From Chryseolinea soli (lineage in GTDB: Bacteria > Bacteroidota > Bacteroidia > Cytophagales > Cyclobacteriaceae), in NCBI RefSeq assembly GCF_003589925.1, contig NZ_CP032382.1, positions 3,100,001 through 3,164,000 on the forward strand: a stretch of 64,000 nt of DNA, given 5' to 3'. A model generated the notes under the pieces. That model was not told where the DNA came from, did not search any database, and saw nothing but the letters and a program-made list of their open reading frames with translations. This document shows, one piece after another, positions 1-64,000 of the stretch (position 1 is the first letter of the stretch; the number at the start of each line of letters is the position of its first letter). Position numbers and translations under genes: made by a program.

Positions 1-83
1 GAGTTATAAACTAAGATCATAACTCGTGCGCATAGCCCTGGAGGGATATAATGTTTGAACGTTCATTAGCCTCAACAACTTTC

Positions 84-413
84 CTATACCCGGAACACGG
101 CAATCAAACTCGCCAATACGGTCAGGGCCATCAGGGTCCGGTAAATATTCTTGGGTAAGGCCTTGCCGCTGTAGATCCCGCAAAATGTTGAGATGACCAC
201 GAAGAGCGCGGATTTTGGAATGACCTTGTAAAGATTCACCTGTGGGTATTTTAACACGACCAGAAAGATCCCGGTAACTAAAATGGCGACCCCTAAAAAG
301 ATCGTGTGTTTATGGAGTTGTTTTTCGGGCATGGGAAACAGGACAACCAATTGACCAAGAAAAAACAGGAAGGCGACGAAGTGCACGATCAGCACGATGT
401 TGAAGAGTGTCAT
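84..413 (-). CDS. Small four-helix membrane protein, unknown function
   Basis: A 109-residue, almost wholly hydrophobic protein with four apparent membrane segments (about residues 1-26, 38-58, 65-84 and 88-109) separated by short polar turns. An open frame continues upstream to 533, but the ATG at 413 starts directly with the first helix and overlaps the stop of the upstream gene in an ATGA arrangement, so it is preferred. That overlap suggests translational coupling to the DUF4267-like gene. I do not recognise the family. It is the last gene of a minus-strand run of five genes that begins with a DUF2798 protein and two Crp/Fnr regulators. A role in the cytoplasmic membrane is inferred from hydrophobicity only. 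Confidence 0.65.
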   Translation of the reverse strand: MTLFNIVLIVHFVAFLFFLGQLVVLFPMPEKQLHKHTIFLGVAILVTGIFLVVLKYPQVNLYKVIPKSALFVVISTFCGIYSGKALPKNIYRTLMALTVLASLIAVFRV

Positions 414-808
414 GGGTTTGCTTTTTTGAAGTGGGTGAGATAGTATGCTCCGCAGGCCAGGCAGATGATCACGGCGGTCAGGTGTGGATATAAGTGGCTG
501 GTTGTATAACCTGGCTGCGATAGAACAATACAAAAGTCAGCCGCGGGGATAATGGCCCCGGGCAGCAAGACCAGCCCCAGGGTGCGCCACTCCTTTTGCC
601 ACAGCAGGATGAGAATAATTAATCCGAAGAAAAAATCCCGTGCTCCTTTGATGTACTGAAAAGAGAAATCGCCATGGGTTAAGGTGTTGATGCCAAAGTC
701 TGTTTCGGCGCCAAGGGGATCGAGGAAGAATCTCAGGCCAATGCATAAGAGACCGATACCAGAGAGGATGCTGATCCAGAAGATTGTTTGTTTTGCGATG
801 TGTTTCAT
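410..808 (-). CDS. DUF4267-like membrane protein
   Basis: A 132-residue protein with four likely membrane segments. The pattern FLDPLGAE, then YIKGARDFFFGLIILILL, then LLPGAIIPAADFCIVL is what I associate with the DUF4267 family, integral membrane proteins of unknown function often found next to regulators. The frame opens upstream at 841, but the ATG at 808 (MKHIAKQ) places a short basic n-region in front of the first helix and is taken as the start. Its stop overlaps the ATG of the next membrane gene. The upstream neighbour is a Crp/Fnr-type regulator 71 nt away on the same strand, so regulation by that protein is plausible but not shown. Confidence 0.65.
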   Translation of the reverse strand: MKHIAKQTIFWISILSGIGLLCIGLRFFLDPLGAETDFGINTLTHGDFSFQYIKGARDFFFGLIILILLWQKEWRTLGLVLLPGAIIPAADFCIVLSQPGYTTSHLYPHLTAVIICLACGAYYLTHFKKANP

Positions 809-879
809 GGGTGATGAATGTTTTGTTGATACAAAATTCATCGCTGCGCAACGGATTCTGATGCACCCAGGTTAATAAA

Positions 880-1455
880 TCAAGAGACCGATAATCTTTT
901 CCGGATGCGGCTGAGGGATTGTGGTTTCACGCCCACGTAGGAGGCTATATAATATTGAGACAACCGCTGCTGCAAATCGGGGTGCTGCTGGATGAATTTT
1001 TCGTAGCGGAATTCCGGGGAATCGGTGTAGAAGGAATTTCGCTCTTTCAGGGTTTGTATGAAAACCTGTTCGATGACAAGCCGTCCAAAGCGCTCGCCTT
1101 CCTTTATTTCGGTGTAAAACTGCGGCAAATCATTTCGCGAGATGACCCGCAAGACGCAATCTTCCAGGGCCTGGATGATCTGCTGCGAGGGTGTTTGTGG
1201 TACGAAGCTCTCATAGTTGGAAACAAAGTCATTTTCCTTGGAAAAGCCGTACGTCTTCTCTTCGCCTTCGTCGTTGATGTAATAGCGCATGATGCCTTTT
1301 GTTATAAAGCCAACGTGTTTGCACGTTTCGCCCTCGGCCAGAAAGAAGTCTCCCTTCTTGTAGTTTTTCTCTTTAAAAAGATCTTGTACCAGCTTCTTTT
1401 CCGTTGAAGTAAGCGTGATCAATTGTGTTATGAATTGAATAAGGTCAGCCGCCAT
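880..1455 (-). CDS. Crp/Fnr family transcriptional regulator (copy 1)
   Basis: A 191-residue protein with the usual two-domain build: an N-terminal cyclic-nucleotide-binding-like beta barrel (about residues 20-115, with the pattern YKKGDFFLAEGETCKHVGFI) and a C-terminal helix-turn-helix (about 160-190, ending IASYVGVKPQSLSRIRKRL). The barrel lacks the classic cAMP-phosphate-binding arginine motif of E. coli Crp, as is usual in the large Bacteroidota group of these regulators, so the ligand is unknown. It lies 47 nt downstream of a second Crp/Fnr gene and upstream of two small membrane proteins, all on the minus strand, and is probably co-transcribed with them. Confidence 0.85.
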   Translation of the reverse strand: MAADLIQFITQLITLTSTEKKLVQDLFKEKNYKKGDFFLAEGETCKHVGFITKGIMRYYINDEGEEKTYGFSKENDFVSNYESFVPQTPSQQIIQALEDCVLRVISRNDLPQFYTEIKEGERFGRLVIEQVFIQTLKERNSFYTDSPEFRYEKFIQQHPDLQQRLSQYYIASYVGVKPQSLSRIRKRLSVS

Positions 1456-1502
1456 AGAAGATATTTATTGGATTTGATATTCGCAGGGAAACGCTTGACA
1501 AA

Positions 1503-2072
1503 TTAACGTTTTGATTTAAGCCTGCTCAATGTCTCCTGTGAAATATTCAGGTAAGTTGCCACGACCTTGTTTGGTAAACGCTGGACAATTTTTGGATGGG
1601 TGTCCAGCAGTTGCTTATAACGGTCCGTCGCATCAAGGGTAAGGAACGACATCAGCCTGTTGGTGTTATTTACGTAGGCGTTTTCTAAATAATGCCGGTA
1701 GAACTTTTCCCATGAAGGAATGATCTCCAGCAAATGGTAAAAGTCTTTGTGCGAAATGTAAAGGAGGTTTGTAGGTTCCAATGCCTGGATGAATTCCAAA
1801 GAAGGCTCATTTGAAATGAAGCTGCAGAGTGCCGTCGCGAAATTATTTTCAAAGGCTATATAGCGCGTGGCCTCCTGTCCGTCTTCCGTGATGAAAAATA
1901 TGCGTAAACAACCCTTGCCAACGAAAAAGGTTCGTTGGCTGGTTTGTCCCCGAATGACTAATAGTTCGTTTTTTTCAACTTCCAGGGGCTCGAAATAAGA
2001 AAGAATTTTCTCCAGTTCGTCGTCTGTGACCGTTATAATTCCTTTGATGTAGTTGGCGAGTTCTTCTTGCAT
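1503..2072 (-). CDS. Crp/Fnr family transcriptional regulator (copy 2)
   Basis: A 189-residue protein of the same architecture as its neighbour: cNMP-binding-like barrel (about residues 20-115) and a C-terminal helix-turn-helix ending VVATYLNISQETLSRLKSK. It is clearly a paralogue rather than a recent duplicate, because the two proteins share the fold and the SRL/SRIR ending but little continuous identity. It starts 44 nt after a DUF2798 gene and precedes copy 1 by 47 nt. In this family such genes often control a small number of adjacent membrane or detoxification genes; the ligand cannot be told from sequence. Confidence 0.85.
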   Translation of the reverse strand: MQEELANYIKGIITVTDDELEKILSYFEPLEVEKNELLVIRGQTSQRTFFVGKGCLRIFFITEDGQEATRYIAFENNFATALCSFISNEPSLEFIQALEPTNLLYISHKDFYHLLEIIPSWEKFYRHYLENAYVNNTNRLMSFLTLDATDRYKQLLDTHPKIVQRLPNKVVATYLNISQETLSRLKSKR

Positions 2073-2116
2073 GGCAGACGTGGGTAAACCACAAATTTAC
2101 AAAACCCGAACGTTTG

Positions 2117-2341
2117 TTAAGATTTGGTAGTGATCTTCTCAGCCAATTTTCGTGCGCGCGGAATGATGATGAATGCGGAGAGATAGGCCACGGGAAGCAT
2201 AACGCTCCAGGCGTTCAGGAATTTGAGAAACCACGCTTCTCCAAAGCCATAGTTTCGCATGAGCCCAACAAAGGCCATAATTAACGTCATCGGAATCACA
2301 ACAAGCAATGTGTTGATGTACTTAAAATACTTTTTGTTCAT
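2117..2341 (-). CDS. DUF2798 family small membrane protein
   Basis: A 74-residue protein with two membrane helices (about residues 10-29 and 42-62). The pattern INTLLVVIPMTLIMAFVG, then FLKFLNAWSVMLPVAYLSA, then a basic tail is typical of DUF2798 proteins, which have no assigned function. It is the first gene of the minus-strand run that includes two Crp/Fnr regulators. It is divergent from a third Crp/Fnr gene across a 192-bp gap, so that gap must hold both promoters. Confidence 0.75.
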   Translation of the reverse strand: MNKKYFKYINTLLVVIPMTLIMAFVGLMRNYGFGEAWFLKFLNAWSVMLPVAYLSAFIIIPRARKLAEKITTKS

Positions 2342-2533
2342 TTAGATTTTTTGTTTAATGTTTAGTTGATGATACAAAAATGCCTGGCTAAAAAGATATT
2401 AGCTTTGATGTAGGTCAAAAAATAGAGAAGTCAGGAAATAAAGTGAGGTGCCGTCCGTATATGACTTTAACTTTTTATATTTTAGAGGAGTAACCGGACG
2501 ATCTTCGGTTCTACATTTCAACCGTATTCATAA

Positions 2534-3136
2534 ATGAGCTCGAAAGCAGACACAGCGTCCATCCAACCGTTACTCGATTACTTCGATGATATCTTGCCCC
2601 TTACGCCTGAGGAGAAACAACTCGTTGTGACAAAATTTCATCCACACCTTTATTTGAAAAAGCAATACGCGTTGCAGCACGGCGATGTTTGCCAGTATTT
2701 TAACTTTATCGTTCGGGGATGCCTGCGGCTCTATCAGGTGGACAACGAGGGGGCTGTGCACATTCTTCAATTCGCCACGGAGAATCACTGGATCCTCGAC
2801 CTGGCAAGCTTTCATAAGGGCCTGCCGTCAAAGCTCGATATCGACGCGTTGGAGGAAACGGTGGTGCTCCGCATTACGCGCAACGATTTGATCGATCTCT
2901 ACTTACACGGCCAGCAGTTCAATCGCATCTTCCGGGTGTTGCTGGAAAATAGCTTTATGCATCAGCAGGAGCGATTGTCTCAACTCTTCAGCTCGACAGC
3001 AGAAGAGCGATACCAGTCTTTTCTGGAAACCTATCCGCATCTTCTCACACGCCTCTCGCAGGTGCAAATTGCGTCCTATCTGGGCGTTACACCCGAATTC
3101 CTGAGTCGTATCCGGAGCAAAATGGCGAAGGGGTAG
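2534..3136 (+). CDS. Crp/Fnr family transcriptional regulator (copy 3)
   Basis: A 200-residue protein with an N-terminal cNMP-binding-like barrel (about residues 25-125) and a C-terminal helix-turn-helix (VQIASYLGVTPEFLSRIRSK). It is the third such regulator within 2.3 kb and is transcribed away from the other two. A TATATTTT box at 2476-2483 is one base off the Bacteroidota -7 consensus TAnnTTTG and could be its promoter. Downstream, before the next gene, lie three 23-bp repeats that could be binding sites for this or one of the sister proteins. The function of the regulon is not visible. Confidence 0.85.
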   Translation: MSSKADTASIQPLLDYFDDILPLTPEEKQLVVTKFHPHLYLKKQYALQHGDVCQYFNFIVRGCLRLYQVDNEGAVHILQFATENHWILDLASFHKGLPSKLDIDALEETVVLRITRNDLIDLYLHGQQFNRIFRVLLENSFMHQQERLSQLFSSTAEERYQSFLETYPHLLTRLSQVQIASYLGVTPEFLSRIRSKMAKG

Positions 3137-3147
3137 GCGAAGCGGGG

Positions 3148-3211
3148 TTAAACTAGATCAATACTTTTTCTTAAACCAGGTCAATACGCTTTCTTAAACT
3201 TGATCATTGGG
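3148..3211 (+). repeat. Three imperfect 23-bp direct repeats
   Basis: Three units begin with TTAAAC at 3148, 3171 and 3194, an exact 23-bp period. Units 1 and 2 match at 18-19 of 23 positions and both contain GTCAATAC or ATCAATAC; unit 3 keeps TTAAACTTGATCA. GATCAA and TTGATC resemble half-sites bound by Crp/Fnr-type proteins. The array lies just downstream of Crp/Fnr copy 3 and about 70 bp upstream of the dinucleotide-binding reductase gene. Operator function is inferred. Confidence 0.6.
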
Positions 3212-3282
3212 TGGCGCCGTGAGGTGTTGTTGTTTTGTATCGTCAACAACAAACTATCTCACTTTACTAAAATTTTAAAATT

Positions 3283-3936
3283 ATGTCAACCAACAAATCA
3301 AAAATTGCAGTCATTGGCCTGGGGAACATTGGCAAAGTAGTGGCAACCAACCTGGTCAAAGGCAACCGGCCGGTTATTGTCGCCAGCAGGAAGATCGAAG
3401 AGGCGAAGTCATTTGCCCAGCACGTTGGAAGTTTAGCAACGGCATTGGAAGTCTCCGATGCGATAAAGGAGGCAGACATGGTTGTGCTGTCCGTGCCGTT
3501 TGGCACCATCAAGGAATTGGTGAGCAAGCGGGCTGCCGAGTTTAAAGGGAAGATCATTATCGATCCCTCGAATCCCATTGCACCAGACGGTAATGGAGGA
3601 TTCAAGAAGATCGTCGGTGAAAACGAGTCTGCGGGGGAGATCATCGCGGGATTGCTGCCGTCGGGTGCAAAGCTGGTGAAAGCATTCGGCACGCTCAGCG
3701 CCGGCTCGTTGTCGGGCGCCGCCAGGAGAAAGCTCGATGCGGCTGTGTTGTTCTATGCCGCGGATGATGCCAGCGTTAATGACAAGATCGAAGAATTGAT
3801 AAAAGACAGTGGCTTTGATCCCGTGCGTGTTGGGGGTATCGATCAGTCCATCCGCATCGAGGTTTTTGGCGATCTCCATGAATTCGGGGCCCTCGGTAAA
3901 GTTGCTACGCTGGCCGAAGTGGAGGCAAAAGTCTAA
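3283..3936 (+). CDS. NADP-dependent F420 reductase-like dinucleotide-binding protein
   Basis: A 217-residue cytoplasmic protein. It opens with a Rossmann nucleotide-binding loop (IAVIGLGNIGKVVATNLV, residues 8-25) and carries VVLSVPFGTIKEL, then IIDPSNP and GAKLVKAFGTLSAG, the order seen in COG2085 predicted dinucleotide-binding enzymes (F420H2:NADP oxidoreductase-like). Bacteroidota are not known to use coenzyme F420, so the true acceptor is probably a different small molecule and the name is structural only. A SnoaL-like gene follows 65 nt later and a secreted protein after that, probably in one transcript. The upstream region carries three 23-bp repeats that may regulate it. Confidence 0.8.
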   Translation: MSTNKSKIAVIGLGNIGKVVATNLVKGNRPVIVASRKIEEAKSFAQHVGSLATALEVSDAIKEADMVVLSVPFGTIKELVSKRAAEFKGKIIIDPSNPIAPDGNGGFKKIVGENESAGEIIAGLLPSGAKLVKAFGTLSAGSLSGAARRKLDAAVLFYAADDASVNDKIEELIKDSGFDPVRVGGIDQSIRIEVFGDLHEFGALGKVATLAEVEAKV

Positions 3937-4001
3937 AAATGCCTGAGCTTCATTAAGGAGCAAGCGTAGTTTGTATAGTCAAGAAAATAAAAGCTTAGAC
4001 G

Positions 4002-4421
4002 ATGATGTCAACGGAAAAAAATAGAATGGTCATGAACCGCTTTGTCGAGTTCATCAACACGGCCGACGAAAAATTGGCGCAGGAACTTATTGGCTTGGAT
4101 GCAAAATTTTATGTCCCTGGACGCCCTGAACCTGTGCAAGGTCCCGCAGGATATCTGGCCATCATTGGCATGATGCGAAGTGGTTTCCCGGATATTCAAT
4201 GGACGCTGGAAGAGACCATTGTCGAGGATGATAAAGTTGCCGCCCGTTTTATGATGCGCGGTACACACGATGGATCTTTTTTTGGCATCCCGCCAACCGG
4301 GAAATCAATTGCCGTGCAGGCGATGAACTTCTATCGTCTTTCGGATGGAAAGTTTATGGAAGAGTATGGCATGCCGGACAGGATGGGCTTGATGCAACAG
4401 ATCGGCGGCATGCCGGTTTAA
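4002..4421 (+). CDS. SnoaL-like / ester cyclase family protein
   Basis: A 139-residue single-domain protein of the NTF2-like superfamily. The signature run is NRFVEFINTADEKLAQELIG, then FYVPGRPEPVQGPAGY, then MMRSGFPDIQWTLEETI and RFMMRGTHDGSFFGIPPTGKSI, which is characteristic of SnoaL-like polyketide cyclase/ester cyclase proteins. These form cone-shaped alpha+beta barrels; their reactions in non-actinobacterial genomes are mostly unknown. Two in-frame ATGs stand at 4002 and 4005. It sits between a dinucleotide-binding reductase and a secreted protein that follows after only 12 nt, so the three are likely one operon. Confidence 0.8.
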   Translation: MMSTEKNRMVMNRFVEFINTADEKLAQELIGLDAKFYVPGRPEPVQGPAGYLAIIGMMRSGFPDIQWTLEETIVEDDKVAARFMMRGTHDGSFFGIPPTGKSIAVQAMNFYRLSDGKFMEEYGMPDRMGLMQQIGGMPV

Positions 4422-4433
4422 AATTCTACTGAT

Positions 4434-5111
4434 ATGAAATCGAAAGTGTCCATGCTAACCTTTCTGGTTTGCTGTTGCGCGCTCTGCTCCATTCGGCTGA
4501 GCGCGCAAGCTTTCCAGTTTGCAAAAGACAAATTAGTTGCCGTCCATGTAGCGATGTCGGTTGAGACCTTGAAGGGCAAACGTGTTGTGCGGGTGGCGAA
4601 GGATTCGGCGGTCAAAGAAGTTGATGAACCTACGTTTGTTAAATTGAAAGGGGTGGAGTTCAAAGACGGCACGATCGAGGTCAGGGTACTCAGTAAACTC
4701 CAACCTGCAGCCCCTGAGCTTGCGCGCGGATTCATCGGTGTGGCGTTTAGAATCAATGAGGATAATTCAAAATTTGAATGCATCTATATTCGCCCGGCGA
4801 ATGGAAGAGATAGCAACCAGGTGAGGAGAAATCATGCCATCCAATACTTCTCTTATCCCGACTATAAGTTTAACCGGCTTCGAAAGGAAGCTCCGGAGCA
4901 ATATGAGTCCTATGCGGACATGGGACTGAATGAATGGATCAAAATGAAGATTGTTGTGAAGGGCCAGCAAGCCAAACTTTTCCTGAACGAAAACCGGGAG
5001 CCCTCACTCATCGTCAACGACCTCAAGCAGGATGCTGAGCCAGGGGCAATCGGTTTGTGGGTCGATGTCGGTACGGACGGACTTTTCTCTGATGTTAGCA
5101 TTACAAGATAG
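4434..5111 (+). CDS. Secreted jelly-roll-like protein (DUF1080/LamG-like fold suspected)
   Basis: A 225-residue protein with an N-terminal signal peptide (about residues 1-26, hydrophobic core after KSK, cleavage near LSAQA). The body shows the rhythm of concanavalin-like jelly-roll domains of the DUF1080/LamG type: FKDGTIEVRVL, GFIGVAFRI, CIYIRPANGR, NEWIKMKIVVKGQQAKLFLNE, and GAIGLWVDVGTDGLFSDVSI at the C-terminus. Members bind or hydrolyse carbohydrates, but no catalytic residues can be assigned here. It starts 12 nt after the SnoaL-like gene. Likely periplasmic or secreted; substrate unknown. Confidence 0.65.
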   Translation: MKSKVSMLTFLVCCCALCSIRLSAQAFQFAKDKLVAVHVAMSVETLKGKRVVRVAKDSAVKEVDEPTFVKLKGVEFKDGTIEVRVLSKLQPAAPELARGFIGVAFRINEDNSKFECIYIRPANGRDSNQVRRNHAIQYFSYPDYKFNRLRKEAPEQYESYADMGLNEWIKMKIVVKGQQAKLFLNENREPSLIVNDLKQDAEPGAIGLWVDVGTDGLFSDVSITR

Positions 5112-5590
5112 CAGTATAACCGTCAGCGGACGCAACCCCCGACTCCAAAGGCTCGCGGCTTTCACCCCCTAAGAATTTCCTTTGACCTTAAGAACTCCTT
5201 AAGGTTTTGGTGTTGATCCCGGTACTATTGTCAAAACAACTGTCCACTTCCTGCCGTGACCACAGAATGATCTGACTCCTATCTTGAACGTGAGATTGGG
5301 GTGTTCGGTAATCGCTGGGCCCCGGGGCTCGAACTTCCTGTGTACATAATTGTTTTGTGACCAAAGAGGCCTCAGATCATCTAAACAGCGATCGGTTCAG
5401 GCGGCATTCCGCGGGCTACTTCATAAACGAGAGCTTTTGGGGCCTCCTGAGCATTTCAAACGATTTCATAATCGTCGTCCTCACGCTGCGCTATTTTGAA
5501 AGTCGGGTTGGGGTAGAGATGATGGCAGCCATGAGGCCAAAAATCTGAAAAGAAAAGTGATGAAGTGCGTTCGTTTGCAAGTACCACACA
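5112..5590. other. Intergenic region with a weak hairpin
   Basis: About 480 bp without a convincing gene. A short stem-loop (ACCTTAA at 5185-5191 pairing with TTAAGGT at 5199-5205) stands 75 nt after the preceding stop. It is followed only by TTTGG, so it is at best a poor terminator. A 63-codon GTG-initiated frame at 5357-5548 has no recognisable features and is not called. Confidence 0.4.
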
Positions 5591-5632
5591 AATAAGTATT
5601 TGCCCGGATAGAATAAGTATTTGCCCGGATAG
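5591..5632 (+). repeat. Perfect 21-bp tandem duplication
   Basis: Bases 5591-5611 are repeated exactly at 5612-5632. Each unit contains TATTTGCCCGGATAG and therefore a TTTG tetramer. The second copy's TTTG (5620-5623) lies 20 bp in front of a TAAGTTTG box, so the duplication repeats a candidate -33 promoter element of the downstream small secreted protein gene. Confidence 0.9.
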
Positions 5633-5651
5633 ACAACTTTATATAAGTTTG
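5620..5651 (+). promoter_or_regulatory. Bacteroidota-type promoter, TTTG-N20-TAAGTTTG
   Basis: TTTG at 5620-5623 and TAAGTTTG at 5644-5651 match the Bacteroidota primary sigma consensus (TTTG around -33, TAnnTTTG around -7) with a 20-bp spacer. The -7 box ends only seven bases before the ATG at 5659, so a transcript from it would be leaderless or nearly so. The assignment rests on the consensus alone. Confidence 0.5.
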
Positions 5652-5658
5652 CGGTTTG

Positions 5659-6084
5659 ATGAAAAAGGTCATCGTTAAGTTTTTTCTTTGCTTGTGTGTC
5701 CTTTTGGCGGGGGGATACAGTCAGTTGCACGCTCATGCGTATAATGACTGTGTTTGCTTCTCGCCATTAAAGGTGACTAAAAAGTCGGAAGAGGCTAACT
5801 TTTGCCCTGTTCAACGTCGCCACGCCACCTGTATCATCCAGTCGGCTTCCTCCGGCAAGGAGAACCCGGTCTATCGAATGGAAGTCGCCGAAAAGGAAGC
5901 TGAGGAGTATGAATCGGCCTCTTCCAAGAAACACCAGGAAATCAGTAATTACTTCACCACGCACTTTGATGCCCAGGTTGCCGGAGATCTTTTCGGTGAC
6001 ATAAACAGTTTGCCATTTTGCAGACAATTTTCGCACATCTCCTTCCTTAGGAGTTATCTCGTCCTTCAGGTTTTCCGGATCTGA
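5659..6084 (+). CDS. Small secreted protein, unknown function
   Basis: A 141-residue protein with a clear signal peptide (KKVIVKFFLCLCVLLAGG, cleavage likely after LHAHA). The mature part is rich in charged residues and contains four cysteines in its first half (YNDCVCF, NFCPV, ATCII), but no domain I recognise. The TTG three bases upstream is not needed; ATG at 5659 is used. It stands 170 bp upstream of the RND efflux operon in the same direction and has an almost perfect promoter just before the start. It could be an envelope stress or metal-binding accessory to the efflux system, but that is guesswork from position. Confidence 0.55.
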   Translation: MKKVIVKFFLCLCVLLAGGYSQLHAHAYNDCVCFSPLKVTKKSEEANFCPVQRRHATCIIQSASSGKENPVYRMEVAEKEAEEYESASSKKHQEISNYFTTHFDAQVAGDLFGDINSLPFCRQFSHISFLRSYLVLQVFRI

Positions 6085-6254
6085 TTCAGCATTCGCGGGG
6101 GCAATTTTCAGATTGCCGAACCGCCCCATCGGTGTTTTATTGCTTGTCATCCCCAGGGCATAATGCCAAACAGGATGTCGGGTTTATCGGGTTACACACT
6201 GTCCACAAAAAAATCATCAACAAAAAAAACATATCGCTTTAAAAGCAGATCATT

Positions 6255-7343
6255 ATGCTGAGAGTACCCATGTTCATGTTTGTAGGCTTGGTTGCCTTGT
6301 TGTGCCAAACCAGCTGTCATTCTAAAAAGGAAGAATCACAGGAAGAAACAAAATTTTTAATCACCAGTCCGTTAAGAAAAGACACCTTGGTGGTCCGTCA
6401 GTATGTATGCCAGATCCGCGCGATTCAGCATATAGAAATGCGGGCGTTGGAGAGGGGTTATCTGCAGAAAATTTATGTAGACGAAGGACAGCATGTGAAA
6501 GCCGGACAGCAGATGTTCCAGATCATGCCATTGCTCTATCAGGCCGAGCTACAGAAATCAGAGGCGGAAGCAAACTTCGCCCAGATCGAATATCAGAACA
6601 CCAAGCAGTTGGCCGACAGCAATGTGGTGTCGCCAAATGAATTGGCCATGTCCAAAGCGAAGCTCGACAAGGCGAAAGCAGAGCTGTCACTGTCCCAAAC
6701 CCACTTGCAATTCACACGCATCAACGCCCCGTTCAGCGGTATCATGGATCACTTCCAGGTGCGGCTCGGAAGTCTTGTGGATGAGGGCGATTTGCTCACA
6801 ACACTGTCGGACAACAGCAAAATGTGGGTCTATTTTAATGTGCCGGAAGCCGAGTACCTGGACTATAAAATGAAGGCGAAGAAAGACAGCGTAATGCGCG
6901 TTCAACTGATCATGGCCAATCACCAGACCTTTGATCATCCCGGCCTGGTTCAGACCATTGAAGCGGACTTTAACAATGAAACCGGAAACATCGCTTTCCG
7001 GGCAACCTTTCCCAATCCGGATGGACTGCTTCGACACGGTGAAACGGGCAATGTACAAATCAAGCGACCGCTTAAAAATGCGTTGATGATTCCTCAGAAG
7101 TCCACGTTCGAAGTGTTGGAGAAGAAATATGTCTTTGTAGTGGATAAAGACGGCGTGGTAAAATCAAGGGAAATTACCATCGCAGCAGAATTGCCACACA
7201 TTTTTGTGATTCAGAGTGGTCTGGATGAAAATGACAGGATCCTCCTGGAAGGATTGCGCCAGGTGCGTGAGAATGAGAAGATAAGCGCCACGTTCGTGAA
7301 GCCTGACTCGGTCATTTCGCATTTAGAGTTGTATGCCGAATAA
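6255..7343 (+). CDS. RND efflux periplasmic adaptor (membrane fusion protein)
   Basis: A 362-residue AcrA/MdtA-type adaptor that would bridge the inner-membrane pump and the outer-membrane channel in the periplasm. An export signal covers residues 1-21 and ends in a cysteine-containing QTSC, so a lipid anchor is possible though the lipobox is not canonical. The order is as expected: lipoyl half-motif GYLQKIYVDEGQHVKAGQQMF (about residues 68-88), a coiled-coil hairpin (about 95-140), the second lipoyl half INAPFSGIMDHFQVRLGSLVDEGDLL, then a beta-barrel and membrane-proximal domain. It is followed after 25 nt by the pump gene, completing an adaptor-pump-channel operon. Substrates are unknown. 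Confidence 0.93.
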   Translation: MLRVPMFMFVGLVALLCQTSCHSKKEESQEETKFLITSPLRKDTLVVRQYVCQIRAIQHIEMRALERGYLQKIYVDEGQHVKAGQQMFQIMPLLYQAELQKSEAEANFAQIEYQNTKQLADSNVVSPNELAMSKAKLDKAKAELSLSQTHLQFTRINAPFSGIMDHFQVRLGSLVDEGDLLTTLSDNSKMWVYFNVPEAEYLDYKMKAKKDSVMRVQLIMANHQTFDHPGLVQTIEADFNNETGNIAFRATFPNPDGLLRHGETGNVQIKRPLKNALMIPQKSTFEVLEKKYVFVVDKDGVVKSREITIAAELPHIFVIQSGLDENDRILLEGLRQVRENEKISATFVKPDSVISHLELYAE

Positions 7344-7368
7344 TCCATTATCCTAAAAAGCAGAAGAC

Positions 7369-10300
7369 ATGTTTAGTAAGTTCATACGCAGGCCGGTATT
7401 TGCTATTGTGATATCGGTCATAATCGTCTTTGTGGGGATATTGGCGATCAAGAAGCTGCCGATCTCTCAGTTCCCGGACATCGCCCCGACAACGGTAAAC
7501 ATATTTATCGCTTATCCAGGGTCGAGTGCCGATGTGTTGGTGAAGTCCACCCTCATTATGTTGGAGCAGGCCATCAACGGGGTGCAGGATATGCGCTACA
7601 TCGCTACTGACGCCACCAGCGCCGGTGAAGCCACGTTGCGCATTATTTTTGAACCGGGCACGGATCCGAACGATGCCGTGATCCGGGTGAAGACCCGGGT
7701 GGACCAGGTGATGCCGCTCTTGCCGGAATTGGTTCAACGGGAAGGGGTAATCATCACCCCAATCCAGCCGAGTATGTTGATGTACGTCAACCTCTATTCC
7801 AACGAAAAGAGCATGGACGAAAAATTCCTGTTCAACTACGCCACCGTGAAAATGATCCCGGAGATCCAGCGGACACGGGGTGTTGCCCGGGCGCAGATCT
7901 TGGGTAGCCGGCGATACGCCATGCGCGTTTGGTTAAATCCCGAACGGATGCGCGCCTATTCGATCTCGGTAGAAGATGTGATGAAGGCGATCGGTGAGCA
8001 AAGTATCCTCGGGCGCCCCGGCCGGATCGGTCAAAGTTCCGGTATCAAAGCACAGTCGCTGGAGTATGTGCTCACCTATAAAGGAAGATTTAACAAACCG
8101 GAAGAATACGAGGCGATTATTATCCGGGCCAACCCCGAAGGCGAAAGCATCCACCTGCGTGATATAGCGACCGTAGAATTGGGAAGCGAATTCTTTGATA
8201 TCTATTCCAACCTCGACGGCAAGGCTTCGGCCGCCATTGTGTTGAAGCAAAACTATGGTAGCAACGCCAGCGATGTTATTGAAGAAGTAAAAAAGAAGCT
8301 TGAGGTCATGAAAGAATCCTTCCCTCCGGGAATGGATTATAAGATCAGCTACGACGTTTCCCAATTCCTCGATGCGTCCATCGAACAGGTAATCGAAACG
8401 TTGCGCGACGCGTTTATCCTGGTGGCCATCGTGGTGTTTATATTCCTCGGTGACTGGCGTTCTACGCTCATTCCCATCCTCGCCGTTCCGGTGTCGTTGG
8501 TCGGAGCTTTCTTCGTCATCCAGTTTTTTGGACTTTCCATCAACCTGGTGACACTCTTTGCACTCGTGTTGGCGATCGGTATTGTGGTGGATGATGCGAT
8601 TGTGGTGGTGGAAGCCGTGCACGCCAAGTTTGAGGAGGAACCTCATATAAGTCCGTACAACGCCGTTAAAAAAGTATTGAGTGAAATCAGCGGCGCCATC
8701 ATCGCGATCACCATGGTAATGGTGTCGGTATTTGTGCCGATTTCATTTATGTCCGGTCCTGTCGGTACCTTCTACCGGCAGTTCTCGATCACCATGGCGA
8801 GTTCGATCGTGATCTCGGCGTTGATCGCGTTAACGCTGACGCCTGTATTGTGCGCGATGATGTTGAAAAATCACCACGGACATCCGAAGAAGAAAAACAT
8901 CCTGACAAAAGCGCTCGATAGTTTCAACGGCGCTTTTGAGAAACTTACTGGACGATACGTTGGCATTTTGAAAGTAATCGTCAACAGAAGGTTAGTGACG
9001 TTCGTCATCCTGCTCGGGTTTTGTGCGGGGATCTACTACGAGAACAAGGTTGTGCCTTCAGGCTTTATTCCGAATGAAGACCAGGGTACGATCTATGCCA
9101 TTATCCAGACACCTCCTGGTTCGACACTGGAAAAAACGAACGAGGTCTCCCGTCGCCTTCAGAAAATTTGCGAAGAAATTGAGGGTGTGGAATCCGTATC
9201 CTCTTTGGCAGGTTACGAAATCATGACCGAAGGTCGGGGATCGAATGCGGGTACCTGTCTGATCAACCTCAAGAATTGGTCGGACCGTAAACAAACCGTT
9301 AAGGAGATCATGGAAGAGCTGGAAACGAAAACGCGGGGCCTGGGCGCCATTGTCGAATTCTTTGAACCGCCGGCTATCCCGGGCTTTGGTACGTCAGGTG
9401 GTTTCTCGATGCGTTTGTTGGATAAAACGACCGACACCGACTATCATGAATTTGATAAGATCAACAAGGATTTCATGGATAAACTCGGCAAGCGCAAAGA
9501 GCTCACCGGTTTGTTCACCTTCTTCGCGGCCAACTATCCACAGTACGAACTCGAAATTGATAATAACCTGGCCATGCAAAAAGGCGTGTCGATCGGAAAA
9601 GCGATGGACAACCTCAACATCTTGATTGGTAGTACATATGAGCAAGGCTTCATCAAGTTCAATCAGTTCTTCAAGGTGTATGTGCAGTCCGATCCGAAAT
9701 TCCGGAGAATGCCGTCCGACCTGCTGAACCTTTTTGTGAAAAACGACCAGGGACAAATGGTACCCTACTCGGCATTCATGAAACTCAAAAAAGGTCAAGG
9801 TCCGAACGAAATCACCCGATTCAATTTGTACAATTCCGCAGCGATCCAGGGTCTTCCGGCGAAGGGCTACACCACGGCAGATGCCATCCAAGCCATACGT
9901 GAAGTGGCCAAGACGTTGCCACGGGGCTACGACATCGCTTTTGAAGGTTTGTCCTACGACGAATCGATCCGGGGAAATGAAGCACTTTATGTGTTCCTGA
10001 TCGTACTGTTGTTTGTGTACTTTGTGTTGGCCGCACAGTACGAAAGTTTTATCATTCCCTTTGCGGTAGTGCTTTCGCTGCCTGTGGGGGTATTTGGTTC
10101 GTTCCTGATGCTCAAATTAATGGGGCTGGAGAACAACATTTATGCACAGATCGGTTTGATCATGTTGGTGGGTCTGTTAGGGAAAAACGCCGTGCTTATC
10201 GTGGAATTTGCCGTCCAAAAACGGCAGCAGGGAGAAACCATTTTGAACGCTGCGATTGAAGGCGCGAGAGTACGTTTCCGTCCGATCCTCATGACGTCGT

Positions 10301-10578
10301 TCGCCTTTGTTGCAGGTTTGATACCTTTGATCATTGCCACGGGTGCCGGCGCTATCGGTAACCGCACCATCGGTTCATCGGCGCTGGGGGGTATGTTATT
10401 CGGAACAATCTTCGGGGTGATCGTCATCCCGGGACTGTACTTCATATTCGGCAGCCTGGCAGATGGCCGTCACCTGATCAAACATGAAGACGATGATTCA
10501 CTGACCGAAAATCTGGTTCACCAAATCGATAATTTTCCGCAACCCGATGAAAAAGACAACGATGACCATGCGCACTAA
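7369..10578 (+). CDS. RND multidrug efflux permease, HAE1/AcrB type
   Basis: A 1069-residue inner-membrane proton antiporter, normal length for the family. It begins FSKFIRRPVFAIVISVII, the standard first helix of HAE1 pumps. The proton relay is intact: D408-D409 in GIVVDDAIVVVEAV (equivalent to AcrB D407/D408) and K939 in LLGKNAVLIVEFA (AcrB K940). Two large periplasmic loops and twelve helices in two repeats are visible. The C-terminal tail is acidic and histidine-rich (DEKDNDDHAH). The downstream channel gene starts inside the last 32 bases of this gene, so the two are translationally linked. Probably exports hydrophobic drugs or bile-like compounds; specificity cannot be read from sequence. 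Confidence 0.96.
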   Translation: MFSKFIRRPVFAIVISVIIVFVGILAIKKLPISQFPDIAPTTVNIFIAYPGSSADVLVKSTLIMLEQAINGVQDMRYIATDATSAGEATLRIIFEPGTDPNDAVIRVKTRVDQVMPLLPELVQREGVIITPIQPSMLMYVNLYSNEKSMDEKFLFNYATVKMIPEIQRTRGVARAQILGSRRYAMRVWLNPERMRAYSISVEDVMKAIGEQSILGRPGRIGQSSGIKAQSLEYVLTYKGRFNKPEEYEAIIIRANPEGESIHLRDIATVELGSEFFDIYSNLDGKASAAIVLKQNYGSNASDVIEEVKKKLEVMKESFPPGMDYKISYDVSQFLDASIEQVIETLRDAFILVAIVVFIFLGDWRSTLIPILAVPVSLVGAFFVIQFFGLSINLVTLFALVLAIGIVVDDAIVVVEAVHAKFEEEPHISPYNAVKKVLSEISGAIIAITMVMVSVFVPISFMSGPVGTFYRQFSITMASSIVISALIALTLTPVLCAMMLKNHHGHPKKKNILTKALDSFNGAFEKLTGRYVGILKVIVNRRLVTFVILLGFCAGIYYENKVVPSGFIPNEDQGTIYAIIQTPPGSTLEKTNEVSRRLQKICEEIEGVESVSSLAGYEIMTEGRGSNAGTCLINLKNWSDRKQTVKEIMEELETKTRGLGAIVEFFEPPAIPGFGTSGGFSMRLLDKTTDTDYHEFDKINKDFMDKLGKRKELTGLFTFFAANYPQYELEIDNNLAMQKGVSIGKAMDNLNILIGSTYEQGFIKFNQFFKVYVQSDPKFRRMPSDLLNLFVKNDQGQMVPYSAFMKLKKGQGPNEITRFNLYNSAAIQGLPAKGYTTADAIQAIREVAKTLPRGYDIAFEGLSYDESIRGNEALYVFLIVLLFVYFVLAAQYESFIIPFAVVLSLPVGVFGSFLMLKLMGLENNIYAQIGLIMLVGLLGKNAVLIVEFAVQKRQQGETILNAAIEGARVRFRPILMTSFAFVAGLIPLIIATGAGAIGNRTIGSSALGGMLFGTIFGVIVIPGLYFIFGSLADGRHLIKHEDDDSLTENLVHQIDNFPQPDEKDNDDHAH

Positions 10579-12010
10579 AAGAATATGGAATTACGTAACC
10601 ACGGGTTGTATTGTCATCCTGGTTACCGCTTGCAGTTTGCCATCTTCTTTGGTGGAGAAGAATGAAAATAAAAAAACACCGGAGGGTTATAAGATCAATA
10701 ACCCGCAGGATACCGTGAACACGGCAAAAGTAAACTGGAAGGAATTTTTCACCGATCCGAATCTGGTTGGACTCATTGATACGGCGCTGCACAACAATCA
10801 GGAGTATAACATCGTGTTGCAGGAAATTAACATTGCCCGAAACGAAGTGAGGGCCCGAAAAGGAGAGTACCTGCCGTTTGTGGGCATCGGCGCCAGTGCC
10901 GGTGTTGAAAAGCCCGGTAAGTATACCACGCAAGGTGCCGTGGAGGAGAACCTGAACATTAAGGAAGACACGCGTTTTCCGGAACCTCTGCCGAATTATG
11001 CATTGGGGTTGAATGCATCCTGGGAAGTGGACATCTGGAAAAAACTGAGGAATGCAAAGAAGGCCGCCATGTATCACTACCTGTCGACAACAGAAGGCAG
11101 GAACTTCCTGGTCACCAACCTGATTGCCGAGATCGCGAATTCCTATTACGAGCTGATGGCGTTGGATAACCGGTTGGAAATTCTGAAAAGAAACATCGAG
11201 ATCCAGCAGAACGCCCTCGAGATCGTGCGGATGGAAAAGCAAGCCGCGAAAGTGACCGAATTGGCGGTGCGCAGGTTTGAGGCCGAGGTGCTCAAAAACA
11301 GAAGCCATCTGTTCGACATCCAGCAGTCGATCACTGAAACGGAGAACAGAATTAATTTTCTGGTGGGGAGATTCCCGCAGCATATCGCCAGGAACTCACA
11401 GACCTTCACCGATCTGCCTTTGGATTCTATTCACGCCGGCATTCCATCGCAGCTGTTGCAAAACCGCACCGATATCCGCCAGGCTGAATTTGATCTGGCA
11501 GCGGCCAAGATCAACATAAAAGTTGCCAAGGCTAATTTTTATCCATCGCTGCACATCAGCGCGGGTGTGGGATACGAGGCGTTTAATACCAAGTACCTGA
11601 TTTCCACGCCGCAGTCACTGCTCTACACCGTGGCAGGTGACCTGATGCAGCCCCTGATCAACCGGAATGCGATCAAAGCTTACTATTACACGGCTACCTC
11701 GAAGCAAATTCAGGCGGTGTACAACTACGAACGCACGGTGCTGAACGCCTACATTGAAGTGGCCAATCAGCTGTCGAATATTCGTAACCTGTCAAGAAGT
11801 TATGATCTTCAATCCCAACAGGTGGCGGCACTGACGCAGTCGATCGACATATCCGTGCGCCTGTTCAGATCGGCCCGTGCTGACTATATGGAAGTATTGC
11901 TCACCCAACGCGATGCCTTGGACTCTAAATTTGAACTGATTGAAACCAAAAAGCAACAGTTGAATGCCAAGGTTGATGTCTACCGGGCATTGGGCGGCGG
12001 ATGGAACTAA
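10547..12010 (+). CDS. RND efflux outer-membrane channel, NodT/OprM family lipoprotein
   Basis: A 487-residue TolC-like protein that would form the trimeric outer-membrane duct of the preceding pump. The N-terminus is a lipoprotein signal ending in VTAC. The body has the two repeated OEP halves with long alpha-helical stretches (for example around residues 190-260) and the conserved QNRTDIRQAEFDLAAAKINIKVAKA motif, given here only by its key residues R-x-DI-x-xAE. Three ATGs (10547, 10562, 10568) are possible starts; all lie inside the end of the pump gene. A strong intrinsic terminator follows at 12073, closing the operon. Confidence 0.93.
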   Translation: MKKTTMTMRTKRIWNYVTTGCIVILVTACSLPSSLVEKNENKKTPEGYKINNPQDTVNTAKVNWKEFFTDPNLVGLIDTALHNNQEYNIVLQEINIARNEVRARKGEYLPFVGIGASAGVEKPGKYTTQGAVEENLNIKEDTRFPEPLPNYALGLNASWEVDIWKKLRNAKKAAMYHYLSTTEGRNFLVTNLIAEIANSYYELMALDNRLEILKRNIEIQQNALEIVRMEKQAAKVTELAVRRFEAEVLKNRSHLFDIQQSITETENRINFLVGRFPQHIARNSQTFTDLPLDSIHAGIPSQLLQNRTDIRQAEFDLAAAKINIKVAKANFYPSLHISAGVGYEAFNTKYLISTPQSLLYTVAGDLMQPLINRNAIKAYYYTATSKQIQAVYNYERTVLNAYIEVANQLSNIRNLSRSYDLQSQQVAALTQSIDISVRLFRSARADYMEVLLTQRDALDSKFELIETKKQQLNAKVDVYRALGGGWN

Positions 12011-12072
12011 GTTTTAAAAAATTGGCTATTCAGGAAGCAATCAAAAAATTGTAACACTGGATCGCTGGAGAG

Positions 12073-12109
12073 AGCCCTCGAAGTCCACGGACTTTGAGGG
12101 CTTTTTTTA
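12073..12109 (+). terminator. Intrinsic terminator of the RND operon
   Basis: AGCCCTCGAAGTCC at 12073-12086 pairs with GGACTTTGAGGGCT at 12089-12102 with a single G-U, followed by seven Ts. It lies 62 nt after the channel gene. The rest of the 338-bp gap to the sigma factor (12011-12348) shows no gene. Confidence 0.9.
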
Positions 12110-12348
12110 TTTATGTTTGGTAGCGCAGAGAATTGTTTTGATTGCGCTCAGTCACCGTTGTTGCATAGATGTATTGCTCTTACCCGGAATAGGGGCCACG
12201 GCCTCACTACACTTCCCATAAAGACGGATCTAGTCTTTGGCATTTGTTCATCCCAGACAGTTCAGCATGCGGTTCTTAAAAAAAACTGACTTTTATGTCA
12301 TATTTTCAGATCTCGTGTCACTAAGAAGGTAAGGATCAAACATTGTGC

Positions 12349-12855
12349 ATGAATCAGGAACTTGAAAACACCTTTTTAAAGGCGTTAGAGCAAAATCAGC
12401 AGAAGCTGCTTAGGATTTGCTCTGTTTATGCCGAAGATGCCGACGACAAAAAAGACCTTTTCCAGGAAGCGGTGATCAATATCTGGCAGGCTATGCCCGC
12501 TTTTGAGGAAAAATCTTCGCTCAGCACCTGGATGTTTAGAATTACGCTCAACGTCTGCCTTCGTCTGCAATCCAGACAAGTGAGAAAGCGAGACCGTTTC
12601 CTGAAGATGGACAGCATCAGGATAGAAAACATCACAATCGAAGAGACCAGCAGTGAGGATCATGAGCGGCTGATAAAACTCAGAGCCTGTATCAAGAAAC
12701 TCAACGATGCCGACAGAGCCGTCATCACGCTCTACCTGGAGGAATTGCCCTATAAGGAAATCTCGGAAATCACGGGCCTGACGGAAAATCATGTCGCGGT
12801 GATGATCAAAAGAATCAAGGAAAAATTGTTGAACTGTATAATCGAAAGGTCATGA
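12349..12855 (+). CDS. ECF-type RNA polymerase sigma factor
   Basis: A 168-residue sigma factor with only regions 2 and 4. Region 2 spans about residues 15-80 (DDKKDLFQEAVINIWQA, then STWMFRITLNVCL) and region 4 about 110-165 (LPYKEISEITGLTENHVAV followed by IKRIKEKL). ATG at 12349 is chosen; a TTG six bases upstream is also in frame. Its stop overlaps the start of a membrane protein gene (ATGATG), the usual arrangement for an ECF sigma factor and its regulator in Bacteroidota. Target promoters and inducing signal are unknown. Confidence 0.93.
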   Translation: MNQELENTFLKALEQNQQKLLRICSVYAEDADDKKDLFQEAVINIWQAMPAFEEKSSLSTWMFRITLNVCLRLQSRQVRKRDRFLKMDSIRIENITIEETSSEDHERLIKLRACIKKLNDADRAVITLYLEELPYKEISEITGLTENHVAVMIKRIKEKLLNCIIERS

Positions 12856-13442
12856 TGGAAGATGAATTGATAAAAATCTGGCAATCGTCTCCGAACCAGG
12901 AGCGTGCAAAGTTTGAGAAATCGCGTTTGATGTTGGATGTGCAATCAACCTTGGATCACCTTCATAAAAAAATAGCCTATCGGGATGCCATGGAACAAAT
13001 CGCGGTTGTAGTGGGAATTCCCATCTTCGCTTACTATGCTTATCACATTCCATTTGTCCTGACAAAAATCGCTTCTGTCTTGATCATTTTCTGGGGAGTA
13101 TTTGTGATCATACGGATACGAAGTGCGAAAAAGCACAAACCGAGTGCGTTCACGGAAACTTACCTTGAATATTTATACAAGACCAGAGAGTATCTGAAAA
13201 TTCAAAAGCGGCTGTTAGACAGCGTGCTTTACTGGTACATTTTGCCGGCAATGACCCTCCTATTCTTGTTTACCCTGGGGCCAGGGATCGCCGGGCGATT
13301 GCCAAGAATTGTGAAAATGACGGCGGGTAATGTTGCCATAGCAGTGGCTACGTACCTCTTAAATAAAAGCGCGGTAAAGAAGCAATTGATGCCCAGACTG
13401 GAGAAAATTGATGCGCTTATCGAGGTGATGGAAAAATCATAA
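12852..13442 (+). CDS. Membrane protein partner of the ECF sigma factor
   Basis: A 196-residue protein with a soluble N-terminal part of about 55 residues (ELIKIWQSSPNQERAKFEKSR), two helices at about 57-95, a basic loop, two more hydrophobic stretches (about 124-145 and 155-172) and a short helical tail. Translation is coupled to the sigma factor through a 4-nt overlap. No classical zinc-binding anti-sigma motif (HxxxCxxC) is present. Position makes it a candidate non-canonical anti-sigma factor that would hold the sigma factor at the membrane, but this is inferred from gene order alone. Confidence 0.7.
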   Translation: MMEDELIKIWQSSPNQERAKFEKSRLMLDVQSTLDHLHKKIAYRDAMEQIAVVVGIPIFAYYAYHIPFVLTKIASVLIIFWGVFVIIRIRSAKKHKPSAFTETYLEYLYKTREYLKIQKRLLDSVLYWYILPAMTLLFLFTLGPGIAGRLPRIVKMTAGNVAIAVATYLLNKSAVKKQLMPRLEKIDALIEVMEKS

Positions 13443-13478
13443 TACCCCACGTGTCATTCGCTATGCAATTCTAAAATA

Positions 13479-13847
13479 TTATCCTTTCAGAAATTTTTGA
13501 AAGCCCTCTGTATCAAAGAAAATAGTCAAAGCGTCCAGTTTGCCATTTTTGACACTCCATAATTCAGCCACGTTGGCGTTGATGCTTTTGCCGTTGGGGA
13601 AAACATAGTCATAATTGGCCAGTACAAAGGCGCCTTCTTCCGAGGTGAAAATTTCTTTCGGACGCATATCGGTAAAGAGTGCGCTAAACCGCTTGATGAT
13701 CTCAAGGTAAGCTTGCTTGCCCACGATCGGGTCCGTCTTCGTCATATCGCCGCCGATAAATTTGAAGTCATCGGCAATGGTTACTTCCCAGCCTTGTTTT
13801 TTTGCAAAGCCTTTGTAGTAAGTGTCCAGGAGTTCTTTTGTGGTCAT
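13479..13847 (-). CDS. NTF2-like / SnoaL-like protein
   Basis: A 122-residue single-domain protein of the NTF2-like fold: LLDTYYKGFAKKQGWEV, then GGDMTKTDPIVGKQAYLE and FVLANYDYVFPNGKSI, ending with VAELWSVKNGKLDALTIFFD. Members are small cone-shaped barrels that bind hydrophobic ligands or serve as isomerases/cyclases. It faces a GlxA-type regulator across a 121-bp divergent gap and is the natural candidate for its target. The reaction cannot be assigned. Confidence 0.75.
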   Translation of the reverse strand: MTTKELLDTYYKGFAKKQGWEVTIADDFKFIGGDMTKTDPIVGKQAYLEIIKRFSALFTDMRPKEIFTSEEGAFVLANYDYVFPNGKSINANVAELWSVKNGKLDALTIFFDTEGFQKFLKG

Positions 13848-13968
13848 GGCGTTTATTTTTTTACAAAACTACCCTCGCTTTCCAAGGAATCAGGGGTGCT
13901 AGATGGACATTGTGATGGGTTGATTTGGACAGGCCTGTTTTTTATCTTTAATCATAAGATGAATCACT

Positions 13969-14949
13969 ATGAAGCAGCTAACCATTCTCGTCCCAAACGG
14001 ATACCACAATCTCAGCAGTGTTGTTGGCTCCTATGAAGTATTCTTAAAGGCCAACGCTTTTTACCAAAGCCTGGGAAGAAAGCCGGTATTCAAAATAACG
14101 CTGGCCAGCACGTCGAAAACCGTGAAGTTGCATGACAATCTATTTGCCATAAGACCACACGCGCAGATAGAAAAGATTGCCCGGACCGACTTGATCATTA
14201 TTCCGGCTGTGCGGCCTGATTTTTCGCAGAGCGTCCGGCAAGTCAAAGCCCTTAATAACTGGCTGATTGAAATGCACGGCAAGGGCGCAGAAATTGCGAG
14301 CATTTGCACGGGCGCTTTTCTCCTCGCCTCCACCGGTTTATTGGAGAGCAAGAGCTGCTCCACGCATTGGATGGCCGCCCATGAATTCAGGCAAATGTTT
14401 CCGGGGGTGAACCTGGGCACCGATAAGCTGATCACCGACGAAGATGGCATCTACACCAACGGTGGTGCATTTTCTTTTCTGAACCTGCTGCTCTACCTCG
14501 TGGAAAAATATTATGATCGCCAGACCGCCATTTATTGTTCAAAGATCTTTCAAGTCGATATCGACCGGCAGAGCCAATCGCCGTTCACCATTTTCTCTAC
14601 GCAGAAAAAACACGGCGATGAGGTAGTAAAAAAAGCGCAGGTGCATATCGAAAGTAAATTGACCGAAAAAATTTCGATGGGAGAGCTCTCCTCAAAGCTC
14701 AACGTGAGCCGGAGGAATTTCGACAGACGCTTTATTAAAGCAACGGGCAATACACCGGTGGAATATTTGCAGCGCGCGAAAATAGAAGCGGCAAAGAAAG
14801 CGTTGGAGACCAGTCGCAAAAACGTAAACGAGGTGATGTATGATGTGGGCTATTCGGATGTCAAAGCTTTTCGCGAAGTGTTTAGAAAGATAACGGGCAT
14901 GTCGCCCTTGGACTACCGGAACAAGTATAATAAGGACGCGGCGATTTGA
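13969..14949 (+). CDS. GlxA-type transcriptional regulator (DJ-1/PfpI plus AraC HTH)
   Basis: A 326-residue regulator. Residues 1-190 form a class I glutamine-amidotransferase-like DJ-1/PfpI domain with the nucleophile-elbow motif ASICTGAFLLA retaining its cysteine. Residues about 220-320 form a double AraC helix-turn-helix (MGELSSKLNVSRRNFDRRF, then VMYDVGYSDVKAFREVF and MSPLDYRNKY). In this family the DJ-1-like part senses a small metabolite and is usually not catalytic. Divergent from the NTF2-like gene. A TATCTTTA box at 13943-13950 is close to the Bacteroidota -7 consensus and may be its promoter. Confidence 0.9.
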   Translation: MKQLTILVPNGYHNLSSVVGSYEVFLKANAFYQSLGRKPVFKITLASTSKTVKLHDNLFAIRPHAQIEKIARTDLIIIPAVRPDFSQSVRQVKALNNWLIEMHGKGAEIASICTGAFLLASTGLLESKSCSTHWMAAHEFRQMFPGVNLGTDKLITDEDGIYTNGGAFSFLNLLLYLVEKYYDRQTAIYCSKIFQVDIDRQSQSPFTIFSTQKKHGDEVVKKAQVHIESKLTEKISMGELSSKLNVSRRNFDRRFIKATGNTPVEYLQRAKIEAAKKALETSRKNVNEVMYDVGYSDVKAFREVFRKITGMSPLDYRNKYNKDAAI

Positions 14950-15103
14950 ACCACGGGAGGGGTAAGTTGTTTGAGAGGACTTGCCTCCCAGGCTAAAACG
15001 TTTGGGGTTGTAAAAGAAACGATAAAAAAAATGGTGCGGATCAGATAATAGTCATTGGCGGGAAGCAAATTGATCTATATATTGACTGGAAAGGAAATCC
15101 CCC

Positions 15104-16663
15104 ATGAAAAAAATATTTTTGAGCCTCTCGGTTGCCCTGGCGTGTATGGCCCTGATCCATTGCAGTAAACCGGTCAAGAAACTTCCCCGAATAGCCATTG
15201 CAGGCTTAGCCATTGAATCCAGCACATTTTCACCGGCGTTAACACACGAAGAAGCGTTTCATGCCAAAGTAGGAGACACCATTTTGTCGTCGTATTCATT
15301 TTTGGCTCCCGATTCACTGGACCGCAAGCGAGCCCAATGGTTTCCGGCCTTGATCGGACGCGCGCTGCCCGGAGGCGTCGTGACACGCGAGGCCTATGAG
15401 TCGTTAGTAAAACAAACATTGGACTTGCTGAAGAAAGACCTTCCCTACGACGGTTTGTTCTTTGACATCCATGGAGCCATGAGCGTGGTCGGTCTCGACG
15501 ATCCGGAAGGAGATCTGATTGTCAGAATACGGGAAGTGGTGGGAAACGAAACCGTCATCTCGACCTCCATGGATCTGCATGGAAACGTTTCCTGGCGTCT
15601 GGCTCAAAATAGCGACTTGATCACCTGCTACCGGATGGCCCCCCATGAAGATGCCGTGCAATCCGATAAGCGTGCTGTAGATAACTTGTTATCGAGGATC
15701 GAAAGCGGTAAAGGTAAGCCGGCTTACAAAGCCTATGTCGCTGTACCCATTTTGTTGCCGGGAGAAAAGACCAGTACGCGGGTTGATCCAGGAAAAAGTT
15801 TATATGCGCAAGTGGCACCCGCCGCTGCACAGCCCGGCGTGACCGACGCTGCGATCTGGATCGGCTATGCGTGGGCAGATGAACCCCGCAATCACGCCGT
15901 CGTGATGGTGACCGGCGACGATAAAGAAAAAGTGACCAAAGCTGCAGAAGATATGGCCAAGAGTTTTTGGAATGTAAGAAACGAATTCGCATTCATTGCC
16001 CCTACCGCTTCGTTAAAAGAAGCATTGGACAAAGCCGTTGTCAGCGACAAACATCCCTTTATGATCAGCGATATGGGCGACAACCCAACGGCTGGCGGTG
16101 CAGGCGATGTTACCTGGACATTGAATGAGATCCTCGCGCGTCCCGAGTTCAAGTCCGAAAAAGGCCCGTCGCTCATCTATGCTTCACTGCCCGGACCAGA
16201 GTTGGTGGAGAAAGCGATTCAAGCGGGAGTAGGAGGGAAGGTAGACGGCTTTGCAGGTGCTGCGATTGATTCGCGTTTCTCACCACCCGTGAGATTGGTT
16301 GGTGTTGTAAAAGCCATCGAGCAGGGAGACGAGCATGCAGAAACAGAAGTAGTAGTAAGAGTCGGAAGCGTAAATGTGATCGTCACCAAAAAGCGCAAGC
16401 CTTATCACCGGGAAGTAGATTTCACAAGGCTTGGGCTGGACCCACGGAAGACGGATATCGTAGTGGTGAAACTCGGCTACCTGGTGCCGGAACTTTACGA
16501 CATGCGGGCGGACTGGATCATGGCCCTGACGCCCGGTGGTGTTGATCAGGATCTGGAAAGATTACCCTTCAAAAGGATCGAGCGCCCGATGTTTCCATTT
16601 AACAAAGATATGGCTGACCCGGATCTGAGTGCGAAACTGGTACCATTGTCGGGCGCTAAATAG
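15104..16663 (+). CDS. M81 family metallopeptidase (MlrC/microcystinase-like), exported
   Basis: A 519-residue protein resembling MlrC, the zinc peptidase that degrades linearised microcystin in sphingomonads. Putative metal ligands are present in the expected order: D121-x-H123 (FFDIHGAM), D157-x-H159 (MDLHGN) and H181 (MAPHEDA). The C-terminal M81 domain carries DMGDNPTAGGAGDVTW. Unlike cytoplasmic MlrC, it starts with an export signal (KKIFLSLSVALACMALIHC) whose final cysteine suggests a lipoprotein. The substrate is therefore probably an external or periplasmic peptide-like compound, not established. A terminator follows directly. Confidence 0.88.
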   Translation: MKKIFLSLSVALACMALIHCSKPVKKLPRIAIAGLAIESSTFSPALTHEEAFHAKVGDTILSSYSFLAPDSLDRKRAQWFPALIGRALPGGVVTREAYESLVKQTLDLLKKDLPYDGLFFDIHGAMSVVGLDDPEGDLIVRIREVVGNETVISTSMDLHGNVSWRLAQNSDLITCYRMAPHEDAVQSDKRAVDNLLSRIESGKGKPAYKAYVAVPILLPGEKTSTRVDPGKSLYAQVAPAAAQPGVTDAAIWIGYAWADEPRNHAVVMVTGDDKEKVTKAAEDMAKSFWNVRNEFAFIAPTASLKEALDKAVVSDKHPFMISDMGDNPTAGGAGDVTWTLNEILARPEFKSEKGPSLIYASLPGPELVEKAIQAGVGGKVDGFAGAAIDSRFSPPVRLVGVVKAIEQGDEHAETEVVVRVGSVNVIVTKKRKPYHREVDFTRLGLDPRKTDIVVVKLGYLVPELYDMRADWIMALTPGGVDQDLERLPFKRIERPMFPFNKDMADPDLSAKLVPLSGAK

Positions 16664-16688
16664 GATGATAAATTCTTTTGAATAAAAA

Positions 16689-16715
16689 GGCACCTCGAAA
16701 AAGGTGCTTTTTTGT
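16689..16715 (+). terminator. Intrinsic terminator after the M81 gene
   Basis: GGCACCT and AGGTGCT pair around a CGAAAA loop, followed by a run of six Ts, about 25 nt after the stop codon. Confidence 0.85.
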
Positions 16716-16781
16716 TTTGATATGCCTGTATTTGTAGAATGTTCAACCTTTGATGGATCGTGATGAACGAATGTCGGATAT

Positions 16782-17234
16782 ATGTTTTCCCGGGAAGAAG
16801 TATCGCGTACTAAGCACGAGTTCTGGACTGCTTTTGGCAGATATATGAACCCGGTTCTTTCGGCCGAGGGCATGAAGATCAACTGGATGAACTATCACAC
16901 CAAAATTAAAGGGGTTTACTTCCGCATGGACGCAGGGCTGAAGTCGGCCGCCATTTCTATTTCGCTCGAACATGGCGATGCGGAGATCCAGGAATTATAC
17001 TTCGAGCAGTTCCAGCAATTTAAAGACCTCCTGCACGCCACGCTCGACGAGGAATGGGATTGGCAGTTGCACGTTCCTGTTGAGGGCAGGATCGTCAGCA
17101 GGATATATAAAGAGTTGCCCCGTGTATCGGTAATGAACAAAGATCACTGGCCCGACCTGATCTCCTTCTTCAAGCCGCGCATCATTGCGCTCGACAGTTT
17201 TTGGGAAAATGCAAAGTATAGTTTCGAGGGCTGA
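16782..17234 (+). CDS. DUF4268 domain protein
   Basis: A 150-residue cytoplasmic protein covering a single DUF4268 domain: FSREEVSRTKHEFWTAFGRYM, INWMNYHTKIKGVYFRMDA, then EWDWQLHVPVEGRIVSRIY and DLISFFKPRIIALDSFW. DUF4268 is often found at the C-terminus of nuclease-like or restriction-associated proteins; here it stands alone, as in many Bacteroidota genomes. Function unknown. It is flanked by a terminator upstream and a convergent dehydrogenase gene downstream, so it appears monocistronic. Confidence 0.8.
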   Translation: MFSREEVSRTKHEFWTAFGRYMNPVLSAEGMKINWMNYHTKIKGVYFRMDAGLKSAAISISLEHGDAEIQELYFEQFQQFKDLLHATLDEEWDWQLHVPVEGRIVSRIYKELPRVSVMNKDHWPDLISFFKPRIIALDSFWENAKYSFEG

Positions 17235-17339
17235 AATGAAATAACATCTTGCTGTCATTCTCCCGTCAATGCATACCCTTCCAGCCACTGCAGCACGAAA
17301 GGATTACGGCATCGTTAGATATCGTTCGTCGGGTTGTTG

Positions 17340-19079
17340 TTACTTCACCTTTTCTGCCCGCACCATTTTGTAGATCCGGCCATCGTATTTGGTCATCACA
17401 TACATTTCTCCCTGGGCGTCCTGGCCAAGACGCATGTCCACGCGACCTAAGCCGGCGATGGCCAGCAGCGTGGTCTCTTTGCCTCCGATGCGCAAGTGCA
17501 GCCGGTGAATGTCGGCTTGTTTGCCTTCGCGGATTTTTGACACGTCGGCGATGAAGACCTTTCCTTTGGCGATATCGCCCAGGATGAATTTTCCGGCGAA
17601 GGCCGGTATGGCTTTGCCTTTGTATTCATATCCTCCCGCCATGGCAAGGCCTTCGTCGTGATCGTATTGTATCACGGGATACACCAGGTGGTTGATGGAA
17701 TCGTTCGGAGGCAGCGGATAGACCAGGTTGATGTCGCCCTCGGAGTCGATCACGAAGTTTCCCTCGCGGATGGGCCAGCCGTGATTTTTACCCTCCATCA
17801 CTTTATAGAGCGACTCGATATGATGTTGGCCGACATTGCCCGCCAATATTTCGCCCGTTCTCAGCCACGTGATGCGGTGTGGATTTCGAAACCCATAGGC
17901 ATAGATCTCTTTGACGGTGCCCGGGGAGGTGTCCTTTGCAAAGGGATTGATGGCGGGAATGCCATAGCGACCGTTCTTGCTGTTGGTGCCCAGGGGATCT
18001 ATCCTGAAAATCGAGCCCAGGTAGCAATGTTCGTTTCCAGCCAGGAAGGGGTATCCATATTCTATTGCTCCCGCATCGCCGATGCCGATGTAAAGAAGTC
18101 CGTAGTCGGCATCTTTCGGTTTTGCATAGGGATTGAACGCGATCTCCTGCACGCCGTGCATCTGAGTGACCATATCCCAGCGAAGAATTTCACGGCCTTT
18201 GCCGGCAAAGGGAACCTGGCCGGGCTTGTCTGTTTTCCACTCGGTCAGCACCCACTGTAACGTAGAGGGGATAGAGTCGGCATAGGTGAAATCTGCTGGT
18301 TTGCTTTTGGGTGGCTCGGCGTGGGTGGTGTAGAGCAGACCGTTGGATTTGAATTCGGGATGAAACGCAAAACTGCCAAAGCCCGTGGCCATGCCGGGTT
18401 CGTCGATAAAAGCGGACTCTTCTTTCTTTATATCGAAATAGGGAGTCGCTTTATTTTTCTCCACCACATAGAGGGTGCCGCGGAGATCGAGAACATAAAA
18501 ACCGCCGTTCGGTGCGGACTGAAATTTCGTTATCCGCGTAAACAGGTTTTTGTTACTCGAAGCGGGCATCTGTGTAACCGGTTCGAGATCAACCTGGAGG
18601 TCCGACATCGGTATGGAATCCGGGAAGGGATCTTTGATGGCCGTGAGCGTGTCATAGTTGTTTTTTATCAGACGCTTCACCTTGGTGTGGAGGAAGGCCA
18701 GCAGGTTTTCCATCTCGCCATCGCTGAACTGACCGAACGCGGGCATCACACCTTTGAAATCGGCTTTCAGGTCAAGTGCCCGGTGATCTTTTTGATCGAT
18801 ATAGTTTTGGGGATTGCTGATGAACCCTTTGATCCATGATTTTGAAGTATCCTGTGTCACACCGGCCAGGTTGGGTCCTATACCGTCTATCCGAAAATTG
18901 TGACACGCACTGCAATTTTTGGAAAATAATGCTTCGCCCGCGTGGATCGATTCGGTATCCGATGAGTAGAGCGCTTGTTCTTTTACTTTATTGCAGGAGG
19001 TGAGTCCAGACAGCGCAACGATGATGAGCAGCACCGAATATTTGCACAGAGGTTTTAAGAGGGGTGACGTGGAAATCAT
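17340..19079 (-). CDS. Cytochrome c / PQQ-dependent sugar dehydrogenase fusion lipoprotein
   Basis: A 579-residue periplasm-facing lipoprotein (signal ending LTSC29). An N-terminal cytochrome c domain has the haem site C56SAC59H60 and a likely axial M112 (VMPAFGQ). The rest (about residues 170-575) is a GSDH-type six-bladed propeller with IAFNP, LYIGIGDAGA, GSIFRIDPLG and AYGFRNPHRITW. Such enzymes oxidise aldoses or sorbosone with PQQ and pass electrons on; here the haem domain is fused in front instead of behind. No PQQ biosynthesis gene is nearby. Alone on its strand, convergent with the DUF4268 gene and divergent from ridA across 291 bp in which I see no gene. Confidence 0.9.
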   Translation of the reverse strand: MISTSPLLKPLCKYSVLLIIVALSGLTSCNKVKEQALYSSDTESIHAGEALFSKNCSACHNFRIDGIGPNLAGVTQDTSKSWIKGFISNPQNYIDQKDHRALDLKADFKGVMPAFGQFSDGEMENLLAFLHTKVKRLIKNNYDTLTAIKDPFPDSIPMSDLQVDLEPVTQMPASSNKNLFTRITKFQSAPNGGFYVLDLRGTLYVVEKNKATPYFDIKKEESAFIDEPGMATGFGSFAFHPEFKSNGLLYTTHAEPPKSKPADFTYADSIPSTLQWVLTEWKTDKPGQVPFAGKGREILRWDMVTQMHGVQEIAFNPYAKPKDADYGLLYIGIGDAGAIEYGYPFLAGNEHCYLGSIFRIDPLGTNSKNGRYGIPAINPFAKDTSPGTVKEIYAYGFRNPHRITWLRTGEILAGNVGQHHIESLYKVMEGKNHGWPIREGNFVIDSEGDINLVYPLPPNDSINHLVYPVIQYDHDEGLAMAGGYEYKGKAIPAFAGKFILGDIAKGKVFIADVSKIREGKQADIHRLHLRIGGKETTLLAIAGLGRVDMRLGQDAQGEMYVMTKYDGRIYKMVRAEKVK

Positions 19080-19370
19080 GGACGAAAGGTTTTTATTAGA
19101 TCACTTAAAAGGCCGCAAGCCATAACGGGGGGGTTATAGGAATGCTTGTGTGTCTCAAGCACACCAAACGAGATAGTGCGCGAAAACACTAATCAAGTAA
19201 AGAAAAAAAATTAAGGAATGCGCTGGGTGATCCCATGTTTTTTCGGTGAGCAATATAAATATAAAAGGAAGGGATGAAGATGAGATTCCGGAGACGGGTG
19301 TCTCTCGATTGACCGCGGTTTAATAACTTTAGTTAATTTAGGCGAAGTAAAACGACAATAAATAATTCTC

Positions 19371-19835
19371 ATGCAAAGCAGTATTATCATTGACAAACTG
19401 AAATCCCTTGGCATAACCTTTGGTGAAGTGCCTCAACCCGGAGGGTCCTACGTGGCCGTCAACATCCGGGGGAACGTCGCCTATGTGGCCATCCAACTTC
19501 CCATCAAAGACAACCAGTTTTACTTTCTCGGTCGCCTCGGCAAAGAGGTCACCACCGAGCAAGGCTACGAGGCCGCAAAGATGGCAGCCACGAATGTGCT
19601 ATTACAGATCGATAAATTCGTGGGCTACGATCGGATCATAGGATTGAACCACGCCGACATCTACTACCAGGTCCACGACACCTGGGACGAAGGCCCCCAG
19701 GTAGCCAACGGAGCATCCGATCTGTTCCTTAAAGTCTTAGGCGACCGCGGACTCCACACCCGCGCCATCCTTGGTGTCGACAAATTGCCAAAGAATCACA
19801 GCGTCGCACTTGTTACTTCTTTCACGATCAAATGA
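19371..19835 (+). CDS. RidA family protein
   Basis: A 154-residue protein of the RidA/YjgF/UK114 family: LKSLGITFGEVPQPGGSYV, RGNVAYVAIQLPI, GRLGKEVTTEQGYEAAKMAATNVL and TRAILGVDKLP. This longer subgroup (about 150 residues) is common in Bacteroidota and lacks a clear equivalent of the arginine used by canonical RidA to hydrolyse reactive enamines, so deaminase activity is uncertain. It is convergent with the frameshifted amidase gene, ending 60 bp from it. Confidence 0.85.
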   Translation: MQSSIIIDKLKSLGITFGEVPQPGGSYVAVNIRGNVAYVAIQLPIKDNQFYFLGRLGKEVTTEQGYEAAKMAATNVLLQIDKFVGYDRIIGLNHADIYYQVHDTWDEGPQVANGASDLFLKVLGDRGLHTRAILGVDKLPKNHSVALVTSFTIK

Positions 19836-19895
19836 ATTGCCGAAGCGAACAACAACATGGAATCTCGTCATGGCTACTGGCTACTGGCTCCCCCA

Positions 19896-21442
19896 TCAGA
19901 CCGCGATCGCCGGCCGGCGCTTTCCGACCTTGGTCGCTTGTTCGAACGCGAACCCCATTTGCAACACCCTGAAGTCCGCATTATACCTCCCCACAATTTG
20001 CATCCCGATCGGAAGCTCGCTCTTCGAAAAAGCACAGGGCACGGACAAAGCCGGGTTGCCCGCGACAGAGACGTAATAAGACGAACGCATCCAGTCGAGA
20101 TAGGTCAGCATTTTTACGTCGCCTATCTGATCGGATAAGGCGTATTGACATCAAAGGGCAACACCTGGCTCACGGGCATGATGAGGAATTCATATTTTGT
20201 CAGGAACTGTTGCACGCGTCTGTACAACGCCGAGCGCTTCATCTCGAGGCGTGAAAGGTAGGGTCCGGTCAGCTTGCGTCCTTCTGTGATGTGCCATTTG
20301 GTGTACGCATTCATTTTATCGCTGTTGCCTTCCAGCAGGTCCCCGTATTGTGCCTCGTATTGCCAGTGCCGGAAATTGACAAAGCATTCGTTGGCGTCGG
20401 TCATGTCCGGTTCGTTTTCCTCAACAATGCAACCCAGGTCCTCGAATACTTTGCGTTGGGAATGAACAGCGTCGATGACTTCTTTTTCCCAAGGCAAGCC
20501 GAGGTCTTTGATGAATGCAACCCTGACGCCTTTGAAATCACGACCCAATGGTTTAGCGAATTGTCTCGGATCGTCCGCAAGAGACAATGGTGAACGGAGG
20601 TCGGGCCCGGCCTGAACACTTAGAAGCAGAGCACAATCTGAAACGGTACGTGCCATGGGCCCCTGTACACTCAACGTTTGATTTGCAATTTTTACGGCCG
20701 CAAGCGGTACCCTTCCTGGTGAGGTTCGAAGGCCTACCACATTACAGAAGCTGCCCGGGTTGCGCAAGGATCCAGCCATATCGCTGCCATCGGCGAGGGG
20801 CGTCATGCCACAGGCCAGCGCGGTTGCGCCGCCACCGGTGCTGCCCCCGCAGGTCTTGGATGGATCATAAGGATTGAACGTTGGGCCAAAGACAGGATTG
20901 AAAGTTTGCGATCCCATACCAAGCTCGGGCACATTTGTTTTTCCGATCACGATCGCACCCGCATTTTTCTGACGCTCGACAATCAATGCATCCTGTGTTG
21001 GGACAAGATCTTTCCACAGGGGCGAGCCATACGTCGTTCTCAGACCCTGGGTTTCGATGAGGTCTTTCACCGCGATCGGCAATCCGTGTAGCGCCCCGGT
21101 TGTATTTCCTTTGGCGATCATTTCGTCGGCGGCAAGCGCTTGTGCCATCAGTTGCTCTTCGGGCACAAACGTAACGATGGCATTCACTTTTGAATTTACG
21201 TTTGCGATCTGTTTGAGGTGGGCCGTCATGACTTCGCGCGCGGAGATCTTTTTTGTTCTTAACCATGCGGCCAGTTCCACCGCGGTCATAAAACAGATTT
21301 CATCGGGTGCTGGCACGGGCTTGCCTTCGCTGCCGGGTGCGGCATGATCTTTGGCCACGACGATCGAAGTAAGGCCGATGGATGCGAGCGTTGCCGCAGA
21401 ACTCTTCAGGATCATCTGGCGGCGGGTAATTTTGTTTTTCAT
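19896..21442 (-). pseudogene. Amidase-signature enzyme, broken by a frameshift
   Basis: The main frame (21442-20123) encodes 439 residues of an amidase-signature hydrolase with a Tat-like leader (TRRQMILKSSAATLAS), catalytic lysine in LPIAVKDLIE, the GGSTGGGAT glycine/serine loop and the nucleophile region ADGSDMAGSLRNPG. It stops at TPYPIR. The missing C-terminus continues at once in another frame (20131-19896): IGDVKMLTYLDWMRSSYYV, NPALSVPCAF, and a normal end at VGKRRPAIAV. Adding one base near 20128-20132 restores a single protein of about 514 residues. There is no homopolymer at the site, which makes a simple sequencing slip less likely. The enzyme may be inactive, or the change may be an assembly error. 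Confidence 0.85.
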
Positions 21443-21506
21443 GAGGAGCGGTAGCAGGGAGATGAAAATTCGATTTGTAAGCCAAGGAAAGGTGATGGTA
21501 TGTCGA

Positions 21507-21971
21507 CTACTTCGAGCCCTCTGGACTCAAAACGTCCAGCACATTTTTCCATACACCATCGGCTTGCTTCTTCCACACGCTGACGGAGTTGTATTGATGC
21601 GTCACAGGATTTCCGGTGGAGTCGTTGGCTATTATCGTAGTTTTCTCCAACAGGTATCCCAACTCGCCGCTCTGGGCGATCTCAGCTTGCTGAGGTTCCC
21701 AGCTGATCTGGAAACTGGGATCTTTATAACTCCCTTCCACCATCTGGCGTATGGCCGTTTTACCTTTCAAGGTGGCATCTCCCGCTGAGATCACGGTGGC
21801 GTCGTCGGCCCAATAGCTTAAGGTTTTCTCTACGTCGCGCTTGCTGGCATATTGCGACCATTCCCGGCTCAGCTGCATGAGTTTGTCGCCTTCGGCCTTT
21901 GTGTCGACGGTGGTCCGGCTGCAGCCCATCAGGACGAGCACGAGAGAAATCGAGGTGAGTATTTTTTTCAT
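21507..21971 (-). CDS. DUF4440 / SgcJ-like NTF2-fold lipoprotein
   Basis: A 154-residue protein with a good lipoprotein signal (VLVLMGCSR, cysteine 17) and one NTF2-like domain of the DUF4440 type: SREWSQYASKRDVEKTLSYW, ADDATVISAGDATLKGK, MVEGSYKDPSF and a closing YNSVSVWKKQADGVWKNVLDVL. Likely anchored in the outer membrane facing the periplasm. Function unknown. It lies 65 bp upstream of the amidase on the same strand and may share its transcript. Confidence 0.82.
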   Translation of the reverse strand: MKKILTSISLVLVLMGCSRTTVDTKAEGDKLMQLSREWSQYASKRDVEKTLSYWADDATVISAGDATLKGKTAIRQMVEGSYKDPSFQISWEPQQAEIAQSGELGYLLEKTTIIANDSTGNPVTHQYNSVSVWKKQADGVWKNVLDVLSPEGSK

Positions 21972-22281
21972 AGGGTATTGGTTAATGGTCAGTTGCTGAA
22001 TTTACGGATTATTATCCCTTATACGAAATCCAGAATGAACAACAAGGGTTAGTTTGCCCAGACAAGAATGCCCGACAGGATCTGACCTCCACGAGGATGA
22101 GCCTCAAGTTGTGACAGACTTTCAAGATCAACTAACCCTCATTGCAAACCATGTTTCAAAAACAAGTCAGTTTTTAATCGACACATTCCTCCGATTGGTC
22201 GATTAGTCCCTGCGCTCCAATAGGTTGACAATATTTTGTAAATGATTTTTGCGTTGGTGGTGATAGAAAATATAAATGTAG
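21972..22281. other. Divergent intergenic region
   Basis: 310 bp between the DUF4440 lipoprotein and the DUF3500 gene, which must carry both promoters. An inverted repeat AATCGAC (22176-22182) / GTCGATT (22198-22204) could be an operator. No gene is seen. Confidence 0.4.
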
Positions 22282-23373
22282 ATGCGAATGAGAAACTCAG
22301 TAGCCCTTTTCTTTTGTGCTGCGCTCTTGTTGGGAGGTAGTGCGTGTAGCAGCGATGATGACAACACCACTGCGGATACTACCGATACGGGCGAAACAAA
22401 CCCGGACCCGATCGAGGTGTCGAGCTGTTCATCATCAACCGGTATGGAGAAGATCATTTGTCTTTCCGATGCCTTTAAAACGCAATTGACTTCGTCGCAA
22501 TTGGCCGCAGCGCAGCGAACATACACGACGAGCGAGGCCATGAAGTGGTCTAACTTTCCGGAGGCGCTCTACGGCCAGCGCGTAGGGCTTGACTTTGGCT
22601 CCATGACCTCGACCCAGATCCAATATGCAAAAGCGCTGTTAAAAGAAATCGCAGGCACGAGCGACAACGAGGGCTGGGATGAGCTTCAAAAATTGCTGAA
22701 CGCCGATGAATACTTGAAAGAAAATGGTGGTGGCTCCGACTACGGCGCAGCAAACTACTACATCGCATTTCTCGGCACACCTGCCGCTACCGGCACATTT
22801 GAAATTCAGTACGGTGGGCACCATGTGGCCTTTGCAAACACGTATACCGACGGTGTGCTCGTGGGCGCAACGCCATCTTTCAGAGGCATAGAACCGTTCT
22901 CGGCGTTTGAATGGAATGGCGAAACAAACCAGCCGTTGGTTCAAGAGAAGGACGCCCTTTCAGCGATGCTGACCGCCCTGTCATCCGATCAGTTGACGTC
23001 TGCCAAGCTGGCGTCAACCTTTTCAGACTTAGTTGCCGGGCCTCAAAAGGATGCCAATTTTCCCACAACACCCTCCGGGGTGAAAGGCGGCGATCTTTCT
23101 TCCGAACAGAAGGATCTGATCCTGACCGCCATCAAGACCTATGTAGAAGATGTAGAAGATGCCGAGGCCATACTAACCAAGTATACAACCGAACTCGACG
23201 ACACCTACATCGCCTATTCCGGAACAACCGGTCTCACAACAACCAATGACTACGTACGCATCGACGGCCCTTCGGTGTGGATTGAATACTCCTGCCAACG
23301 CGGTGTGGTGCTCTCCGGGACCCACCCTCACTCGGTGTGGCGTGATAAGCTGACCGACTACGGAGGAAATTAA
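22282..23373 (+). CDS. DUF3500 lipoprotein
   Basis: A 363-residue exported lipoprotein (GGSACSSDDD after a hydrophobic stretch, with an acidic/threonine-rich linker at about residues 25-50). The remainder matches my picture of DUF3500 proteins: KWSNFPEALYGQRVGLDF, ALLKEIAGTSDNEGWDEL, FEIQYGGHHVAFANTY and the closing WIEYSCQRGVVLSGTHPHSVWRD, given here as its key motif GTHPHSVWRD. Several conserved histidines and aspartates suggest metal binding. The gene is followed after 83 bp by a HupE/UreJ-like membrane protein, so the two probably act together. Confidence 0.82.
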   Translation: MRMRNSVALFFCAALLLGGSACSSDDDNTTADTTDTGETNPDPIEVSSCSSSTGMEKIICLSDAFKTQLTSSQLAAAQRTYTTSEAMKWSNFPEALYGQRVGLDFGSMTSTQIQYAKALLKEIAGTSDNEGWDELQKLLNADEYLKENGGGSDYGAANYYIAFLGTPAATGTFEIQYGGHHVAFANTYTDGVLVGATPSFRGIEPFSAFEWNGETNQPLVQEKDALSAMLTALSSDQLTSAKLASTFSDLVAGPQKDANFPTTPSGVKGGDLSSEQKDLILTAIKTYVEDVEDAEAILTKYTTELDDTYIAYSGTTGLTTTNDYVRIDGPSVWIEYSCQRGVVLSGTHPHSVWRDKLTDYGGN

Positions 23374-23456
23374 GGCGGACAATTCTTTCGCTTTTATTAC
23401 TGATGGAGTACAAAGGCGCCGGCTCAAATTTTTCATTGACCGGCGCGCAAAAGAAT

Positions 23457-24659
23457 ATGGGTCAAATAAAACTTCCTGCGGCTGTCATTTCCAAGTGTAT
23501 TTTAACCGGAGCCATGTTTGTGCTTGGTTTGAACGCGGTGGCGCATCCGATGCCCAATTCCGTGGTAAGCCTTTCGGTGTTGGAGAAATGGATCAGCGGC
23601 GAAGTAAAAATTCCGCTGCTTGAACTGGAAAGCGCCATCGGTCGAAAAGCCGGCGAGTTGGATACCGATTTTTTCCGCGAATATTTTGAAAGTCATATCC
23701 AGGCCGTATCGGGCAAGCGCACCTGGCATACTGAAATTGAAAGTTTATCGACCATAACGGACACCAGCCCTTTTGTTGGCGAGTATCAGGAAGTTGTCGT
23801 TCATTTTAAACTGACCCCGCCGGATGCCCGTCTGCTGCGGCATTTTACTTTCGAATACGATGCCGTGATTCACCAGGTGATTACGCATCGCGCATTGGTA
23901 TTTGTGCAGTACGATTGGAACAATGGCCTTCAGGACCAGTCTGATTCCGAGCCCCTTGGTGTGATCGGATTGGACGTGCCCAGCGGAAAGATCTTTCCGC
24001 TGGAAGTGCATCTCGAAGAGGGAAGTTGGATCAACGGTGTGAAGGGAATGTTTTTGTTGGGCATGAAACATATCCGGGAAGGACTCGACCATATCTTGTT
24101 CCTGTTAACCCTTTTGCTCATCGCGCCTTTGACCATCGAGGATAGAAAATGGTCCGGGTATCAGGGATTCCGGTACACGCTCGAGCGCTTTTTAAAGATC
24201 AGCTTGGCCTTTACCTTAGGTCATTCGATCACACTGCTGGCAGGAAGTCTAAACCTGGTCGATTTTCGTGTGCAGTATGTAGAAGTGCTGATTGCTGTTT
24301 CGATTCTTGTTTCGGCGGTGAACTGCGTCAAGCCCGTCTTTTTTAAAAAAGAGGTATTTATTGCCGGCGGATTTGGATTGATCCACGGGCTGGCCTTTTC
24401 GATTTCGTTGTCACACCTTGAGCTCGGTCTGGGCAGCAAGCTTCTGAGCATTGTGGGTTTCAATCTTGGGATCGAAGCCATGCAGCTCATCATCATGGCG
24501 TGCTTTCTCCCGATGCTCCTGATGAGCAAATGGAAAGCTTACCCTGCGGTGAGAACTGCTTTCGCCGTGTTCACCATCATCCTTTCCACGGCATGGATCG
24601 TAGAACGGATCGCGACAAAGGAAAATTTTATCACCGCCCACTTCAACAAGCTGTTGTGA
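23457..24659 (+). CDS. HupE/UreJ-like membrane protein
   Basis: A 400-residue protein. ATG at 23457 is preferred over one at 23403 because it gives a proper signal peptide (residues 1-28, cleavage near AVAHP). Residues 29-195 are a soluble, probably periplasmic domain; residues about 197-395 hold six or so helices with the HupE/UreJ signature GMKHIREGLDHILFLLTLLL and FTLGHSITLLAG, plus FGLIHGLAFS. HupE/UreJ proteins are associated with nickel or metal import, but this long Bacteroidota form is uncharacterised. Linked to the DUF3500 lipoprotein upstream; convergent with the dienelactone hydrolase gene (7 bp between the stops). Confidence 0.85.
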   Translation: MGQIKLPAAVISKCILTGAMFVLGLNAVAHPMPNSVVSLSVLEKWISGEVKIPLLELESAIGRKAGELDTDFFREYFESHIQAVSGKRTWHTEIESLSTITDTSPFVGEYQEVVVHFKLTPPDARLLRHFTFEYDAVIHQVITHRALVFVQYDWNNGLQDQSDSEPLGVIGLDVPSGKIFPLEVHLEEGSWINGVKGMFLLGMKHIREGLDHILFLLTLLLIAPLTIEDRKWSGYQGFRYTLERFLKISLAFTLGHSITLLAGSLNLVDFRVQYVEVLIAVSILVSAVNCVKPVFFKKEVFIAGGFGLIHGLAFSISLSHLELGLGSKLLSIVGFNLGIEAMQLIIMACFLPMLLMSKWKAYPAVRTAFAVFTIILSTAWIVERIATKENFITAHFNKLL

Positions 24660-24666
24660 CGCGCGT

Positions 24667-25554
24667 CTATTTCAGTTTTTGACTGAAAAAATCAACCGTC
24701 CGTTTCCACGCCAGTTCAGCGGCCGCTTTGTCATAGCGCGGAGTGGTGTCGTTGTGAAACCCGTGATTGGCGGCGGGATACATATACTCGGTATATTCTT
24801 TCTTGTTCGCTTTGAGCGCCGCTTCATAGGCCGGCCAGCCTTCATTGACACGCGTGTCGAGCTCGCCATAGTGTATGAGGAGCGGCGCGTTGATCTTCGG
24901 AACATCTTCGGCAGCAGGTTGCCCTCCATAAAACGGAACGGCTGCCGCCAGGCCGGGGATCCGGACGGCCATCATGTTGGCGATCCAGCCGCCAAAGCAA
25001 AAACCAACTACCCCAACTTTGCCATTGCAATCTTTGTTGGCTTTCAGGTAGTCATAGGCTGCGATAAAATCTTCCAGCATCTCGTCCCGGTTGCGCTTGC
25101 TTTGAAGCTCGCGTCCCTGATCGTCGGTTCCGGGATAGCCGCCCAGCGGCGTGAGCATATCGGGTGCGATGGCAATGAAGCCGGCCAGGGCTGCCCGCCG
25201 GCAAACGTCTTCAATGTGAGGATTCAGTCCCCTGTTTTCGTGCACGACCACGATGCCTCCGAGTTTCTTTTTTGCATCAACAGGTTTCGACAACAAGGCC
25301 TTGATCGTTCCCGCACCCTTGGGCGAAGGATAGTTGATGTATTCTGATTTTAATCTGGGGTCGTTCGGTTGGATTTGAATGCCACCTTGATAGTCCGGCA
25401 TGAGAAAACTCATCAGCGCGGCCACGGTAACGCCGCCTACGGCATAGGTGGTCAGCTTTTCGCCAAATTGCCGTCTGTCGATGCGGTTGTGAGCATAGTC
25501 GTCATAAAGGTCAAATACCTCTTGTTTGATGTCTTCTTTTTTGAGGGTATGCAT
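24667..25554 (-). CDS. Dienelactone hydrolase family protein
   Basis: A 295-residue alpha/beta hydrolase of the YghX-like dienelactone hydrolase group. The catalytic triad is visible: cysteine nucleophile in GVVGFCFGGW, aspartate in YGELDTRVN and histidine in ANHGFHND. The N-terminus carries an RRQF motif and a hydrophobic stretch (TYAVGGVTVAALMSFLM), resembling the anchored leaders of this subgroup, so it may be membrane-bound or Tat-exported. Substrates are probably ester or lactone compounds; none can be named. Monocistronic as far as can be seen. Confidence 0.88.
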   Translation of the reverse strand: MHTLKKEDIKQEVFDLYDDYAHNRIDRRQFGEKLTTYAVGGVTVAALMSFLMPDYQGGIQIQPNDPRLKSEYINYPSPKGAGTIKALLSKPVDAKKKLGGIVVVHENRGLNPHIEDVCRRAALAGFIAIAPDMLTPLGGYPGTDDQGRELQSKRNRDEMLEDFIAAYDYLKANKDCNGKVGVVGFCFGGWIANMMAVRIPGLAAAVPFYGGQPAAEDVPKINAPLLIHYGELDTRVNEGWPAYEAALKANKKEYTEYMYPAANHGFHNDTTPRYDKAAAELAWKRTVDFFSQKLK

Positions 25555-25758
25555 AGGATGGATAAGGTTTTTTGCTGGTTTAAGTTAAGAAATCAAAGGA
25601 ATAGGCCGGCTCCTTCGGCAGCCGGGATTTGCCGGTCATAACACCTTTTCATATGCATTTGTTAATGTCCCTAAAAGATTGGTCAGCGCGGGAAGATCAG
25701 GCATGTGTTTTCGGAACGTAAACGGCACCCTCATGCCTGACGCTGCCTCCGGTGGACG

Positions 25759-26766
25759 CTACCGAACGTTTACAACATAGGTAAAAACGTAGCGTTCGTT
25801 CAAAAGAAAATGAACGGTCTGTGTTCCTCTCGCAGGGAAGGTGTGGTCAACGCAATAACGACCGCCGGGTTTTGCTTGAAAATGGGCATCGAAAGTTTGC
25901 TTCGCGTTCGGGCCTTCAACGGACAACTGCACACTTTCAATGATCTCATCGCCGCTCTTGACAAACTGAAAGGAGACAGTTTCTCCTTTTGCTGCGACGA
26001 GGTTGAGCGTTTTCGGGAACATCTCGTGGATTTCGTGTAACAATGCGCCACTATAGATGAGCGGCCCATTTAAGAATTGGTCCAACGTGGGCTTGTGCGT
26101 CAGGAGCATCCAGGTGGGATCCAATGGGTAATGGTTTTGAACAAACGAGGAAGGGTCGGCTAAAAAATAGGACACATCAAACTTCTGCACATACCTGGAT
26201 TGCTCCGTGTCATATGCTCCACTCGACCACGTGACGTCGGACAGATACCATTTGTTGTGAAGCCGGACCGCATTCCACGAATGGTTGGCGATGCCGGTTC
26301 CACCTACATTGGACTGCGTGTTTCGCCCATAGCCGTCAATGATCACGCACGCCAGGCGGGCGTGCGTAGCCAGCTCCCGGACCAGGTAGGCATAACCCGA
26401 GCACACCGTCTTTTGCTTTTCAAGCAGATTTTTGAATACGCGCAAACAGAATCCTTTGTTCCATGCTGCGAGATCTTCCGGTTTTTTCAGGCTTTCTCTT
26501 TTTTGTTTATTCTTTAGAAAAAGCGAGTAGTCATACTCGATGTTGTTCGCTACCCAAACGTAGATAGCCCTGAACTTTTCCTCTTCCGTTGGCAACGACC
26601 GGGTCAATTTGTCGGCCAGACTTTTTAGATCGTTTAAAGGGTGCTTGGGATATGCTGCTGCGAGATGGTCGGCGTTTCTAAAGTCAGTGCACGCGAAATC
26701 GGTTCGCTGTGCATGCAGGGGCACCGAAAAGATTACAACGATACAAAACGTTAGCGTGGCCTTCAT
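25759..26766 (-). CDS. Secreted transglutaminase-like protein
   Basis: A 335-residue protein. The ATG at 26766 gives a signal peptide (MKATLTFCIVVIFSVPLHAQ) and is preferred to an upstream in-frame ATG at 26826. A transglutaminase-like cysteine-protease domain follows, with its triad intact: C122 (TVCSGYAYL), H162 (ANHSWNAV) and D177 (LSDVTW). An all-beta C-terminal region (about 230-335) completes the protein, similar to eukaryotic kyphoscoliosis-type peptidases. Likely periplasmic or secreted; may be a peptidase or a cross-linking enzyme. It starts 19 bp after the CxxC/carboxypeptidase-regulatory gene and is almost certainly co-transcribed with it. Confidence 0.85.
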   Translation of the reverse strand: MKATLTFCIVVIFSVPLHAQRTDFACTDFRNADHLAAAYPKHPLNDLKSLADKLTRSLPTEEEKFRAIYVWVANNIEYDYSLFLKNKQKRESLKKPEDLAAWNKGFCLRVFKNLLEKQKTVCSGYAYLVRELATHARLACVIIDGYGRNTQSNVGGTGIANHSWNAVRLHNKWYLSDVTWSSGAYDTEQSRYVQKFDVSYFLADPSSFVQNHYPLDPTWMLLTHKPTLDQFLNGPLIYSGALLHEIHEMFPKTLNLVAAKGETVSFQFVKSGDEIIESVQLSVEGPNAKQTFDAHFQAKPGGRYCVDHTFPARGTQTVHFLLNERYVFTYVVNVR

Positions 26767-26785
26767 CCTATGGAGAATAAGAAGA

Positions 26786-27511
26786 TCAGAATATGGCTTT
26801 GATGGCTTCCCATAATCTGCGAACACCCGATGGTTTGGCCTTGTAGGTTTGGTCGACGGCTACGGCGCCCATCAATGCCAGGTAGGCAGGGGGCATCGAC
26901 ACTTCGAGTGGGTCAGTTAATCTCTGGATGACACGCTCCTGAGGTTCAAGGCCGATAAAATTAAATATCAGTACATCGCCTTCTTTGAGCTTCCGGGGAA
27001 ATTCAAATCGACCGTCTGCATCCGTGAAGGTGTGTTCCATGGAGCCTTTCAGGTAAACATTAACCCCGGGAAGTGGCGAATGGTCCTCATCGGATTTAAC
27101 AACCCCGCGGATGACTTGCTTCTCTTTGATCGCCGCACGTTCTGATGCCGTCGCTTCCGGATGCTGAACCACTTCCGTGTTGGTTCTGGCACTGGGGATT
27201 TGTGCCGAAGTGGGTTTGCTCATCACAACCAGCAGCAAGCTCACAAGGCCGGCCCTGAACAACGTCAGCCCCGGATTGATTTTTACAACGGCCGTGTTTG
27301 AATAAGCTTTTAATTGATCCGGGCGAAAACGTCCGCAGGTGTGGGTTGGCCTGGCGCGAAAAAAATCAATGATTTCAGCGTCGCCCATTTTGGTAAAGTC
27401 GATAACCGTTTTTTGACAGGAACCACAAAATTTGCCACCGGATGCGGGCGTAAAGGCATCCCATTTTTCGGAACAAGGCGAGGAGATGGAGAGTGAGATA
27501 TTTTGTTTCAT
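26786..27511 (-). CDS. CxxC N-terminal, carboxypeptidase-regulatory-like membrane protein
   Basis: A 241-residue protein in three parts. Residues 1-50 hold a small cysteine module (PCSEKWDAFTPASGGKFCGSC, key cysteines in FCGSCQKTVIDF) that recurs at the start of many Bacteroidota proteins and looks like a zinc-binding or disulfide site. A transmembrane helix follows (about 80-100). The C-terminal part has a CarboxypepD_reg-like domain (VIRGVVKSDEDHSPLPGVNV, FTDADGRFEF, IFNFIGLEPQE). The domain is also found in front of SusC-type receptors. First gene of a two-gene unit with the transglutaminase-like protein. Function unknown. Confidence 0.8.
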   Translation of the reverse strand: MKQNISLSISSPCSEKWDAFTPASGGKFCGSCQKTVIDFTKMGDAEIIDFFRARPTHTCGRFRPDQLKAYSNTAVVKINPGLTLFRAGLVSLLLVVMSKPTSAQIPSARTNTEVVQHPEATASERAAIKEKQVIRGVVKSDEDHSPLPGVNVYLKGSMEHTFTDADGRFEFPRKLKEGDVLIFNFIGLEPQERVIQRLTDPLEVSMPPAYLALMGAVAVDQTYKAKPSGVRRLWEAIKAIF

Positions 27512-27762
27512 AACCGATGTTTCTTGTAGGATGCGGGGGAAGGGGGGATTCCATAAGAAAGGGTGGATTTTTTAATGGCTTAGCCACCATTTTCGTCTCT
27601 CGCCAGCCTAAAAAGCTACTTTTCGGCCTGTTTTCCGGGGTTTAATGAATATTCAATATTTATTTCAATTTGGTCTGGACGTGACTTCTGAAATCGTCTT
27701 CAAAGGATAAGCGAAATGCCCTTTCTTTCTATGATAGATTGACAATCAATACGTTATAACTG

Positions 27763-27823
27763 TGTGTGTAATTTGTACGGAAATCATACACACAAAATTG
27801 CACGATGTACGGAAACTGTACGT
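27763..27823 (+). promoter_or_regulatory. Repeat-rich operator of the toxin-antitoxin module
   Basis: TGTGTGTA (27763-27770) is mirrored by TACACACA (27787-27794). TGTACGGAAA occurs twice (27774-27783 and 27806-27815) and TGTACG a third time at 27818. The cluster ends 45 bp before the antitoxin start, the place where DUF1778-type antitoxins bind to autoregulate. The remainder of the 356-bp gap 27512-27867 shows no gene. Confidence 0.6.
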
Positions 27824-27867
27824 ATATTGTATGAAAGTGTATTGCGTAAAAATAAAACAAACGTCTT

Positions 27868-28218
27868 ATGGCAACTGAAACAGCCCGATTGGATGTTCGA
27901 TTGGCCAAAAACCAAAAAGAATTGTTCGAAGAAGCGGTTGATTTGGGTGGTTATTCTACCCTGACTCAATTTATTTTGGATGCCGCTATGGAGAAGGCGG
28001 AATCCATTATCGAAGAGCACAAGAATTGGTTAACCTCTGAACGTGATCGTGAAACGTTCTTCGCCATCTTGGCATCGCCGCCCAAAGCCAATGCTAGTCT
28101 GAAAGCCGCCGTTAGAAAATATGAGGCCGCACTTCAGGAACCTGAGAAGACCACTAAGGCTTCCACCCGGAAAGTAAAATCCAATGCAGTTAAGAAAAAA
28201 AACATTGGAAGCCGTTAG
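27868..28218 (+). CDS. DUF1778 (TacA-like) antitoxin
   Basis: A 116-residue protein with an N-terminal ribbon-helix-helix DNA-binding domain (ETARLDVRLAKNQKELFEEA, then GYSTLTQFILDAAMEKAE) typical of DUF1778/TacA antitoxins. A helical region of about residues 50-95 would wrap the partner acetyltransferase. The lysine-rich tail (residues 96-116) is longer than usual and comes from the part of the gene that overlaps the toxin frame by 35 nt. It is expected to neutralise the GNAT toxin and to repress its own promoter at the repeats just upstream. Confidence 0.88.
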   Translation: MATETARLDVRLAKNQKELFEEAVDLGGYSTLTQFILDAAMEKAESIIEEHKNWLTSERDRETFFAILASPPKANASLKAAVRKYEAALQEPEKTTKASTRKVKSNAVKKKNIGSR

Positions 28219-28723
28219 ATTAAACTCCGCGCACAAAAAGAAGGAATTCTCATGCGGTGAAAAGGCACTTGACGATTATTTAAAAACGCAGGCGGGACAA
28301 GATCAGAAAAGAAACGTCGCCGTTTGCTTTGTGCTGGCGGAAGACGATGGAACAATCAAAGGGTATTATACGCTCGCCAGCGACAACATTAACAGAGAAA
28401 ATATTCCTGAGGCTCGTCGTAAAGCTATGCCTTATAAAAACCTTCCCGTTGTCCTGTTAGGAAGGTTAGCACGCGATCAGCGATACAAAGGTACTGACAT
28501 TGGCCATTGGTTGTTGGTCGACGCCTTGAAACAAACTATGACGATCTCGAAAACCATTGGCATAATGGCAGTTGTTGTTGATCCCCTCCATGAGAAGGCC
28601 GCTGCTTTTTATGAAAAGTTCGGTTTTGTGAAATTGCGCGATACAAACAGAATGTTCATGGCAATGGAAACCATTCGGGATGCCTTCAAAGGGGACGATA
28701 AAGGCGAAAGAGAAAAGCAATAA
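28184..28723 (+). CDS. GNAT acetyltransferase toxin (TacT-like)
   Basis: A 179-residue Gcn5-related N-acetyltransferase. The acetyl-CoA loop is present as LARDQRYKGTDIGHWLL, with the R/QxxGxG/A pattern slightly changed, and the catalytic-type tyrosine in AAAFYEKFGF. FSCGEKALDDYLKTQAGQD and YYTLASDNI are hallmarks of the TacT/AtaT class that acetylates aminoacyl-tRNA and blocks translation. The start lies inside the antitoxin gene (35-nt overlap), ensuring coupled synthesis. Which tRNA is modified cannot be told. Confidence 0.87.
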   Translation: MQLRKKTLEAVRLNSAHKKKEFSCGEKALDDYLKTQAGQDQKRNVAVCFVLAEDDGTIKGYYTLASDNINRENIPEARRKAMPYKNLPVVLLGRLARDQRYKGTDIGHWLLVDALKQTMTISKTIGIMAVVVDPLHEKAAAFYEKFGFVKLRDTNRMFMAMETIRDAFKGDDKGEREKQ

Positions 28724-28862
28724 CCCGGTTCACAAATTCTGGCGATAATCTCTCATCAAGTTTTCCGGAGCTGGAATAACAGATAAAGTTGATTTCGGGT
28801 GGAGACATCAAAGTTGACCGAATTTAAAAGAACGCCACTAGCATTTCTAAAATACTTTTTTA

Positions 28863-28870
28863 TAGCTTTG
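28863..28870 (+). promoter_or_regulatory. Candidate -7 element of the thi operon (TAGCTTTG)
   Basis: TAGCTTTG fits the Bacteroidota -7 consensus TAnnTTTG exactly and lies 9 bp before the first paired bases of the TPP aptamer, the spacing expected if transcription begins at about 28876. No good TTTG box is seen 20 bp upstream. Confidence 0.55.
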
Positions 28871-28877
28871 GCCCGGC

Positions 28878-28960
28878 TTTAGGGGTGTTCCGAAATAGGA
28901 ACTGAGATAATACCCTTTGAACCTGATCCAGGTCATACTGGCGAAGGGAAAAGTAGTGCT
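28878..28960 (+). promoter_or_regulatory. TPP riboswitch (THI element)
   Basis: The conserved core is plain to read: AGGGGTG at 28881, CTGAGA at 28902, TACCC at 28911, GAACCTGATC at 28919 and ATACTGGCGAAGGGAA ending at 28950. These are the signature segments of the thiamine pyrophosphate aptamer. The aptamer ends about 80 nt before the thiM start. A CCCTTTT stretch at 29001-29007 could pair with AAGGG in the 3' side of P1 and serve in the switch, though whether it works on transcription or translation cannot be decided by eye. Confidence 0.95.
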
Positions 28961-29033
28961 GCGATCTCCGTGCATATCCCATTCGGGAAAATTCCTATTG
29001 CCCTTTTATAATCTACGATCTAAAGTAAAAGTT

Positions 29034-29831
29034 ATGCAGGAGCAACTGTGGAAGAGTATTGTATTGGTGCGGGACAAATCACCCCTCGTGCAAAGTATTA
29101 CCAACTATGTCGTGATGAATAGCACCGCCAACGCGCTCTTGGCGGTCGGCGCCTCGCCCATCATGGCCCATGCCCACGAAGAGATGAAGGACATGGTGTC
29201 GATTGTTGGCGCATTAGTGATCAACATGGGCACGCTCGATGACTATTGGGTGAAGAGCATGCACCTGGCCATCGCCCAGGCCAACGCATTGCACATTCCG
29301 TGGGTACTTGACCCGGTAGGTGCCGGTGCCACGCCCTACAGAAATGAAGTGCTGGAAGGATTACTACAACTACGCCCAACGATCATACGTGGCAATGCCT
29401 CCGAGATCCTGGCCTTGGCCAGCAAGCATACCACTCCGACAAAAGGCGTCGACAGCACCCACCGGAGTACGGAAGCCGTTGATGCGGCGTTGACGTTGAA
29501 CCAGCATTTTGGAAGTGTGGTCTGTATCTCCGGGGCTACAGACATCATTGTAAACAAAGACAGCATGGTAAAACTTTCAAACGGCCACCCGATGATGGCG
29601 CGTGTCACCGGCATGGGATGCACAGCCACGGCACTGACAGGTGCATTTGTTGCTGTCCACCCTGGCGACCCGATGAAAGCCACGGTGGCTGCTATGGCGC
29701 TGATGGGTGTGGCAGGTGAACTTGCCGTACGGCGATCGACCGGACCCGGAAGTCTGCAAGTGAATTTTCTCGATAGCCTGTACACCATACGGGAGACCGA
29801 GTTCGCGGAGCGGTTGAAAGTAAGTGCGTGA
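29034..29831 (+). CDS. thiM: Hydroxyethylthiazole kinase
   Basis: A 265-residue kinase that phosphorylates 5-(2-hydroxyethyl)-4-methylthiazole for thiamine salvage. Family motifs: PLVQSITNYVVMNSTANALL, ASPIMAHAHEEM, NMGTLDDYWV, WVLDPVGAGATPYR and the catalytic cysteine region VTGMGCTATALTGAF. An in-frame ATG at 28917 lies inside the riboswitch and is rejected; the ATG at 29034 gives the normal family N-terminus. First gene of the riboswitch-controlled unit thiM-thiE-thiD-tenA; its stop overlaps the thiE start. Confidence 0.96.
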   Translation: MQEQLWKSIVLVRDKSPLVQSITNYVVMNSTANALLAVGASPIMAHAHEEMKDMVSIVGALVINMGTLDDYWVKSMHLAIAQANALHIPWVLDPVGAGATPYRNEVLEGLLQLRPTIIRGNASEILALASKHTTPTKGVDSTHRSTEAVDAALTLNQHFGSVVCISGATDIIVNKDSMVKLSNGHPMMARVTGMGCTATALTGAFVAVHPGDPMKATVAAMALMGVAGELAVRRSTGPGSLQVNFLDSLYTIRETEFAERLKVSA

Positions 29832-30472
29832 TGCATCATCGGGAATTTCCATATCGTTTGTATCTGGTGACCGACGAAAAGGCTTGCCTGGGAAGAGACC
29901 TGATCAAGGTCACCGAAGCTGCTGTAAAGGGAGGTATCGACCTGGTGCAGATACGCGAGAAAGACCTGAACCAAAAAGCGTTTTTAGAAAAAGCATGGCG
30001 GTTAAAAGAAATGCTGGATCGTTACCAGGTGCCCCTCATTGTAAACGACAACCTGAGTGTGGCCCAAGCATGTTTTGCGGCCGGCATCCACGTGGGTAAC
30101 TCGGATCTGTCGCCCGTGGAGATCCGAAAGGAGTGGCCTGCGCGTTGCATCGTCGGTTATTCCATTGAGGACGAATCACAGGTGACCAGTGTTGCGGCAA
30201 GCCATGCCGACTACCTGGGCATCAGCCCCGTGTTCTCGACGCCAACCAAAACCGACACCGTAACCGAATGGGGACTGGACGGTATTCGCAAAATCAGATC
30301 GCTTTGCACAAAACCGTTGGTGGCCATCGGGGGGATAAAAAGTGAAAATGCATTTGCCGTCATGACCGCCGGTGCCGATTGCCTGGCGGTAGTCTCTGCG
30401 ATCTGCTCGGCTTCCGATCCGGCGCGGGCCGCTGAAACGATTCGAATGGAAATAGAAAAAGCATTAAAGTAA
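29831..30472 (+). CDS. thiE: Thiamine-phosphate synthase
   Basis: A 213-residue TIM-barrel enzyme that joins HMP-pyrophosphate and thiazole phosphate to give thiamine phosphate. Motifs: YRLYLVTDEKACLGRDL, DLVQIREKDLNQ, PLIVNDNLSVAQACFAAGIH, GISPVFSTPTKTD and LVAIGGIKSENA. A GTG three bases upstream is possible, but the ATG at 29831 shares its A with the thiM stop (TGATG), indicating coupling. thiD follows after one base. Under TPP control with the rest of the operon. Confidence 0.96.
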   Translation: MHHREFPYRLYLVTDEKACLGRDLIKVTEAAVKGGIDLVQIREKDLNQKAFLEKAWRLKEMLDRYQVPLIVNDNLSVAQACFAAGIHVGNSDLSPVEIRKEWPARCIVGYSIEDESQVTSVAASHADYLGISPVFSTPTKTDTVTEWGLDGIRKIRSLCTKPLVAIGGIKSENAFAVMTAGADCLAVVSAICSASDPARAAETIRMEIEKALK

Positions 30473-30473
30473 A

Positions 30474-31304
30474 ATGACCATGGTACGTTATCACAGTGTG
30501 TTGACCATTGCCGGTTCCGATAGCGGTGGTGGCGCGGGAATACAAGCGGACATAAAGACCTTTTCGGCATTGGGATGCTTTGGCACATCGGCGATCACGG
30601 CCATCACCGTTCAGAATACCCGTGGCGTATTTGGCATACATAGCATACCACCGGCCATTGTTCACGATCAGATAAAAGTAGTGATGGACGATATTCGCCC
30701 CGCGGCGATAAAGATCGGAATGGTGCATACCGCCGACCTGGCGGTGGCGATTGCCTCGGCCATCAGGGAATATGCCGTGCCCGTGATCCTTGATCCGGTG
30801 ATGGTGGCCACCAGTGGCGATAAACTGATCGAGGACAACACGATAGAGACACTACAGAAAGAACTCTTCCCCTTGTCCGGTCTGGTAACGCCCAATGTGC
30901 ATGAAGCCCAACTGCTCGCGGGCATGCCCATAAAAAATAAGGAAGACATGAGACGGGCTGCGCGTGAAATCATCAAGACAGGTTGTCGCGCCGTGTTGAT
31001 CAAAGGCGCCCACCTCAAGGGCGATCACCTGTTCGATGTATATGTGGACACAAACGGAAGAGAAGAGATTTTTGAATCGGGCTATATCGACACCGATAAC
31101 ACACACGGAACAGGATGCACACTCTCTTCCGCCATCGCCGCCTACAGCGCGAGAGGCATCGAAATGGTGGAAGCCATCAGGAAAGCCACGTTGTATGTGC
31201 ACCAAGCCATCGAAGCCGGAAGAAACGTACAGACCGGTGGGGGACATGGCCCGCTCAATCACTTTTTCAATCCTCAAAAAATGATCACCCATGACCTGGT
31301 GTAA
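30474..31304 (+). CDS. thiD: Bifunctional hydroxymethylpyrimidine kinase / phosphomethylpyrimidine kinase
   Basis: A 276-residue ribokinase-fold enzyme that phosphorylates HMP and then HMP-phosphate. The opening [22 protein letters not shown] is diagnostic (key residues [17 protein letters not shown]), with [28 protein letters not shown] and the C-terminal catalytic [18 protein letters not shown]. It lies one base after thiE and overlaps the tenA start by 14 nt. Supplies the pyrimidine half for ThiE. Confidence 0.96.
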
Positions 31305-31950
31305 ATCAGCCTGGCAAAAGGCACAACCCATCTATGACCAAATCGTCATCATGCCCTTTATCAAAGGAATGATCGATGGCACGTTGGATCAAAGCAAGTT
31401 CAATTTTTATATCGCGCAGGATGCCCGGTATCTTGAGAATTTTGGAAGGGCACTGGCCCTGATCGCGGCGCGTGCTCATCGCAAAGATCATGTGCTCGAT
31501 TTTATCCGGTTTGCCGAAGGCGCCATCGTTGTGGAGAGCGCTTTGCATGCGGGCTATTTGAGCGGACAGGATGGAGCAAAAAAAATCGAAGTGTCGCCGG
31601 CATGCCATCACTACAACAGTTATCTGATCAGCACCGCCGCCATTGCACCGGTAGAGATCGCGATGGCCGCGGTGTTGCCCTGCTTCTGGGTCTATAAAGA
31701 AGTTGGTGATTACATATTTGAGCATCAAAATAAAAATGGCAATCCCTATCAGGCGTGGATCAACACGTATTCGGGAACAGATTTTGGAATCGTTGTCAAC
31801 AAGGCGATCCTGATTTGCGATGAGATTGCTGCCACCTGCACGCCTCGGCAAAGAGACGCCATGACGGAAGCTTTTCTCACCGGCTGCCAACTAGAATGGA
31901 TGTTTTGGGACAGCGCCTGGCGTTTGGAAAAATGGCCTGTGATGGCGTAG
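31291..31950 (+). CDS. tenA: TenA family thiaminase II / aminopyrimidine aminohydrolase
   Basis: A 219-residue all-helical TenA protein that salvages the pyrimidine moiety from degraded thiamine. Motifs: YDQIVIMPFIKGMIDGTLD, NFYIAQDARYLENFGRAL and the active-site cysteine region SPACHHYNSYL; the C-terminal glutamate sits in TGCQLEWMFWDSAW. It starts within the last 14 bases of thiD. With thiM, thiE and thiD it forms a complete salvage route (no thiC or thiG here). Its 3' end overlaps a convergent DUF3303 gene by 60 bp. Confidence 0.94.
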   Translation: MTWCKSAWQKAQPIYDQIVIMPFIKGMIDGTLDQSKFNFYIAQDARYLENFGRALALIAARAHRKDHVLDFIRFAEGAIVVESALHAGYLSGQDGAKKIEVSPACHHYNSYLISTAAIAPVEIAMAAVLPCFWVYKEVGDYIFEHQNKNGNPYQAWINTYSGTDFGIVVNKAILICDEIAATCTPRQRDAMTEAFLTGCQLEWMFWDSAWRLEKWPVMA

Positions 31951-32229
31951 AAGAAACTTATTTCCACCCAATACTTTTTCTTTCGCCTGCGCGGAGGTGA
32001 TCAAGGGAATGATCTCAAAATCGGCCAGGTCGTTCCACCGGCCAACCCACTCCTGGAGTTTTTCAATGGATTCGCTTTCCATGACCTGGTAACAAACGGT
32101 GACGTTTTCATCGATCCAACTGTTGATATACCGCACGCCTTCCGGGAGCATACGTCCTTTCTCATCAAATCGTTGGTACAACGTGCGCAGTTGATGCGGG
32201 TGAAATCGCTCGATGATCATGTACAGCAT
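31891..32229 (-). CDS. DUF3303 domain protein with an extended tail
   Basis: A 112-residue protein. Residues 1-88 match DUF3303: MLYMIIERFHPHQLRTLYQRF, LPEGVRYINSWID, VCYQVMESESIEKLQEW and DFEIIPLITSAQAKEKV. DUF3303 proteins are ferredoxin-like dimers of unknown role. The last 23 residues are not part of the usual domain and are encoded antisense to the end of tenA, suggesting that an original stop was lost. Convergent with the thiamine operon. Confidence 0.75.
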   Translation of the reverse strand: MLYMIIERFHPHQLRTLYQRFDEKGRMLPEGVRYINSWIDENVTVCYQVMESESIEKLQEWVGRWNDLADFEIIPLITSAQAKEKVLGGNKFLLRHHRPFFQTPGAVPKHPF

Positions 32230-32397
32230 GGCGGGTTTGTATTGGGTTCGTTCGTCAAGAACGCAAATTCCGGAAACATGTGAAATGGCAAGCCCGACAG
32301 GGACAGGATGAATTTCTTAAAGAGACAAATCCGGCTCCATCAACTTAAATGCTGAAGAGACTTTTGTTTTTTTAATTTTGTATGCTTTGCCACCCCC

Positions 32398-33216
32398 ATG
32401 AAGGAAGACCGTTCTGCCCGAAATCCGTATCGTCCCGATGTGACGTTGTTCCTGGTGCTGATACCCTTTATCAGTGCCTTCAACTACTATCTCACCTATT
32501 CCAACATTCGCCTGCGCTGGTTCCTGGTCATCACCTTCGTGCTCGACACCGTGCAGGGATACATCGCCTGGTGGGCCGTCCGTAAACTTATTTTCTACCT
32601 GGACCGAAAGCTGCCCTTCCACCAAGGCCTGCTCAAACGCATCGTGGTTCAATTGGTCACGACGATTGTGCTTGGCCTGGCCATCCTCATCGCGCTGACT
32701 GAGCTCTCCAGTTGGATTGCCCGGGGCAAACCCGCCGCCCTGAATTTCTACACCACCGATCTGTTCATCATCAGCATCTGGTTTTTTGTGATCAATGGCA
32801 TTTACATCGGTTTCTATTTTTATAATCAATGGAAAACCCTGGAAGCGGAGCGGCACGAAGAAAAAAGAGAGCGCACCGACGGCCTGGTGGTGAAGCAGGG
32901 CAAGCAGGATATAAAATTGATCTTCGAAACCGTGGCCGGCTTTTCGGTGGAAGGGGAGTACGTGGTGGTGTTTCAGCTGACCGGCAAAAAGTTTTTTGTA
33001 GACCAGTCGCTCGACAAACTGGAGAAGACCCTGCCCTCGGTTTTCTTCCGGCTCAACCGCCAATACATTCTGCACCGGCAGGTGATCCAGGGATTCCGGC
33101 GTGCCGAAAACGGTAAGCTGGACGTGCTCATCGCCGCGAGCGAACAGCTGCCTGCCGAGATCACCGTGAGCCGCACCAAGGCCAGCGCATTTAAGAGCTG
33201 GTTTCAGCCGGAATGA
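32398..33216 (+). CDS. Membrane-bound LytTR transcriptional regulator
   Basis: A 272-residue protein with four membrane helices in the first half (about residues 17-140) and a LytTR DNA-binding domain in the second (about 170-265): EGEYVVVFQLTGKKFFVDQSLDKLEKTL given here by its key blocks GEYVVVF and DQSLDKLE, then FFRLNRQYILHRQVIQ and ITVSRTKASAFKSWF. It belongs to the Bacteroidota group in which the sensor part is a bare four-helix membrane domain with no kinase. Upstream of an outer-membrane-like protein and a serine hydrolase, which it may control. Confidence 0.88.
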   Translation: MKEDRSARNPYRPDVTLFLVLIPFISAFNYYLTYSNIRLRWFLVITFVLDTVQGYIAWWAVRKLIFYLDRKLPFHQGLLKRIVVQLVTTIVLGLAILIALTELSSWIARGKPAALNFYTTDLFIISIWFFVINGIYIGFYFYNQWKTLEAERHEEKRERTDGLVVKQGKQDIKLIFETVAGFSVEGEYVVVFQLTGKKFFVDQSLDKLEKTLPSVFFRLNRQYILHRQVIQGFRRAENGKLDVLIAASEQLPAEITVSRTKASAFKSWFQPE

Positions 33217-33322
33217 CTGCAATTGGCGGATAAAGTTGCCACACTTCGCCGGAAAACCGCCGAAAGACCCCGCCCAGGCCACATCCGCAGCCGTAATATT
33301 GCCTTGTAAAATCACGCTATCC

Positions 33323-33919
33323 ATGAGACATCTTGCACAAAGCCTGGCGGTATGTTTTTGTTTTGTTTTATCGGCCAGGGGCCAGTCGGATTCACCCCGG
33401 GGCTACCAGGACTTTCCCATCATCGTCACCCTGCAATTTCATGCGTTTGCCGTGCCGTTTCACGATCTCAAATCCAATTTCAGGAATGTGGGGATCGGGC
33501 TGGGCACCGAGGTGAGCTACACGGGCAATCAAAAATTTGTACAACAGTTGTCGGTGGTGTGGTATCGCAATAAGACCATTGGAAACGGGCTGCTTTTCTA
33601 TACGCAACCCGTTTGGCGCCCGGGCATTGGCGACAATTTTTATGGAGAGCTCAAGGCCGGCATCGGCTATCTGCTGGCAAGCCGCCCCTCACCGGCGCTC
33701 AGACAAACCAACGGCGAATGGAAAACCACCGGACACAAGGGCAAGGGAATGCTGACGTTGCCCATTGGGATCTCGGCAGGCTATAACCCCCAAGGCTCGG
33801 GCCAGGTGCTGGTGTCGCCGTTTGTGAGCTATCAACTTTTGGTGGTCAGCGGCTATAACCAGAGCGTGCCCGTGGTGCCGGAAACGCTGGTGCAAGTGGG
33901 TTCGAGGGTACACTTTTAA
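33323..33919 (+). CDS. Secreted outer-membrane-like protein, unknown function
   Basis: A 198-residue protein with a signal peptide (MRHLAQSLAVCFCFVLSARGQ). The mature part alternates hydrophobic and polar residues with many aromatic and glycine residues (IVTLQFHAFAVPF, VGIGLGTEVSYTGN, LPIGISAGYNP, LVSPFVSYQLLV) and ends in a beta-strand with terminal phenylalanine (VGSRVHF), the profile of a small outer-membrane beta-barrel. The ATG at 33323 is chosen over an in-frame TTG at 33236. It lies 19 bp before the serine hydrolase gene, probably in one transcript. No family recognised. Confidence 0.65.
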   Translation: MRHLAQSLAVCFCFVLSARGQSDSPRGYQDFPIIVTLQFHAFAVPFHDLKSNFRNVGIGLGTEVSYTGNQKFVQQLSVVWYRNKTIGNGLLFYTQPVWRPGIGDNFYGELKAGIGYLLASRPSPALRQTNGEWKTTGHKGKGMLTLPIGISAGYNPQGSGQVLVSPFVSYQLLVVSGYNQSVPVVPETLVQVGSRVHF

Positions 33920-33938
33920 AATCAAAAAAAAGAAATTC

Positions 33939-35108
33939 ATGAAACGCATCATCCCTTACATGCTCGTCATCGCGGGATTCGCCGCGGGTTGTTCGCCCTA
34001 TGTCGGCGATCTGGCAACAAAATCCTGCAGCGAAGCAACCCAGGCCAGCGCCTCGTCCACACGGGAGAGCGCGCTCCAAATTTTGGGCGATCTCACCCGG
34101 CAAGGTGTACCCGGCGCGGTGTTGAGCATACAAACACCGGAGGCTTCGTGGAGTGTGGCGCAGGGGTTGGCCAAGGTGGAAGACAAAACCCCGATGGCAT
34201 TGTGCCACCTGCAATACCTGCAAAGCATTTCGAAGACTTACCTGGCCGTGTGCCTCCTGAAGTTGTATGAAGAAAACAAGCTCGATCTCGATGCGCCCAT
34301 GACCAAATACCTTCCCGAAAAGTACAGCCGTTACATCGACAAGCCTTCGACCATCACCATTCGCATGTTGATGAATCATACTTCGGGCATTCCGGAATAC
34401 AATTCCGTTCCCGCCTACATCACTCAGTTGCTGCAGCATCCCGACCGCGATTTTACCGCTGAAGACTATCTGAAATACATCGACGGCAAACCGCTGGATT
34501 TTGCACCTGCCAGCAAGTATTCCTATCGCAACACCAACTACGTGGTGCTGGCCCTCATTGTCGATGCCATCACCGGCGATCATGCGCGGTATATGCAGGA
34601 GGTAATCTTCACCCCGCTGGGCCTGGCCAACACCTTCTACCGAAACGACGCCCATTATCTCGACTACCCACAACTGGTCAACACGTATTGGGATCGCTAC
34701 AGCGACGGCTTGCTCGAAAATGTTTCTGTCTTGCAGCGCAACAACGTGCGCGCTTTGATTGGCGACGATGGCGTGGTGACTACGCCGGAAGAAGCGCTGG
34801 CCTTTTTAAAAGGACTGATGCAGGGCAAACTTCTCAAGCCCTCCACGCTCGACCTCATGAAGTCGTGGGCCAACGACAGCAAAGGCAATCCCACCTACGG
34901 CCTTGGGCTGGACTATGGCAAATTTGATGGCCACACCGGCTATGGTCATAGTGGCGGAGGACTTGGCGCCGGTTGCCAATTGTATTACTTTCCGGAAAAA
35001 GACACCTATATGTTTGTGGCCATAAACCTGGGCACGGTAACGGAGAGTCCCTTGCACAAACAAACTACCGCTGCGCTCGAGAAATTGTATAAGCTGCTGT
35101 TGGATTGA
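33939..35108 (+). CDS. Class C beta-lactamase-like serine hydrolase (lipoprotein)
   Basis: A 389-residue exported serine hydrolase of the beta-lactamase class C / D-alanyl-D-alanine carboxypeptidase superfamily. The signal ends AAGC18, a good lipobox. Catalytic motifs: S96-I-S-K99 (QSISKTYLAV), Y196-R-N198 (KYSYRNTNYVV) and an HSGGG segment in place of KTG. NHTSGIPEYNS is also typical. Members include esterases and peptide hydrolases; beta-lactam resistance is not implied. Follows the outer-membrane-like protein by 19 bp. Confidence 0.9.
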   Translation: MKRIIPYMLVIAGFAAGCSPYVGDLATKSCSEATQASASSTRESALQILGDLTRQGVPGAVLSIQTPEASWSVAQGLAKVEDKTPMALCHLQYLQSISKTYLAVCLLKLYEENKLDLDAPMTKYLPEKYSRYIDKPSTITIRMLMNHTSGIPEYNSVPAYITQLLQHPDRDFTAEDYLKYIDGKPLDFAPASKYSYRNTNYVVLALIVDAITGDHARYMQEVIFTPLGLANTFYRNDAHYLDYPQLVNTYWDRYSDGLLENVSVLQRNNVRALIGDDGVVTTPEEALAFLKGLMQGKLLKPSTLDLMKSWANDSKGNPTYGLGLDYGKFDGHTGYGHSGGGLGAGCQLYYFPEKDTYMFVAINLGTVTESPLHKQTTAALEKLYKLLLD

Positions 35109-35361
35109 GGAGATGATAAGTCTTCAGGAGATATAATTCTATAAAATAAAAAAACGCAATCGATTCATCACAGGCATGTTGTCTTGAATTCCGGAGCTTT
35201 AAATTTTCAGAGCCTGTTGTAGCAATTTACTTCGAGGGGAGTTTGTAATTTCATTTGAACGGTATGTTTTTATGCCCGCACGTTCTTACCTTTTGGGCAG
35301 GGTAGCACGCGTTCGTCGGTTGCCTTTCTATGGACATGCCAACAAATTCAATTCATACAAA

Positions 35362-36405
35362 ATGGAATACAGACAACTAGGAAATTCCGGGTTAAGAGTA
35401 CCCGTATTGAGCTTTGGAACAGGCACATTTGGAGGCGGCAGCGATTTCTTCAAGGCCTGGGGCAGCACGCAAGTGGACGAAGCCAAGCAAATGATCAACC
35501 TGTGTCTCGATGCAGGCGTCAATCTTTTCGATACGGCAAATGTGTATTCCCGGGGAGCAGCCGAAGAAATTTTAGGCAAGGCCATCGCCGGACGGAGAGA
35601 CAACGTGCTGATCTCCACCAAGGCCACCTTCCCGATGTCGGATGCTGTAAACGATTTTGGATCGTCCCGGGCACACCTGGTGAAAGCCTGCGAAGACAGC
35701 CTGAAGCGGCTGGGCACCGATCACATTGATATCTATCACATGCACGGCTTCGACGGCAACACGCCGATGGAGGAAACGCTATACGCATTGGACAACCTGG
35801 TGCGAAGCGGGAAAGTCCGTTACATCGCTTGTTCCAATTTTTCGGGATGGCACCTCATGAAATCGCTTTCCATTTCGGAACGATACGGTTGGTCGAAATA
35901 TGTCGCACACCAGGCCTACTATTCCCTGGTCAATCGCGATTTCGAATGGGAGCTTATGCCTTTGGGAATCGATCAGAACATTGGAACCATCGTGTGGAGT
36001 CCGTTGGCCAGTGGCAAACTGAGTGGCAAATACCGGAGAAATCAACCCGCCCCGGCCGATGCACGCGTGGCGCAGGGAGGCAACCCGGTGTTGGGTACGG
36101 ACAGTGATGATGAGCGCCTCTACAACATTGTCGACGTCCTGGATGCATTGGCAAAAGAGACCGGAAAAACAATCGCACAGATCTCATTGAACTGGCTGTT
36201 GCAGCGACCCACGGTGTCCAACATCATTATCGGGGCAAGAAACGAAGCCCAATTGAAACAAAACCTGGATGCTGTGGGATGGAATCTGACGTTGGAGCAA
36301 GTCCAAAGGCTGGATAAAGTCAGCGACATTTTGCCTGCCTATCCGTATTGGCACCAGCGTCAATTTCCGATGCTGAACAATGCGCCAAAGCTGTACGGGA
36401 AATAG
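35362..36405 (+). CDS. Aldo/keto reductase
   Basis: A 347-residue NADPH-dependent reductase with an (alpha/beta)8 barrel. The catalytic tetrad is visible: D57 and Y62 (FDTANVYSRG), K87 (LISTKATF) and a histidine in DIYHMHGFD. The cofactor-binding end has NIIIGARNEAQLKQNL. It resembles the YajO/Gfo-like 'AKR11/12' group acting on sugars and aldehydes. The ATG at 35362 (MEYRQLGNSGLRV) is the family start; an ATG 90 bases upstream adds an unrelated basic leader. Monocistronic and convergent with the isochorismatase-like gene. Confidence 0.92.
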   Translation: MEYRQLGNSGLRVPVLSFGTGTFGGGSDFFKAWGSTQVDEAKQMINLCLDAGVNLFDTANVYSRGAAEEILGKAIAGRRDNVLISTKATFPMSDAVNDFGSSRAHLVKACEDSLKRLGTDHIDIYHMHGFDGNTPMEETLYALDNLVRSGKVRYIACSNFSGWHLMKSLSISERYGWSKYVAHQAYYSLVNRDFEWELMPLGIDQNIGTIVWSPLASGKLSGKYRRNQPAPADARVAQGGNPVLGTDSDDERLYNIVDVLDALAKETGKTIAQISLNWLLQRPTVSNIIIGARNEAQLKQNLDAVGWNLTLEQVQRLDKVSDILPAYPYWHQRQFPMLNNAPKLYGK

Positions 36406-36416
36406 CGTGAGCGGGC

Positions 36417-36959
36417 TTACAATTCAATTTCTTCAGCCCGCTTCATGACAACTCTTCCTTTGGTGGGATTCAGATTTCGCCACACCCAGTTGTAGTGCTC
36501 CACTATTTTTTGTGCGCTCAGGTGAGCTCGTTCGCCTGTGGTGTGACCGTCTCTCACCACGGTCACGATATAGTTTTTGGTCAAAGCCGACTGGATGCTG
36601 GAGTCTATACAAAAGTCGGTGGCACTGCCGGTGATGAATAATTCGTTCACCTGCCGTTGATCCAGGATGGTCTGTAATTCCGTTTCATAGAATGTGTCGT
36701 TCGCCGTTTTTCCGATGCGGATGTCTCCCGGAGAAACCGTCAGCGCCGGGATGAGCTCCCAGCCGGGAGTACCCGGAACGTATTCGCCTTGGAGCGTTCC
36801 GTCGTGTTGAACCAGGATCACCGGAAGACCTGCCGCGCGAAACTTGGCGCTCAACGCATTGATCCGCGTCACAACCCCTTCCAGGTCGTAGCTTGGTGCG
36901 CCAGGCGGGAATGATTCGTTTTGCATATCGATGATCAGCAAAGCCTTGTGGTTTTTCAT
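36417..36959 (-). CDS. Isochorismatase-like cysteine hydrolase
   Basis: A 180-residue alpha/beta hydrolase of the isochorismatase/nicotinamidase superfamily. The Asp-Lys-Cys triad is present: D11 (LLIIDMQNES), K84 (IGKTANDTFYE) and C117 (GSATDFCIDSS). The start at 36959 is preferred to an in-frame ATG at 37004, since MKNHKALLIIDMQ is the normal family opening. Probable amide or carbamoyl hydrolase; substrate unknown. Its stop is 11 bp from that of the aldo/keto reductase. Confidence 0.9.
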   Translation of the reverse strand: MKNHKALLIIDMQNESFPPGAPSYDLEGVVTRINALSAKFRAAGLPVILVQHDGTLQGEYVPGTPGWELIPALTVSPGDIRIGKTANDTFYETELQTILDQRQVNELFITGSATDFCIDSSIQSALTKNYIVTVVRDGHTTGERAHLSAQKIVEHYNWVWRNLNPTKGRVVMKRAEEIEL

Positions 36960-37170
36960 TTTTCGATTGGTTAAATTTCTAGGATTCAATACTAAAAATA
37001 GCAATAACCCTTTGTTCTGATGCGAGGAGTCCTTGAAAGAAATTCATCATGCGTGGGCCTCAGAGACGCTGGAATGTTAAGAGTTTTTTTCCGATTCCCA
37101 GGTAAAAGTCAATATCACCGTTGGGATTTGCTTATCAAATGAGGTAAATTCAAATAGTCGCACCTAGGAT

Positions 37171-37965
37171 ATGAGTATTTGGTACTATGGAGCCCGACAT
37201 CAACAAAACAACGATGCCATCCTGGCATCTCAATCAAATTGTATTTTTTGTAATACGCCCCTCTACCGCGATAAAGAAGATGAAAAAAAGGCTACGCTTT
37301 CAAAAGACGTATTCTATGGGTGGAGCGATAACTTTACGACGAACAGCTCCGCGCTGCTTGGGATCTGTCCTGCTTGCGGCTGGTGGAAATATGTTCTTGA
37401 AACGCAATTTGGTGGAAAAGGGGTTCCTTCAATAACTACCAAAATCGGAAGCTTGAAGAAGCTTGACCTGGCCGATATCTCGCTTCCGCTTCAGGAGGTA
37501 CGCGCTTACCTGGTTGCCAGATACGAAGCACGGTTCGAGACTCATCCCCGTTTGTTCGAGGAAGTTGTTGCCTCGGTTTTTCGCGATCATGGGTTTGAGG
37601 CAGACGTTACAGCCTATTCTGGGGATGGGGGCATCGATGTCATTCTTAGGGGAGATGAACAGGGTTCTATTGGCGTACAGGTCAAGCGTTATAAAGGCCG
37701 GATATCGGTCGGGCAGATTCGCGAATTGACTGGCGCGCTGGTGATCAACGGTCATACAAAAGGTATATTCGTCACAACATCGGAATTTGAAAGTGGAGCA
37801 AACAAAACCGCCGCGATGAGCAGTGATCGGGGATATCCCGTAGAGCTCGTCGATGGACACGCCTTCCTGGATGCCTTAAAAATTGCCCAATTGTCGTCGA
37901 CAAAGGATTTACACCTCAGGAAGCCTTGGGGAGAAGTCGACGAATGGTATTCGTTGAACCCGTAA
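37171..37965 (+). CDS. Mrr-type restriction endonuclease with N-terminal zinc ribbon
   Basis: A 264-residue protein. Residues 24-75 contain two cysteine pairs (CIFCNTPL and GICPACGWW) that would form a zinc ribbon. The C-terminal half (about 125-240) is an Mrr-cat nuclease domain: HPRLFEEVVASVFRDHGF, the catalytic GDGGIDVIL aspartate, VQVKRYKGRISVGQIREL with the Q-x-K pair, and GIFVTTSEFESGA. Mrr-family nucleases cut modified DNA. No methyltransferase or other restriction gene is nearby, so it looks like a solo type IV-like enzyme. An AGGAT sequence just before the ATG supports the start. Confidence 0.85.
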   Translation: MSIWYYGARHQQNNDAILASQSNCIFCNTPLYRDKEDEKKATLSKDVFYGWSDNFTTNSSALLGICPACGWWKYVLETQFGGKGVPSITTKIGSLKKLDLADISLPLQEVRAYLVARYEARFETHPRLFEEVVASVFRDHGFEADVTAYSGDGGIDVILRGDEQGSIGVQVKRYKGRISVGQIRELTGALVINGHTKGIFVTTSEFESGANKTAAMSSDRGYPVELVDGHAFLDALKIAQLSSTKDLHLRKPWGEVDEWYSLNP

Positions 37966-38032
37966 AGACACCACCCTGTCCATCATTGTGACAAACTGGG
38001 TGGCGAATCAAAGCCGCAGAATAAATGACTGA

Positions 38033-38671
38033 TCACCGATTTCTGTATTCGATCTTATTCCCTAAACTAAGATCCGACAAATTTACCCTTACCAGGTAAT
38101 GATCATTGTCGTTTAGCTGAAACTCCCCATCATGATTGCTGTCGCGTTGAACGGTTAGAAGGATAAAGCCAAATTTTTCGTAGCGCACGAACGATACAAC
38201 GTTTTCGGATTCCGGGGTAATGGGCTTTAGATTTTCACCACGGGTATCGGAAGCATATAGAATAAAGGGATCACGTTCATCGATTTTTCCGTTGCCGTTG
38301 TGATCTTTGTTTTTCACCAGGTAAAAGACCCAGGATTTTGAAATGTTTCGATGCCTTGGCTCGCTCCCACGGCTGTACGAGTAGGAGTAGGGCTCCGGGG
38401 CCTGGATGTAGGTGTCGTCGGGGAACAAGGTCGCGTAGGAATCGGAATTGAAATGATACACGATATAGTTTGCATAATAATTGCCCCAGGACTTCATCTT
38501 ATCGGAAGAGAAAAGGCTGGCGTCATAACGATAGGGTATCAACATCGTGGAAGCCGAATCGGTGACCCAGGGTTCGTCGAAGGACCGGAAAGAACTTTTC
38601 CGGTCCTGACAAAACGCCCCATGAAAACCTGCGATAAACGCGAGTGTTGAAAAGAGGGAAAGGAGTCTCAT
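38033..38671 (-). CDS. Secreted protein with two EF-hand-like calcium loops
   Basis: A 212-residue protein with a signal peptide (residues 1-21, ending FCQD). In the second half it has two loops of the EF-hand/dockerin type: DHNGNGKIDERDP and DSNHDGEFQLND, each with acidic or asparagine residues at the expected calcium-binding positions. The remainder is not recognised. It is the last gene of a three-gene minus-strand unit, 11 bp after a small basic protein and following a DUF2306 membrane protein. Likely periplasmic or surface-exposed; function unknown. Confidence 0.7.
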   Translation of the reverse strand: MRLLSLFSTLAFIAGFHGAFCQDRKSSFRSFDEPWVTDSASTMLIPYRYDASLFSSDKMKSWGNYYANYIVYHFNSDSYATLFPDDTYIQAPEPYSYSYSRGSEPRHRNISKSWVFYLVKNKDHNGNGKIDERDPFILYASDTRGENLKPITPESENVVSFVRYEKFGFILLTVQRDSNHDGEFQLNDNDHYLVRVNLSDLSLGNKIEYRNR

Positions 38672-38682
38672 GCTTTTAGCAA

Positions 38683-39060
38683 TTAAGGATTGATTATTAG
38701 CGTATCCTTCTCCGCAAAGGCAACGTCTTCAAGTTCCTTTTTCACGACCAGGCTGTCTTCAAACTGAATGGCCCGGCTGAACATTTCCGGCTCTAATTTT
38801 GAAAGCTTGTCCTTCGAGCTGATCCGTTGCGTTTTGTAAACTTTCTTTTCCTGCAAAGCTTTTGACGTTTCCGGTTTTTGATATTTCCTGCGATGGGTGT
38901 TGATGGCCAATGAGTCGCCGCCGGCTTTTCGATCGGTGTCTTCATAGCGACGGGCATAGGTAGTGTCTTGTGCCGCATTTATTCCGGGCTTCAGCCAAAA
39001 GGCAATGATCGATGTCACCACGACACAAAGGGCCAGGATTCTTCTTCTTAAGGGTTTCAT
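38683..39060 (-). CDS. Small membrane-anchored basic protein, unknown function
   Basis: A 125-residue protein with one N-terminal hydrophobic helix (ILALCVVVTSIIAFWL, about residues 8-24) and a highly charged, lysine-rich remainder without a recognisable domain (RRKYQKPETSKAL, TQRISSKDKLSKLE). Its ATG overlaps the stop of the DUF2306 gene (ATGA), so it is translated with it. Possibly a periplasmic or inner-membrane accessory. I do not recognise the family. Confidence 0.55.
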   Translation of the reverse strand: MKPLRRRILALCVVVTSIIAFWLKPGINAAQDTTYARRYEDTDRKAGGDSLAINTHRRKYQKPETSKALQEKKVYKTQRISSKDKLSKLEPEMFSRAIQFEDSLVVKKELEDVAFAEKDTLIINP

Positions 39061-39722
39061 ATAGATTGGGATTTTAGTGAATGTGATTTTTTGATTTCAA
39101 CAAAAAAGATGATGAGCTCGGCCATCAGAAAATTGCCAAACAACCCGAGCCATTGCGAGATGGCATAGTTGTCGTGGTAAGGAACATTCCAGAGGAAAAA
39201 CAAAATGTGAAGGATCCGGAACGACAGCACTACCGAAGCAATCGCGTAGGACCGGATCATAGAATGAAAATGCCCAACCTTGTCCCCACTTGCAATGGCT
39301 TGATATCCCTGGTAGGTGAACACCGCTAAAAGAATTCCCTGCAACATAAACCCAACCTGGGTGATCAGGCCCCCCTTGGCATAACAGGCGAGATACATGC
39401 CGGTGGGACAAACCAAGGTCAGCGTCACCCACACATATATTTTACCCACCACCTGATGGAGGCTAAGCGCCCGTTTGAAAAACCTGCGCGTGAAAAGCAC
39501 GATAGGGCTGAGCAGGCAAATGACCCCGGTAGGAAGATGAATATAAAAAGCAACATTCCAGAGCATGTCTTGTTGCGCCACTCTTTTTTCAGGCAGAATC
39601 CCATATTCGCCACCGTGTGTAAAATAGAGCATCGCGTTGTGCGACAGCAAAAGGGAGAAGAAGATCAGTGGCACCCAAAGTAGGGCCGCAGGGAGGAGCG
39701 ATAGGATCTTTCGGTGAATCAT
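39057..39722 (-). CDS. DUF2306-like integral membrane protein
   Basis: A 221-residue protein with about six membrane helices. The pattern NVAFYIHLPTGVICLLSPIVLF, LHQVVGKIYVWVTL, GDKVGHFHSMIRSYAIASVV with conserved histidines is typical of DUF2306 proteins (key residues H in YIHLP, H in LHQVVGK, H-x-H in GHFHSMIRSYA), which may bind haem or act in membrane electron transfer, though unproven. It leads a three-gene unit with a small basic protein and an EF-hand-like secreted protein. Confidence 0.75.
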   Translation of the reverse strand: MIHRKILSLLPAALLWVPLIFFSLLLSHNAMLYFTHGGEYGILPEKRVAQQDMLWNVAFYIHLPTGVICLLSPIVLFTRRFFKRALSLHQVVGKIYVWVTLTLVCPTGMYLACYAKGGLITQVGFMLQGILLAVFTYQGYQAIASGDKVGHFHSMIRSYAIASVVLSFRILHILFFLWNVPYHDNYAISQWLGLFGNFLMAELIIFFVEIKKSHSLKSQSI

Positions 39723-39945
39723 ATCCGAATGTATTCACCCCATGGCATGACCGGAAGCGCCATTTAGGGAATCGGGAAGGACACTTAGCGAGGAGGTGGT
39801 TTCGCTGAGCGGAGTATTGATGCTCAGGGCATCGGACCCTGCGGATAGAGAAATTCGGTCACTATTTTTTCATTGGATTGGATGAAAGCGTCTTTTCACG
39901 GTGTCGACGTCTGTGATATCACCGTTGTCGGCATAAATACGACAA

Positions 39946-39990
39946 GGCGTTGAAGGAAGGTCTCGCATTGAGCCAGACCTTCCTCACGCC
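39946..39990 (-). other. Strong stem-loop after the ABC permease gene
   Basis: AGGAAGGTCT (39954-39963) pairs with AGACCTTCCT (39975-39984), extended by GGCGT/ACGCC around bulges. It begins five bases after the permease stop on the minus strand. No T-run follows, so it may protect the transcript or assist a factor-dependent stop. The 272-bp gap 39723-39994 otherwise looks empty. Confidence 0.5.
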
Positions 39991-39994
39991 AGGC

Positions 39995-42694
39995 CTATTC
40001 GCTGCGCAACGAATTCACCGGGTTTGAAGCGGCAGCCTTGATGGATTGGTACCCCATGGTCAGCCAGGCTACCAGGAAGGCCGATATCCCCGCCAGCAAA
40101 TACACCAACGCGCCAACTTCCGTTTTGTAGGAATAACTTTGCAGCCACCATTTCACGGCCAACCATGAAAGCGGTGCAGCAATAACAAAAGCGATGATGA
40201 TGAGCTTGCCAAACTCCTTGGAAAGCAACAACACGATGCTGGTCACCGTGGCGCCGAGAACTTTCCGGATGCCGATTTCTTTTGTGCGTTGCTCCGCCGT
40301 GAAAGCGCTGAGCGCAAAGAGCCCCAGACACGCAATGATGATGGCGAGCCCGGCAAAGATGGCAAAGATCTTTCCCAGCCGTTGTTCCGATGCATACATG
40401 CTGGAGAAATCATCGTCCAGGAACGTATATTCGAACGGCTGGGTCGGTGCCATTTGTTTCCATTTTTTTTCCAAGGCGGAGATAACATCGTTCACGTTTT
40501 TAGACGCGAGCCGGAAAGAGATAAGTCCTGTGCTTTTGGAAAGGAACATACCGAGCGGGGTGATGTTGTCGCGCAGCGATTCAAAATGAAAATTCTTGAC
40601 GACGCCCACCACGGTATAAACATTGCGTTTGTCTTTCTCGATCGAGTTGCTCCCTCCGGCAAACGCGAAGGTTTCTATTTTTTTCCCGATGGGATCGGCA
40701 GCGATGTTAAACGCCTGGGCGGCCGCTTCATTGATGATGATGCCGGTGGAGTCCGAGATAAAGTCGCGCGAAAAATCCCGGCCATCTTTGATCTCCATGC
40801 CTAAGGTTTTGATATAGTCATAGTCGACATAGAATCCCTGCATGCCGACCATGTTCTCCTGGTTGGGTTCTTTTCCCATGGGCCAGTAGGTGCTGTTGTT
40901 TCTGTCGGTGCCGGCAACGGGAAGAGATCCGGAAATTGTCGCACTTAGGATGTGGCTGTTCTTTAACATTTCGTTCTTGAAGCTTTCCAGTTGATCGCCC
41001 ATGGCATGCGCTTCCCGGATGATGATGACTTGATCTTTGTTAAATCCTATTTTCTTCTCCTGGATATAGGTGAGCTGACGGTTGATGGTGATCGTCCCCA
41101 CGATGAGGAATATGGAAATGGTGAACTGAAAAACCACCAGGCCGCTCCGGATCAACCCGCTTTTCATTCCCAGCGCCAGTTTTCCTTTGAGAACATTCAC
41201 GGGTTTGAAGGCCGATAAAAAGAAGGAAGGATAAATTCCGGCCAGGGCTCCGACAAACAAGGATAATCCCATAAACAAAAACAGAAAATCAGGATCTGCC
41301 ACGGGAATATGAAGATGCTTACCGGAGAGATCATTGAACGTGGGGAGGAAGACAAAGGCCAACCCCAAGGCCAGCAGGAAGGCCATGACACTGATCAGGA
41401 CAGACTCCAGCAGGAATTGACGAACCAGGTGCGAGCGAAGCGAACCCAATACTTTTCTGACGCCCACTTCTTTGGCACGATTGGCGGACCGCGCGGTAGA
41501 CAAATTCATGAAATTGATGCAGGCGATGACCAGTATAAAAAGCGCGATCGCCCCGAAAAGATAAATATAGACAATGTCACTGGCGGGCTCCACCTCGATC
41601 ATGGTCTTGGCGCGCAAATGCACATCCGTTATCGGCATAAGCCAGAAGTCGAATTTACTGCCGTCGGCGGCGAGCTTCTCGGGGGTGTTCTCGGCGCCCA
41701 GGAATTCGCGGACCTGGGGGCCAACGTATTTTTCCCGCATGGCGAAAAATTTCTTTTCCAGCCCTTTGGCATCGGTACCTTTCTTCAGCAATACATAGGT
41801 GTGAAAATTGTTGCTGAGCCACATGTTGTTTTTGCTTTCCTCGCTGTTCAGCATGGACACCAGTATTTCGAAATGAAACTGACTGTTGTCGGGGAAATCT
41901 TCCATGACACCAACGATCTTGTTGTTCCAGTTGTTGAAGAACGTGAGCGTTTGTCCAATGGGATTTTCGTTGGGGAAATATTTATCGGCGATCTTGCGGC
42001 TAACGACGATGGTGTTGGGTTCGGTGAGGGCCTTGGAAGGATTGCCGTGAAGAAACGGAATGGTGAAGACTTTGAAAAACGAGCTGTCGGCATAGGCAAC
42101 ATTTTTCTCCTTGAAATTTTCCTTGTCTCTTTTAACGAGATAGTTCCCCTGAAGTCGGATTCGCGCCACGGATTCCACTTCAGGATAATCCTGAAGCACG
42201 GCTGCGGCAAGGGCTGGCGGTGTCACCGCCATGTCATAGTCCAGGTTGCCAAATTTGATCCGGAAATTCACCCGGTAGAGGCGGTCGCGGTTGACGTGTT
42301 GGGTGTCATAGCTCAACTCATTCAAAATAAACAGCGAGATGATCAGGCAGGAGGCAACACCGGTTGCCAGCCCCGCAATGTTGACGAGCGAGTAGAAACG
42401 GTGTTTGGTGAGATTGCGCAGGGCAATTTTAAAATAATTTTTAAACATGAGCCTTGTGGTTTGAGTGTCGGTGATGAGAACTTGTTTCTGGGTTTGTTGC
42501 AAACCCCTTGTATAACCAAATCGCTTTAAGGCATGGTGATAGGCATCGATAAATCGTTTGCCACCGGCCATCTCTTTTTCCACGAGCGTGCAGAGGTGAT
42601 CAAGAACTTCTTCCTGAAAACCTTCCAGGACAATGCCCCGGGAGCTTAGATCGTTGACGATGTAATCAATATGTTCGCTCGTGAGCAACGGCAT
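39995..42694 (-). CDS. FtsX/MacB-type ABC transporter permease with prefix domain
   Basis: An 899-residue permease. Residues 1-85 form the Bacteroidota 'permease prefix' helical domain (ERFVDAYHHAL-like region; DHLCTLVEKEMAGG visible). A classic first half follows: NYFKIALRNLTKHRFYSLVNI, a MacB-like periplasmic domain and three helices ending in EVGVRKVLGSLRSHLVRQFL. The second half repeats this with EIGIRKVLGATVTSIVLLL. There is no ATP-binding motif, so the ATPase partner lies elsewhere. Such proteins export lipoproteins, peptides or antimicrobials, or transmit signals. It starts 3 bp after a padR-like gene and is clearly controlled with it. Confidence 0.92.
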   Translation of the reverse strand: MPLLTSEHIDYIVNDLSSRGIVLEGFQEEVLDHLCTLVEKEMAGGKRFIDAYHHALKRFGYTRGLQQTQKQVLITDTQTTRLMFKNYFKIALRNLTKHRFYSLVNIAGLATGVASCLIISLFILNELSYDTQHVNRDRLYRVNFRIKFGNLDYDMAVTPPALAAAVLQDYPEVESVARIRLQGNYLVKRDKENFKEKNVAYADSSFFKVFTIPFLHGNPSKALTEPNTIVVSRKIADKYFPNENPIGQTLTFFNNWNNKIVGVMEDFPDNSQFHFEILVSMLNSEESKNNMWLSNNFHTYVLLKKGTDAKGLEKKFFAMREKYVGPQVREFLGAENTPEKLAADGSKFDFWLMPITDVHLRAKTMIEVEPASDIVYIYLFGAIALFILVIACINFMNLSTARSANRAKEVGVRKVLGSLRSHLVRQFLLESVLISVMAFLLALGLAFVFLPTFNDLSGKHLHIPVADPDFLFLFMGLSLFVGALAGIYPSFFLSAFKPVNVLKGKLALGMKSGLIRSGLVVFQFTISIFLIVGTITINRQLTYIQEKKIGFNKDQVIIIREAHAMGDQLESFKNEMLKNSHILSATISGSLPVAGTDRNNSTYWPMGKEPNQENMVGMQGFYVDYDYIKTLGMEIKDGRDFSRDFISDSTGIIINEAAAQAFNIAADPIGKKIETFAFAGGSNSIEKDKRNVYTVVGVVKNFHFESLRDNITPLGMFLSKSTGLISFRLASKNVNDVISALEKKWKQMAPTQPFEYTFLDDDFSSMYASEQRLGKIFAIFAGLAIIIACLGLFALSAFTAEQRTKEIGIRKVLGATVTSIVLLLSKEFGKLIIIAFVIAAPLSWLAVKWWLQSYSYKTEVGALVYLLAGISAFLVAWLTMGYQSIKAAASNPVNSLRSE

Positions 42695-42697
42695 GGC

Positions 42698-43030
42698 TTA
42701 GCCTACTTTTACCTGCAATACCGCAGACATGGTTTTAATGAAATCTATAAATTCGGCCACCCGGTCTTTGGCCAGGGACTTTCCTTCCGGGGTTAACGTA
42801 TAATATTTCCGGACGCGCTTGCCGATATTCACCACCTCCGTTTTGACCAGCCCGTCGTTTTCCAGCTTGTGCAACGCCGGGTACAGCGCGCCTTCCGTGA
42901 GCAGGATCCGGTCTTGCGAAAGCTCGCCCACCATTTGCGTGATCTCATAGCCATACATTTTGCCATTGTCTTTCAACACCTTTAAAATGATGGTTTGCAG
43001 GGTGCCCCTTAATAGTTCGGTTGGATGCAT
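42698..43030 (-). CDS. PadR family transcriptional regulator
   Basis: A 110-residue winged-helix repressor: GTLQTIILKVLKDNGKMYGYEITQ (key residues L-x-x-L-x-x-x-MYGYEI), LTEGALYPALHKLENDGLV and KYYTLTPEGKSLAKD. PadR proteins bind small molecules and repress adjacent efflux or detoxification genes. It precedes the FtsX-type permease by 3 bp, the standard Bacteroidota arrangement, and presumably represses this two-gene operon. Confidence 0.93.
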   Translation of the reverse strand: MHPTELLRGTLQTIILKVLKDNGKMYGYEITQMVGELSQDRILLTEGALYPALHKLENDGLVKTEVVNIGKRVRKYYTLTPEGKSLAKDRVAEFIDFIKTMSAVLQVKVG

Positions 43031-43235
43031 AAACTGTTAATACATAGAGTTCTTATGCATTAGACGCTTATTTTAACCCGAGGTTACAGTGCTCTGAAAA
43101 ATAATCCGAAATCCCGCCCAGCGAGCCATTTTTCGACCTTTTTTCATGAAAAGACCTCCGACGCTGCATCGGCAGAATTGAAACAATACTGTATATTGGA
43201 TAGCTTGATCGATGTATATTTTAAAAGAGAAGCCC

Positions 43236-44372
43236 ATGCTGAAGTATTGTATGCTCACCCTATCCGCCCTGCTCATTTCTATTTTTTGCTTCGGTCAAAA
43301 TCCCAAGGCGGAAAAAGAACTACAAGCGGTGATCGACGATCTGGATGTGGTTGGCCTTTCCGTGGTGGTCGTGAACAAAGGCGACATCGTCTACAAGCAT
43401 CAATTCGGGATGCAGGATGTTGAAAAGAATATTCCACTCAGTGATCGCACCCTTTTCAGGATCGCGTCCATATCAAAATCATTTTCGGCCGTCGCGATCA
43501 TGCAGCTCATCGAGACCGGGAAGCTTAGCCTCGACGACGACGCCAGCAAACTGATGGGCTTCGCGGTAAGGAATCCTAAATATCCAGACAAGGTCATTAC
43601 ATTGAAAATGCTCTTGTCGCATACGTCCAGCGTCAACGATAGCCAGGGGTATTTCTACCTGGACCTGATCGACCCGGCCAAGAATCCCAACTGGGCAAAA
43701 TGTTATAGCGACTATGCGCCGGGAACAAAATACCTGTATTGCAATCTCAATTTCAACATGATCGGCGCCATCATCGAACGGCAGACCGGCGAACGGTTCG
43801 ACCAGCGCATCAAGCATCGCATTCTCGATCCACTCGGGCTCTATGGAGGCTACTGTGTCGACTCTTTGGATGCCTCGCGTTTTGCTACACTGTATGACTA
43901 TGATTCTTTGAACAAAAGTTTCACGCCGATGCCACAAGCCTATGCGCCTCGCACCGAGGAGATCAGGAACTACACCATGGGATACACCACGCCCGTGTTC
44001 TCGCCCACCGGAGGCATGAAGATCACGGCCGAAGACCTGGCGAAATACATGACCATGCACATGTATAACGGATCGTATAAAGGCGTGAAGATCATGTCTG
44101 AAAAAAGTGCTGAAAAGATGCGGGAGAAGATCTCCGAGGAAGAGGGCTATGGTATGGCCATGCGCACGGCGGCTGATCTCATCCCGGGAAAAGTACTGAA
44201 GGGCCACACCGGTTCGGCCTACGGACTTTACAGCGCGATGTTCTTCGACCCCAAAGACAAATTTGGTTTTGTAGTGATCACCAATGGATGCATTCCCGAC
44301 AACCAAAGTGATATCCGGAATGTGCTGAGCCGGTCTATGGTCATTCTCTACAACAACATCATCAAAAAGTAA
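43236..44372 (+). CDS. Class C beta-lactamase-like serine hydrolase (secreted)
   Basis: A 378-residue exported serine hydrolase. The ATG at 43236 gives a signal peptide (MLKYCMLTLSALLISIFCFGQ) and is preferred over one at 43212. Catalytic motifs: S78-I-S-K81 (RIASISKSFSAVAI), a YCN tyrosine motif (TKYLYCNLNFN) and HTG (GHTGSAYG). The superfamily includes D-Ala-D-Ala carboxypeptidases and esterases. It is only distantly similar to the serine hydrolase at 33939. The next gene starts 12 bp downstream and is probably co-transcribed. Confidence 0.9.
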   Translation: MLKYCMLTLSALLISIFCFGQNPKAEKELQAVIDDLDVVGLSVVVVNKGDIVYKHQFGMQDVEKNIPLSDRTLFRIASISKSFSAVAIMQLIETGKLSLDDDASKLMGFAVRNPKYPDKVITLKMLLSHTSSVNDSQGYFYLDLIDPAKNPNWAKCYSDYAPGTKYLYCNLNFNMIGAIIERQTGERFDQRIKHRILDPLGLYGGYCVDSLDASRFATLYDYDSLNKSFTPMPQAYAPRTEEIRNYTMGYTTPVFSPTGGMKITAEDLAKYMTMHMYNGSYKGVKIMSEKSAEKMREKISEEEGYGMAMRTAADLIPGKVLKGHTGSAYGLYSAMFFDPKDKFGFVVITNGCIPDNQSDIRNVLSRSMVILYNNIIKK

Positions 44373-44384
44373 TTTGTTAAAATC

Positions 44385-45563
44385 ATGAAATCGATTTACA
44401 AAAAAGGCACGGATGCCGTATGGGCCGGTGAAGGCAACGTCAACACCAAGGGCGCAACCACCACACCCATCGTTAATAGCGTAACGTTTGCCTACGAGGA
44501 TCTGGACGAATGGCACAATGTGGCAACGGGAAAAGAACCCGGGTATATCTATAGCCGCAACACCAACCCAACGGTGGCGGCACTGGAAGAAAAGATTCGC
44601 GTATTGGAGGGAGCGGAAGCTGCCACATCGTTCTCCACGGGCATGGCCGCGATCAGCAACAGCCTGTTCACATTTTTACCCGCGGGAAAAAGGGTGGTTT
44701 CGCTAAAGGATACCTATGGCGGCACCAGCAAAGTGTTTCTTGATTTTCTTCCCCAGTATAACGTGGATGTAAAACTTTGCGACACGACCGACCACGAAAT
44801 GATCGAGGCCGAAGTGGCCAAAGGATGCGACCTGCTCTATCTCGAAACCCCGACAAATCCCACGCTGAAGATCGTAGACATCAAGCGCCTCGCAGCGGCG
44901 GCAAAGAAAGTGGGAGCGATCACGATGGTGGACAACACCTTTGCCACACCGATCAATCAAAATCCCCTTGAACTTGGCGCCGACCTGGTGGTGCACAGCG
45001 CGACAAAATTTTTATGCGGCCACTCCGACGCTATGGGCGGATTGGTGGCGGGTAAGGAAGCGTTGGTAAAGAAGGTTTTTAGTTTTCGCGAGATCAACGG
45101 CGCAAGCCTGCAGTCCGATCCGGCCTACATGATCGCTCGCGGAATGAAGACACTGGAGTTGAGAGTGGAACGTCAAAATGCATCGGCGTTAAAAATTGCC
45201 CACTATCTTCAGCAGCATCCGAAGGTCAAAGACGTTTTCTATCCCGGGTTGGAAAGTCATCACGGGCATGCTATTGCGAGATCTCAGATGCGCGGTTTCG
45301 GAGGGATGATGAGTTTTTCTTTGGATGGCGGCTGGGAGTTGGTTAAAAAATTTCTGCCGGCCTTGAAACTTGTTCACCTGGGCGCCAGCCTGGGATCGGT
45401 AAGCACTCTCGCAGGTCCTCCGCGAACAACCAGTCACGTCGAGCTGACTGAAAAACAACGCCGGTTGCTCGGCATTCCCGAGAGCCTGGTGCGCTATTCC
45501 GTGGGCATTGAAAACGTAGACGACCTTCTGGCCGACCTGGAAAGTGCAATGAAGAAAATTTGA
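44385..45563 (+). CDS. Cystathionine gamma-synthase family PLP enzyme
   Basis: A 392-residue fold-type I PLP enzyme of the trans-sulfuration family (cystathionine gamma-synthase, gamma-lyase or methionine gamma-lyase). Motifs: YSRNTNPTVAALEEKI, SFSTGMAAIS, DLLYLETPTNPTLKIVDI, MVDNTFATP and the PLP lysine in VVHSATKFLCGH. LAGPPRTTSH near the C-terminus and RYSVGIENVDDLLADL are also standard. The exact reaction (synthesis or lysis) cannot be decided. It follows a serine hydrolase gene by 12 bp. Confidence 0.92.
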   Translation: MKSIYKKGTDAVWAGEGNVNTKGATTTPIVNSVTFAYEDLDEWHNVATGKEPGYIYSRNTNPTVAALEEKIRVLEGAEAATSFSTGMAAISNSLFTFLPAGKRVVSLKDTYGGTSKVFLDFLPQYNVDVKLCDTTDHEMIEAEVAKGCDLLYLETPTNPTLKIVDIKRLAAAAKKVGAITMVDNTFATPINQNPLELGADLVVHSATKFLCGHSDAMGGLVAGKEALVKKVFSFREINGASLQSDPAYMIARGMKTLELRVERQNASALKIAHYLQQHPKVKDVFYPGLESHHGHAIARSQMRGFGGMMSFSLDGGWELVKKFLPALKLVHLGASLGSVSTLAGPPRTTSHVELTEKQRRLLGIPESLVRYSVGIENVDDLLADLESAMKKI

Positions 45564-45949
45564 CGGGGGATCGTTAATGAAACCTTGGAAAAAATTTCAG
45601 ACGATCACTGAAAGCAGCACGGCAACAGTGGGCTTCCATTGAACTGGAAACGCCACTTGTGCGTTGTCTAATAAAGGCGTAATCGGAGAGCAATAGCGCG
45701 CTTTTTGCCCCTTTTAGAGACAATAGGTTCATAACTTAATTGGTCGTATCTTTACGCGTCAATTGCGGATTCTTTTAATTCACTGCCGAAATTTCCCCTC
45801 GGAATTGTAGTTTCTTAATCCTTTCCACAATTAATACGGAATGTTTTGTGTGAAAGCACATCTTTCGCACGTGTGGTAGTGCCTGCAATGGGAGTGCATG
45901 GGTCCAATGGAGTCGTTCACCTCCGTTTTTAATTCTTACTTCTTCAATA
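45564..45949 (+). other. Long leader region of the desaturase gene
   Basis: 386 bp without a convincing gene. It contains a TATCTTTA box (45747-45754, one base off the Bacteroidota -7 consensus) and a 9-bp stem with one mismatch (45848-45856 with 45862-45870) about 80 bp before the desaturase ATG. A long structured 5' leader is thus possible. Confidence 0.4.
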
Positions 45950-47044
45950 ATGCAACAATCGAAGTCATTAACTTTTGCGACGTCGAATCGTGATTTTTCA
46001 GCTACGCTCAATAAGCGCGTAAACGAGTATTTTAAAAATCATAACATCAATCGTCATGCAAACGGCGAAATGGTGGTGAAGACCCTCGTTATGTTTGCCG
46101 CCTACTTTGTTCCCTACAGCCTGATCCTGGCCAACGTTGTGACGGGAAACATCGCCTTGCTCGCCTCGGTGGTGGTGATGAGTCTCGGTCTGGCAGGGAT
46201 CGGCCTGTCCGTGATGCACGACGCCAATCACGGCGCCTATGCCAAAGAGAAATGGCTCAATGTGCTGATCGGATATTCTCTGAATTTGATCGGCGCCAAC
46301 GCCTTCAACTGGAAGATGCAGCACAACGTATTGCATCACACCTACACCAACGTGCACGAGGAAGACGAAGACATCAGTCCGCGCGGAGCGCTGCGCATGA
46401 CGCCACACACCGCCTGGAAAAAAGTGCACAAGTATCAATTCATCTACGCCTGGTTTCTTTATGGATTGATGACGATCGTTTGGCTTTTCTTTAAAGATTA
46501 CGTCCGCATCGTTCGCTATCATCAATCGGGCCTCGCGAAAAAACAAAATGCCAACATCACCACCGAGTGGTTCATCCTGATCTTTAGCAAGCTTTTGTAT
46601 ATCACCTACATTTTTGTGCTGCCCGTGTTGTTCACACCCTTGTTGTGGTGGCAGATCATCATCGGCATTGTATTGATGCACTATATCGCCGGCTTTATCC
46701 TGGCCATCATCTTTCAGCCCGCGCACGTGATCGAAGGCACGGAATTCCCGTTGCCCGACGACACGAACATGCTGGAAAATAATTGGGCTGTGCACCAGCT
46801 CCTGACGACAACCAATTTTGGAAACAAAAGCCGTTGGTTCTCCTGGTATGTGGGAGGACTAAATTTTCAGATCGAACATCATTTGTTTCCCACCATCTGC
46901 CATGTGCATTACCGGAAGATCGCGGGCATCGTAAAAGATACTGCTGCAGAGTTTGGATTGCCCTATAAAAGCACGCGCACGTTCTTCCAGGCGCTGGTCT
47001 TGCATGGACGGTTATTGAAGCAATTGGGTGCACGCCCCGTTTGA
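45950..47044 (+). CDS. Membrane fatty acid desaturase (acyl-CoA or acyl-lipid)
   Basis: A 364-residue integral membrane di-iron desaturase. The three histidine boxes are complete: HDANHGAY, HNVLHHTYTN and QIEHHLFPTICHVHY. Hydrophobic pairs flank them (about residues 45-90 and 155-240). The QIEHH third box is usual in front-end and delta-9-type desaturases. It would introduce double bases in membrane acyl chains, changing fluidity; in Bacteroidota such genes often respond to cold. An rpoD-like gene and cold-shock genes follow on the same strand. Confidence 0.92.
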   Translation: MQQSKSLTFATSNRDFSATLNKRVNEYFKNHNINRHANGEMVVKTLVMFAAYFVPYSLILANVVTGNIALLASVVVMSLGLAGIGLSVMHDANHGAYAKEKWLNVLIGYSLNLIGANAFNWKMQHNVLHHTYTNVHEEDEDISPRGALRMTPHTAWKKVHKYQFIYAWFLYGLMTIVWLFFKDYVRIVRYHQSGLAKKQNANITTEWFILIFSKLLYITYIFVLPVLFTPLLWWQIIIGIVLMHYIAGFILAIIFQPAHVIEGTEFPLPDDTNMLENNWAVHQLLTTTNFGNKSRWFSWYVGGLNFQIEHHLFPTICHVHYRKIAGIVKDTAAEFGLPYKSTRTFFQALVLHGRLLKQLGARPV

Positions 47045-47111
47045 GGTTGATACATTCTTCAAGAAATAGTTCCATCGGTGTTTTGAATTCATTGGTTTAA
47101 TCACCCGCAAC

Positions 47112-47975
47112 ATGAAGCAGCTCAAGATTACCAAGCAGATCACCAACCGCGAAATGCAATCGCTGGATAAGTATTTGCAGGAGATCGGCAAGGTGGACCT
47201 GATCACGGCCGAGGCCGAGGTGGATCTGGCGCGGCGGATACGACAGGGGGATGCCGCGGCACTGGACAAAATGGTGAAGGCTAATTTGCGTTTCGTCGTT
47301 TCTGTGGCCAAGCAATATCAGAACAACGGTCTCGCCCTCGGAGACCTGATCAACGAAGGCAACCTGGGCCTGATCAAAGCAGCGATGCGATTTGACGAGA
47401 CACGCGGTTTTAAATTCATTTCCTATGCGGTGTGGTGGATCCGTCAATCCGTTTTGCAGGCATTGGCCGAGCAATCGCGCGTGGTGAGACTTCCGTTGAA
47501 TCGCGTGGGGGCCCTCAACAAAATGCACAAGGAGTTCGCGGCACTGGAACAAAAATTTCAGCGCGAGCCTTCCCCGGCCGAGCTCGCAGAATCGATGAAT
47601 GTTTCGCTGGAAGAAGTGGAATCCAGCATGCGCTTTACCGGGCGGCAGGTTTCGGTAGACGCACCGTTGAGCCAGGGCGAAGACGGCAGCTTGTTGGATG
47701 TGTTGGCCAGCACCAGCGCTGAAACACCGGATGCTGATCTCATGCTCCACTCGATGAAGGGGGAGATCAACCGTGCACTGGCGGCGTTGACCCACCGCGA
47801 GTCGGAAGTGATTTCCAGCTACTTCGGTCTCAATGGTCACCAACCCATGACCCTCGACGAAATCGGCACGCGCTTTAACCTGACCCGTGAGCGCGTAAGG
47901 CAAATAAAAGAAAAAGCTACCCGGCGCCTGCAAACCCTCACCAAGGGCAGATCGCTGCGCGCATACCTGGAATAA
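47112..47975 (+). CDS. Primary-type (RpoD/SigA-like) sigma factor
   Basis: A 287-residue sigma-70 factor without region 1.1, the normal Bacteroidota form. It starts [22 protein letters not shown], with key residues [14 protein letters not shown]. Region 2 is fully conserved ([47 protein letters not shown]), region 3 carries VRLPLNRVG, and region 4 ends [16 protein letters not shown]. Regions 3 and 4 differ at many positions from the usual housekeeping copy (for example [17 protein letters not shown]), so this may be a paralogue rather than the main rpoD. Lies 67 bp after the desaturase gene. Confidence 0.9.
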
Positions 47976-48003
47976 AATCCCCTACAGCAAACCAATCCTT
48001 CAA

Positions 48004-48363
48004 ATGGACATCTTGAATTCTATGACGCCAACCGTTTATCTTTCTTTGTGGAATAAGTATCGCCCCGTGATCGTGCACCTCATGCTGGCTGCCGGCGACG
48101 GTCCGCAACAATACAAACTTTTCAGTCACGAGTTCAAAGCGCTGGCCGCGAAGGAAAAGACGTTCTCCTTTGTGTTGCAAGCCTTCCGCGGCAAATCGAC
48201 AAACGGCATCCGGAAATCGTTCGCCGCCCAGGACTTGCTGAGCATGCTCAACACCTCACGCAAGGCCAGCGAACAAATGGAGAAATATGGCTTCGAATTC
48301 AAACTCGACAGCCAGTTTGTGCTGCACGTTACGCGATTGCAGGCTGCGGATGAGCAATCGTGA
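48004..48363 (+). CDS. Conserved-looking small protein, unknown function
   Basis: A 119-residue soluble protein (TPTVYLSLWNKYRPVIVHLML, QQYKLFSHEFKALAAKEKTF, RGKSTNGIRKSFAAQDLLSML). It has no signal or membrane segment and no motif I recognise. It starts 28 bp after the sigma factor gene on the same strand, so co-transcription with it is likely; a regulatory partner role for the sigma factor is a guess from position. A second in-frame ATG at 48022 is possible. Confidence 0.6.
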   Translation: MDILNSMTPTVYLSLWNKYRPVIVHLMLAAGDGPQQYKLFSHEFKALAAKEKTFSFVLQAFRGKSTNGIRKSFAAQDLLSMLNTSRKASEQMEKYGFEFKLDSQFVLHVTRLQAADEQS

Positions 48364-48435
48364 GGTTTCGCGACCGATCGCGCGACAACGATGGGATTAT
48401 AGGCCGCGGGAATAGGTTTACCGGTAATAAAGGTT

Positions 48436-48443
48436 TACCTTTG
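48436..48443 (+). promoter_or_regulatory. Candidate -7 element of the cold-shock gene (TACCTTTG)
   Basis: TACCTTTG matches TAnnTTTG. It would give a leader of about 175 nt before the csp ATG, as expected for cold-shock mRNAs. No clear -33 box is seen. Confidence 0.35.
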
Positions 48444-48625
48444 TGACGTAGTTCAAGTGAATTGGAAACAAGACTGATACATCGTTGTCTTTTTTCCTTC
48501 TTTAATTTCCCAATCCCTCATTACACTTCGCCCTGTGATTTCTTCGGGCAAAATTTAATGCGATCGTATCGGTGATTATCGGGCTGGCTGCAGCGTAAAA
48601 CGATGCTTTTATAAAACATTACAAA

Positions 48626-48817
48626 ATGCAAGGAACAGTAAAATTTTTCAATGACGCCAAAGGTTTTGGTTTCATTAAGCCCTCGAACTCGAACGAACAA
48701 GACATCTTCGTTCATTCCTCCGGGCTGATCGACGAAATTCGTGAAAACGATGAAGTGGAATATGAAGTGGAAAAAGGCAAGAAGGGCTTGAACGCCGTGA
48801 AAGTGAAGCTGGTTTAA
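48626..48817 (+). CDS. Cold-shock protein, CspA family
   Basis: A 63-residue single cold-shock domain. Both RNA-binding motifs are intact: RNP1 as KGFGFIKP and RNP2 as DIFVHSS. The ending KGKKGLNAVKVKLV is standard. It binds single-stranded RNA/DNA and melts secondary structure at low temperature. Preceded by a leader of about 260 bp free of genes and followed by an intrinsic terminator, so it is monocistronic. It is convergent with a second cold-shock domain gene at 49304-49756. Confidence 0.95.
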   Translation: MQGTVKFFNDAKGFGFIKPSNSNEQDIFVHSSGLIDEIRENDEVEYEVEKGKKGLNAVKVKLV

Positions 48818-48843
48818 TTCCACTGTCTTCAATAAAAATGCAA

Positions 48844-48878
48844 AGAGGCTGTCTCAAAAGGGCAGCCTCTTCTTTTTT
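48844..48878 (+). terminator. Intrinsic terminator of the cold-shock gene
   Basis: AGAGGCTG (48844-48851) pairs with CAGCCTCT (48863-48870) and is followed by a T-rich run. The loop contains AAAAGGG, as does the terminator of the opposite cold-shock gene. Confidence 0.9.
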
Positions 48879-48959
48879 GATTGAGTTTATTCGCGATAGT
48901 CCTAGTGTTAACAAACGGAACAACCGTTGGCGCTGACATCGGATGCTCACTTTGGATTA

Positions 48960-49250
48960 AATAACCCCAGGCTTTAGCCTGGGGTTAGCGCAGTCGCTAG
49001 CAACTGCGCTACGCTCGCACCTAACAAGTAGCACGAACGTTCATAGCGCACCTTCACTACCTCCGGCCTCGAAGTGCAATTAGGCCGCTCCGCCCAAAGG
49101 ATACGAGCACACCAGAAGAGAGGGGCTCGCCGTGTCGCCCACAGGGCAGTGTGTACGGTTGGTGTCATGAAACGTGAAGATCGATCCGGCTTTCCGATGG
49201 CACCATTTTCATTTCATGCCGCTAACCCCAGGCTAAAGCCTGGGGTTATT
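48960..49250. mobile_element. 291-bp REP/MITE-like element with 31-bp palindromic inverted repeats
   Basis: The ends (48960-48990 and 49220-49250) are exact reverse complements over 31 bp. Each end is itself a near-perfect palindrome: TAACCCCAGGCT and AGCCTGGGGTTA pair over 12 bp around a 2-base loop. A second palindrome (GCGCAGT...ACTGCGC, 48988-49009) sits inside the left end. The interior codes for nothing recognisable; a 64-codon frame inside it is not believable. The structure resembles REP/BIME elements moved by REP-associated tyrosine transposases (RAYT). No transposase is in this window and no target duplication is visible. It lies exactly between the terminators of two convergent cold-shock genes. 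Confidence 0.75.
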
Positions 49251-49287
49251 AAAAAAAAAGACTGCCCTTTTGTGGCAGCCTTTTTTT
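49251..49287 (-). terminator. Intrinsic (probably bidirectional) terminator of the minus-strand cold-shock gene
   Basis: On the minus strand GGCTGCC (49280-49274) pairs with GGGCAGTC (49267-49260) and is followed by nine Ts (49259-49251). On the plus strand the same hairpin is followed by seven Ts (49281-49287). Its U-run directly touches the right end of the REP-like element. Confidence 0.85.
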
Positions 49288-49303
49288 GCTTTGAGGGCAA
49301 GAT

Positions 49304-49756
49304 CTATTTAAGCAGTCTTACTTTTATGGCGTTTAATCCCTTGGGACCTTGTTCGGTTTCGAAAGTCACCATGTCGTTGTCTTTGATGGTGTTGAGCAAC
49401 ACATTGCTGGAGACAAAAACATTCCGGCCGGTTTCGTTGTCTTTGATAAAGCCAAATCCTTTGGCGTAGTTAAAGAACATGACCTTTCCTTGCCGGGTCT
49501 TCACGTGGACGGTTTCGCCCGTGTTGCGCGATCCGGTAACAATGTCGGCGGTGTTGATGGTGCTCTTTTTGACGGTTGCGTCAGGTGGTTTGTTGGTCAG
49601 GTTCCCGTTTTCGTCAACATAGGCGACCATATTTTCCCAAGAGGTGTCTTTGGGCGCGGCTTTGCGTTCTTCTTTACGCTGCTCTTTTTCTTTGCGCTTC
49701 TGTAATTTTCTTTTTTCGAGGTCTTTTTTGCTGAACGATTCTTGTGGTCGGGCCAT
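49304..49756 (-). CDS. Cold-shock domain protein with charged N-terminal extension
   Basis: A 150-residue protein. Residues 1-40 are a lysine/arginine/glutamate-rich helix (FSKKDLEKRKLQKRKEKEQR), then a linker, then a cold-shock domain from about residue 86. RNP1 is kept (YAKGFGFIKD) but the usual histidine of RNP2 is replaced (NVFVSSN in place of DIFVH). Extended cold-shock proteins of this kind are common in Bacteroidota and probably bind RNA or ribosomes through the basic arm. Convergent with the short cold-shock gene; carries its own terminator. Confidence 0.9.
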   Translation of the reverse strand: MARPQESFSKKDLEKRKLQKRKEKEQRKEERKAAPKDTSWENMVAYVDENGNLTNKPPDATVKKSTINTADIVTGSRNTGETVHVKTRQGKVMFFNYAKGFGFIKDNETGRNVFVSSNVLLNTIKDNDMVTFETEQGPKGLNAIKVRLLK

Positions 49757-49969
49757 GTAATGTGGGTTGGTGAATACTGGAGAAAGGAACCTTGGTGAAT
49801 CGGGATGGCCTAGAAGGCTAAGTTTCTCTCAAAACAGGAAGGATGCGTAAAGATACGGTTTAATATCCAAAAACCGGGTGAACGGAATGAAACTATTCTG
49901 GCCGTCTGGATTTGCGCGTTTTGAAGTATTCTATACGCAAAACCTTACGTCGGTTCCCGGGGTTCAGTC

Positions 49970-50022
49970 TACTTTTGAAGCTGTAGAAAAGGCCCGTCGC
50001 AGCAAGAGCGATCTTGCTGCGA
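49970..50022 (+). promoter_or_regulatory. Candidate promoter and 5'-end stem-loop of the metallophosphoesterase gene
   Basis: TACTTTTG (49970-49977) fits the Bacteroidota -7 consensus. Twenty bases on, TCGCAGCAAGA (49997-50007) and TCTTGCTGCGA (50012-50022) form a perfect 11-bp stem closed by GCGA, a GNRA tetraloop. It is not followed by Ts, so it is not a terminator; if the promoter is right it would sit at the very 5' end of the transcript. The rest of the 388-bp gap 49757-50144 shows no gene. Confidence 0.5.
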
Positions 50023-50144
50023 GAAACACGATGTTGAACGGCTTTTGTCTATGGTAGAATTTTAGTTTGGGTAACAGGTAAGGGCCGGCTAGATGTTTGA
50101 ATCAAGCATTCCGGCTCCTTCCTTTTTTTGACAACGCCGGTTAT

Positions 50145-51908
50145 ATGCGCTACATCTTTATCGCTTCCATTTTTATCTTCTCGTTAATATCCTGTCACAA
50201 AACACCACCCCAGTCCCGGGGTTCTGTGGCCGGCGTGATGGACACGGTGATCAGCCGGCTCTATGCCAACGTTCCGGAAGCGGAGTTTAACAAGATCGAC
50301 GACGCCTTTATGCGCCAATTTGTGACCGATGAAGAGCGACAGGTGCTGGCGACGCGCTACCAGTATTTTACCGCGGACGTTCCGGTCACGGTGTCCATCA
50401 TGCGCGACAAAGGCCAGGCCGTTGTTCCGTTTTGGTTGGAGCCGGCAGGGTTTGCAAAAACGACCCTGGAGGTGAAGAACGAGGAGTATACCTACGAGGT
50501 ATGGCAAAAAAATTTCCCGGCCGGTCAGGTCGCGCTGGGCATCAATGGTTTTGACAAACATCGTCCCGTCTATTTCGTGAGTGTTGCACCCCAGAACAAA
50601 GGAGAGCATCTCGCCCTGACGGGAATATATCCCGGCTACCCCGTAGACACGTTGCGCGTGGGAGCGTTCACCTATCACGACTGGTCGGGCCTGGTAATCA
50701 CGGAAGTTCCCGAAGCCTTGCAAGGCCAGGCATTGTTCACCACGGTTCGGGGCCGGGCACGCGAGGCGCATGTGGTGGACGCCTTTCGGAAAACGCAGTT
50801 TCCGTCTCATGCCGAACCCGACCAAATTCTGCTGACCTGGAGCGCCTCACCCCAAACCAGCATCGACGTACAATGGCGCACCGCCCCTTCCGTTGCCCAG
50901 GGATCGGTGAAGTATTGGGTGGAAGGGACAACCGACACGTTGGTCACAAAAGCGTCCCTGAACCAAATCCAGGACCGCATGCTGTTCAATGACCGGTACG
51001 TCAACCGTTTCACGGCGCAACTCGCCAATTTGCGCCCCGGCACGCACTACGGCTACTGCGTGGGCGCAGGCTTGGGGTGGTCGACGGCGCGATCGTTCCG
51101 GACGGAAGGGGAGAAAACCGATGACTTCACCTTCGTGTGGTTTGGCGATACACATTGCTTTCCCGATTCGGGTAAGCTGGTGTCGTTGGCTGACAAGAAC
51201 AATAAAGACGCAGCATTCTATTCCATCGCCGGCGACATTGTGAGCACGGGCCTCAACCGCGACGACTGGGACCACCTGTTTGGCTATTCGCACGATGTGT
51301 TCTCACGCAAGCCCTTGATGCCCGTGCCCGGGAATCACGACCGGCAAGACGGTTTAGGCGCGCAGCTTTACTACGACCTGTTTAGTTTGCCCAAAAATGC
51401 GCCCCGCGGCGTCGACCAGGAATCGAGCTATGCTTTTGAATATGGCAACGCGCTTTTTATCATGATCGACGCCACCTCCGAAGTCGATGCCCACACACCG
51501 TGGATCGAAGAGCAACTGGCCAACACCAAGGCTACCTGGAAGTTTGTGATGTTTCATTTTCCACCCTACAATTTTGAAGAACCGTATCTCGATATTCAAA
51601 AGGCTTGGGTTCCCCTTTTTGACAAATATCATGTCGACATGGTTTTGGGTGGACACATTCACTACTACATGCGCTCCAACCCGATGTTTGCCGGAAAGGT
51701 GGTGGACAACTTTGGCAAGGGTACGGTATATGCCATCTCCATCAGCATTCCCAGCAAGCATGACGCCATGACACCGGAATCCTATGCCGTGAAACAATAT
51801 GACCGTGGATACTTTTATCAGCGCATGGAAATTCATGACAAGTCGCTCACCTATACTGCCGTGGACAGTGAGGGCGCGGTAAAGGATACGTTCACCATTC
51901 GAAAATAG
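50145..51908 (+). CDS. Purple-acid-phosphatase-like metallophosphoesterase lipoprotein
   Basis: A 587-residue exported lipoprotein (FSLISC lipobox; ATG at 50145 preferred to a TTG at 50097). After about 200 residues of unknown fold comes a fibronectin-III-like domain (ILLTWSASPQTSIDVQWRT) and a calcineurin-type phosphoesterase: D335-x-H337 (WFGDTHCF), IAGDIVSTG, G396-N-H-D399, HFPPYN and G502-G-H-I-H506. This layout matches purple acid phosphatases, but no tyrosine ligand diagnostic of them is certain. Probably a surface or periplasmic phosphatase. It is the first gene of a co-oriented run to the end of the window. Confidence 0.88.
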   Translation: MRYIFIASIFIFSLISCHKTPPQSRGSVAGVMDTVISRLYANVPEAEFNKIDDAFMRQFVTDEERQVLATRYQYFTADVPVTVSIMRDKGQAVVPFWLEPAGFAKTTLEVKNEEYTYEVWQKNFPAGQVALGINGFDKHRPVYFVSVAPQNKGEHLALTGIYPGYPVDTLRVGAFTYHDWSGLVITEVPEALQGQALFTTVRGRAREAHVVDAFRKTQFPSHAEPDQILLTWSASPQTSIDVQWRTAPSVAQGSVKYWVEGTTDTLVTKASLNQIQDRMLFNDRYVNRFTAQLANLRPGTHYGYCVGAGLGWSTARSFRTEGEKTDDFTFVWFGDTHCFPDSGKLVSLADKNNKDAAFYSIAGDIVSTGLNRDDWDHLFGYSHDVFSRKPLMPVPGNHDRQDGLGAQLYYDLFSLPKNAPRGVDQESSYAFEYGNALFIMIDATSEVDAHTPWIEEQLANTKATWKFVMFHFPPYNFEEPYLDIQKAWVPLFDKYHVDMVLGGHIHYYMRSNPMFAGKVVDNFGKGTVYAISISIPSKHDAMTPESYAVKQYDRGYFYQRMEIHDKSLTYTAVDSEGAVKDTFTIRK

Positions 51909-52093
51909 CGCAGGTGCCCAGCGTAGCTTCCGTACGTTCATGCTGTCGGGGTTGCTGGATTTCAGCCGCCAAGATTTCGATCGTTCTTGATCATGCGTTA
52001 ACATTCCATTGATATACGCAAAATCCCTCCCGTACTTCATTAAAATTTAATATCCTTGCTTACGCGCAAAGAGACTGTGCGAACTCCCCATTT

Positions 52094-54343
52094 ATGACAC
52101 AACGATTTTTTCTACTGTTGTCGTGTGCATGCTGGTTTGCCTGCAAGCAGAATGCCCCGGCGCCTTCCGCCCCCACCGAAACGACTGTGTTTCACGATAC
52201 CGTGTTTTTGCAGGAATATCACGAAGGCTATCCCACTCCCGCGAGCGTTGGCGAAGTGCGAAGCCTCGTGGTGGATGATAAAGCCAACGTGTGGATCGCT
52301 ACGCCGGCGGGAGTGTTTGTGAAAAAGAACAACGCCATGACGTGGGAAGCGGCACTGCCGGCCGCCGAACAAGGCCCCGCGTTTTCGGTAGCGATAGACC
52401 AGGACTCGGCGGTCTGGATGAGCACGTGGAAGGCTGTGTTTAGAATGAAGCATGATGTGGTTTCGAAAAGGGAAGGCGCCACACCGCCACTAAGTGTACT
52501 GTGCCCCGCGAAGGAGGGAATGTATGCCGCTGGCCCCAGAGGGGTCTGGCTCTTTAAAGGTGAAGGATGCGAGAAAAAGAACTACGCCGTTGCGCGCTCC
52601 ATCCGCGACGTGGCCTCCGATGGCGACGGAGGGTTGTGGCTTGCAACGGATGTGGGCTTATATCATGCCGGGCAGGACAGCACGCAACATTTCGTGGATA
52701 CGACCGATGTGTTGAGCGCCTACATTCGTGGTGTTGGGTTGGCGAATGGCGGGCAGGTTTGGGCTGGAGGACTTGGCGGCGTCACGGTATTGCAGAACGG
52801 CAAGAAAGTAAGAACCCTTGAACCTGATGAGGGCATCCCTTCGATCAACGTGAACGCTGTACGCCGATCGCCTTCGGGCGTGATGTGGATCGGCACCGAC
52901 ATGGGTGTCGTGCGGTATGCCCAGGATCGCTCACACTCCCTGCGCTTCAGCCGGCGTTGGCTGGTCGACGACAAAGTGAATGCCGTTGCATTTGATGCCG
53001 ATGGAAACGCCTGGTTAGGCACACCGAAAGGAGTGAGCGCCATCAAAAGAAAACCCATGACACTAGCTTCCAAAGAACAATATTTCTACGATGTGTTGAT
53101 GCGCCGCCACATTCGCGAACCTTGGATCGCCGGACAATGCAGATTGCTCCAGGAAGGCGACACCACGCGCTGGAAACCGGAAGACGACGACAACGATGGC
53201 GAGTACACCAGCAACTACCTGGCGATGGAAAGCTTTCGTTATGCCGCGACCAAAAGCGAAGACGCAAAAGAAAAAGCCCGCAAAGCCTTCCGGTTTTTGA
53301 AACTCCTGCAAGAAGTGACCGAGACCGACGGCTTCTTTGCCCGCACCATCGTGCCCTCGGAATGGACGTTCTATCACGATGGAAACCGCACCTACACCGA
53401 TCGCGAGCGGGCCGACGAAGAAGTGAAAGAACCCCGCTACAAACCCGTGGAGATCCGCTGGCACAAGTCGCGCGATGGCCAGTGGATGTGGAAAGGCGAC
53501 ACCAGCAGCGACGAGATCTGCGGCCACATGTTCGGCTATTTTATTTATTACGATCTCGTGGCCGATGAGACGGAGAAAAAAGAAATCCGCGCCCACGTTT
53601 CCAAAATTGTCAGCCACCTGATGGCCCACCACTTCACGCTCACCGACATCGATGGGCAACCCACCCGCTGGGGCGTTTGGTCGCCCGACCGGTTGAATCG
53701 CGATCCCGAATGGACCCCCGACCGCAGCCTGAATTCGATGGAGGTGTTGTCGTTCCTCAAGTTTGCCCACTACATCACGGGCGAGGAGAAATTTCAGCAG
53801 GAGTATCTCCGTCTTATCCAAACGGAAGGCTACCTCGACAACATGGCCAACATTCCCCATCAAAACCCGGCGTGGTTTATCTATTTCGATGTGATCTTGT
53901 CGGCCTATCAATATCCCATCCTGTTAAAGACCGAAACCGACCCGAAGCTGAAAAAGTTTTACGAAAACCATATCGACCAATGGCTTGAACGACGCAAGGG
54001 TGATCACAACCCGTTGATCAATTTCATATATGCGTATGCGCGACAGCAGAAAAAAGAATTGCAACCGTCGGTAGCGTTCCTCACCGACACGCCACTCGAC
54101 CTGGTCGATTGGAGCATAGATCACACGAAGCGGGAAGATGTGCGTGTCGTGCATACGCCCGTGTTGGGCGAGGTGCAAGTGGACGCGTTGCCGCCGGCCA
54201 GTATTCGCGCGACAGTGCGATGGGATAAAAATCCCTGGGGCATCAACGCTGGCGATCATTTTATGGAGCGCGAGCCAGTGTTTTGGCTGCTACCCTATTG
54301 GATGGGGCGATATCTGGGGATGATCCAGGAACCGGCCAAGTGA
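52094..54343 (+). CDS. Lipoprotein with Reg_prop beta-propeller and C-terminal alpha/alpha-toroid-like domain (copy 1)
   Basis: A 749-residue exported lipoprotein (lipobox WFAC17). Residues about 50-320 hold blades of the two-component-regulator propeller type: VWIATPAGVF (66-75), LWLATDVGLY (181-190), VWAGGLGGV, MWIGTDMGVV, AWLGTPKGVS. Residues about 330-745 are mostly helical with DDDNDG (364-369), TSSDE (470-474) followed by GH (477-478), the segment DIDGQPTRWGVWSPD (518-532), and the closing LLPYWMGRYLG. The helical half looks like a six-hairpin glycosidase or lyase fold; its acidic residues could be catalytic. No known enzyme family is assigned. Paralogous to the next gene. Confidence 0.75.
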   Translation: MTQRFFLLLSCACWFACKQNAPAPSAPTETTVFHDTVFLQEYHEGYPTPASVGEVRSLVVDDKANVWIATPAGVFVKKNNAMTWEAALPAAEQGPAFSVAIDQDSAVWMSTWKAVFRMKHDVVSKREGATPPLSVLCPAKEGMYAAGPRGVWLFKGEGCEKKNYAVARSIRDVASDGDGGLWLATDVGLYHAGQDSTQHFVDTTDVLSAYIRGVGLANGGQVWAGGLGGVTVLQNGKKVRTLEPDEGIPSINVNAVRRSPSGVMWIGTDMGVVRYAQDRSHSLRFSRRWLVDDKVNAVAFDADGNAWLGTPKGVSAIKRKPMTLASKEQYFYDVLMRRHIREPWIAGQCRLLQEGDTTRWKPEDDDNDGEYTSNYLAMESFRYAATKSEDAKEKARKAFRFLKLLQEVTETDGFFARTIVPSEWTFYHDGNRTYTDRERADEEVKEPRYKPVEIRWHKSRDGQWMWKGDTSSDEICGHMFGYFIYYDLVADETEKKEIRAHVSKIVSHLMAHHFTLTDIDGQPTRWGVWSPDRLNRDPEWTPDRSLNSMEVLSFLKFAHYITGEEKFQQEYLRLIQTEGYLDNMANIPHQNPAWFIYFDVILSAYQYPILLKTETDPKLKKFYENHIDQWLERRKGDHNPLINFIYAYARQQKKELQPSVAFLTDTPLDLVDWSIDHTKREDVRVVHTPVLGEVQVDALPPASIRATVRWDKNPWGINAGDHFMEREPVFWLLPYWMGRYLGMIQEPAK

Positions 54344-54461
54344 CGATCCGCGAAGACGAACGCGTCATTGCGCAAATGCATCCCTGATAAACGTGAAATC
54401 CTCACGGGAGACGTATGGTTTTTAACAATCTTGTTGATCTTTAAACTGAAACGCTCATTCC

Positions 54462-56687
54462 ATGAAATATGCGCCGTGGACCTTCGTCCTGATCTCGATT
54501 CTCTTTCAAGCCTGTAAACCAGACGCCCCTGCCAAGGCACCCGTTACCCAACCCATCCACTCCGACGTGGCCTTTACTCAGGACTACAGCATCAAGTACG
54601 GTCTTGCGGGGGAAGGGATCACGTTGAAGAATGTGGTGAGCGACCGCAATGGTGTGATCCAGGTTTTTTCGTCGGCGGGTTTGCTGAAACCTTTCGCGGG
54701 AAGTTTTCTCTACCCCGGGACGCTGGTGCCCGATCGCTCCTATCGGCCGTTGGCGGATAAAAAGATCAGGGGGCTGGAGGTCTGTGAACATCAGTTTGTC
54801 TACGTCGACGACAAAGCTGTGCTGGCCAACGCCTGGGCTGGTGAATTGTTTATGCCGCATACCCTCCCCATGGTCACGCGCTTCAAAGGAAATCGTGAAG
54901 GATTTCTGCTTTCGGATGGGCAGCAGCTGGAGTACGTTGTAAATGGAAAGTCGCTGTGGAAGGAAAAGCATACCGAAAACATTCTGGACATGGCCTACGA
55001 TGAAAACGCCGGTAGGTTTTGGTTGCTCACGGCCAGTTCCCTGCAATCATTCTCCACGAAAGATCATGTGTTGAACACGGTTTTTTTAGGGAAGGACCTT
55101 ACCAGCTTTACCCTCACCGAAAAAGGAAAACAGGCGGTGATCGGAACACGCGAAGGATACATCGTGATCGATCTCACCTCGGCAACTCAAAAAGGCGAAC
55201 GCCAGACAAAACTCCCCTGGACGGAGATTACTTGTGTGAGAACGATCGGTGATGTCCTGTGGTTTGGAACCACACGGGGTGCTTTCAAAGTACGCAGCGA
55301 TGGAAAGTTTGATTATTACGCCTCCAAGCGTTGGCTCCCCAGCGATCGCGTGGTCGATATCGCCGAAGGGCCGGAAGGCTCCATCCTGATCCTGACCGAT
55401 CTGGGGCTGGGACAAATCGTGTTCAAAAAAATGACCCTTCACGAGAAGGCCGACTATTTCGAGCGACAGGTTCGCGCGCGCCACATCCGACACGGCTTCA
55501 ATGCCACGCTGGGCTACATGAAAGACGGCAGCCTGGCCACGGGTTCGCTGGAAGACTCCGACAACGACGGATTGTGGACGTCCATGTATCTGGGCGCAGA
55601 AGTATTTCGCTATGCGGTTACCAAGTCGGACGACGCCCTGCAAAATATTCGCGAGGCCACCGAGGCGATGGAGCGGTTGTATTCCATCAATGAATTGAAG
55701 GGATTTCCGTCGCGGTCATTCGAACGGAGAGGCTATAAGTATGATGACAAACCCTGGCGCCGTGCGAGCGATCCCGAGTGGGATTGGAAATCGACCACGA
55801 GCAGCGACGAAGCCATCGGTCACATCTTTGCCTTTGGCGTGATGGCCGAACTGTTGGAAGACCAGGATCTGAAACATCGCGCCGTCACCCTCATCGACTC
55901 CTTGATGCAACATGTGCTCGACAATAACCTCTACCTGGTGGATTGGGATGGCAAGCCCACCGTATGGGGAAAATGGAACCCCGACTATGTGAACCAACGG
56001 CCCTTTGGTGTCGGCGACCGGAAGATCAACTCGTCCAACATCATCGCCATGTTGCAAACGGCTTACCATTTTACAAAAAAAGAACCGTACAAGACAAAAG
56101 CCTTTGAGCTGATGGAGAAGTATGGTTACTTCAAAAACCTGATGTACCCCATGAGCAAGATCGGCATGGCCGCGCCGGATGCCGACGACTGGAGCAAGAT
56201 GCTGTCGGAGGCGTGGAACCATTCGGATGATGAAATGTATTTTGTAGGCTATTGGGGCTTGTATCGTTATGCATTGAACGACACGCTGAAGACGCGTTTT
56301 AAAGAATCGATCATCGACCACTGGCAGGCGGAGCGGCCCGAGAAAGAAGGCGCGTGGAATATTTTCACCGCTCTCACGGGCACGCCCGAATTCGATCTGA
56401 ACGAGGCGGTTTGGTACCTGCAAGAATATCCCCTGGACCTGATCCATTGGAACGTGTCGAATGAACACCGCCTGGACATCGCGCGCATTGAACCCAACTT
56501 TCGCAAGCAAACCCTTCGCGAGGTGCTGCCGCCCGACGAATTGCCCATCAGCCGCCACAACGCCAACCGCTTTGACTTGGAAGGTGGCGACAACGGTACA
56601 TCGGAATACAGCGCCGGCGACATTTGGTTGTTGCCCTACTGGATGGGACGCTACCTTGGGGTGATCAGTGCGCCGGTTGAAAAATGA
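54462..56687 (+). CDS. Lipoprotein with beta-propeller and C-terminal alpha/alpha-toroid-like domain (copy 2)
   Basis: A 741-residue exported lipoprotein (lipobox FQAC18), tandem paralogue of the preceding gene. The first 320 residues are propeller-like but more worn (VLWFGTTRGAF at 266-276 is the best blade). The helical half aligns in place: DSDNDG (365-370), then LWTSMYLGAEVFRYAVTKS, TSSDE (446-450) with GH at 453-454, DWDGKPTVWGKWNPD and a closing LLPYWMGRYLG. Better conservation of the helical half suggests that it carries the activity. 75 bp separates it from the GH20 gene, so co-transcription is likely. Confidence 0.75.
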   Translation: MKYAPWTFVLISILFQACKPDAPAKAPVTQPIHSDVAFTQDYSIKYGLAGEGITLKNVVSDRNGVIQVFSSAGLLKPFAGSFLYPGTLVPDRSYRPLADKKIRGLEVCEHQFVYVDDKAVLANAWAGELFMPHTLPMVTRFKGNREGFLLSDGQQLEYVVNGKSLWKEKHTENILDMAYDENAGRFWLLTASSLQSFSTKDHVLNTVFLGKDLTSFTLTEKGKQAVIGTREGYIVIDLTSATQKGERQTKLPWTEITCVRTIGDVLWFGTTRGAFKVRSDGKFDYYASKRWLPSDRVVDIAEGPEGSILILTDLGLGQIVFKKMTLHEKADYFERQVRARHIRHGFNATLGYMKDGSLATGSLEDSDNDGLWTSMYLGAEVFRYAVTKSDDALQNIREATEAMERLYSINELKGFPSRSFERRGYKYDDKPWRRASDPEWDWKSTTSSDEAIGHIFAFGVMAELLEDQDLKHRAVTLIDSLMQHVLDNNLYLVDWDGKPTVWGKWNPDYVNQRPFGVGDRKINSSNIIAMLQTAYHFTKKEPYKTKAFELMEKYGYFKNLMYPMSKIGMAAPDADDWSKMLSEAWNHSDDEMYFVGYWGLYRYALNDTLKTRFKESIIDHWQAERPEKEGAWNIFTALTGTPEFDLNEAVWYLQEYPLDLIHWNVSNEHRLDIARIEPNFRKQTLREVLPPDELPISRHNANRFDLEGGDNGTSEYSAGDIWLLPYWMGRYLGVISAPVEK

Positions 56688-56762
56688 ATCCGCGAAAGGA
56701 TTGGAGCATGCCTTGTATCGTAAAAAGATATTCATAAAATTTAGAATAGACATCCCTGTTTT

Positions 56763-59384
56763 ATGAACGCCACAAACCCATACACGCTCGGCTTCTTTGT
56801 TCTCCTCCTGTTGAGCGGCACGGCGTGTCAGCCAAAAAAGAACGCACTGGCGACCACGGGCAAAATTGCTGTGTTGTGGGAACTGGTCACCAATTTCACC
56901 GGTGAAAAGGATGCATTCTATGCACGCTTTCAATTGACGAACCACAGCGATGTCAACCTGGACGATAAGAACTGGGCCCTGTTCTTCAGCATGGCCCCGC
57001 GACCGATCCTTGACAACCAAACCGAACAGCCCGCCCGCCTTCATCACATCAATGGAGATTGGTATGTGCTGAAACCAGACAAAAACTTTCATCTGCCACC
57101 CGGGGAATCGATAGATATTTTCTACCGCGGCGTGGAAGCGGTCATCAAAGAAACAGACCGGCCCCTGGGTTTGTATTTTGTTTTTTATGATGACGAGGGG
57201 AAGGAACAAAAAATTGAGAACGTCATCGAATACACCTGGAAGCCTTTCGTCAGTCCGGATCAAATTAACCGGAATGAAAAAGATGAGGAGCCGATCCCTA
57301 CGGCAGCGCTGTCTTACAAGAACAACCTCGACATGACCGATCTTTCCTCCGCCGCGGTTAAGCCGATCATTCCTTCGCCCGTTTCGCTGGTCATGGACAA
57401 AGATTCAGTCGAAGTAAATAATGCCTGGGCTATCTATTTTGAGAAGGGATTGGAGGGAGAAGCGGCCTACCTGGCCGCAGCGCTGAAAGAGGCTACCGGA
57501 CTTGATCTCAAAACGCAGTCGGGCGCCCCGCAAGGAAAGGCCATCCGGCTCCTGCAGGCACCTCTTGTTGTGAACGGAGTGGCTCACGAGGCCTACGCGT
57601 TGAATATCATGGCAAACGGCATTGACATTTCCGGGAGCGATGCCGCTGGAGTGTTCTATGGCATTCAAAGTTTGCGTGCATGCATACCGTTGAAATCCTA
57701 TGCAAGTAGATCGGGTACATTGCGGTTGCCGAAACTGCAGGTGAACGATGCTCCCCGCTTTGCGTTCCGGGGATTGCATCTAGACGTGAGCCGGAATTTT
57801 CAAACCAAAGAAACCATCCTGCGAACACTTGATCTTTTGTCGTTCTATAAGATCAACCGCTTTCTTTTCTACACCACCGAAGACGAAGGGTGGCGCCTTG
57901 AAATTAAAGATCTGCCTGAGCTGACCGACGTAGGTGCACAAAGACAACATACCTCTGGCAAAGAAGCGCCGGCGTTGCACCCGGCTTACGGTTCCGGGCC
58001 TTTTGCAAAAGAGGAGGGCCGCTTTGGTCATGGCTATTATTCGAGAACGGATTTTATCGAGATATTAAAATATGCCACCGCGCGTCACATCAAGATCATT
58101 CCCGAGGTAAACTTCCCTGGTCACGCACGGGCGGCGATCAAAGCCATGGAAGCCCGCTATGAGCGATTGATGAAGGAAGGCAAGGAAGATGAGGCGAACG
58201 AATATCGCCTCATCGATCCCGATGACAAATCGGTCTACTTATCCGCACAAGGCTACCAAGACAACGTCGTGTGCGTGGCGCGCGAGTCGGTCTTTCATTT
58301 TTATGAGAAAGTGGTGGATGAAATTGCTACGCTCTACCAGGAAGCCGGGTTGACCTTGGATGAGTTCCACACCGGCGGCGATGAAGTGCCCGAAGGCGCG
58401 TGGACAAAATCGCCGATGGCTATGGCATTGATGCGTGAGCACCCCGAGATCAAAGACCCCAAAAATTTGCAGACCTATTTTCTACGCGAGCTGGTGAAGC
58501 GGCTGAAATCGCGAAACCTCCAGCTGGATGGATGGGAAGAAGTGGCGCTCGCGAAAAAGGCGGACGGCAAATACGAACCCAACCCGGAGTTTGTCAACGC
58601 GAATGTGGTGCCCTATATCTGGAACAACATTTTCGACTATCCCGACCTGGGCTATCGATTGGCCAACGCCGGCTACAAGGTGGTGCTGTGCAACGTGTCC
58701 AACTTCTATTTTGATTTGGCGTATAGCAAGGATCCGCAGGAGCCGGGTCTGTATTGGGCCGGGTTTGTTGATACCCGTCACAGCTGGACCTTTGCGCCTT
58801 ATGATATGTTCAAGACCACGAAGAAAAACTCCCTGGGTCAAAAACTCGATCTCGAAACCGTGAAGGGGTATGAGAAGAATAAAATCATTGTAGAGCATCT
58901 AAAACCCCAGGCCCGCAAAAATATTCTTGGCCTGGAAGCACAGGTTTGGTGCGAAACCGTGAAGGGCCGCGATATGCTCGAGTACTACGTCCTTCCGAAA
59001 CTGGTAGGCTTTGCCGAAAGCGCCTGGGCAGCAGAACGCTCCTGGGAAACCGTGGACGATAAAACGCAGCGCGAAAAACTTATCCGCGACGGATGGAATG
59101 TGTTCGCCAACAGCTTGGGCAAACGGGAGCTGCCGCGTCTTCATTATTTGAATGGCGGCTATAACTATCGCGTCCCCCCGCCGGGAGCTGTCATTGAAAA
59201 TGGTGAGCTGAAAGCAAATGTCGAATATCCTGGATTGACTATACACTACACGACAGACGGAACCGAGCCGACCATCGCCTCACCGCGCTATGAAAAACCC
59301 GTCGCCGTGAAAGGTCCCGTGGTCTTGAGAAGCTTTGATGACGCCGGCAAAGGGAGTCACCGGGTCAACGTGTCGTCCGAATGA
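56763..59384 (+). CDS. GH20 beta-N-acetylhexosaminidase lipoprotein
   Basis: An 873-residue exported glycosidase (lipobox GTAC) that would release terminal GlcNAc or GalNAc from glycans, chitobiose-like substrates or glycoconjugates. Domain order: chitobiase-type carbohydrate-binding N-domain (about residues 30-165; ARFQLTNHSDVNLDDKNWAL), GH20b (about 195-310), the GH20 TIM barrel (about 320-770) with FRGLHLDVSRNFQ and the catalytic pair D540-E541 in FHTGGDEVPEGAW, and a chitobiase C-terminal domain (YTTDGTEPT). It is the only clear glycoside hydrolase here and indicates an amino-sugar substrate for the surrounding locus. Confidence 0.94.
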   Translation: MNATNPYTLGFFVLLLLSGTACQPKKNALATTGKIAVLWELVTNFTGEKDAFYARFQLTNHSDVNLDDKNWALFFSMAPRPILDNQTEQPARLHHINGDWYVLKPDKNFHLPPGESIDIFYRGVEAVIKETDRPLGLYFVFYDDEGKEQKIENVIEYTWKPFVSPDQINRNEKDEEPIPTAALSYKNNLDMTDLSSAAVKPIIPSPVSLVMDKDSVEVNNAWAIYFEKGLEGEAAYLAAALKEATGLDLKTQSGAPQGKAIRLLQAPLVVNGVAHEAYALNIMANGIDISGSDAAGVFYGIQSLRACIPLKSYASRSGTLRLPKLQVNDAPRFAFRGLHLDVSRNFQTKETILRTLDLLSFYKINRFLFYTTEDEGWRLEIKDLPELTDVGAQRQHTSGKEAPALHPAYGSGPFAKEEGRFGHGYYSRTDFIEILKYATARHIKIIPEVNFPGHARAAIKAMEARYERLMKEGKEDEANEYRLIDPDDKSVYLSAQGYQDNVVCVARESVFHFYEKVVDEIATLYQEAGLTLDEFHTGGDEVPEGAWTKSPMAMALMREHPEIKDPKNLQTYFLRELVKRLKSRNLQLDGWEEVALAKKADGKYEPNPEFVNANVVPYIWNNIFDYPDLGYRLANAGYKVVLCNVSNFYFDLAYSKDPQEPGLYWAGFVDTRHSWTFAPYDMFKTTKKNSLGQKLDLETVKGYEKNKIIVEHLKPQARKNILGLEAQVWCETVKGRDMLEYYVLPKLVGFAESAWAAERSWETVDDKTQREKLIRDGWNVFANSLGKRELPRLHYLNGGYNYRVPPPGAVIENGELKANVEYPGLTIHYTTDGTEPTIASPRYEKPVAVKGPVVLRSFDDAGKGSHRVNVSSE

Positions 59385-59938
59385 GGTGTCCTTGTGCGAA
59401 ATGAAATTTATGAACACCATCCGCAGCAAACCTCCAGCCTAAACGTCATCAAATGATGACCCTCGCAGAATCACAGTATAGCCTCTGCCCGGTACAGTGG
59501 GCTTAATGTCCGACCCGGCTCACTTTTGGACAACGTCGTGAACATAAATTTCCAAAATCATCAACATACGATTGGATGTGCCATTTAAGGCCACTTCCGG
59601 TATTTTGGCCACGACGTTGCACCAAGGCAAAGGAGCATTTTGCGTATCGTTTCAAGGCTATTGTAAAGATTTGAAAATCATTATATTAAGCCCGTATTAA
59701 ATATTCCACTCTTGCGCAAACCCTGCCTCGGTTGACGCAAAATGCGCGCACACTGCACACAATAAATGACCAGCTTTAGATAAGCATCCTGCGGTTACCG
59801 GAATTGGAGCAGAAAGGGACCGTTGCCTAAACGGAGGATCACTTGAAAAAAATGCCCTTTTTTTCAACGCCCAAGAAAAAACCAGATGACATCAAACGAG
59901 CAAAAACTAACTCTGATATAATTAACCCCCATCTCCCC
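59385..59938 (+). other. Long upstream region of the SusC gene
   Basis: 554 bp between the GH20 and SusC starts with no gene. Part of it (59843-59938) is an in-frame N-terminal extension of SusC that begins at a TTG (59843) or ATG (59852) just after a GGAGG sequence at 59833-59837. No convincing TAnnTTTG box is seen. Confidence 0.4.
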
Positions 59939-62900
59939 ATGAATGAGAAATTTTACAGTGTACAGAAAAAATGCAGGAGTTACCTGTTCTCCTGCTGCGT
60001 GATGCTGCTGCTGGCAGGCAATGCCCTGGCCAGCGCGCCCGTTGAAGTGACGGTGACCGGCAAAGTCACTTCTGCCGACGATGGAAGCTCGCTCCCGGGC
60101 GTGAACATTTACCTGAAAGGAACACAGGTGGGTACCATCACGGATGCCGATGGAAAATATTCCATCACTGCATCCGACAACAACGCGGTGATCGTGTTTT
60201 CCTACATCGGCTACACCACCCAGGAAGTATCGATCAGCGGCAGAACGGCCATCGACGTCGTGCTGCAACCCAACACCGAGTCGCTCGATGAAGTGGTGGT
60301 GACAGCCCTCGGCATTAAACGCGATGAGCGTTCGTTGGGCTACTCCGTAGGACGCGTAAACGGTAACGATCTGAATCGCATTCCGCAGGAGAACGTGCTC
60401 AATAGTTTAGCGGGCCGCGTGCCCGGCGTGACCATTTCATCCACTGGTGGTCCGGGTTCCTCTGTGAACATGGTGATCCGCGGTGCCAAGTCGCTCACCA
60501 ATAATCAGCCCCTCTTTGTCGTGGACGGCGTACCGCTCAACAACTCGATACAGAACGTGAGCGCTATCGGTTCGGACAACCGCGTGGACTATGGCAACGC
60601 GATTGCTGATTTGAACCCCGACAACATCGAATCCGTCTCCGTATTGAAAGGTGGCGCAGCTGCTGCATTGTATGGTTCACGCGCCGGAAACGGTGTGGTC
60701 ATGATCACGACAAAGACGGGTGCGAAGGCCAAGAAATTAACGGTGAACGTTTCCACTAACAACACCTTCGATGTCCCCTACAAATTCCTGGACTTCCACG
60801 ATAAATATGCCGTGGGCGTACGGCCGTATACTCCGGATGCCAATCCCTCCGGAGTGCTGACGATCGATGAAGGAACCGTAGCGGGTGTTGGTCCGCGGCT
60901 CGACCAGGGCTACAAGGCCATTCAATGGAACAGCCCCGTGGATGCCGATGGAAACAAGATTCCCACCCTATTGACGTCGCATCCCAACAACGTGAAGAAC
61001 TTTGTGCGCACCGGTATCACCTCCACCAACACGGTGTCGGTGTCGAACAGCAGCGATCAACTCACGTATCGGCTGGCCTACACCAACATGAGCAACCGCG
61101 GCATCGTGCCCAACTCGGACTTGTTTAGAAATACGTTGGACTTCAACACGTCGCTAAAGATTTCCAACAATGTCCGTTTTAGCACGAACGTTGACTTCAC
61201 CCGCAGCAACTCCAACAACCGGCCGGCCGGAAACCGCGGGACCAACCCGATCCAGTGGGCCTATTATGTTTCACCCCACATCGACATTCGCGACATGAAG
61301 AACTATTGGGTAAAGGGAAAAGAAGGCCTGCAGCAACTCACCCAAGATGATGGCGCCGGAGAGTACAACAACCCTTACTTCTTAGCCCATGAAGTGAACA
61401 ACAGTTTTGTGCGCGACCGCGTCTACGGAAACGTGAAACTCGACTGGCAGATCACGAAGGACATCTCGGTGTTCGGTCGCTATTCGCTCGATACCTATAA
61501 AGAGCAACGTGAAACGAAGATCGCCAACAGCTATACCGGCGAACCGCGTGGTGCCTATGGCATCATCGACATGGACCGCCTGGAACGCAACGCTGACTTC
61601 CTGGCGACTTATAAAAAAGACATCGGCCAGTTTCACCTCAGCGTGTCGGCGGGGGGTAACGCGATGCACCAGAACTATGGCGGTGTGTCGAACGCTAGCA
61701 AGGCGGGTACTGGATTGACTGTGCCGGGTTTGTATACTATTCAGAACATCCCCCAAGCCAACCTGGAGTACAGCAGCAATCGGAATAAGAAATCGATCTA
61801 CAGCATTTACGGAACGTCTACGCTCGGATACAAAGACATGGTCTATCTGGATCTAACCGCACGCAACGACTGGTCGAGCACCTTGCCACCAGAAAGCCGC
61901 TCCTATTTTTATCCTTCGGCTTCCTTGAGTGTGTTGGTGAATGAAATGGTACACATTTCCGATGATCTCAGCATGTTGAAGTTGCGGGCCGCCGTGTCGA
62001 AAGTGGGTAACGACACACAACCGTACCAGCTCTACAATATCCTCGACAATTATGCAGCCTGGGATGGAACACCGCGGCTCGGTAAGTCCTCCAACATCCT
62101 CACTAGTAATCTGAAACCGGAGATGCTCACCACATCCGAATTTGGGTTGGAATTGGGCCTCTTTAACAACCGCGTGCGTTTCGAGGGTACGTATTATAAA
62201 ATGGACAGCCGAAACCAAATCTTTTCCACCGCGCTGGCGCCTTCCAGTGGATTTGAATCGCGCAAGATCAACTCGGGGCTCCTCGTCAGCAAAGGCATCG
62301 AGTTGAGTGCCGGCGCCACTGTGGTGGAGAACGGCAACTGGCGGTGGGATGTCAATGTGAACTACAGCCGCAACCGGACGAAGCTCATGGAGCTGTCGGG
62401 TGGTGATAAATTTTATACGTTCTGGACCGATGGAAAAGGTGGATCGTGGACCTATGTCGGTGAAGAGATCGGCGATCTCTACGATGCGAAGCTGGTAACC
62501 GTGGAAGACAAGAACTCTCCGTACTACGGCTACCCGCTGCTGGATGACGAAGGATCATGGCAGAGCGTGAGTGCCGGCGATACCAAAAATAAGATCGGTA
62601 ACTACAATCCCGATTTCCTGATGGGCATGCAATCTACCTTGTCCTACAAAGCGTTTACGCTCAACCTTTCGTTCGACTGGCGTCAGGGCGGTCAATTCAT
62701 TTCACAAACCTATCGTTATGCCGAGTCCGATCTCAAGACGCAACGGTGGCTCGATCAGTTGATCAACCCCGGCAACATGACGGGCGATGCGCTTCGCGAT
62801 TACCTGGTGGCCAATGCAGACCAGGACATCAAGAACGGCTTTCACATTGTGGGCGGCCCCGGCCCGGAATATGGCGGACATCCCCTGGGTGACCTGGGCG

Positions 62901-63340
62901 ATGGCGTGACGCTCAACGACGGTGTTTTCAATCCCGGTGTGATCGCACAATATGATGCCGATGGAAACATCACAGGCTATACAGAAAACCTCGGCGGCCC
63001 GGATACTAAATACATTCCCTTCGCCGACAACTATCCCTGGAGCTTTATGAAGCCCGCCATGTTTGATGCGTCATTCATTAAGCTGCGCGAGATCTCGTTG
63101 GGCTATCAATTGCCGAAGACCTTTATCAGTAGCCTCGGACTTCAAAGTGCCAGCTTCTCGCTGTATGCACGCAACCTGATGCTGTGGACCAAAGCCAAGA
63201 TCGGCGTCGATCCGGAGTTGGCGTTTCAGCCGGAAGGCAATCAACAGGGAAATAACTCGCCGTTCAAACAGGGCATCGAGCGCTACAACGTGAACCCCTG
63301 GACGGTCTCCACAGGATTTAAATTGAGTCTGACGTTTTAA
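59939..63340 (+). CDS. SusC/RagA family TonB-dependent outer-membrane receptor
   Basis: An 1133-residue outer-membrane importer. The ATG at 59939 gives a normal signal peptide (SYLFSCCVMLLLAGNALASA). A carboxypeptidase-regulatory domain follows (VTGKVTSADDGSSLPGVNIY, YIGYTTQEV), then the DEVVVTALGIKR TonB-box region, the plug (GRVPGVTISSTGGPGSSVNM, FVVDGVPLNN) and the 22-strand barrel ending TGFKLSLTF. It is expected to pair with the SusD-like lipoprotein 20 bp downstream to import an oligosaccharide or peptide. The long upstream extension, including GGAGG, leaves the start slightly open. Confidence 0.95.
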   Translation: MNEKFYSVQKKCRSYLFSCCVMLLLAGNALASAPVEVTVTGKVTSADDGSSLPGVNIYLKGTQVGTITDADGKYSITASDNNAVIVFSYIGYTTQEVSISGRTAIDVVLQPNTESLDEVVVTALGIKRDERSLGYSVGRVNGNDLNRIPQENVLNSLAGRVPGVTISSTGGPGSSVNMVIRGAKSLTNNQPLFVVDGVPLNNSIQNVSAIGSDNRVDYGNAIADLNPDNIESVSVLKGGAAAALYGSRAGNGVVMITTKTGAKAKKLTVNVSTNNTFDVPYKFLDFHDKYAVGVRPYTPDANPSGVLTIDEGTVAGVGPRLDQGYKAIQWNSPVDADGNKIPTLLTSHPNNVKNFVRTGITSTNTVSVSNSSDQLTYRLAYTNMSNRGIVPNSDLFRNTLDFNTSLKISNNVRFSTNVDFTRSNSNNRPAGNRGTNPIQWAYYVSPHIDIRDMKNYWVKGKEGLQQLTQDDGAGEYNNPYFLAHEVNNSFVRDRVYGNVKLDWQITKDISVFGRYSLDTYKEQRETKIANSYTGEPRGAYGIIDMDRLERNADFLATYKKDIGQFHLSVSAGGNAMHQNYGGVSNASKAGTGLTVPGLYTIQNIPQANLEYSSNRNKKSIYSIYGTSTLGYKDMVYLDLTARNDWSSTLPPESRSYFYPSASLSVLVNEMVHISDDLSMLKLRAAVSKVGNDTQPYQLYNILDNYAAWDGTPRLGKSSNILTSNLKPEMLTTSEFGLELGLFNNRVRFEGTYYKMDSRNQIFSTALAPSSGFESRKINSGLLVSKGIELSAGATVVENGNWRWDVNVNYSRNRTKLMELSGGDKFYTFWTDGKGGSWTYVGEEIGDLYDAKLVTVEDKNSPYYGYPLLDDEGSWQSVSAGDTKNKIGNYNPDFLMGMQSTLSYKAFTLNLSFDWRQGGQFISQTYRYAESDLKTQRWLDQLINPGNMTGDALRDYLVANADQDIKNGFHIVGGPGPEYGGHPLGDLGDGVTLNDGVFNPGVIAQYDADGNITGYTENLGGPDTKYIPFADNYPWSFMKPAMFDASFIKLREISLGYQLPKTFISSLGLQSASFSLYARNLMLWTKAKIGVDPELAFQPEGNQQGNNSPFKQGIERYNVNPWTVSTGFKLSLTF

Positions 63341-63360
63341 GACATAACCGCGAACTTATT

Positions 63361-64000
63361 ATGAAAACAAAATGGATAGCATGTCTGGTTGTCTTCGCAC
63401 TCTTTTCCTGCGAAGATCTGACCGAAGTAAATAAGAACCCCAATGGCATCGAGGCCACCGACGTGAACCCCGACCTAATCCTGCCCACGGTGCTCACCGA
63501 AGGTGCCAAGGCTTATACCAACCTCGGCTTCGGCGACGTCGCCGGCGTGATGCAGCATACTCAATACGATGCATGGGCCGACAGCCACAACGACTACAAC
63601 TGGTACGACCAAAGTTGGTCGGCCTACTATGGCGTGCTTAGAAACAACAAGCTGCTGTATGACCGTGGCGTGAAGCTGGATCAAAAATTTCACCAGGGTG
63701 TAGCGTTGGTCATGAAGTCGTTCATGTTTGGATTGATCACCGACCTGTGGGGTGACGCGCCCTACTCGGCAGCGCTGAATGGCGAGACGCCCGGCATCGA
63801 AAATTCACAAGCTAAATTCGATAGCCAGGAAGATATTTATAAAGGCATCATCGCCGATTTGAAAACGGCCAACCAACTCCTGGCCGAGTTTGACACGGCG
63901 AACCCGGGCTACAGCAACGATGTGGATGTGATCTACCAAGGCAATGCGATGGGTTGGCGCAAGATGGCCAACTCCCTTTTGCTCCGCTACTACTTGCGCA
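63361..64000 (+). CDS. SusD/RagB-like nutrient-binding lipoprotein (partial)
   Basis: The first 213 residues of a SusD-like outer-membrane lipoprotein, cut by the window edge. The signal ends LFSC17. DLTEVNKNPNGIEATDVNPDLILP, LWGDAPYS and the helical pattern (tetratricopeptide-like) are those of the 'nutrient-binding outer membrane lipoprotein' branch of SusD (SusD-like_2). It begins 20 bp after SusC and would form the lid of that importer. As SusC/D genes usually travel with the enzymes that prepare their ligand, the GH20 and propeller-toroid lipoproteins upstream may belong to the same pathway. Confidence 0.93.
   Translation, partial: MKTKWIACLVVFALFSCEDLTEVNKNPNGIEATDVNPDLILPTVLTEGAKAYTNLGFGDVAGVMQHTQYDAWADSHNDYNWYDQSWSAYYGVLRNNKLLYDRGVKLDQKFHQGVALVMKSFMFGLITDLWGDAPYSAALNGETPGIENSQAKFDSQEDIYKGIIADLKTANQLLAEFDTANPGYSNDVDVIYQGNAMGWRKMANSLLLRYYLR

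Follow-up and report, generated by a model that had tools for sequence, protein, structure and literature searches.

Paired propeller-toroid proteins of Chryseolinea soli as putative members of an unnamed family of secreted carbohydrate-active enzymes

Organisation of the locus

The window, which comprises the whole analysed stretch of 64,000 nucleotides from Chryseolinea soli, contains two adjacent genes for proteins of similar layout, referred to as copy 1 and copy 2. These genes, their parts and their neighbours are located as follows, with residue numbers referring to the respective copy.

50142..51908, + strand: purple-acid-phosphatase-like metallophosphoesterase with a lipoprotein-like start (Metallophos 3e-16, Pur_ac_phosph_N 5e-16)
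52094..54343, + strand: copy 1, propeller-toroid protein of 749 aa (Pfam Reg_prop 3e-11)
52190..53047, + strand: propeller half of copy 1, about residues 33-318 (Reg_prop; sequence match to 3v9f/4a2l; boundary from alignments)
53048..54340, + strand: predicted (alpha/alpha)6 toroid half of copy 1, residues 319-749
53183..53200, + strand: DxDNDG of copy 1 (364-369), in the loop preceding toroid helix 2
53501..53515, + strand: TSSDE of copy 1 (470-474), at the start of toroid helix 4
53888..53890, + strand: D599 of copy 1, at the start of toroid helix 8, second candidate catalytic acid
54287..54319, + strand: LLPYWMGRYLG of copy 1 (732-742), in the last toroid helix
54462..56687, + strand: copy 2, propeller-toroid protein of 741 aa (full-length AlphaFold2 model)
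54573..55433, + strand: predicted propeller of copy 2, about residues 38-324, with 28 strands in 7 blades of 4
55422..56684, + strand: predicted toroid half of copy 2, residues 321-741 (helices of the full-length model; alignment A3)
55554..55571, + strand: DxDNDG of copy 2 (365-370)
55797..55811, + strand: TSSDE of copy 2 (446-450)
56226..56228, + strand: D589 of copy 2, within HSDDEM, equivalent of D599
56628..56660, + strand: LLPYWMGRYLG of copy 2 (723-733)
56763..59384, + strand: GH20 protein of the beta-N-acetylhexosaminidase type, 873 aa (Pfam Glyco_hydro_20 6e-85)
59843..63340, + strand: SusC/RagA-type TonB-linked outer-membrane protein (TIGR04056 1e-189)

Both genes belong to a run of ten genes on one strand, in which the purple-acid-type phosphatase is followed by copy 1, copy 2, GH20, SusC and SusD. 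The SusD gene lies past the window, as do the last four genes of the run, which encode a PhoPQ_related alpha/beta hydrolase, two GDPDs and a BNR_2 protein. On the opposite strand, the run is followed by the gene of a regulator that combines LacI-type and AraC-type domains. For the metallophosphoesterase, the start at 50142 was chosen, while the mechanical open reading frame begins at TTG 50097; the protein matches solved purple acid phosphatases with an E-value of 1e-10. As in polysaccharide utilisation loci, SusC and SusD are found here together with glycan enzymes on one strand. The first-pass annotation had suggested a role in glycan breakdown from the two genes flanking the pair, and this context proved to be stronger, with SusC next, SusD and more glycan genes beyond it, and one fusion to GH20 at another locus.

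In Chryseolinea serpens, an HGSNAT-type gene is located between copy 2 and GH20 (L004:14695-15807), where the window has only 75 bases (56688-56762).

Domain structure and predicted fold

The two proteins, separated by 118 bases on the DNA, had been described as adjacent frames of 749 and 741 residues; both frames are open over these lengths, and the products are paralogues with 27% identical amino acids over the full length (BLASTP 249 bits, E 2e-76). The four motifs reported for them, i.e. DxDNDG, TSSDE, DxDGxPTxWGxWxPD (residues 518-532 in copy 1 and 494-508 in copy 2) and LLPYWMGRYLG, were all found in both copies at matching positions. The helical half is indeed better conserved than the propeller. 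Between the two copies the identities are 30% and 21%, respectively, and among the 71 rows of alignment A4 the mean identities are 44% and 29%, the toroid value being the higher one in 2,484 of 2,485 pairs.

Signal sequences with the ends W-F-A-C and F-Q-A-C make an export of both copies as lipoproteins plausible, although they are not textbook signals. A loose lipobox pattern is present in both copies, in 80 of 120 listed relatives of copy 2 and in 71 of 120 of copy 1. The earlier assignment as lipoproteins holds in this qualified form. The assignment of a Reg_prop-type propeller to both proteins was likewise confirmed in part: Reg_prop exceeds the Pfam cut-off in copy 1 only, which also matches the propellers of 3v9f and 4a2l by sequence, whereas the propeller of copy 2 is taken from the structure model. 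Neither copy 2 nor the helical half of either copy gave a match above the Pfam cut-off, and no NCBIfam model exceeded its cut-off in either protein.

AlphaFold2 models were obtained with a pLDDT of 94, and the full-length model of copy 2 reached a pLDDT of 94.5 and a pTM of 0.91. Copy 2 is confidently predicted to form a seven-bladed propeller followed by an (alpha/alpha)6 toroid. Because propellers filled the fold search with the full-length protein, a separate model served to assess the toroid. In this model, a long loop leads from each odd helix to the next even one, and a short turn from each even helix to the next odd one. The suspected alpha/alpha toroid was recovered by the model and by the fold search, and the predicted fold of the helical half is, with confidence, that of glycosidases, lyases and sugar epimerases.

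Propellers of the Reg_prop type are shared with hybrid two-component sensors of the BT4663 type, and the sequence matches to 3v9f and 4a2l also point to ligand-binding sensors. Both domains could then be non-catalytic, and the proteins might act as surface glycan-binding proteins that present substrate to GH20 and SusC/SusD, or as a sensor module in signalling. This is regarded as improbable. Unlike the BT4663-type sensors, copies 1 and 2 show no kinase, receiver or HTH domain and carry a predicted toroid after the propeller; in agreement with the first-pass annotation, neither protein matched a kinase or DNA-binding family of Pfam or NCBIfam.

Comparison with known toroid families

No Pfam or NCBIfam model covers the helical half. 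For a set of 88 toroid sequences (alignment A3), 25 of the 27 matched Pfam families were inspected, and the best NCBIfam match had an E-value of 0.004, which was taken as chance. Among solved structures, the helical profile found two matches by sequence, with E-values of 0.92 and 1.9. In the profile and structure searches made, no characterised enzyme family and no non-catalytic family claimed the helical half, and neither of the results that would contradict the first-pass annotation was obtained. The same fold occurs in GH76, GH116 and cellobiose 2-epimerases at 6-13% identity to the helical half, and no close structural relative was present among the fold-search matches listed.

The endo-alpha-1,6-mannanases of family GH76 (BT2949, BT3792, ShGH76, CtGH76) share the predicted (alpha/alpha)6 toroid fold with the helical half at 6-9% identity. 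PF03663 matched neither the window proteins nor, among the 25 of 27 families inspected, the 88 members, and DxDNDG, TSSDE and DGxPTxW are absent from the consensus of an alignment of 11 GH76 sequences. In two studies, GH76 enzymes are described with two adjacent aspartates and a retaining mechanism, the second aspartate being a glutamate in BT2949 (PMC9213526, PMC12295086). The acid pair of GH76, at the start of an inner helix, may serve as a lead for D473/E474 of copy 1, which open helix 4 of the toroid model.

The GlcNAc/cellobiose 2-epimerases (PF07221) have the same fold and, like the copies, a Gly-His pair at a helix start. They, and not hydrolases, were also the best Foldseek matches of the toroid (E 2.9e-4); GH146 was among the further matches with an E-value of 0.02. 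It could be considered that the toroid is a carbohydrate-active enzyme other than a hydrolase, either a polysaccharide lyase or an epimerase or isomerase related to this group, but this is unlikely. PF07221 matched neither the window proteins nor the 88 members among the 25 of 27 families inspected. In hhalign comparisons, which rest on small alignments and give rough values, A3 reached 76% with the epimerases (6 sequences), 17% with GH88 (10) and 5%, which is not significant, with GH76 (11); accepted separate families reached 91% (GH76 with epimerases), 97% (GH88 with GH76) and 27% (GH88 with epimerases) among themselves. The helical half is thus no nearer to those families than they can be to one another, and the 76% is not above the scores of separate toroid families. 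Furthermore, the alignment with the epimerases pairs query 65-256 with template 137-359, a shift that the pseudo-symmetry of the fold allows by chance. The catalytic residues of PF07221 epimerases are histidines. In the 88 sequences, H478 is conserved in 82, replaced by Gln or Tyr in the other six and out of register with the epimerase histidine, and no later histidine is conserved at 88% or more. Unlike the epimerases, copies 1 and 2 are most probably secreted, fused to a propeller and encoded near SusC/SusD, and a secreted site beside GH20 and SusC would fit an epimerase poorly.

For GH88/GH105, no Glyco_hydro_88 match was found in the window proteins or, among the 25 of 27 families inspected, in the 88 members. 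The beta-L-arabinofuranosidases of GH127/GH146 share the toroid fold. PF07944 (GH127) matched 11 of the 88 members weakly (best E 8e-4); when ten proteins were checked singly, two matched along a stretch of 25-31 residues, and their scores of no more than 17 bits stay below the cut-off of 24.9. Membership in GH76, GH88, GH127 or the GlcNAc 2-epimerases was rejected because Pfam matches are absent or below the cut-off, and for GH76, GH88 and the epimerases also because the hhalign values lie within the range between families.

Conserved residues and candidate active site

Alignment A3 comprises the two window copies and 86 of 123 candidate domains, thinned by similarity; the 123 passed a length and score filter out of 137 domains above 30 bits, with partly matched domains and those cut by frame or contig ends excluded. 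Sixteen positions are invariant. D366, D368, S471, D473 and Y735 are present in 88 of 88 sequences, D599 in 86, E474 in 83, and D518 and D520 in 78 each. G369 is replaced by Asn in five rows. E474 is Gln in five rows of one clade in which H478 is Gln as well; two listed rows of this clade read DSDN at the DxDNDG motif.

On the toroid model, 12 of the 16 invariant residues lie on the face of the long loops, where about 8.7 would be expected (234 of 431 residues), and none on the short-turn face (40 residues). Of the 13 conserved Asp/Glu residues, 12 lie on the long-loop face. Against a hydrolase, the conserved positions overall show no concentration there: the face holds 24 of 41 positions at 95% and 41 of 70 at 88% conservation, with about 54% expected.

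At two loci (L092:7449-8672 and L093:5530-6753), a toroid of 407 aa stands alone, without propeller, and begins with a signal-like sequence. To judge from a profile comparison (hhalign 99.9%), it is a diverged but true relative of the propeller-bearing toroids. It belongs to a second unnamed family with 296 clusters at E <= 0.001, which is represented here by alignment A9 (17 rows, i.e. the query and 16 of 120 listed relatives). R417, W456, W466, S471, D473, D518/D520, G521, T524, W526, S548, Y580, D599, Y735, W736, G738 and R739 belong to a core common to A3 and the stand-alone proteins. D366, D368, R341 and E474 are restricted to the propeller-bearing class, and DxDNDG is lost in the stand-alone relatives. 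As the stand-alone rows map onto A3, D473 and D599, both present in 17 of 17 stand-alone rows, are together with D518/D520 the acids common to both classes. D599 is located at the beginning of helix 280-295 of the toroid model, which corresponds to residues 598-613.

From this conservation, D473 and D599 are the best candidates for catalytic residues. D473/E474 had been proposed as the catalytic pair before; this holds for D473, but as a sole pair it was rejected because E474 is Gln in five of 88 rows and Lys in 17 of 17 stand-alone relatives. Its lack of universality counts, like the GH76 profile and the Foldseek matches to epimerases described above, against a glycoside hydrolase. With regard to a purely binding function, the toroid keeps its acids, Arg and Trp unchanged in rows that carry seven different phylum labels, which argues against it, as does the position of a stand-alone toroid beside GH127: in L092 it adjoins a GH127 gene and an FGE-like protein.

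Paralogues, fusions and distribution of the family

In a maximum-likelihood tree of the 88 toroids, copy 1 and copy 2 belong to two different clades with 100/100 support, and each is grouped beside its counterpart from Chryseolinea serpens. A genome scan gave 79 loci, taken from the best 80 of at least 260 confirmed matches. Both types are present at 43 of them; the nearest two lie on the same strand in 42 of these 43 cases, and copy 1 comes first in 39. A recent tandem duplication was rejected, because the branches between the clades are long (1.26 and 0.3) and their members are found side by side repeatedly. Copies 1 and 2 are ancient paralogues that have been retained as a pair.

At some loci a third, copy-2-like gene is present; in L029, L030 and the metagenomic protein P0011 it forms a fusion with copy 2. 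Gln at the positions of E474 and H478 characterises a third copy-2-like clade (L006:16913-19132, L017:14389-16782, L029, L030, L074:16889-19120), which, judged by these replacements, is perhaps inactive. For some members this would agree with a role as binding proteins, as in the non-catalytic alternative mentioned above.

At L030:7958-12184, a locus known from a single metagenome bin, GH20 and copy 1 are fused in one frame of 1,408 aa, and no signal peptide was seen at the seam. This fusion argues that GH20 and copy 1 act in one place on one substrate. The first half of this frame and, in L017, a gene of 687 aa were assigned to GH20; the genes of 680 aa in L029 and L033 were interpreted likewise. 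The fusion of copy 2 with the third copy in L030 comprises 1,484 aa.

At E <= 0.001, 4,396 clusters matched copy 2 and 2,187 matched copy 1 among 5.8 billion proteins, with about 8,000 candidates scored per search. Coverage by the best 120 listed relatives is 95-100% for copy 2 and 90-100% for copy 1, and the 120 relatives of copy 2 carry no precomputed Pfam domain. It is likely that the family comprises thousands of clusters, where the sets of the two copies may overlap and their tails may match by the propeller alone.

The 79 loci belong mostly to Bacteroidota. The other phylum labels (Hydrogenedentota, Verrucomicrobiota, Planctomycetota, Armatimonadota, Chlorobiota and Nitrospirota) come mostly from metagenome bins and may be wrong. 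When 194 sampled genomes of the order were searched for the helical half, 19 gave a match at E <= 1e-20, and the source genome holds two copies only. Since no other listed genome of the source family contains the helical half, its spread is patchy. A count of 214 of 296 genomes obtained with the full-length profile was discarded, because most of the listed matches cover only the propeller part.

Genes beside other family members and the possible substrate

The families of neighbouring genes were identified with phmmer at E <= 1e-15, starting from one or two query sequences per family; diverged members are missed in this way, and the counts are minimum values. Among the 79 loci, SusC was found at least at 27, SusD at 24, YdjC, BNR_2 and the Gfo/Idh/MocA type at 18 each, DUF3748 at 17, the phosphatase type at 11, GH20 and HGSNAT at 9 each, GDPD at 8 and the PhoPQ_related type at 5. 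A gene cluster with an ECF sigma factor as scanned representative occurs at 27 of the 79 loci, which would suit a signalling role of the pair, but ECF sigma factors, which commonly control SusC/SusD loci, need no such pair as sensor.

The families GH20, YdjC and HGSNAT act on amino sugars. At least one of them is encoded near 27 of the 43 paired and 2 of the 36 unpaired loci (29 of 79 in all), where many loci come from sister genera (Dyadobacter, Runella, Larkinella) and are not independent events, and where unpaired loci often belong to other phyla or short contigs. GH20 was found at 8 of 55 loci of at least 20 kb. As a rough yardstick for chance, a density of six GH20 matches per 8.24 Mb, of which three are weak and partial, would place one within 11 kb of any chosen point in about 1.6% of cases. 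YdjC occurs mainly at loci of Emticicia, Larkinella and Dyadobacter, and GH20 mainly at those of Chitinophagaceae and Chryseolinea.

YdjC-like and BNR_2-type genes lie between copies 1 and 2 at L005:12272-18356, L007, L012 and L006:12285-14538, which are loci of Emticicia, Dyadobacter and Larkinella; in L005, L007 and L012 a DUF3748-type gene follows copy 2.

A real enzyme whose substrate is not an amino-sugar glycan, with GH20, YdjC and HGSNAT as neighbours incidental to some lineages, would agree with the presence of GH20 at only 9 of the 79 loci and of any of the three at 29, with the rarity of such genes at unpaired loci, and with the link being tied to certain lineages. It would also agree with Gfo/Idh/MocA oxidoreductases, GH92 and DUF2961 beside other members, as seen in a Pfam tally of 99 hand-picked same-strand genes out of 201 around 50 of the 79 loci. 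Against this stand the 27 of 43 paired loci with amino-sugar genes, which belong to two largely different gene sets, and the fusion of GH20 with copy 1. Such a different substrate is considered rather doubtful, although it is the alternative to be taken most seriously, and an amino-sugar glycan is kept as the proposed substrate.

At L091:3499-5190, two adjacent GDPD-type phosphodiesterases with signal-like starts are encoded in the same run as the pair, a run headed by a purple-acid-type phosphatase. The GDPD pair and the phosphatase are hints of a glycan substrate that bears phosphodiesters.

Proposed function

To our knowledge, no activity has been described for any member of this family. 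Among the open-licence papers listed, no title or abstract was found that describes the propeller-toroid layout; one article refers to a Maribacter locus that encodes a hypothetical protein with a six-hairpin domain (PMC11036162). The paralogy, conservation, pairing and gene order and the one fusion are results of the computation, the fold of the copies is predicted with confidence, and catalysis, the roles of the residues, the substrate and the order of the steps are what we infer. On balance, by a modest preference, copies 1 and 2 are interpreted as members of an unnamed family of carbohydrate-active enzymes that are secreted, often as lipoproteins, that have a glycoside hydrolase as toroid and that work as a pair.

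In the proposed mechanism, the N-terminal propeller would probably bind the substrate or a partner, and the C-terminal (alpha/alpha)6 toroid would carry the active site, which the substrate might enter through the funnel of long odd-to-even loops. D473 of the TSSDE motif could be the general acid, and the role of base or nucleophile might fall to D599 or to the adjacent E474. R417, W456, W466, W526 and Y735 might line the site, and the DxDNDG loop might place a metal or the substrate. On one and the same amino-sugar glycan, the two paralogues would catalyse steps that follow or complement each other. GH20 would trim the released beta-N-acetylhexosamines, the phosphodiesterases and the phosphatase would strip phosphate decorations, and SusC/SusD would import the products.

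It can further be speculated, as an idea with small though real prospects, that these proteins found a new CAZyme family and that the pair is a two-enzyme unit for a phosphate-bearing amino-sugar polymer, such as a teichoic-acid-like or glycerophosphate-decorated cell-wall glycan. Glycerophosphodiesterase-like proteins and purple-acid-type phosphatases can attack teichoic acids. If this were true, the locus would represent a route by which Bacteroidota eat the walls of other bacteria.

Because neither Pfam nor NCBIfam has a model for the helical half, annotation-based views of glycan turnover miss its chemistry. With its pairing, the fusion to GH20 and two conserved candidate acids, this family is directly testable.
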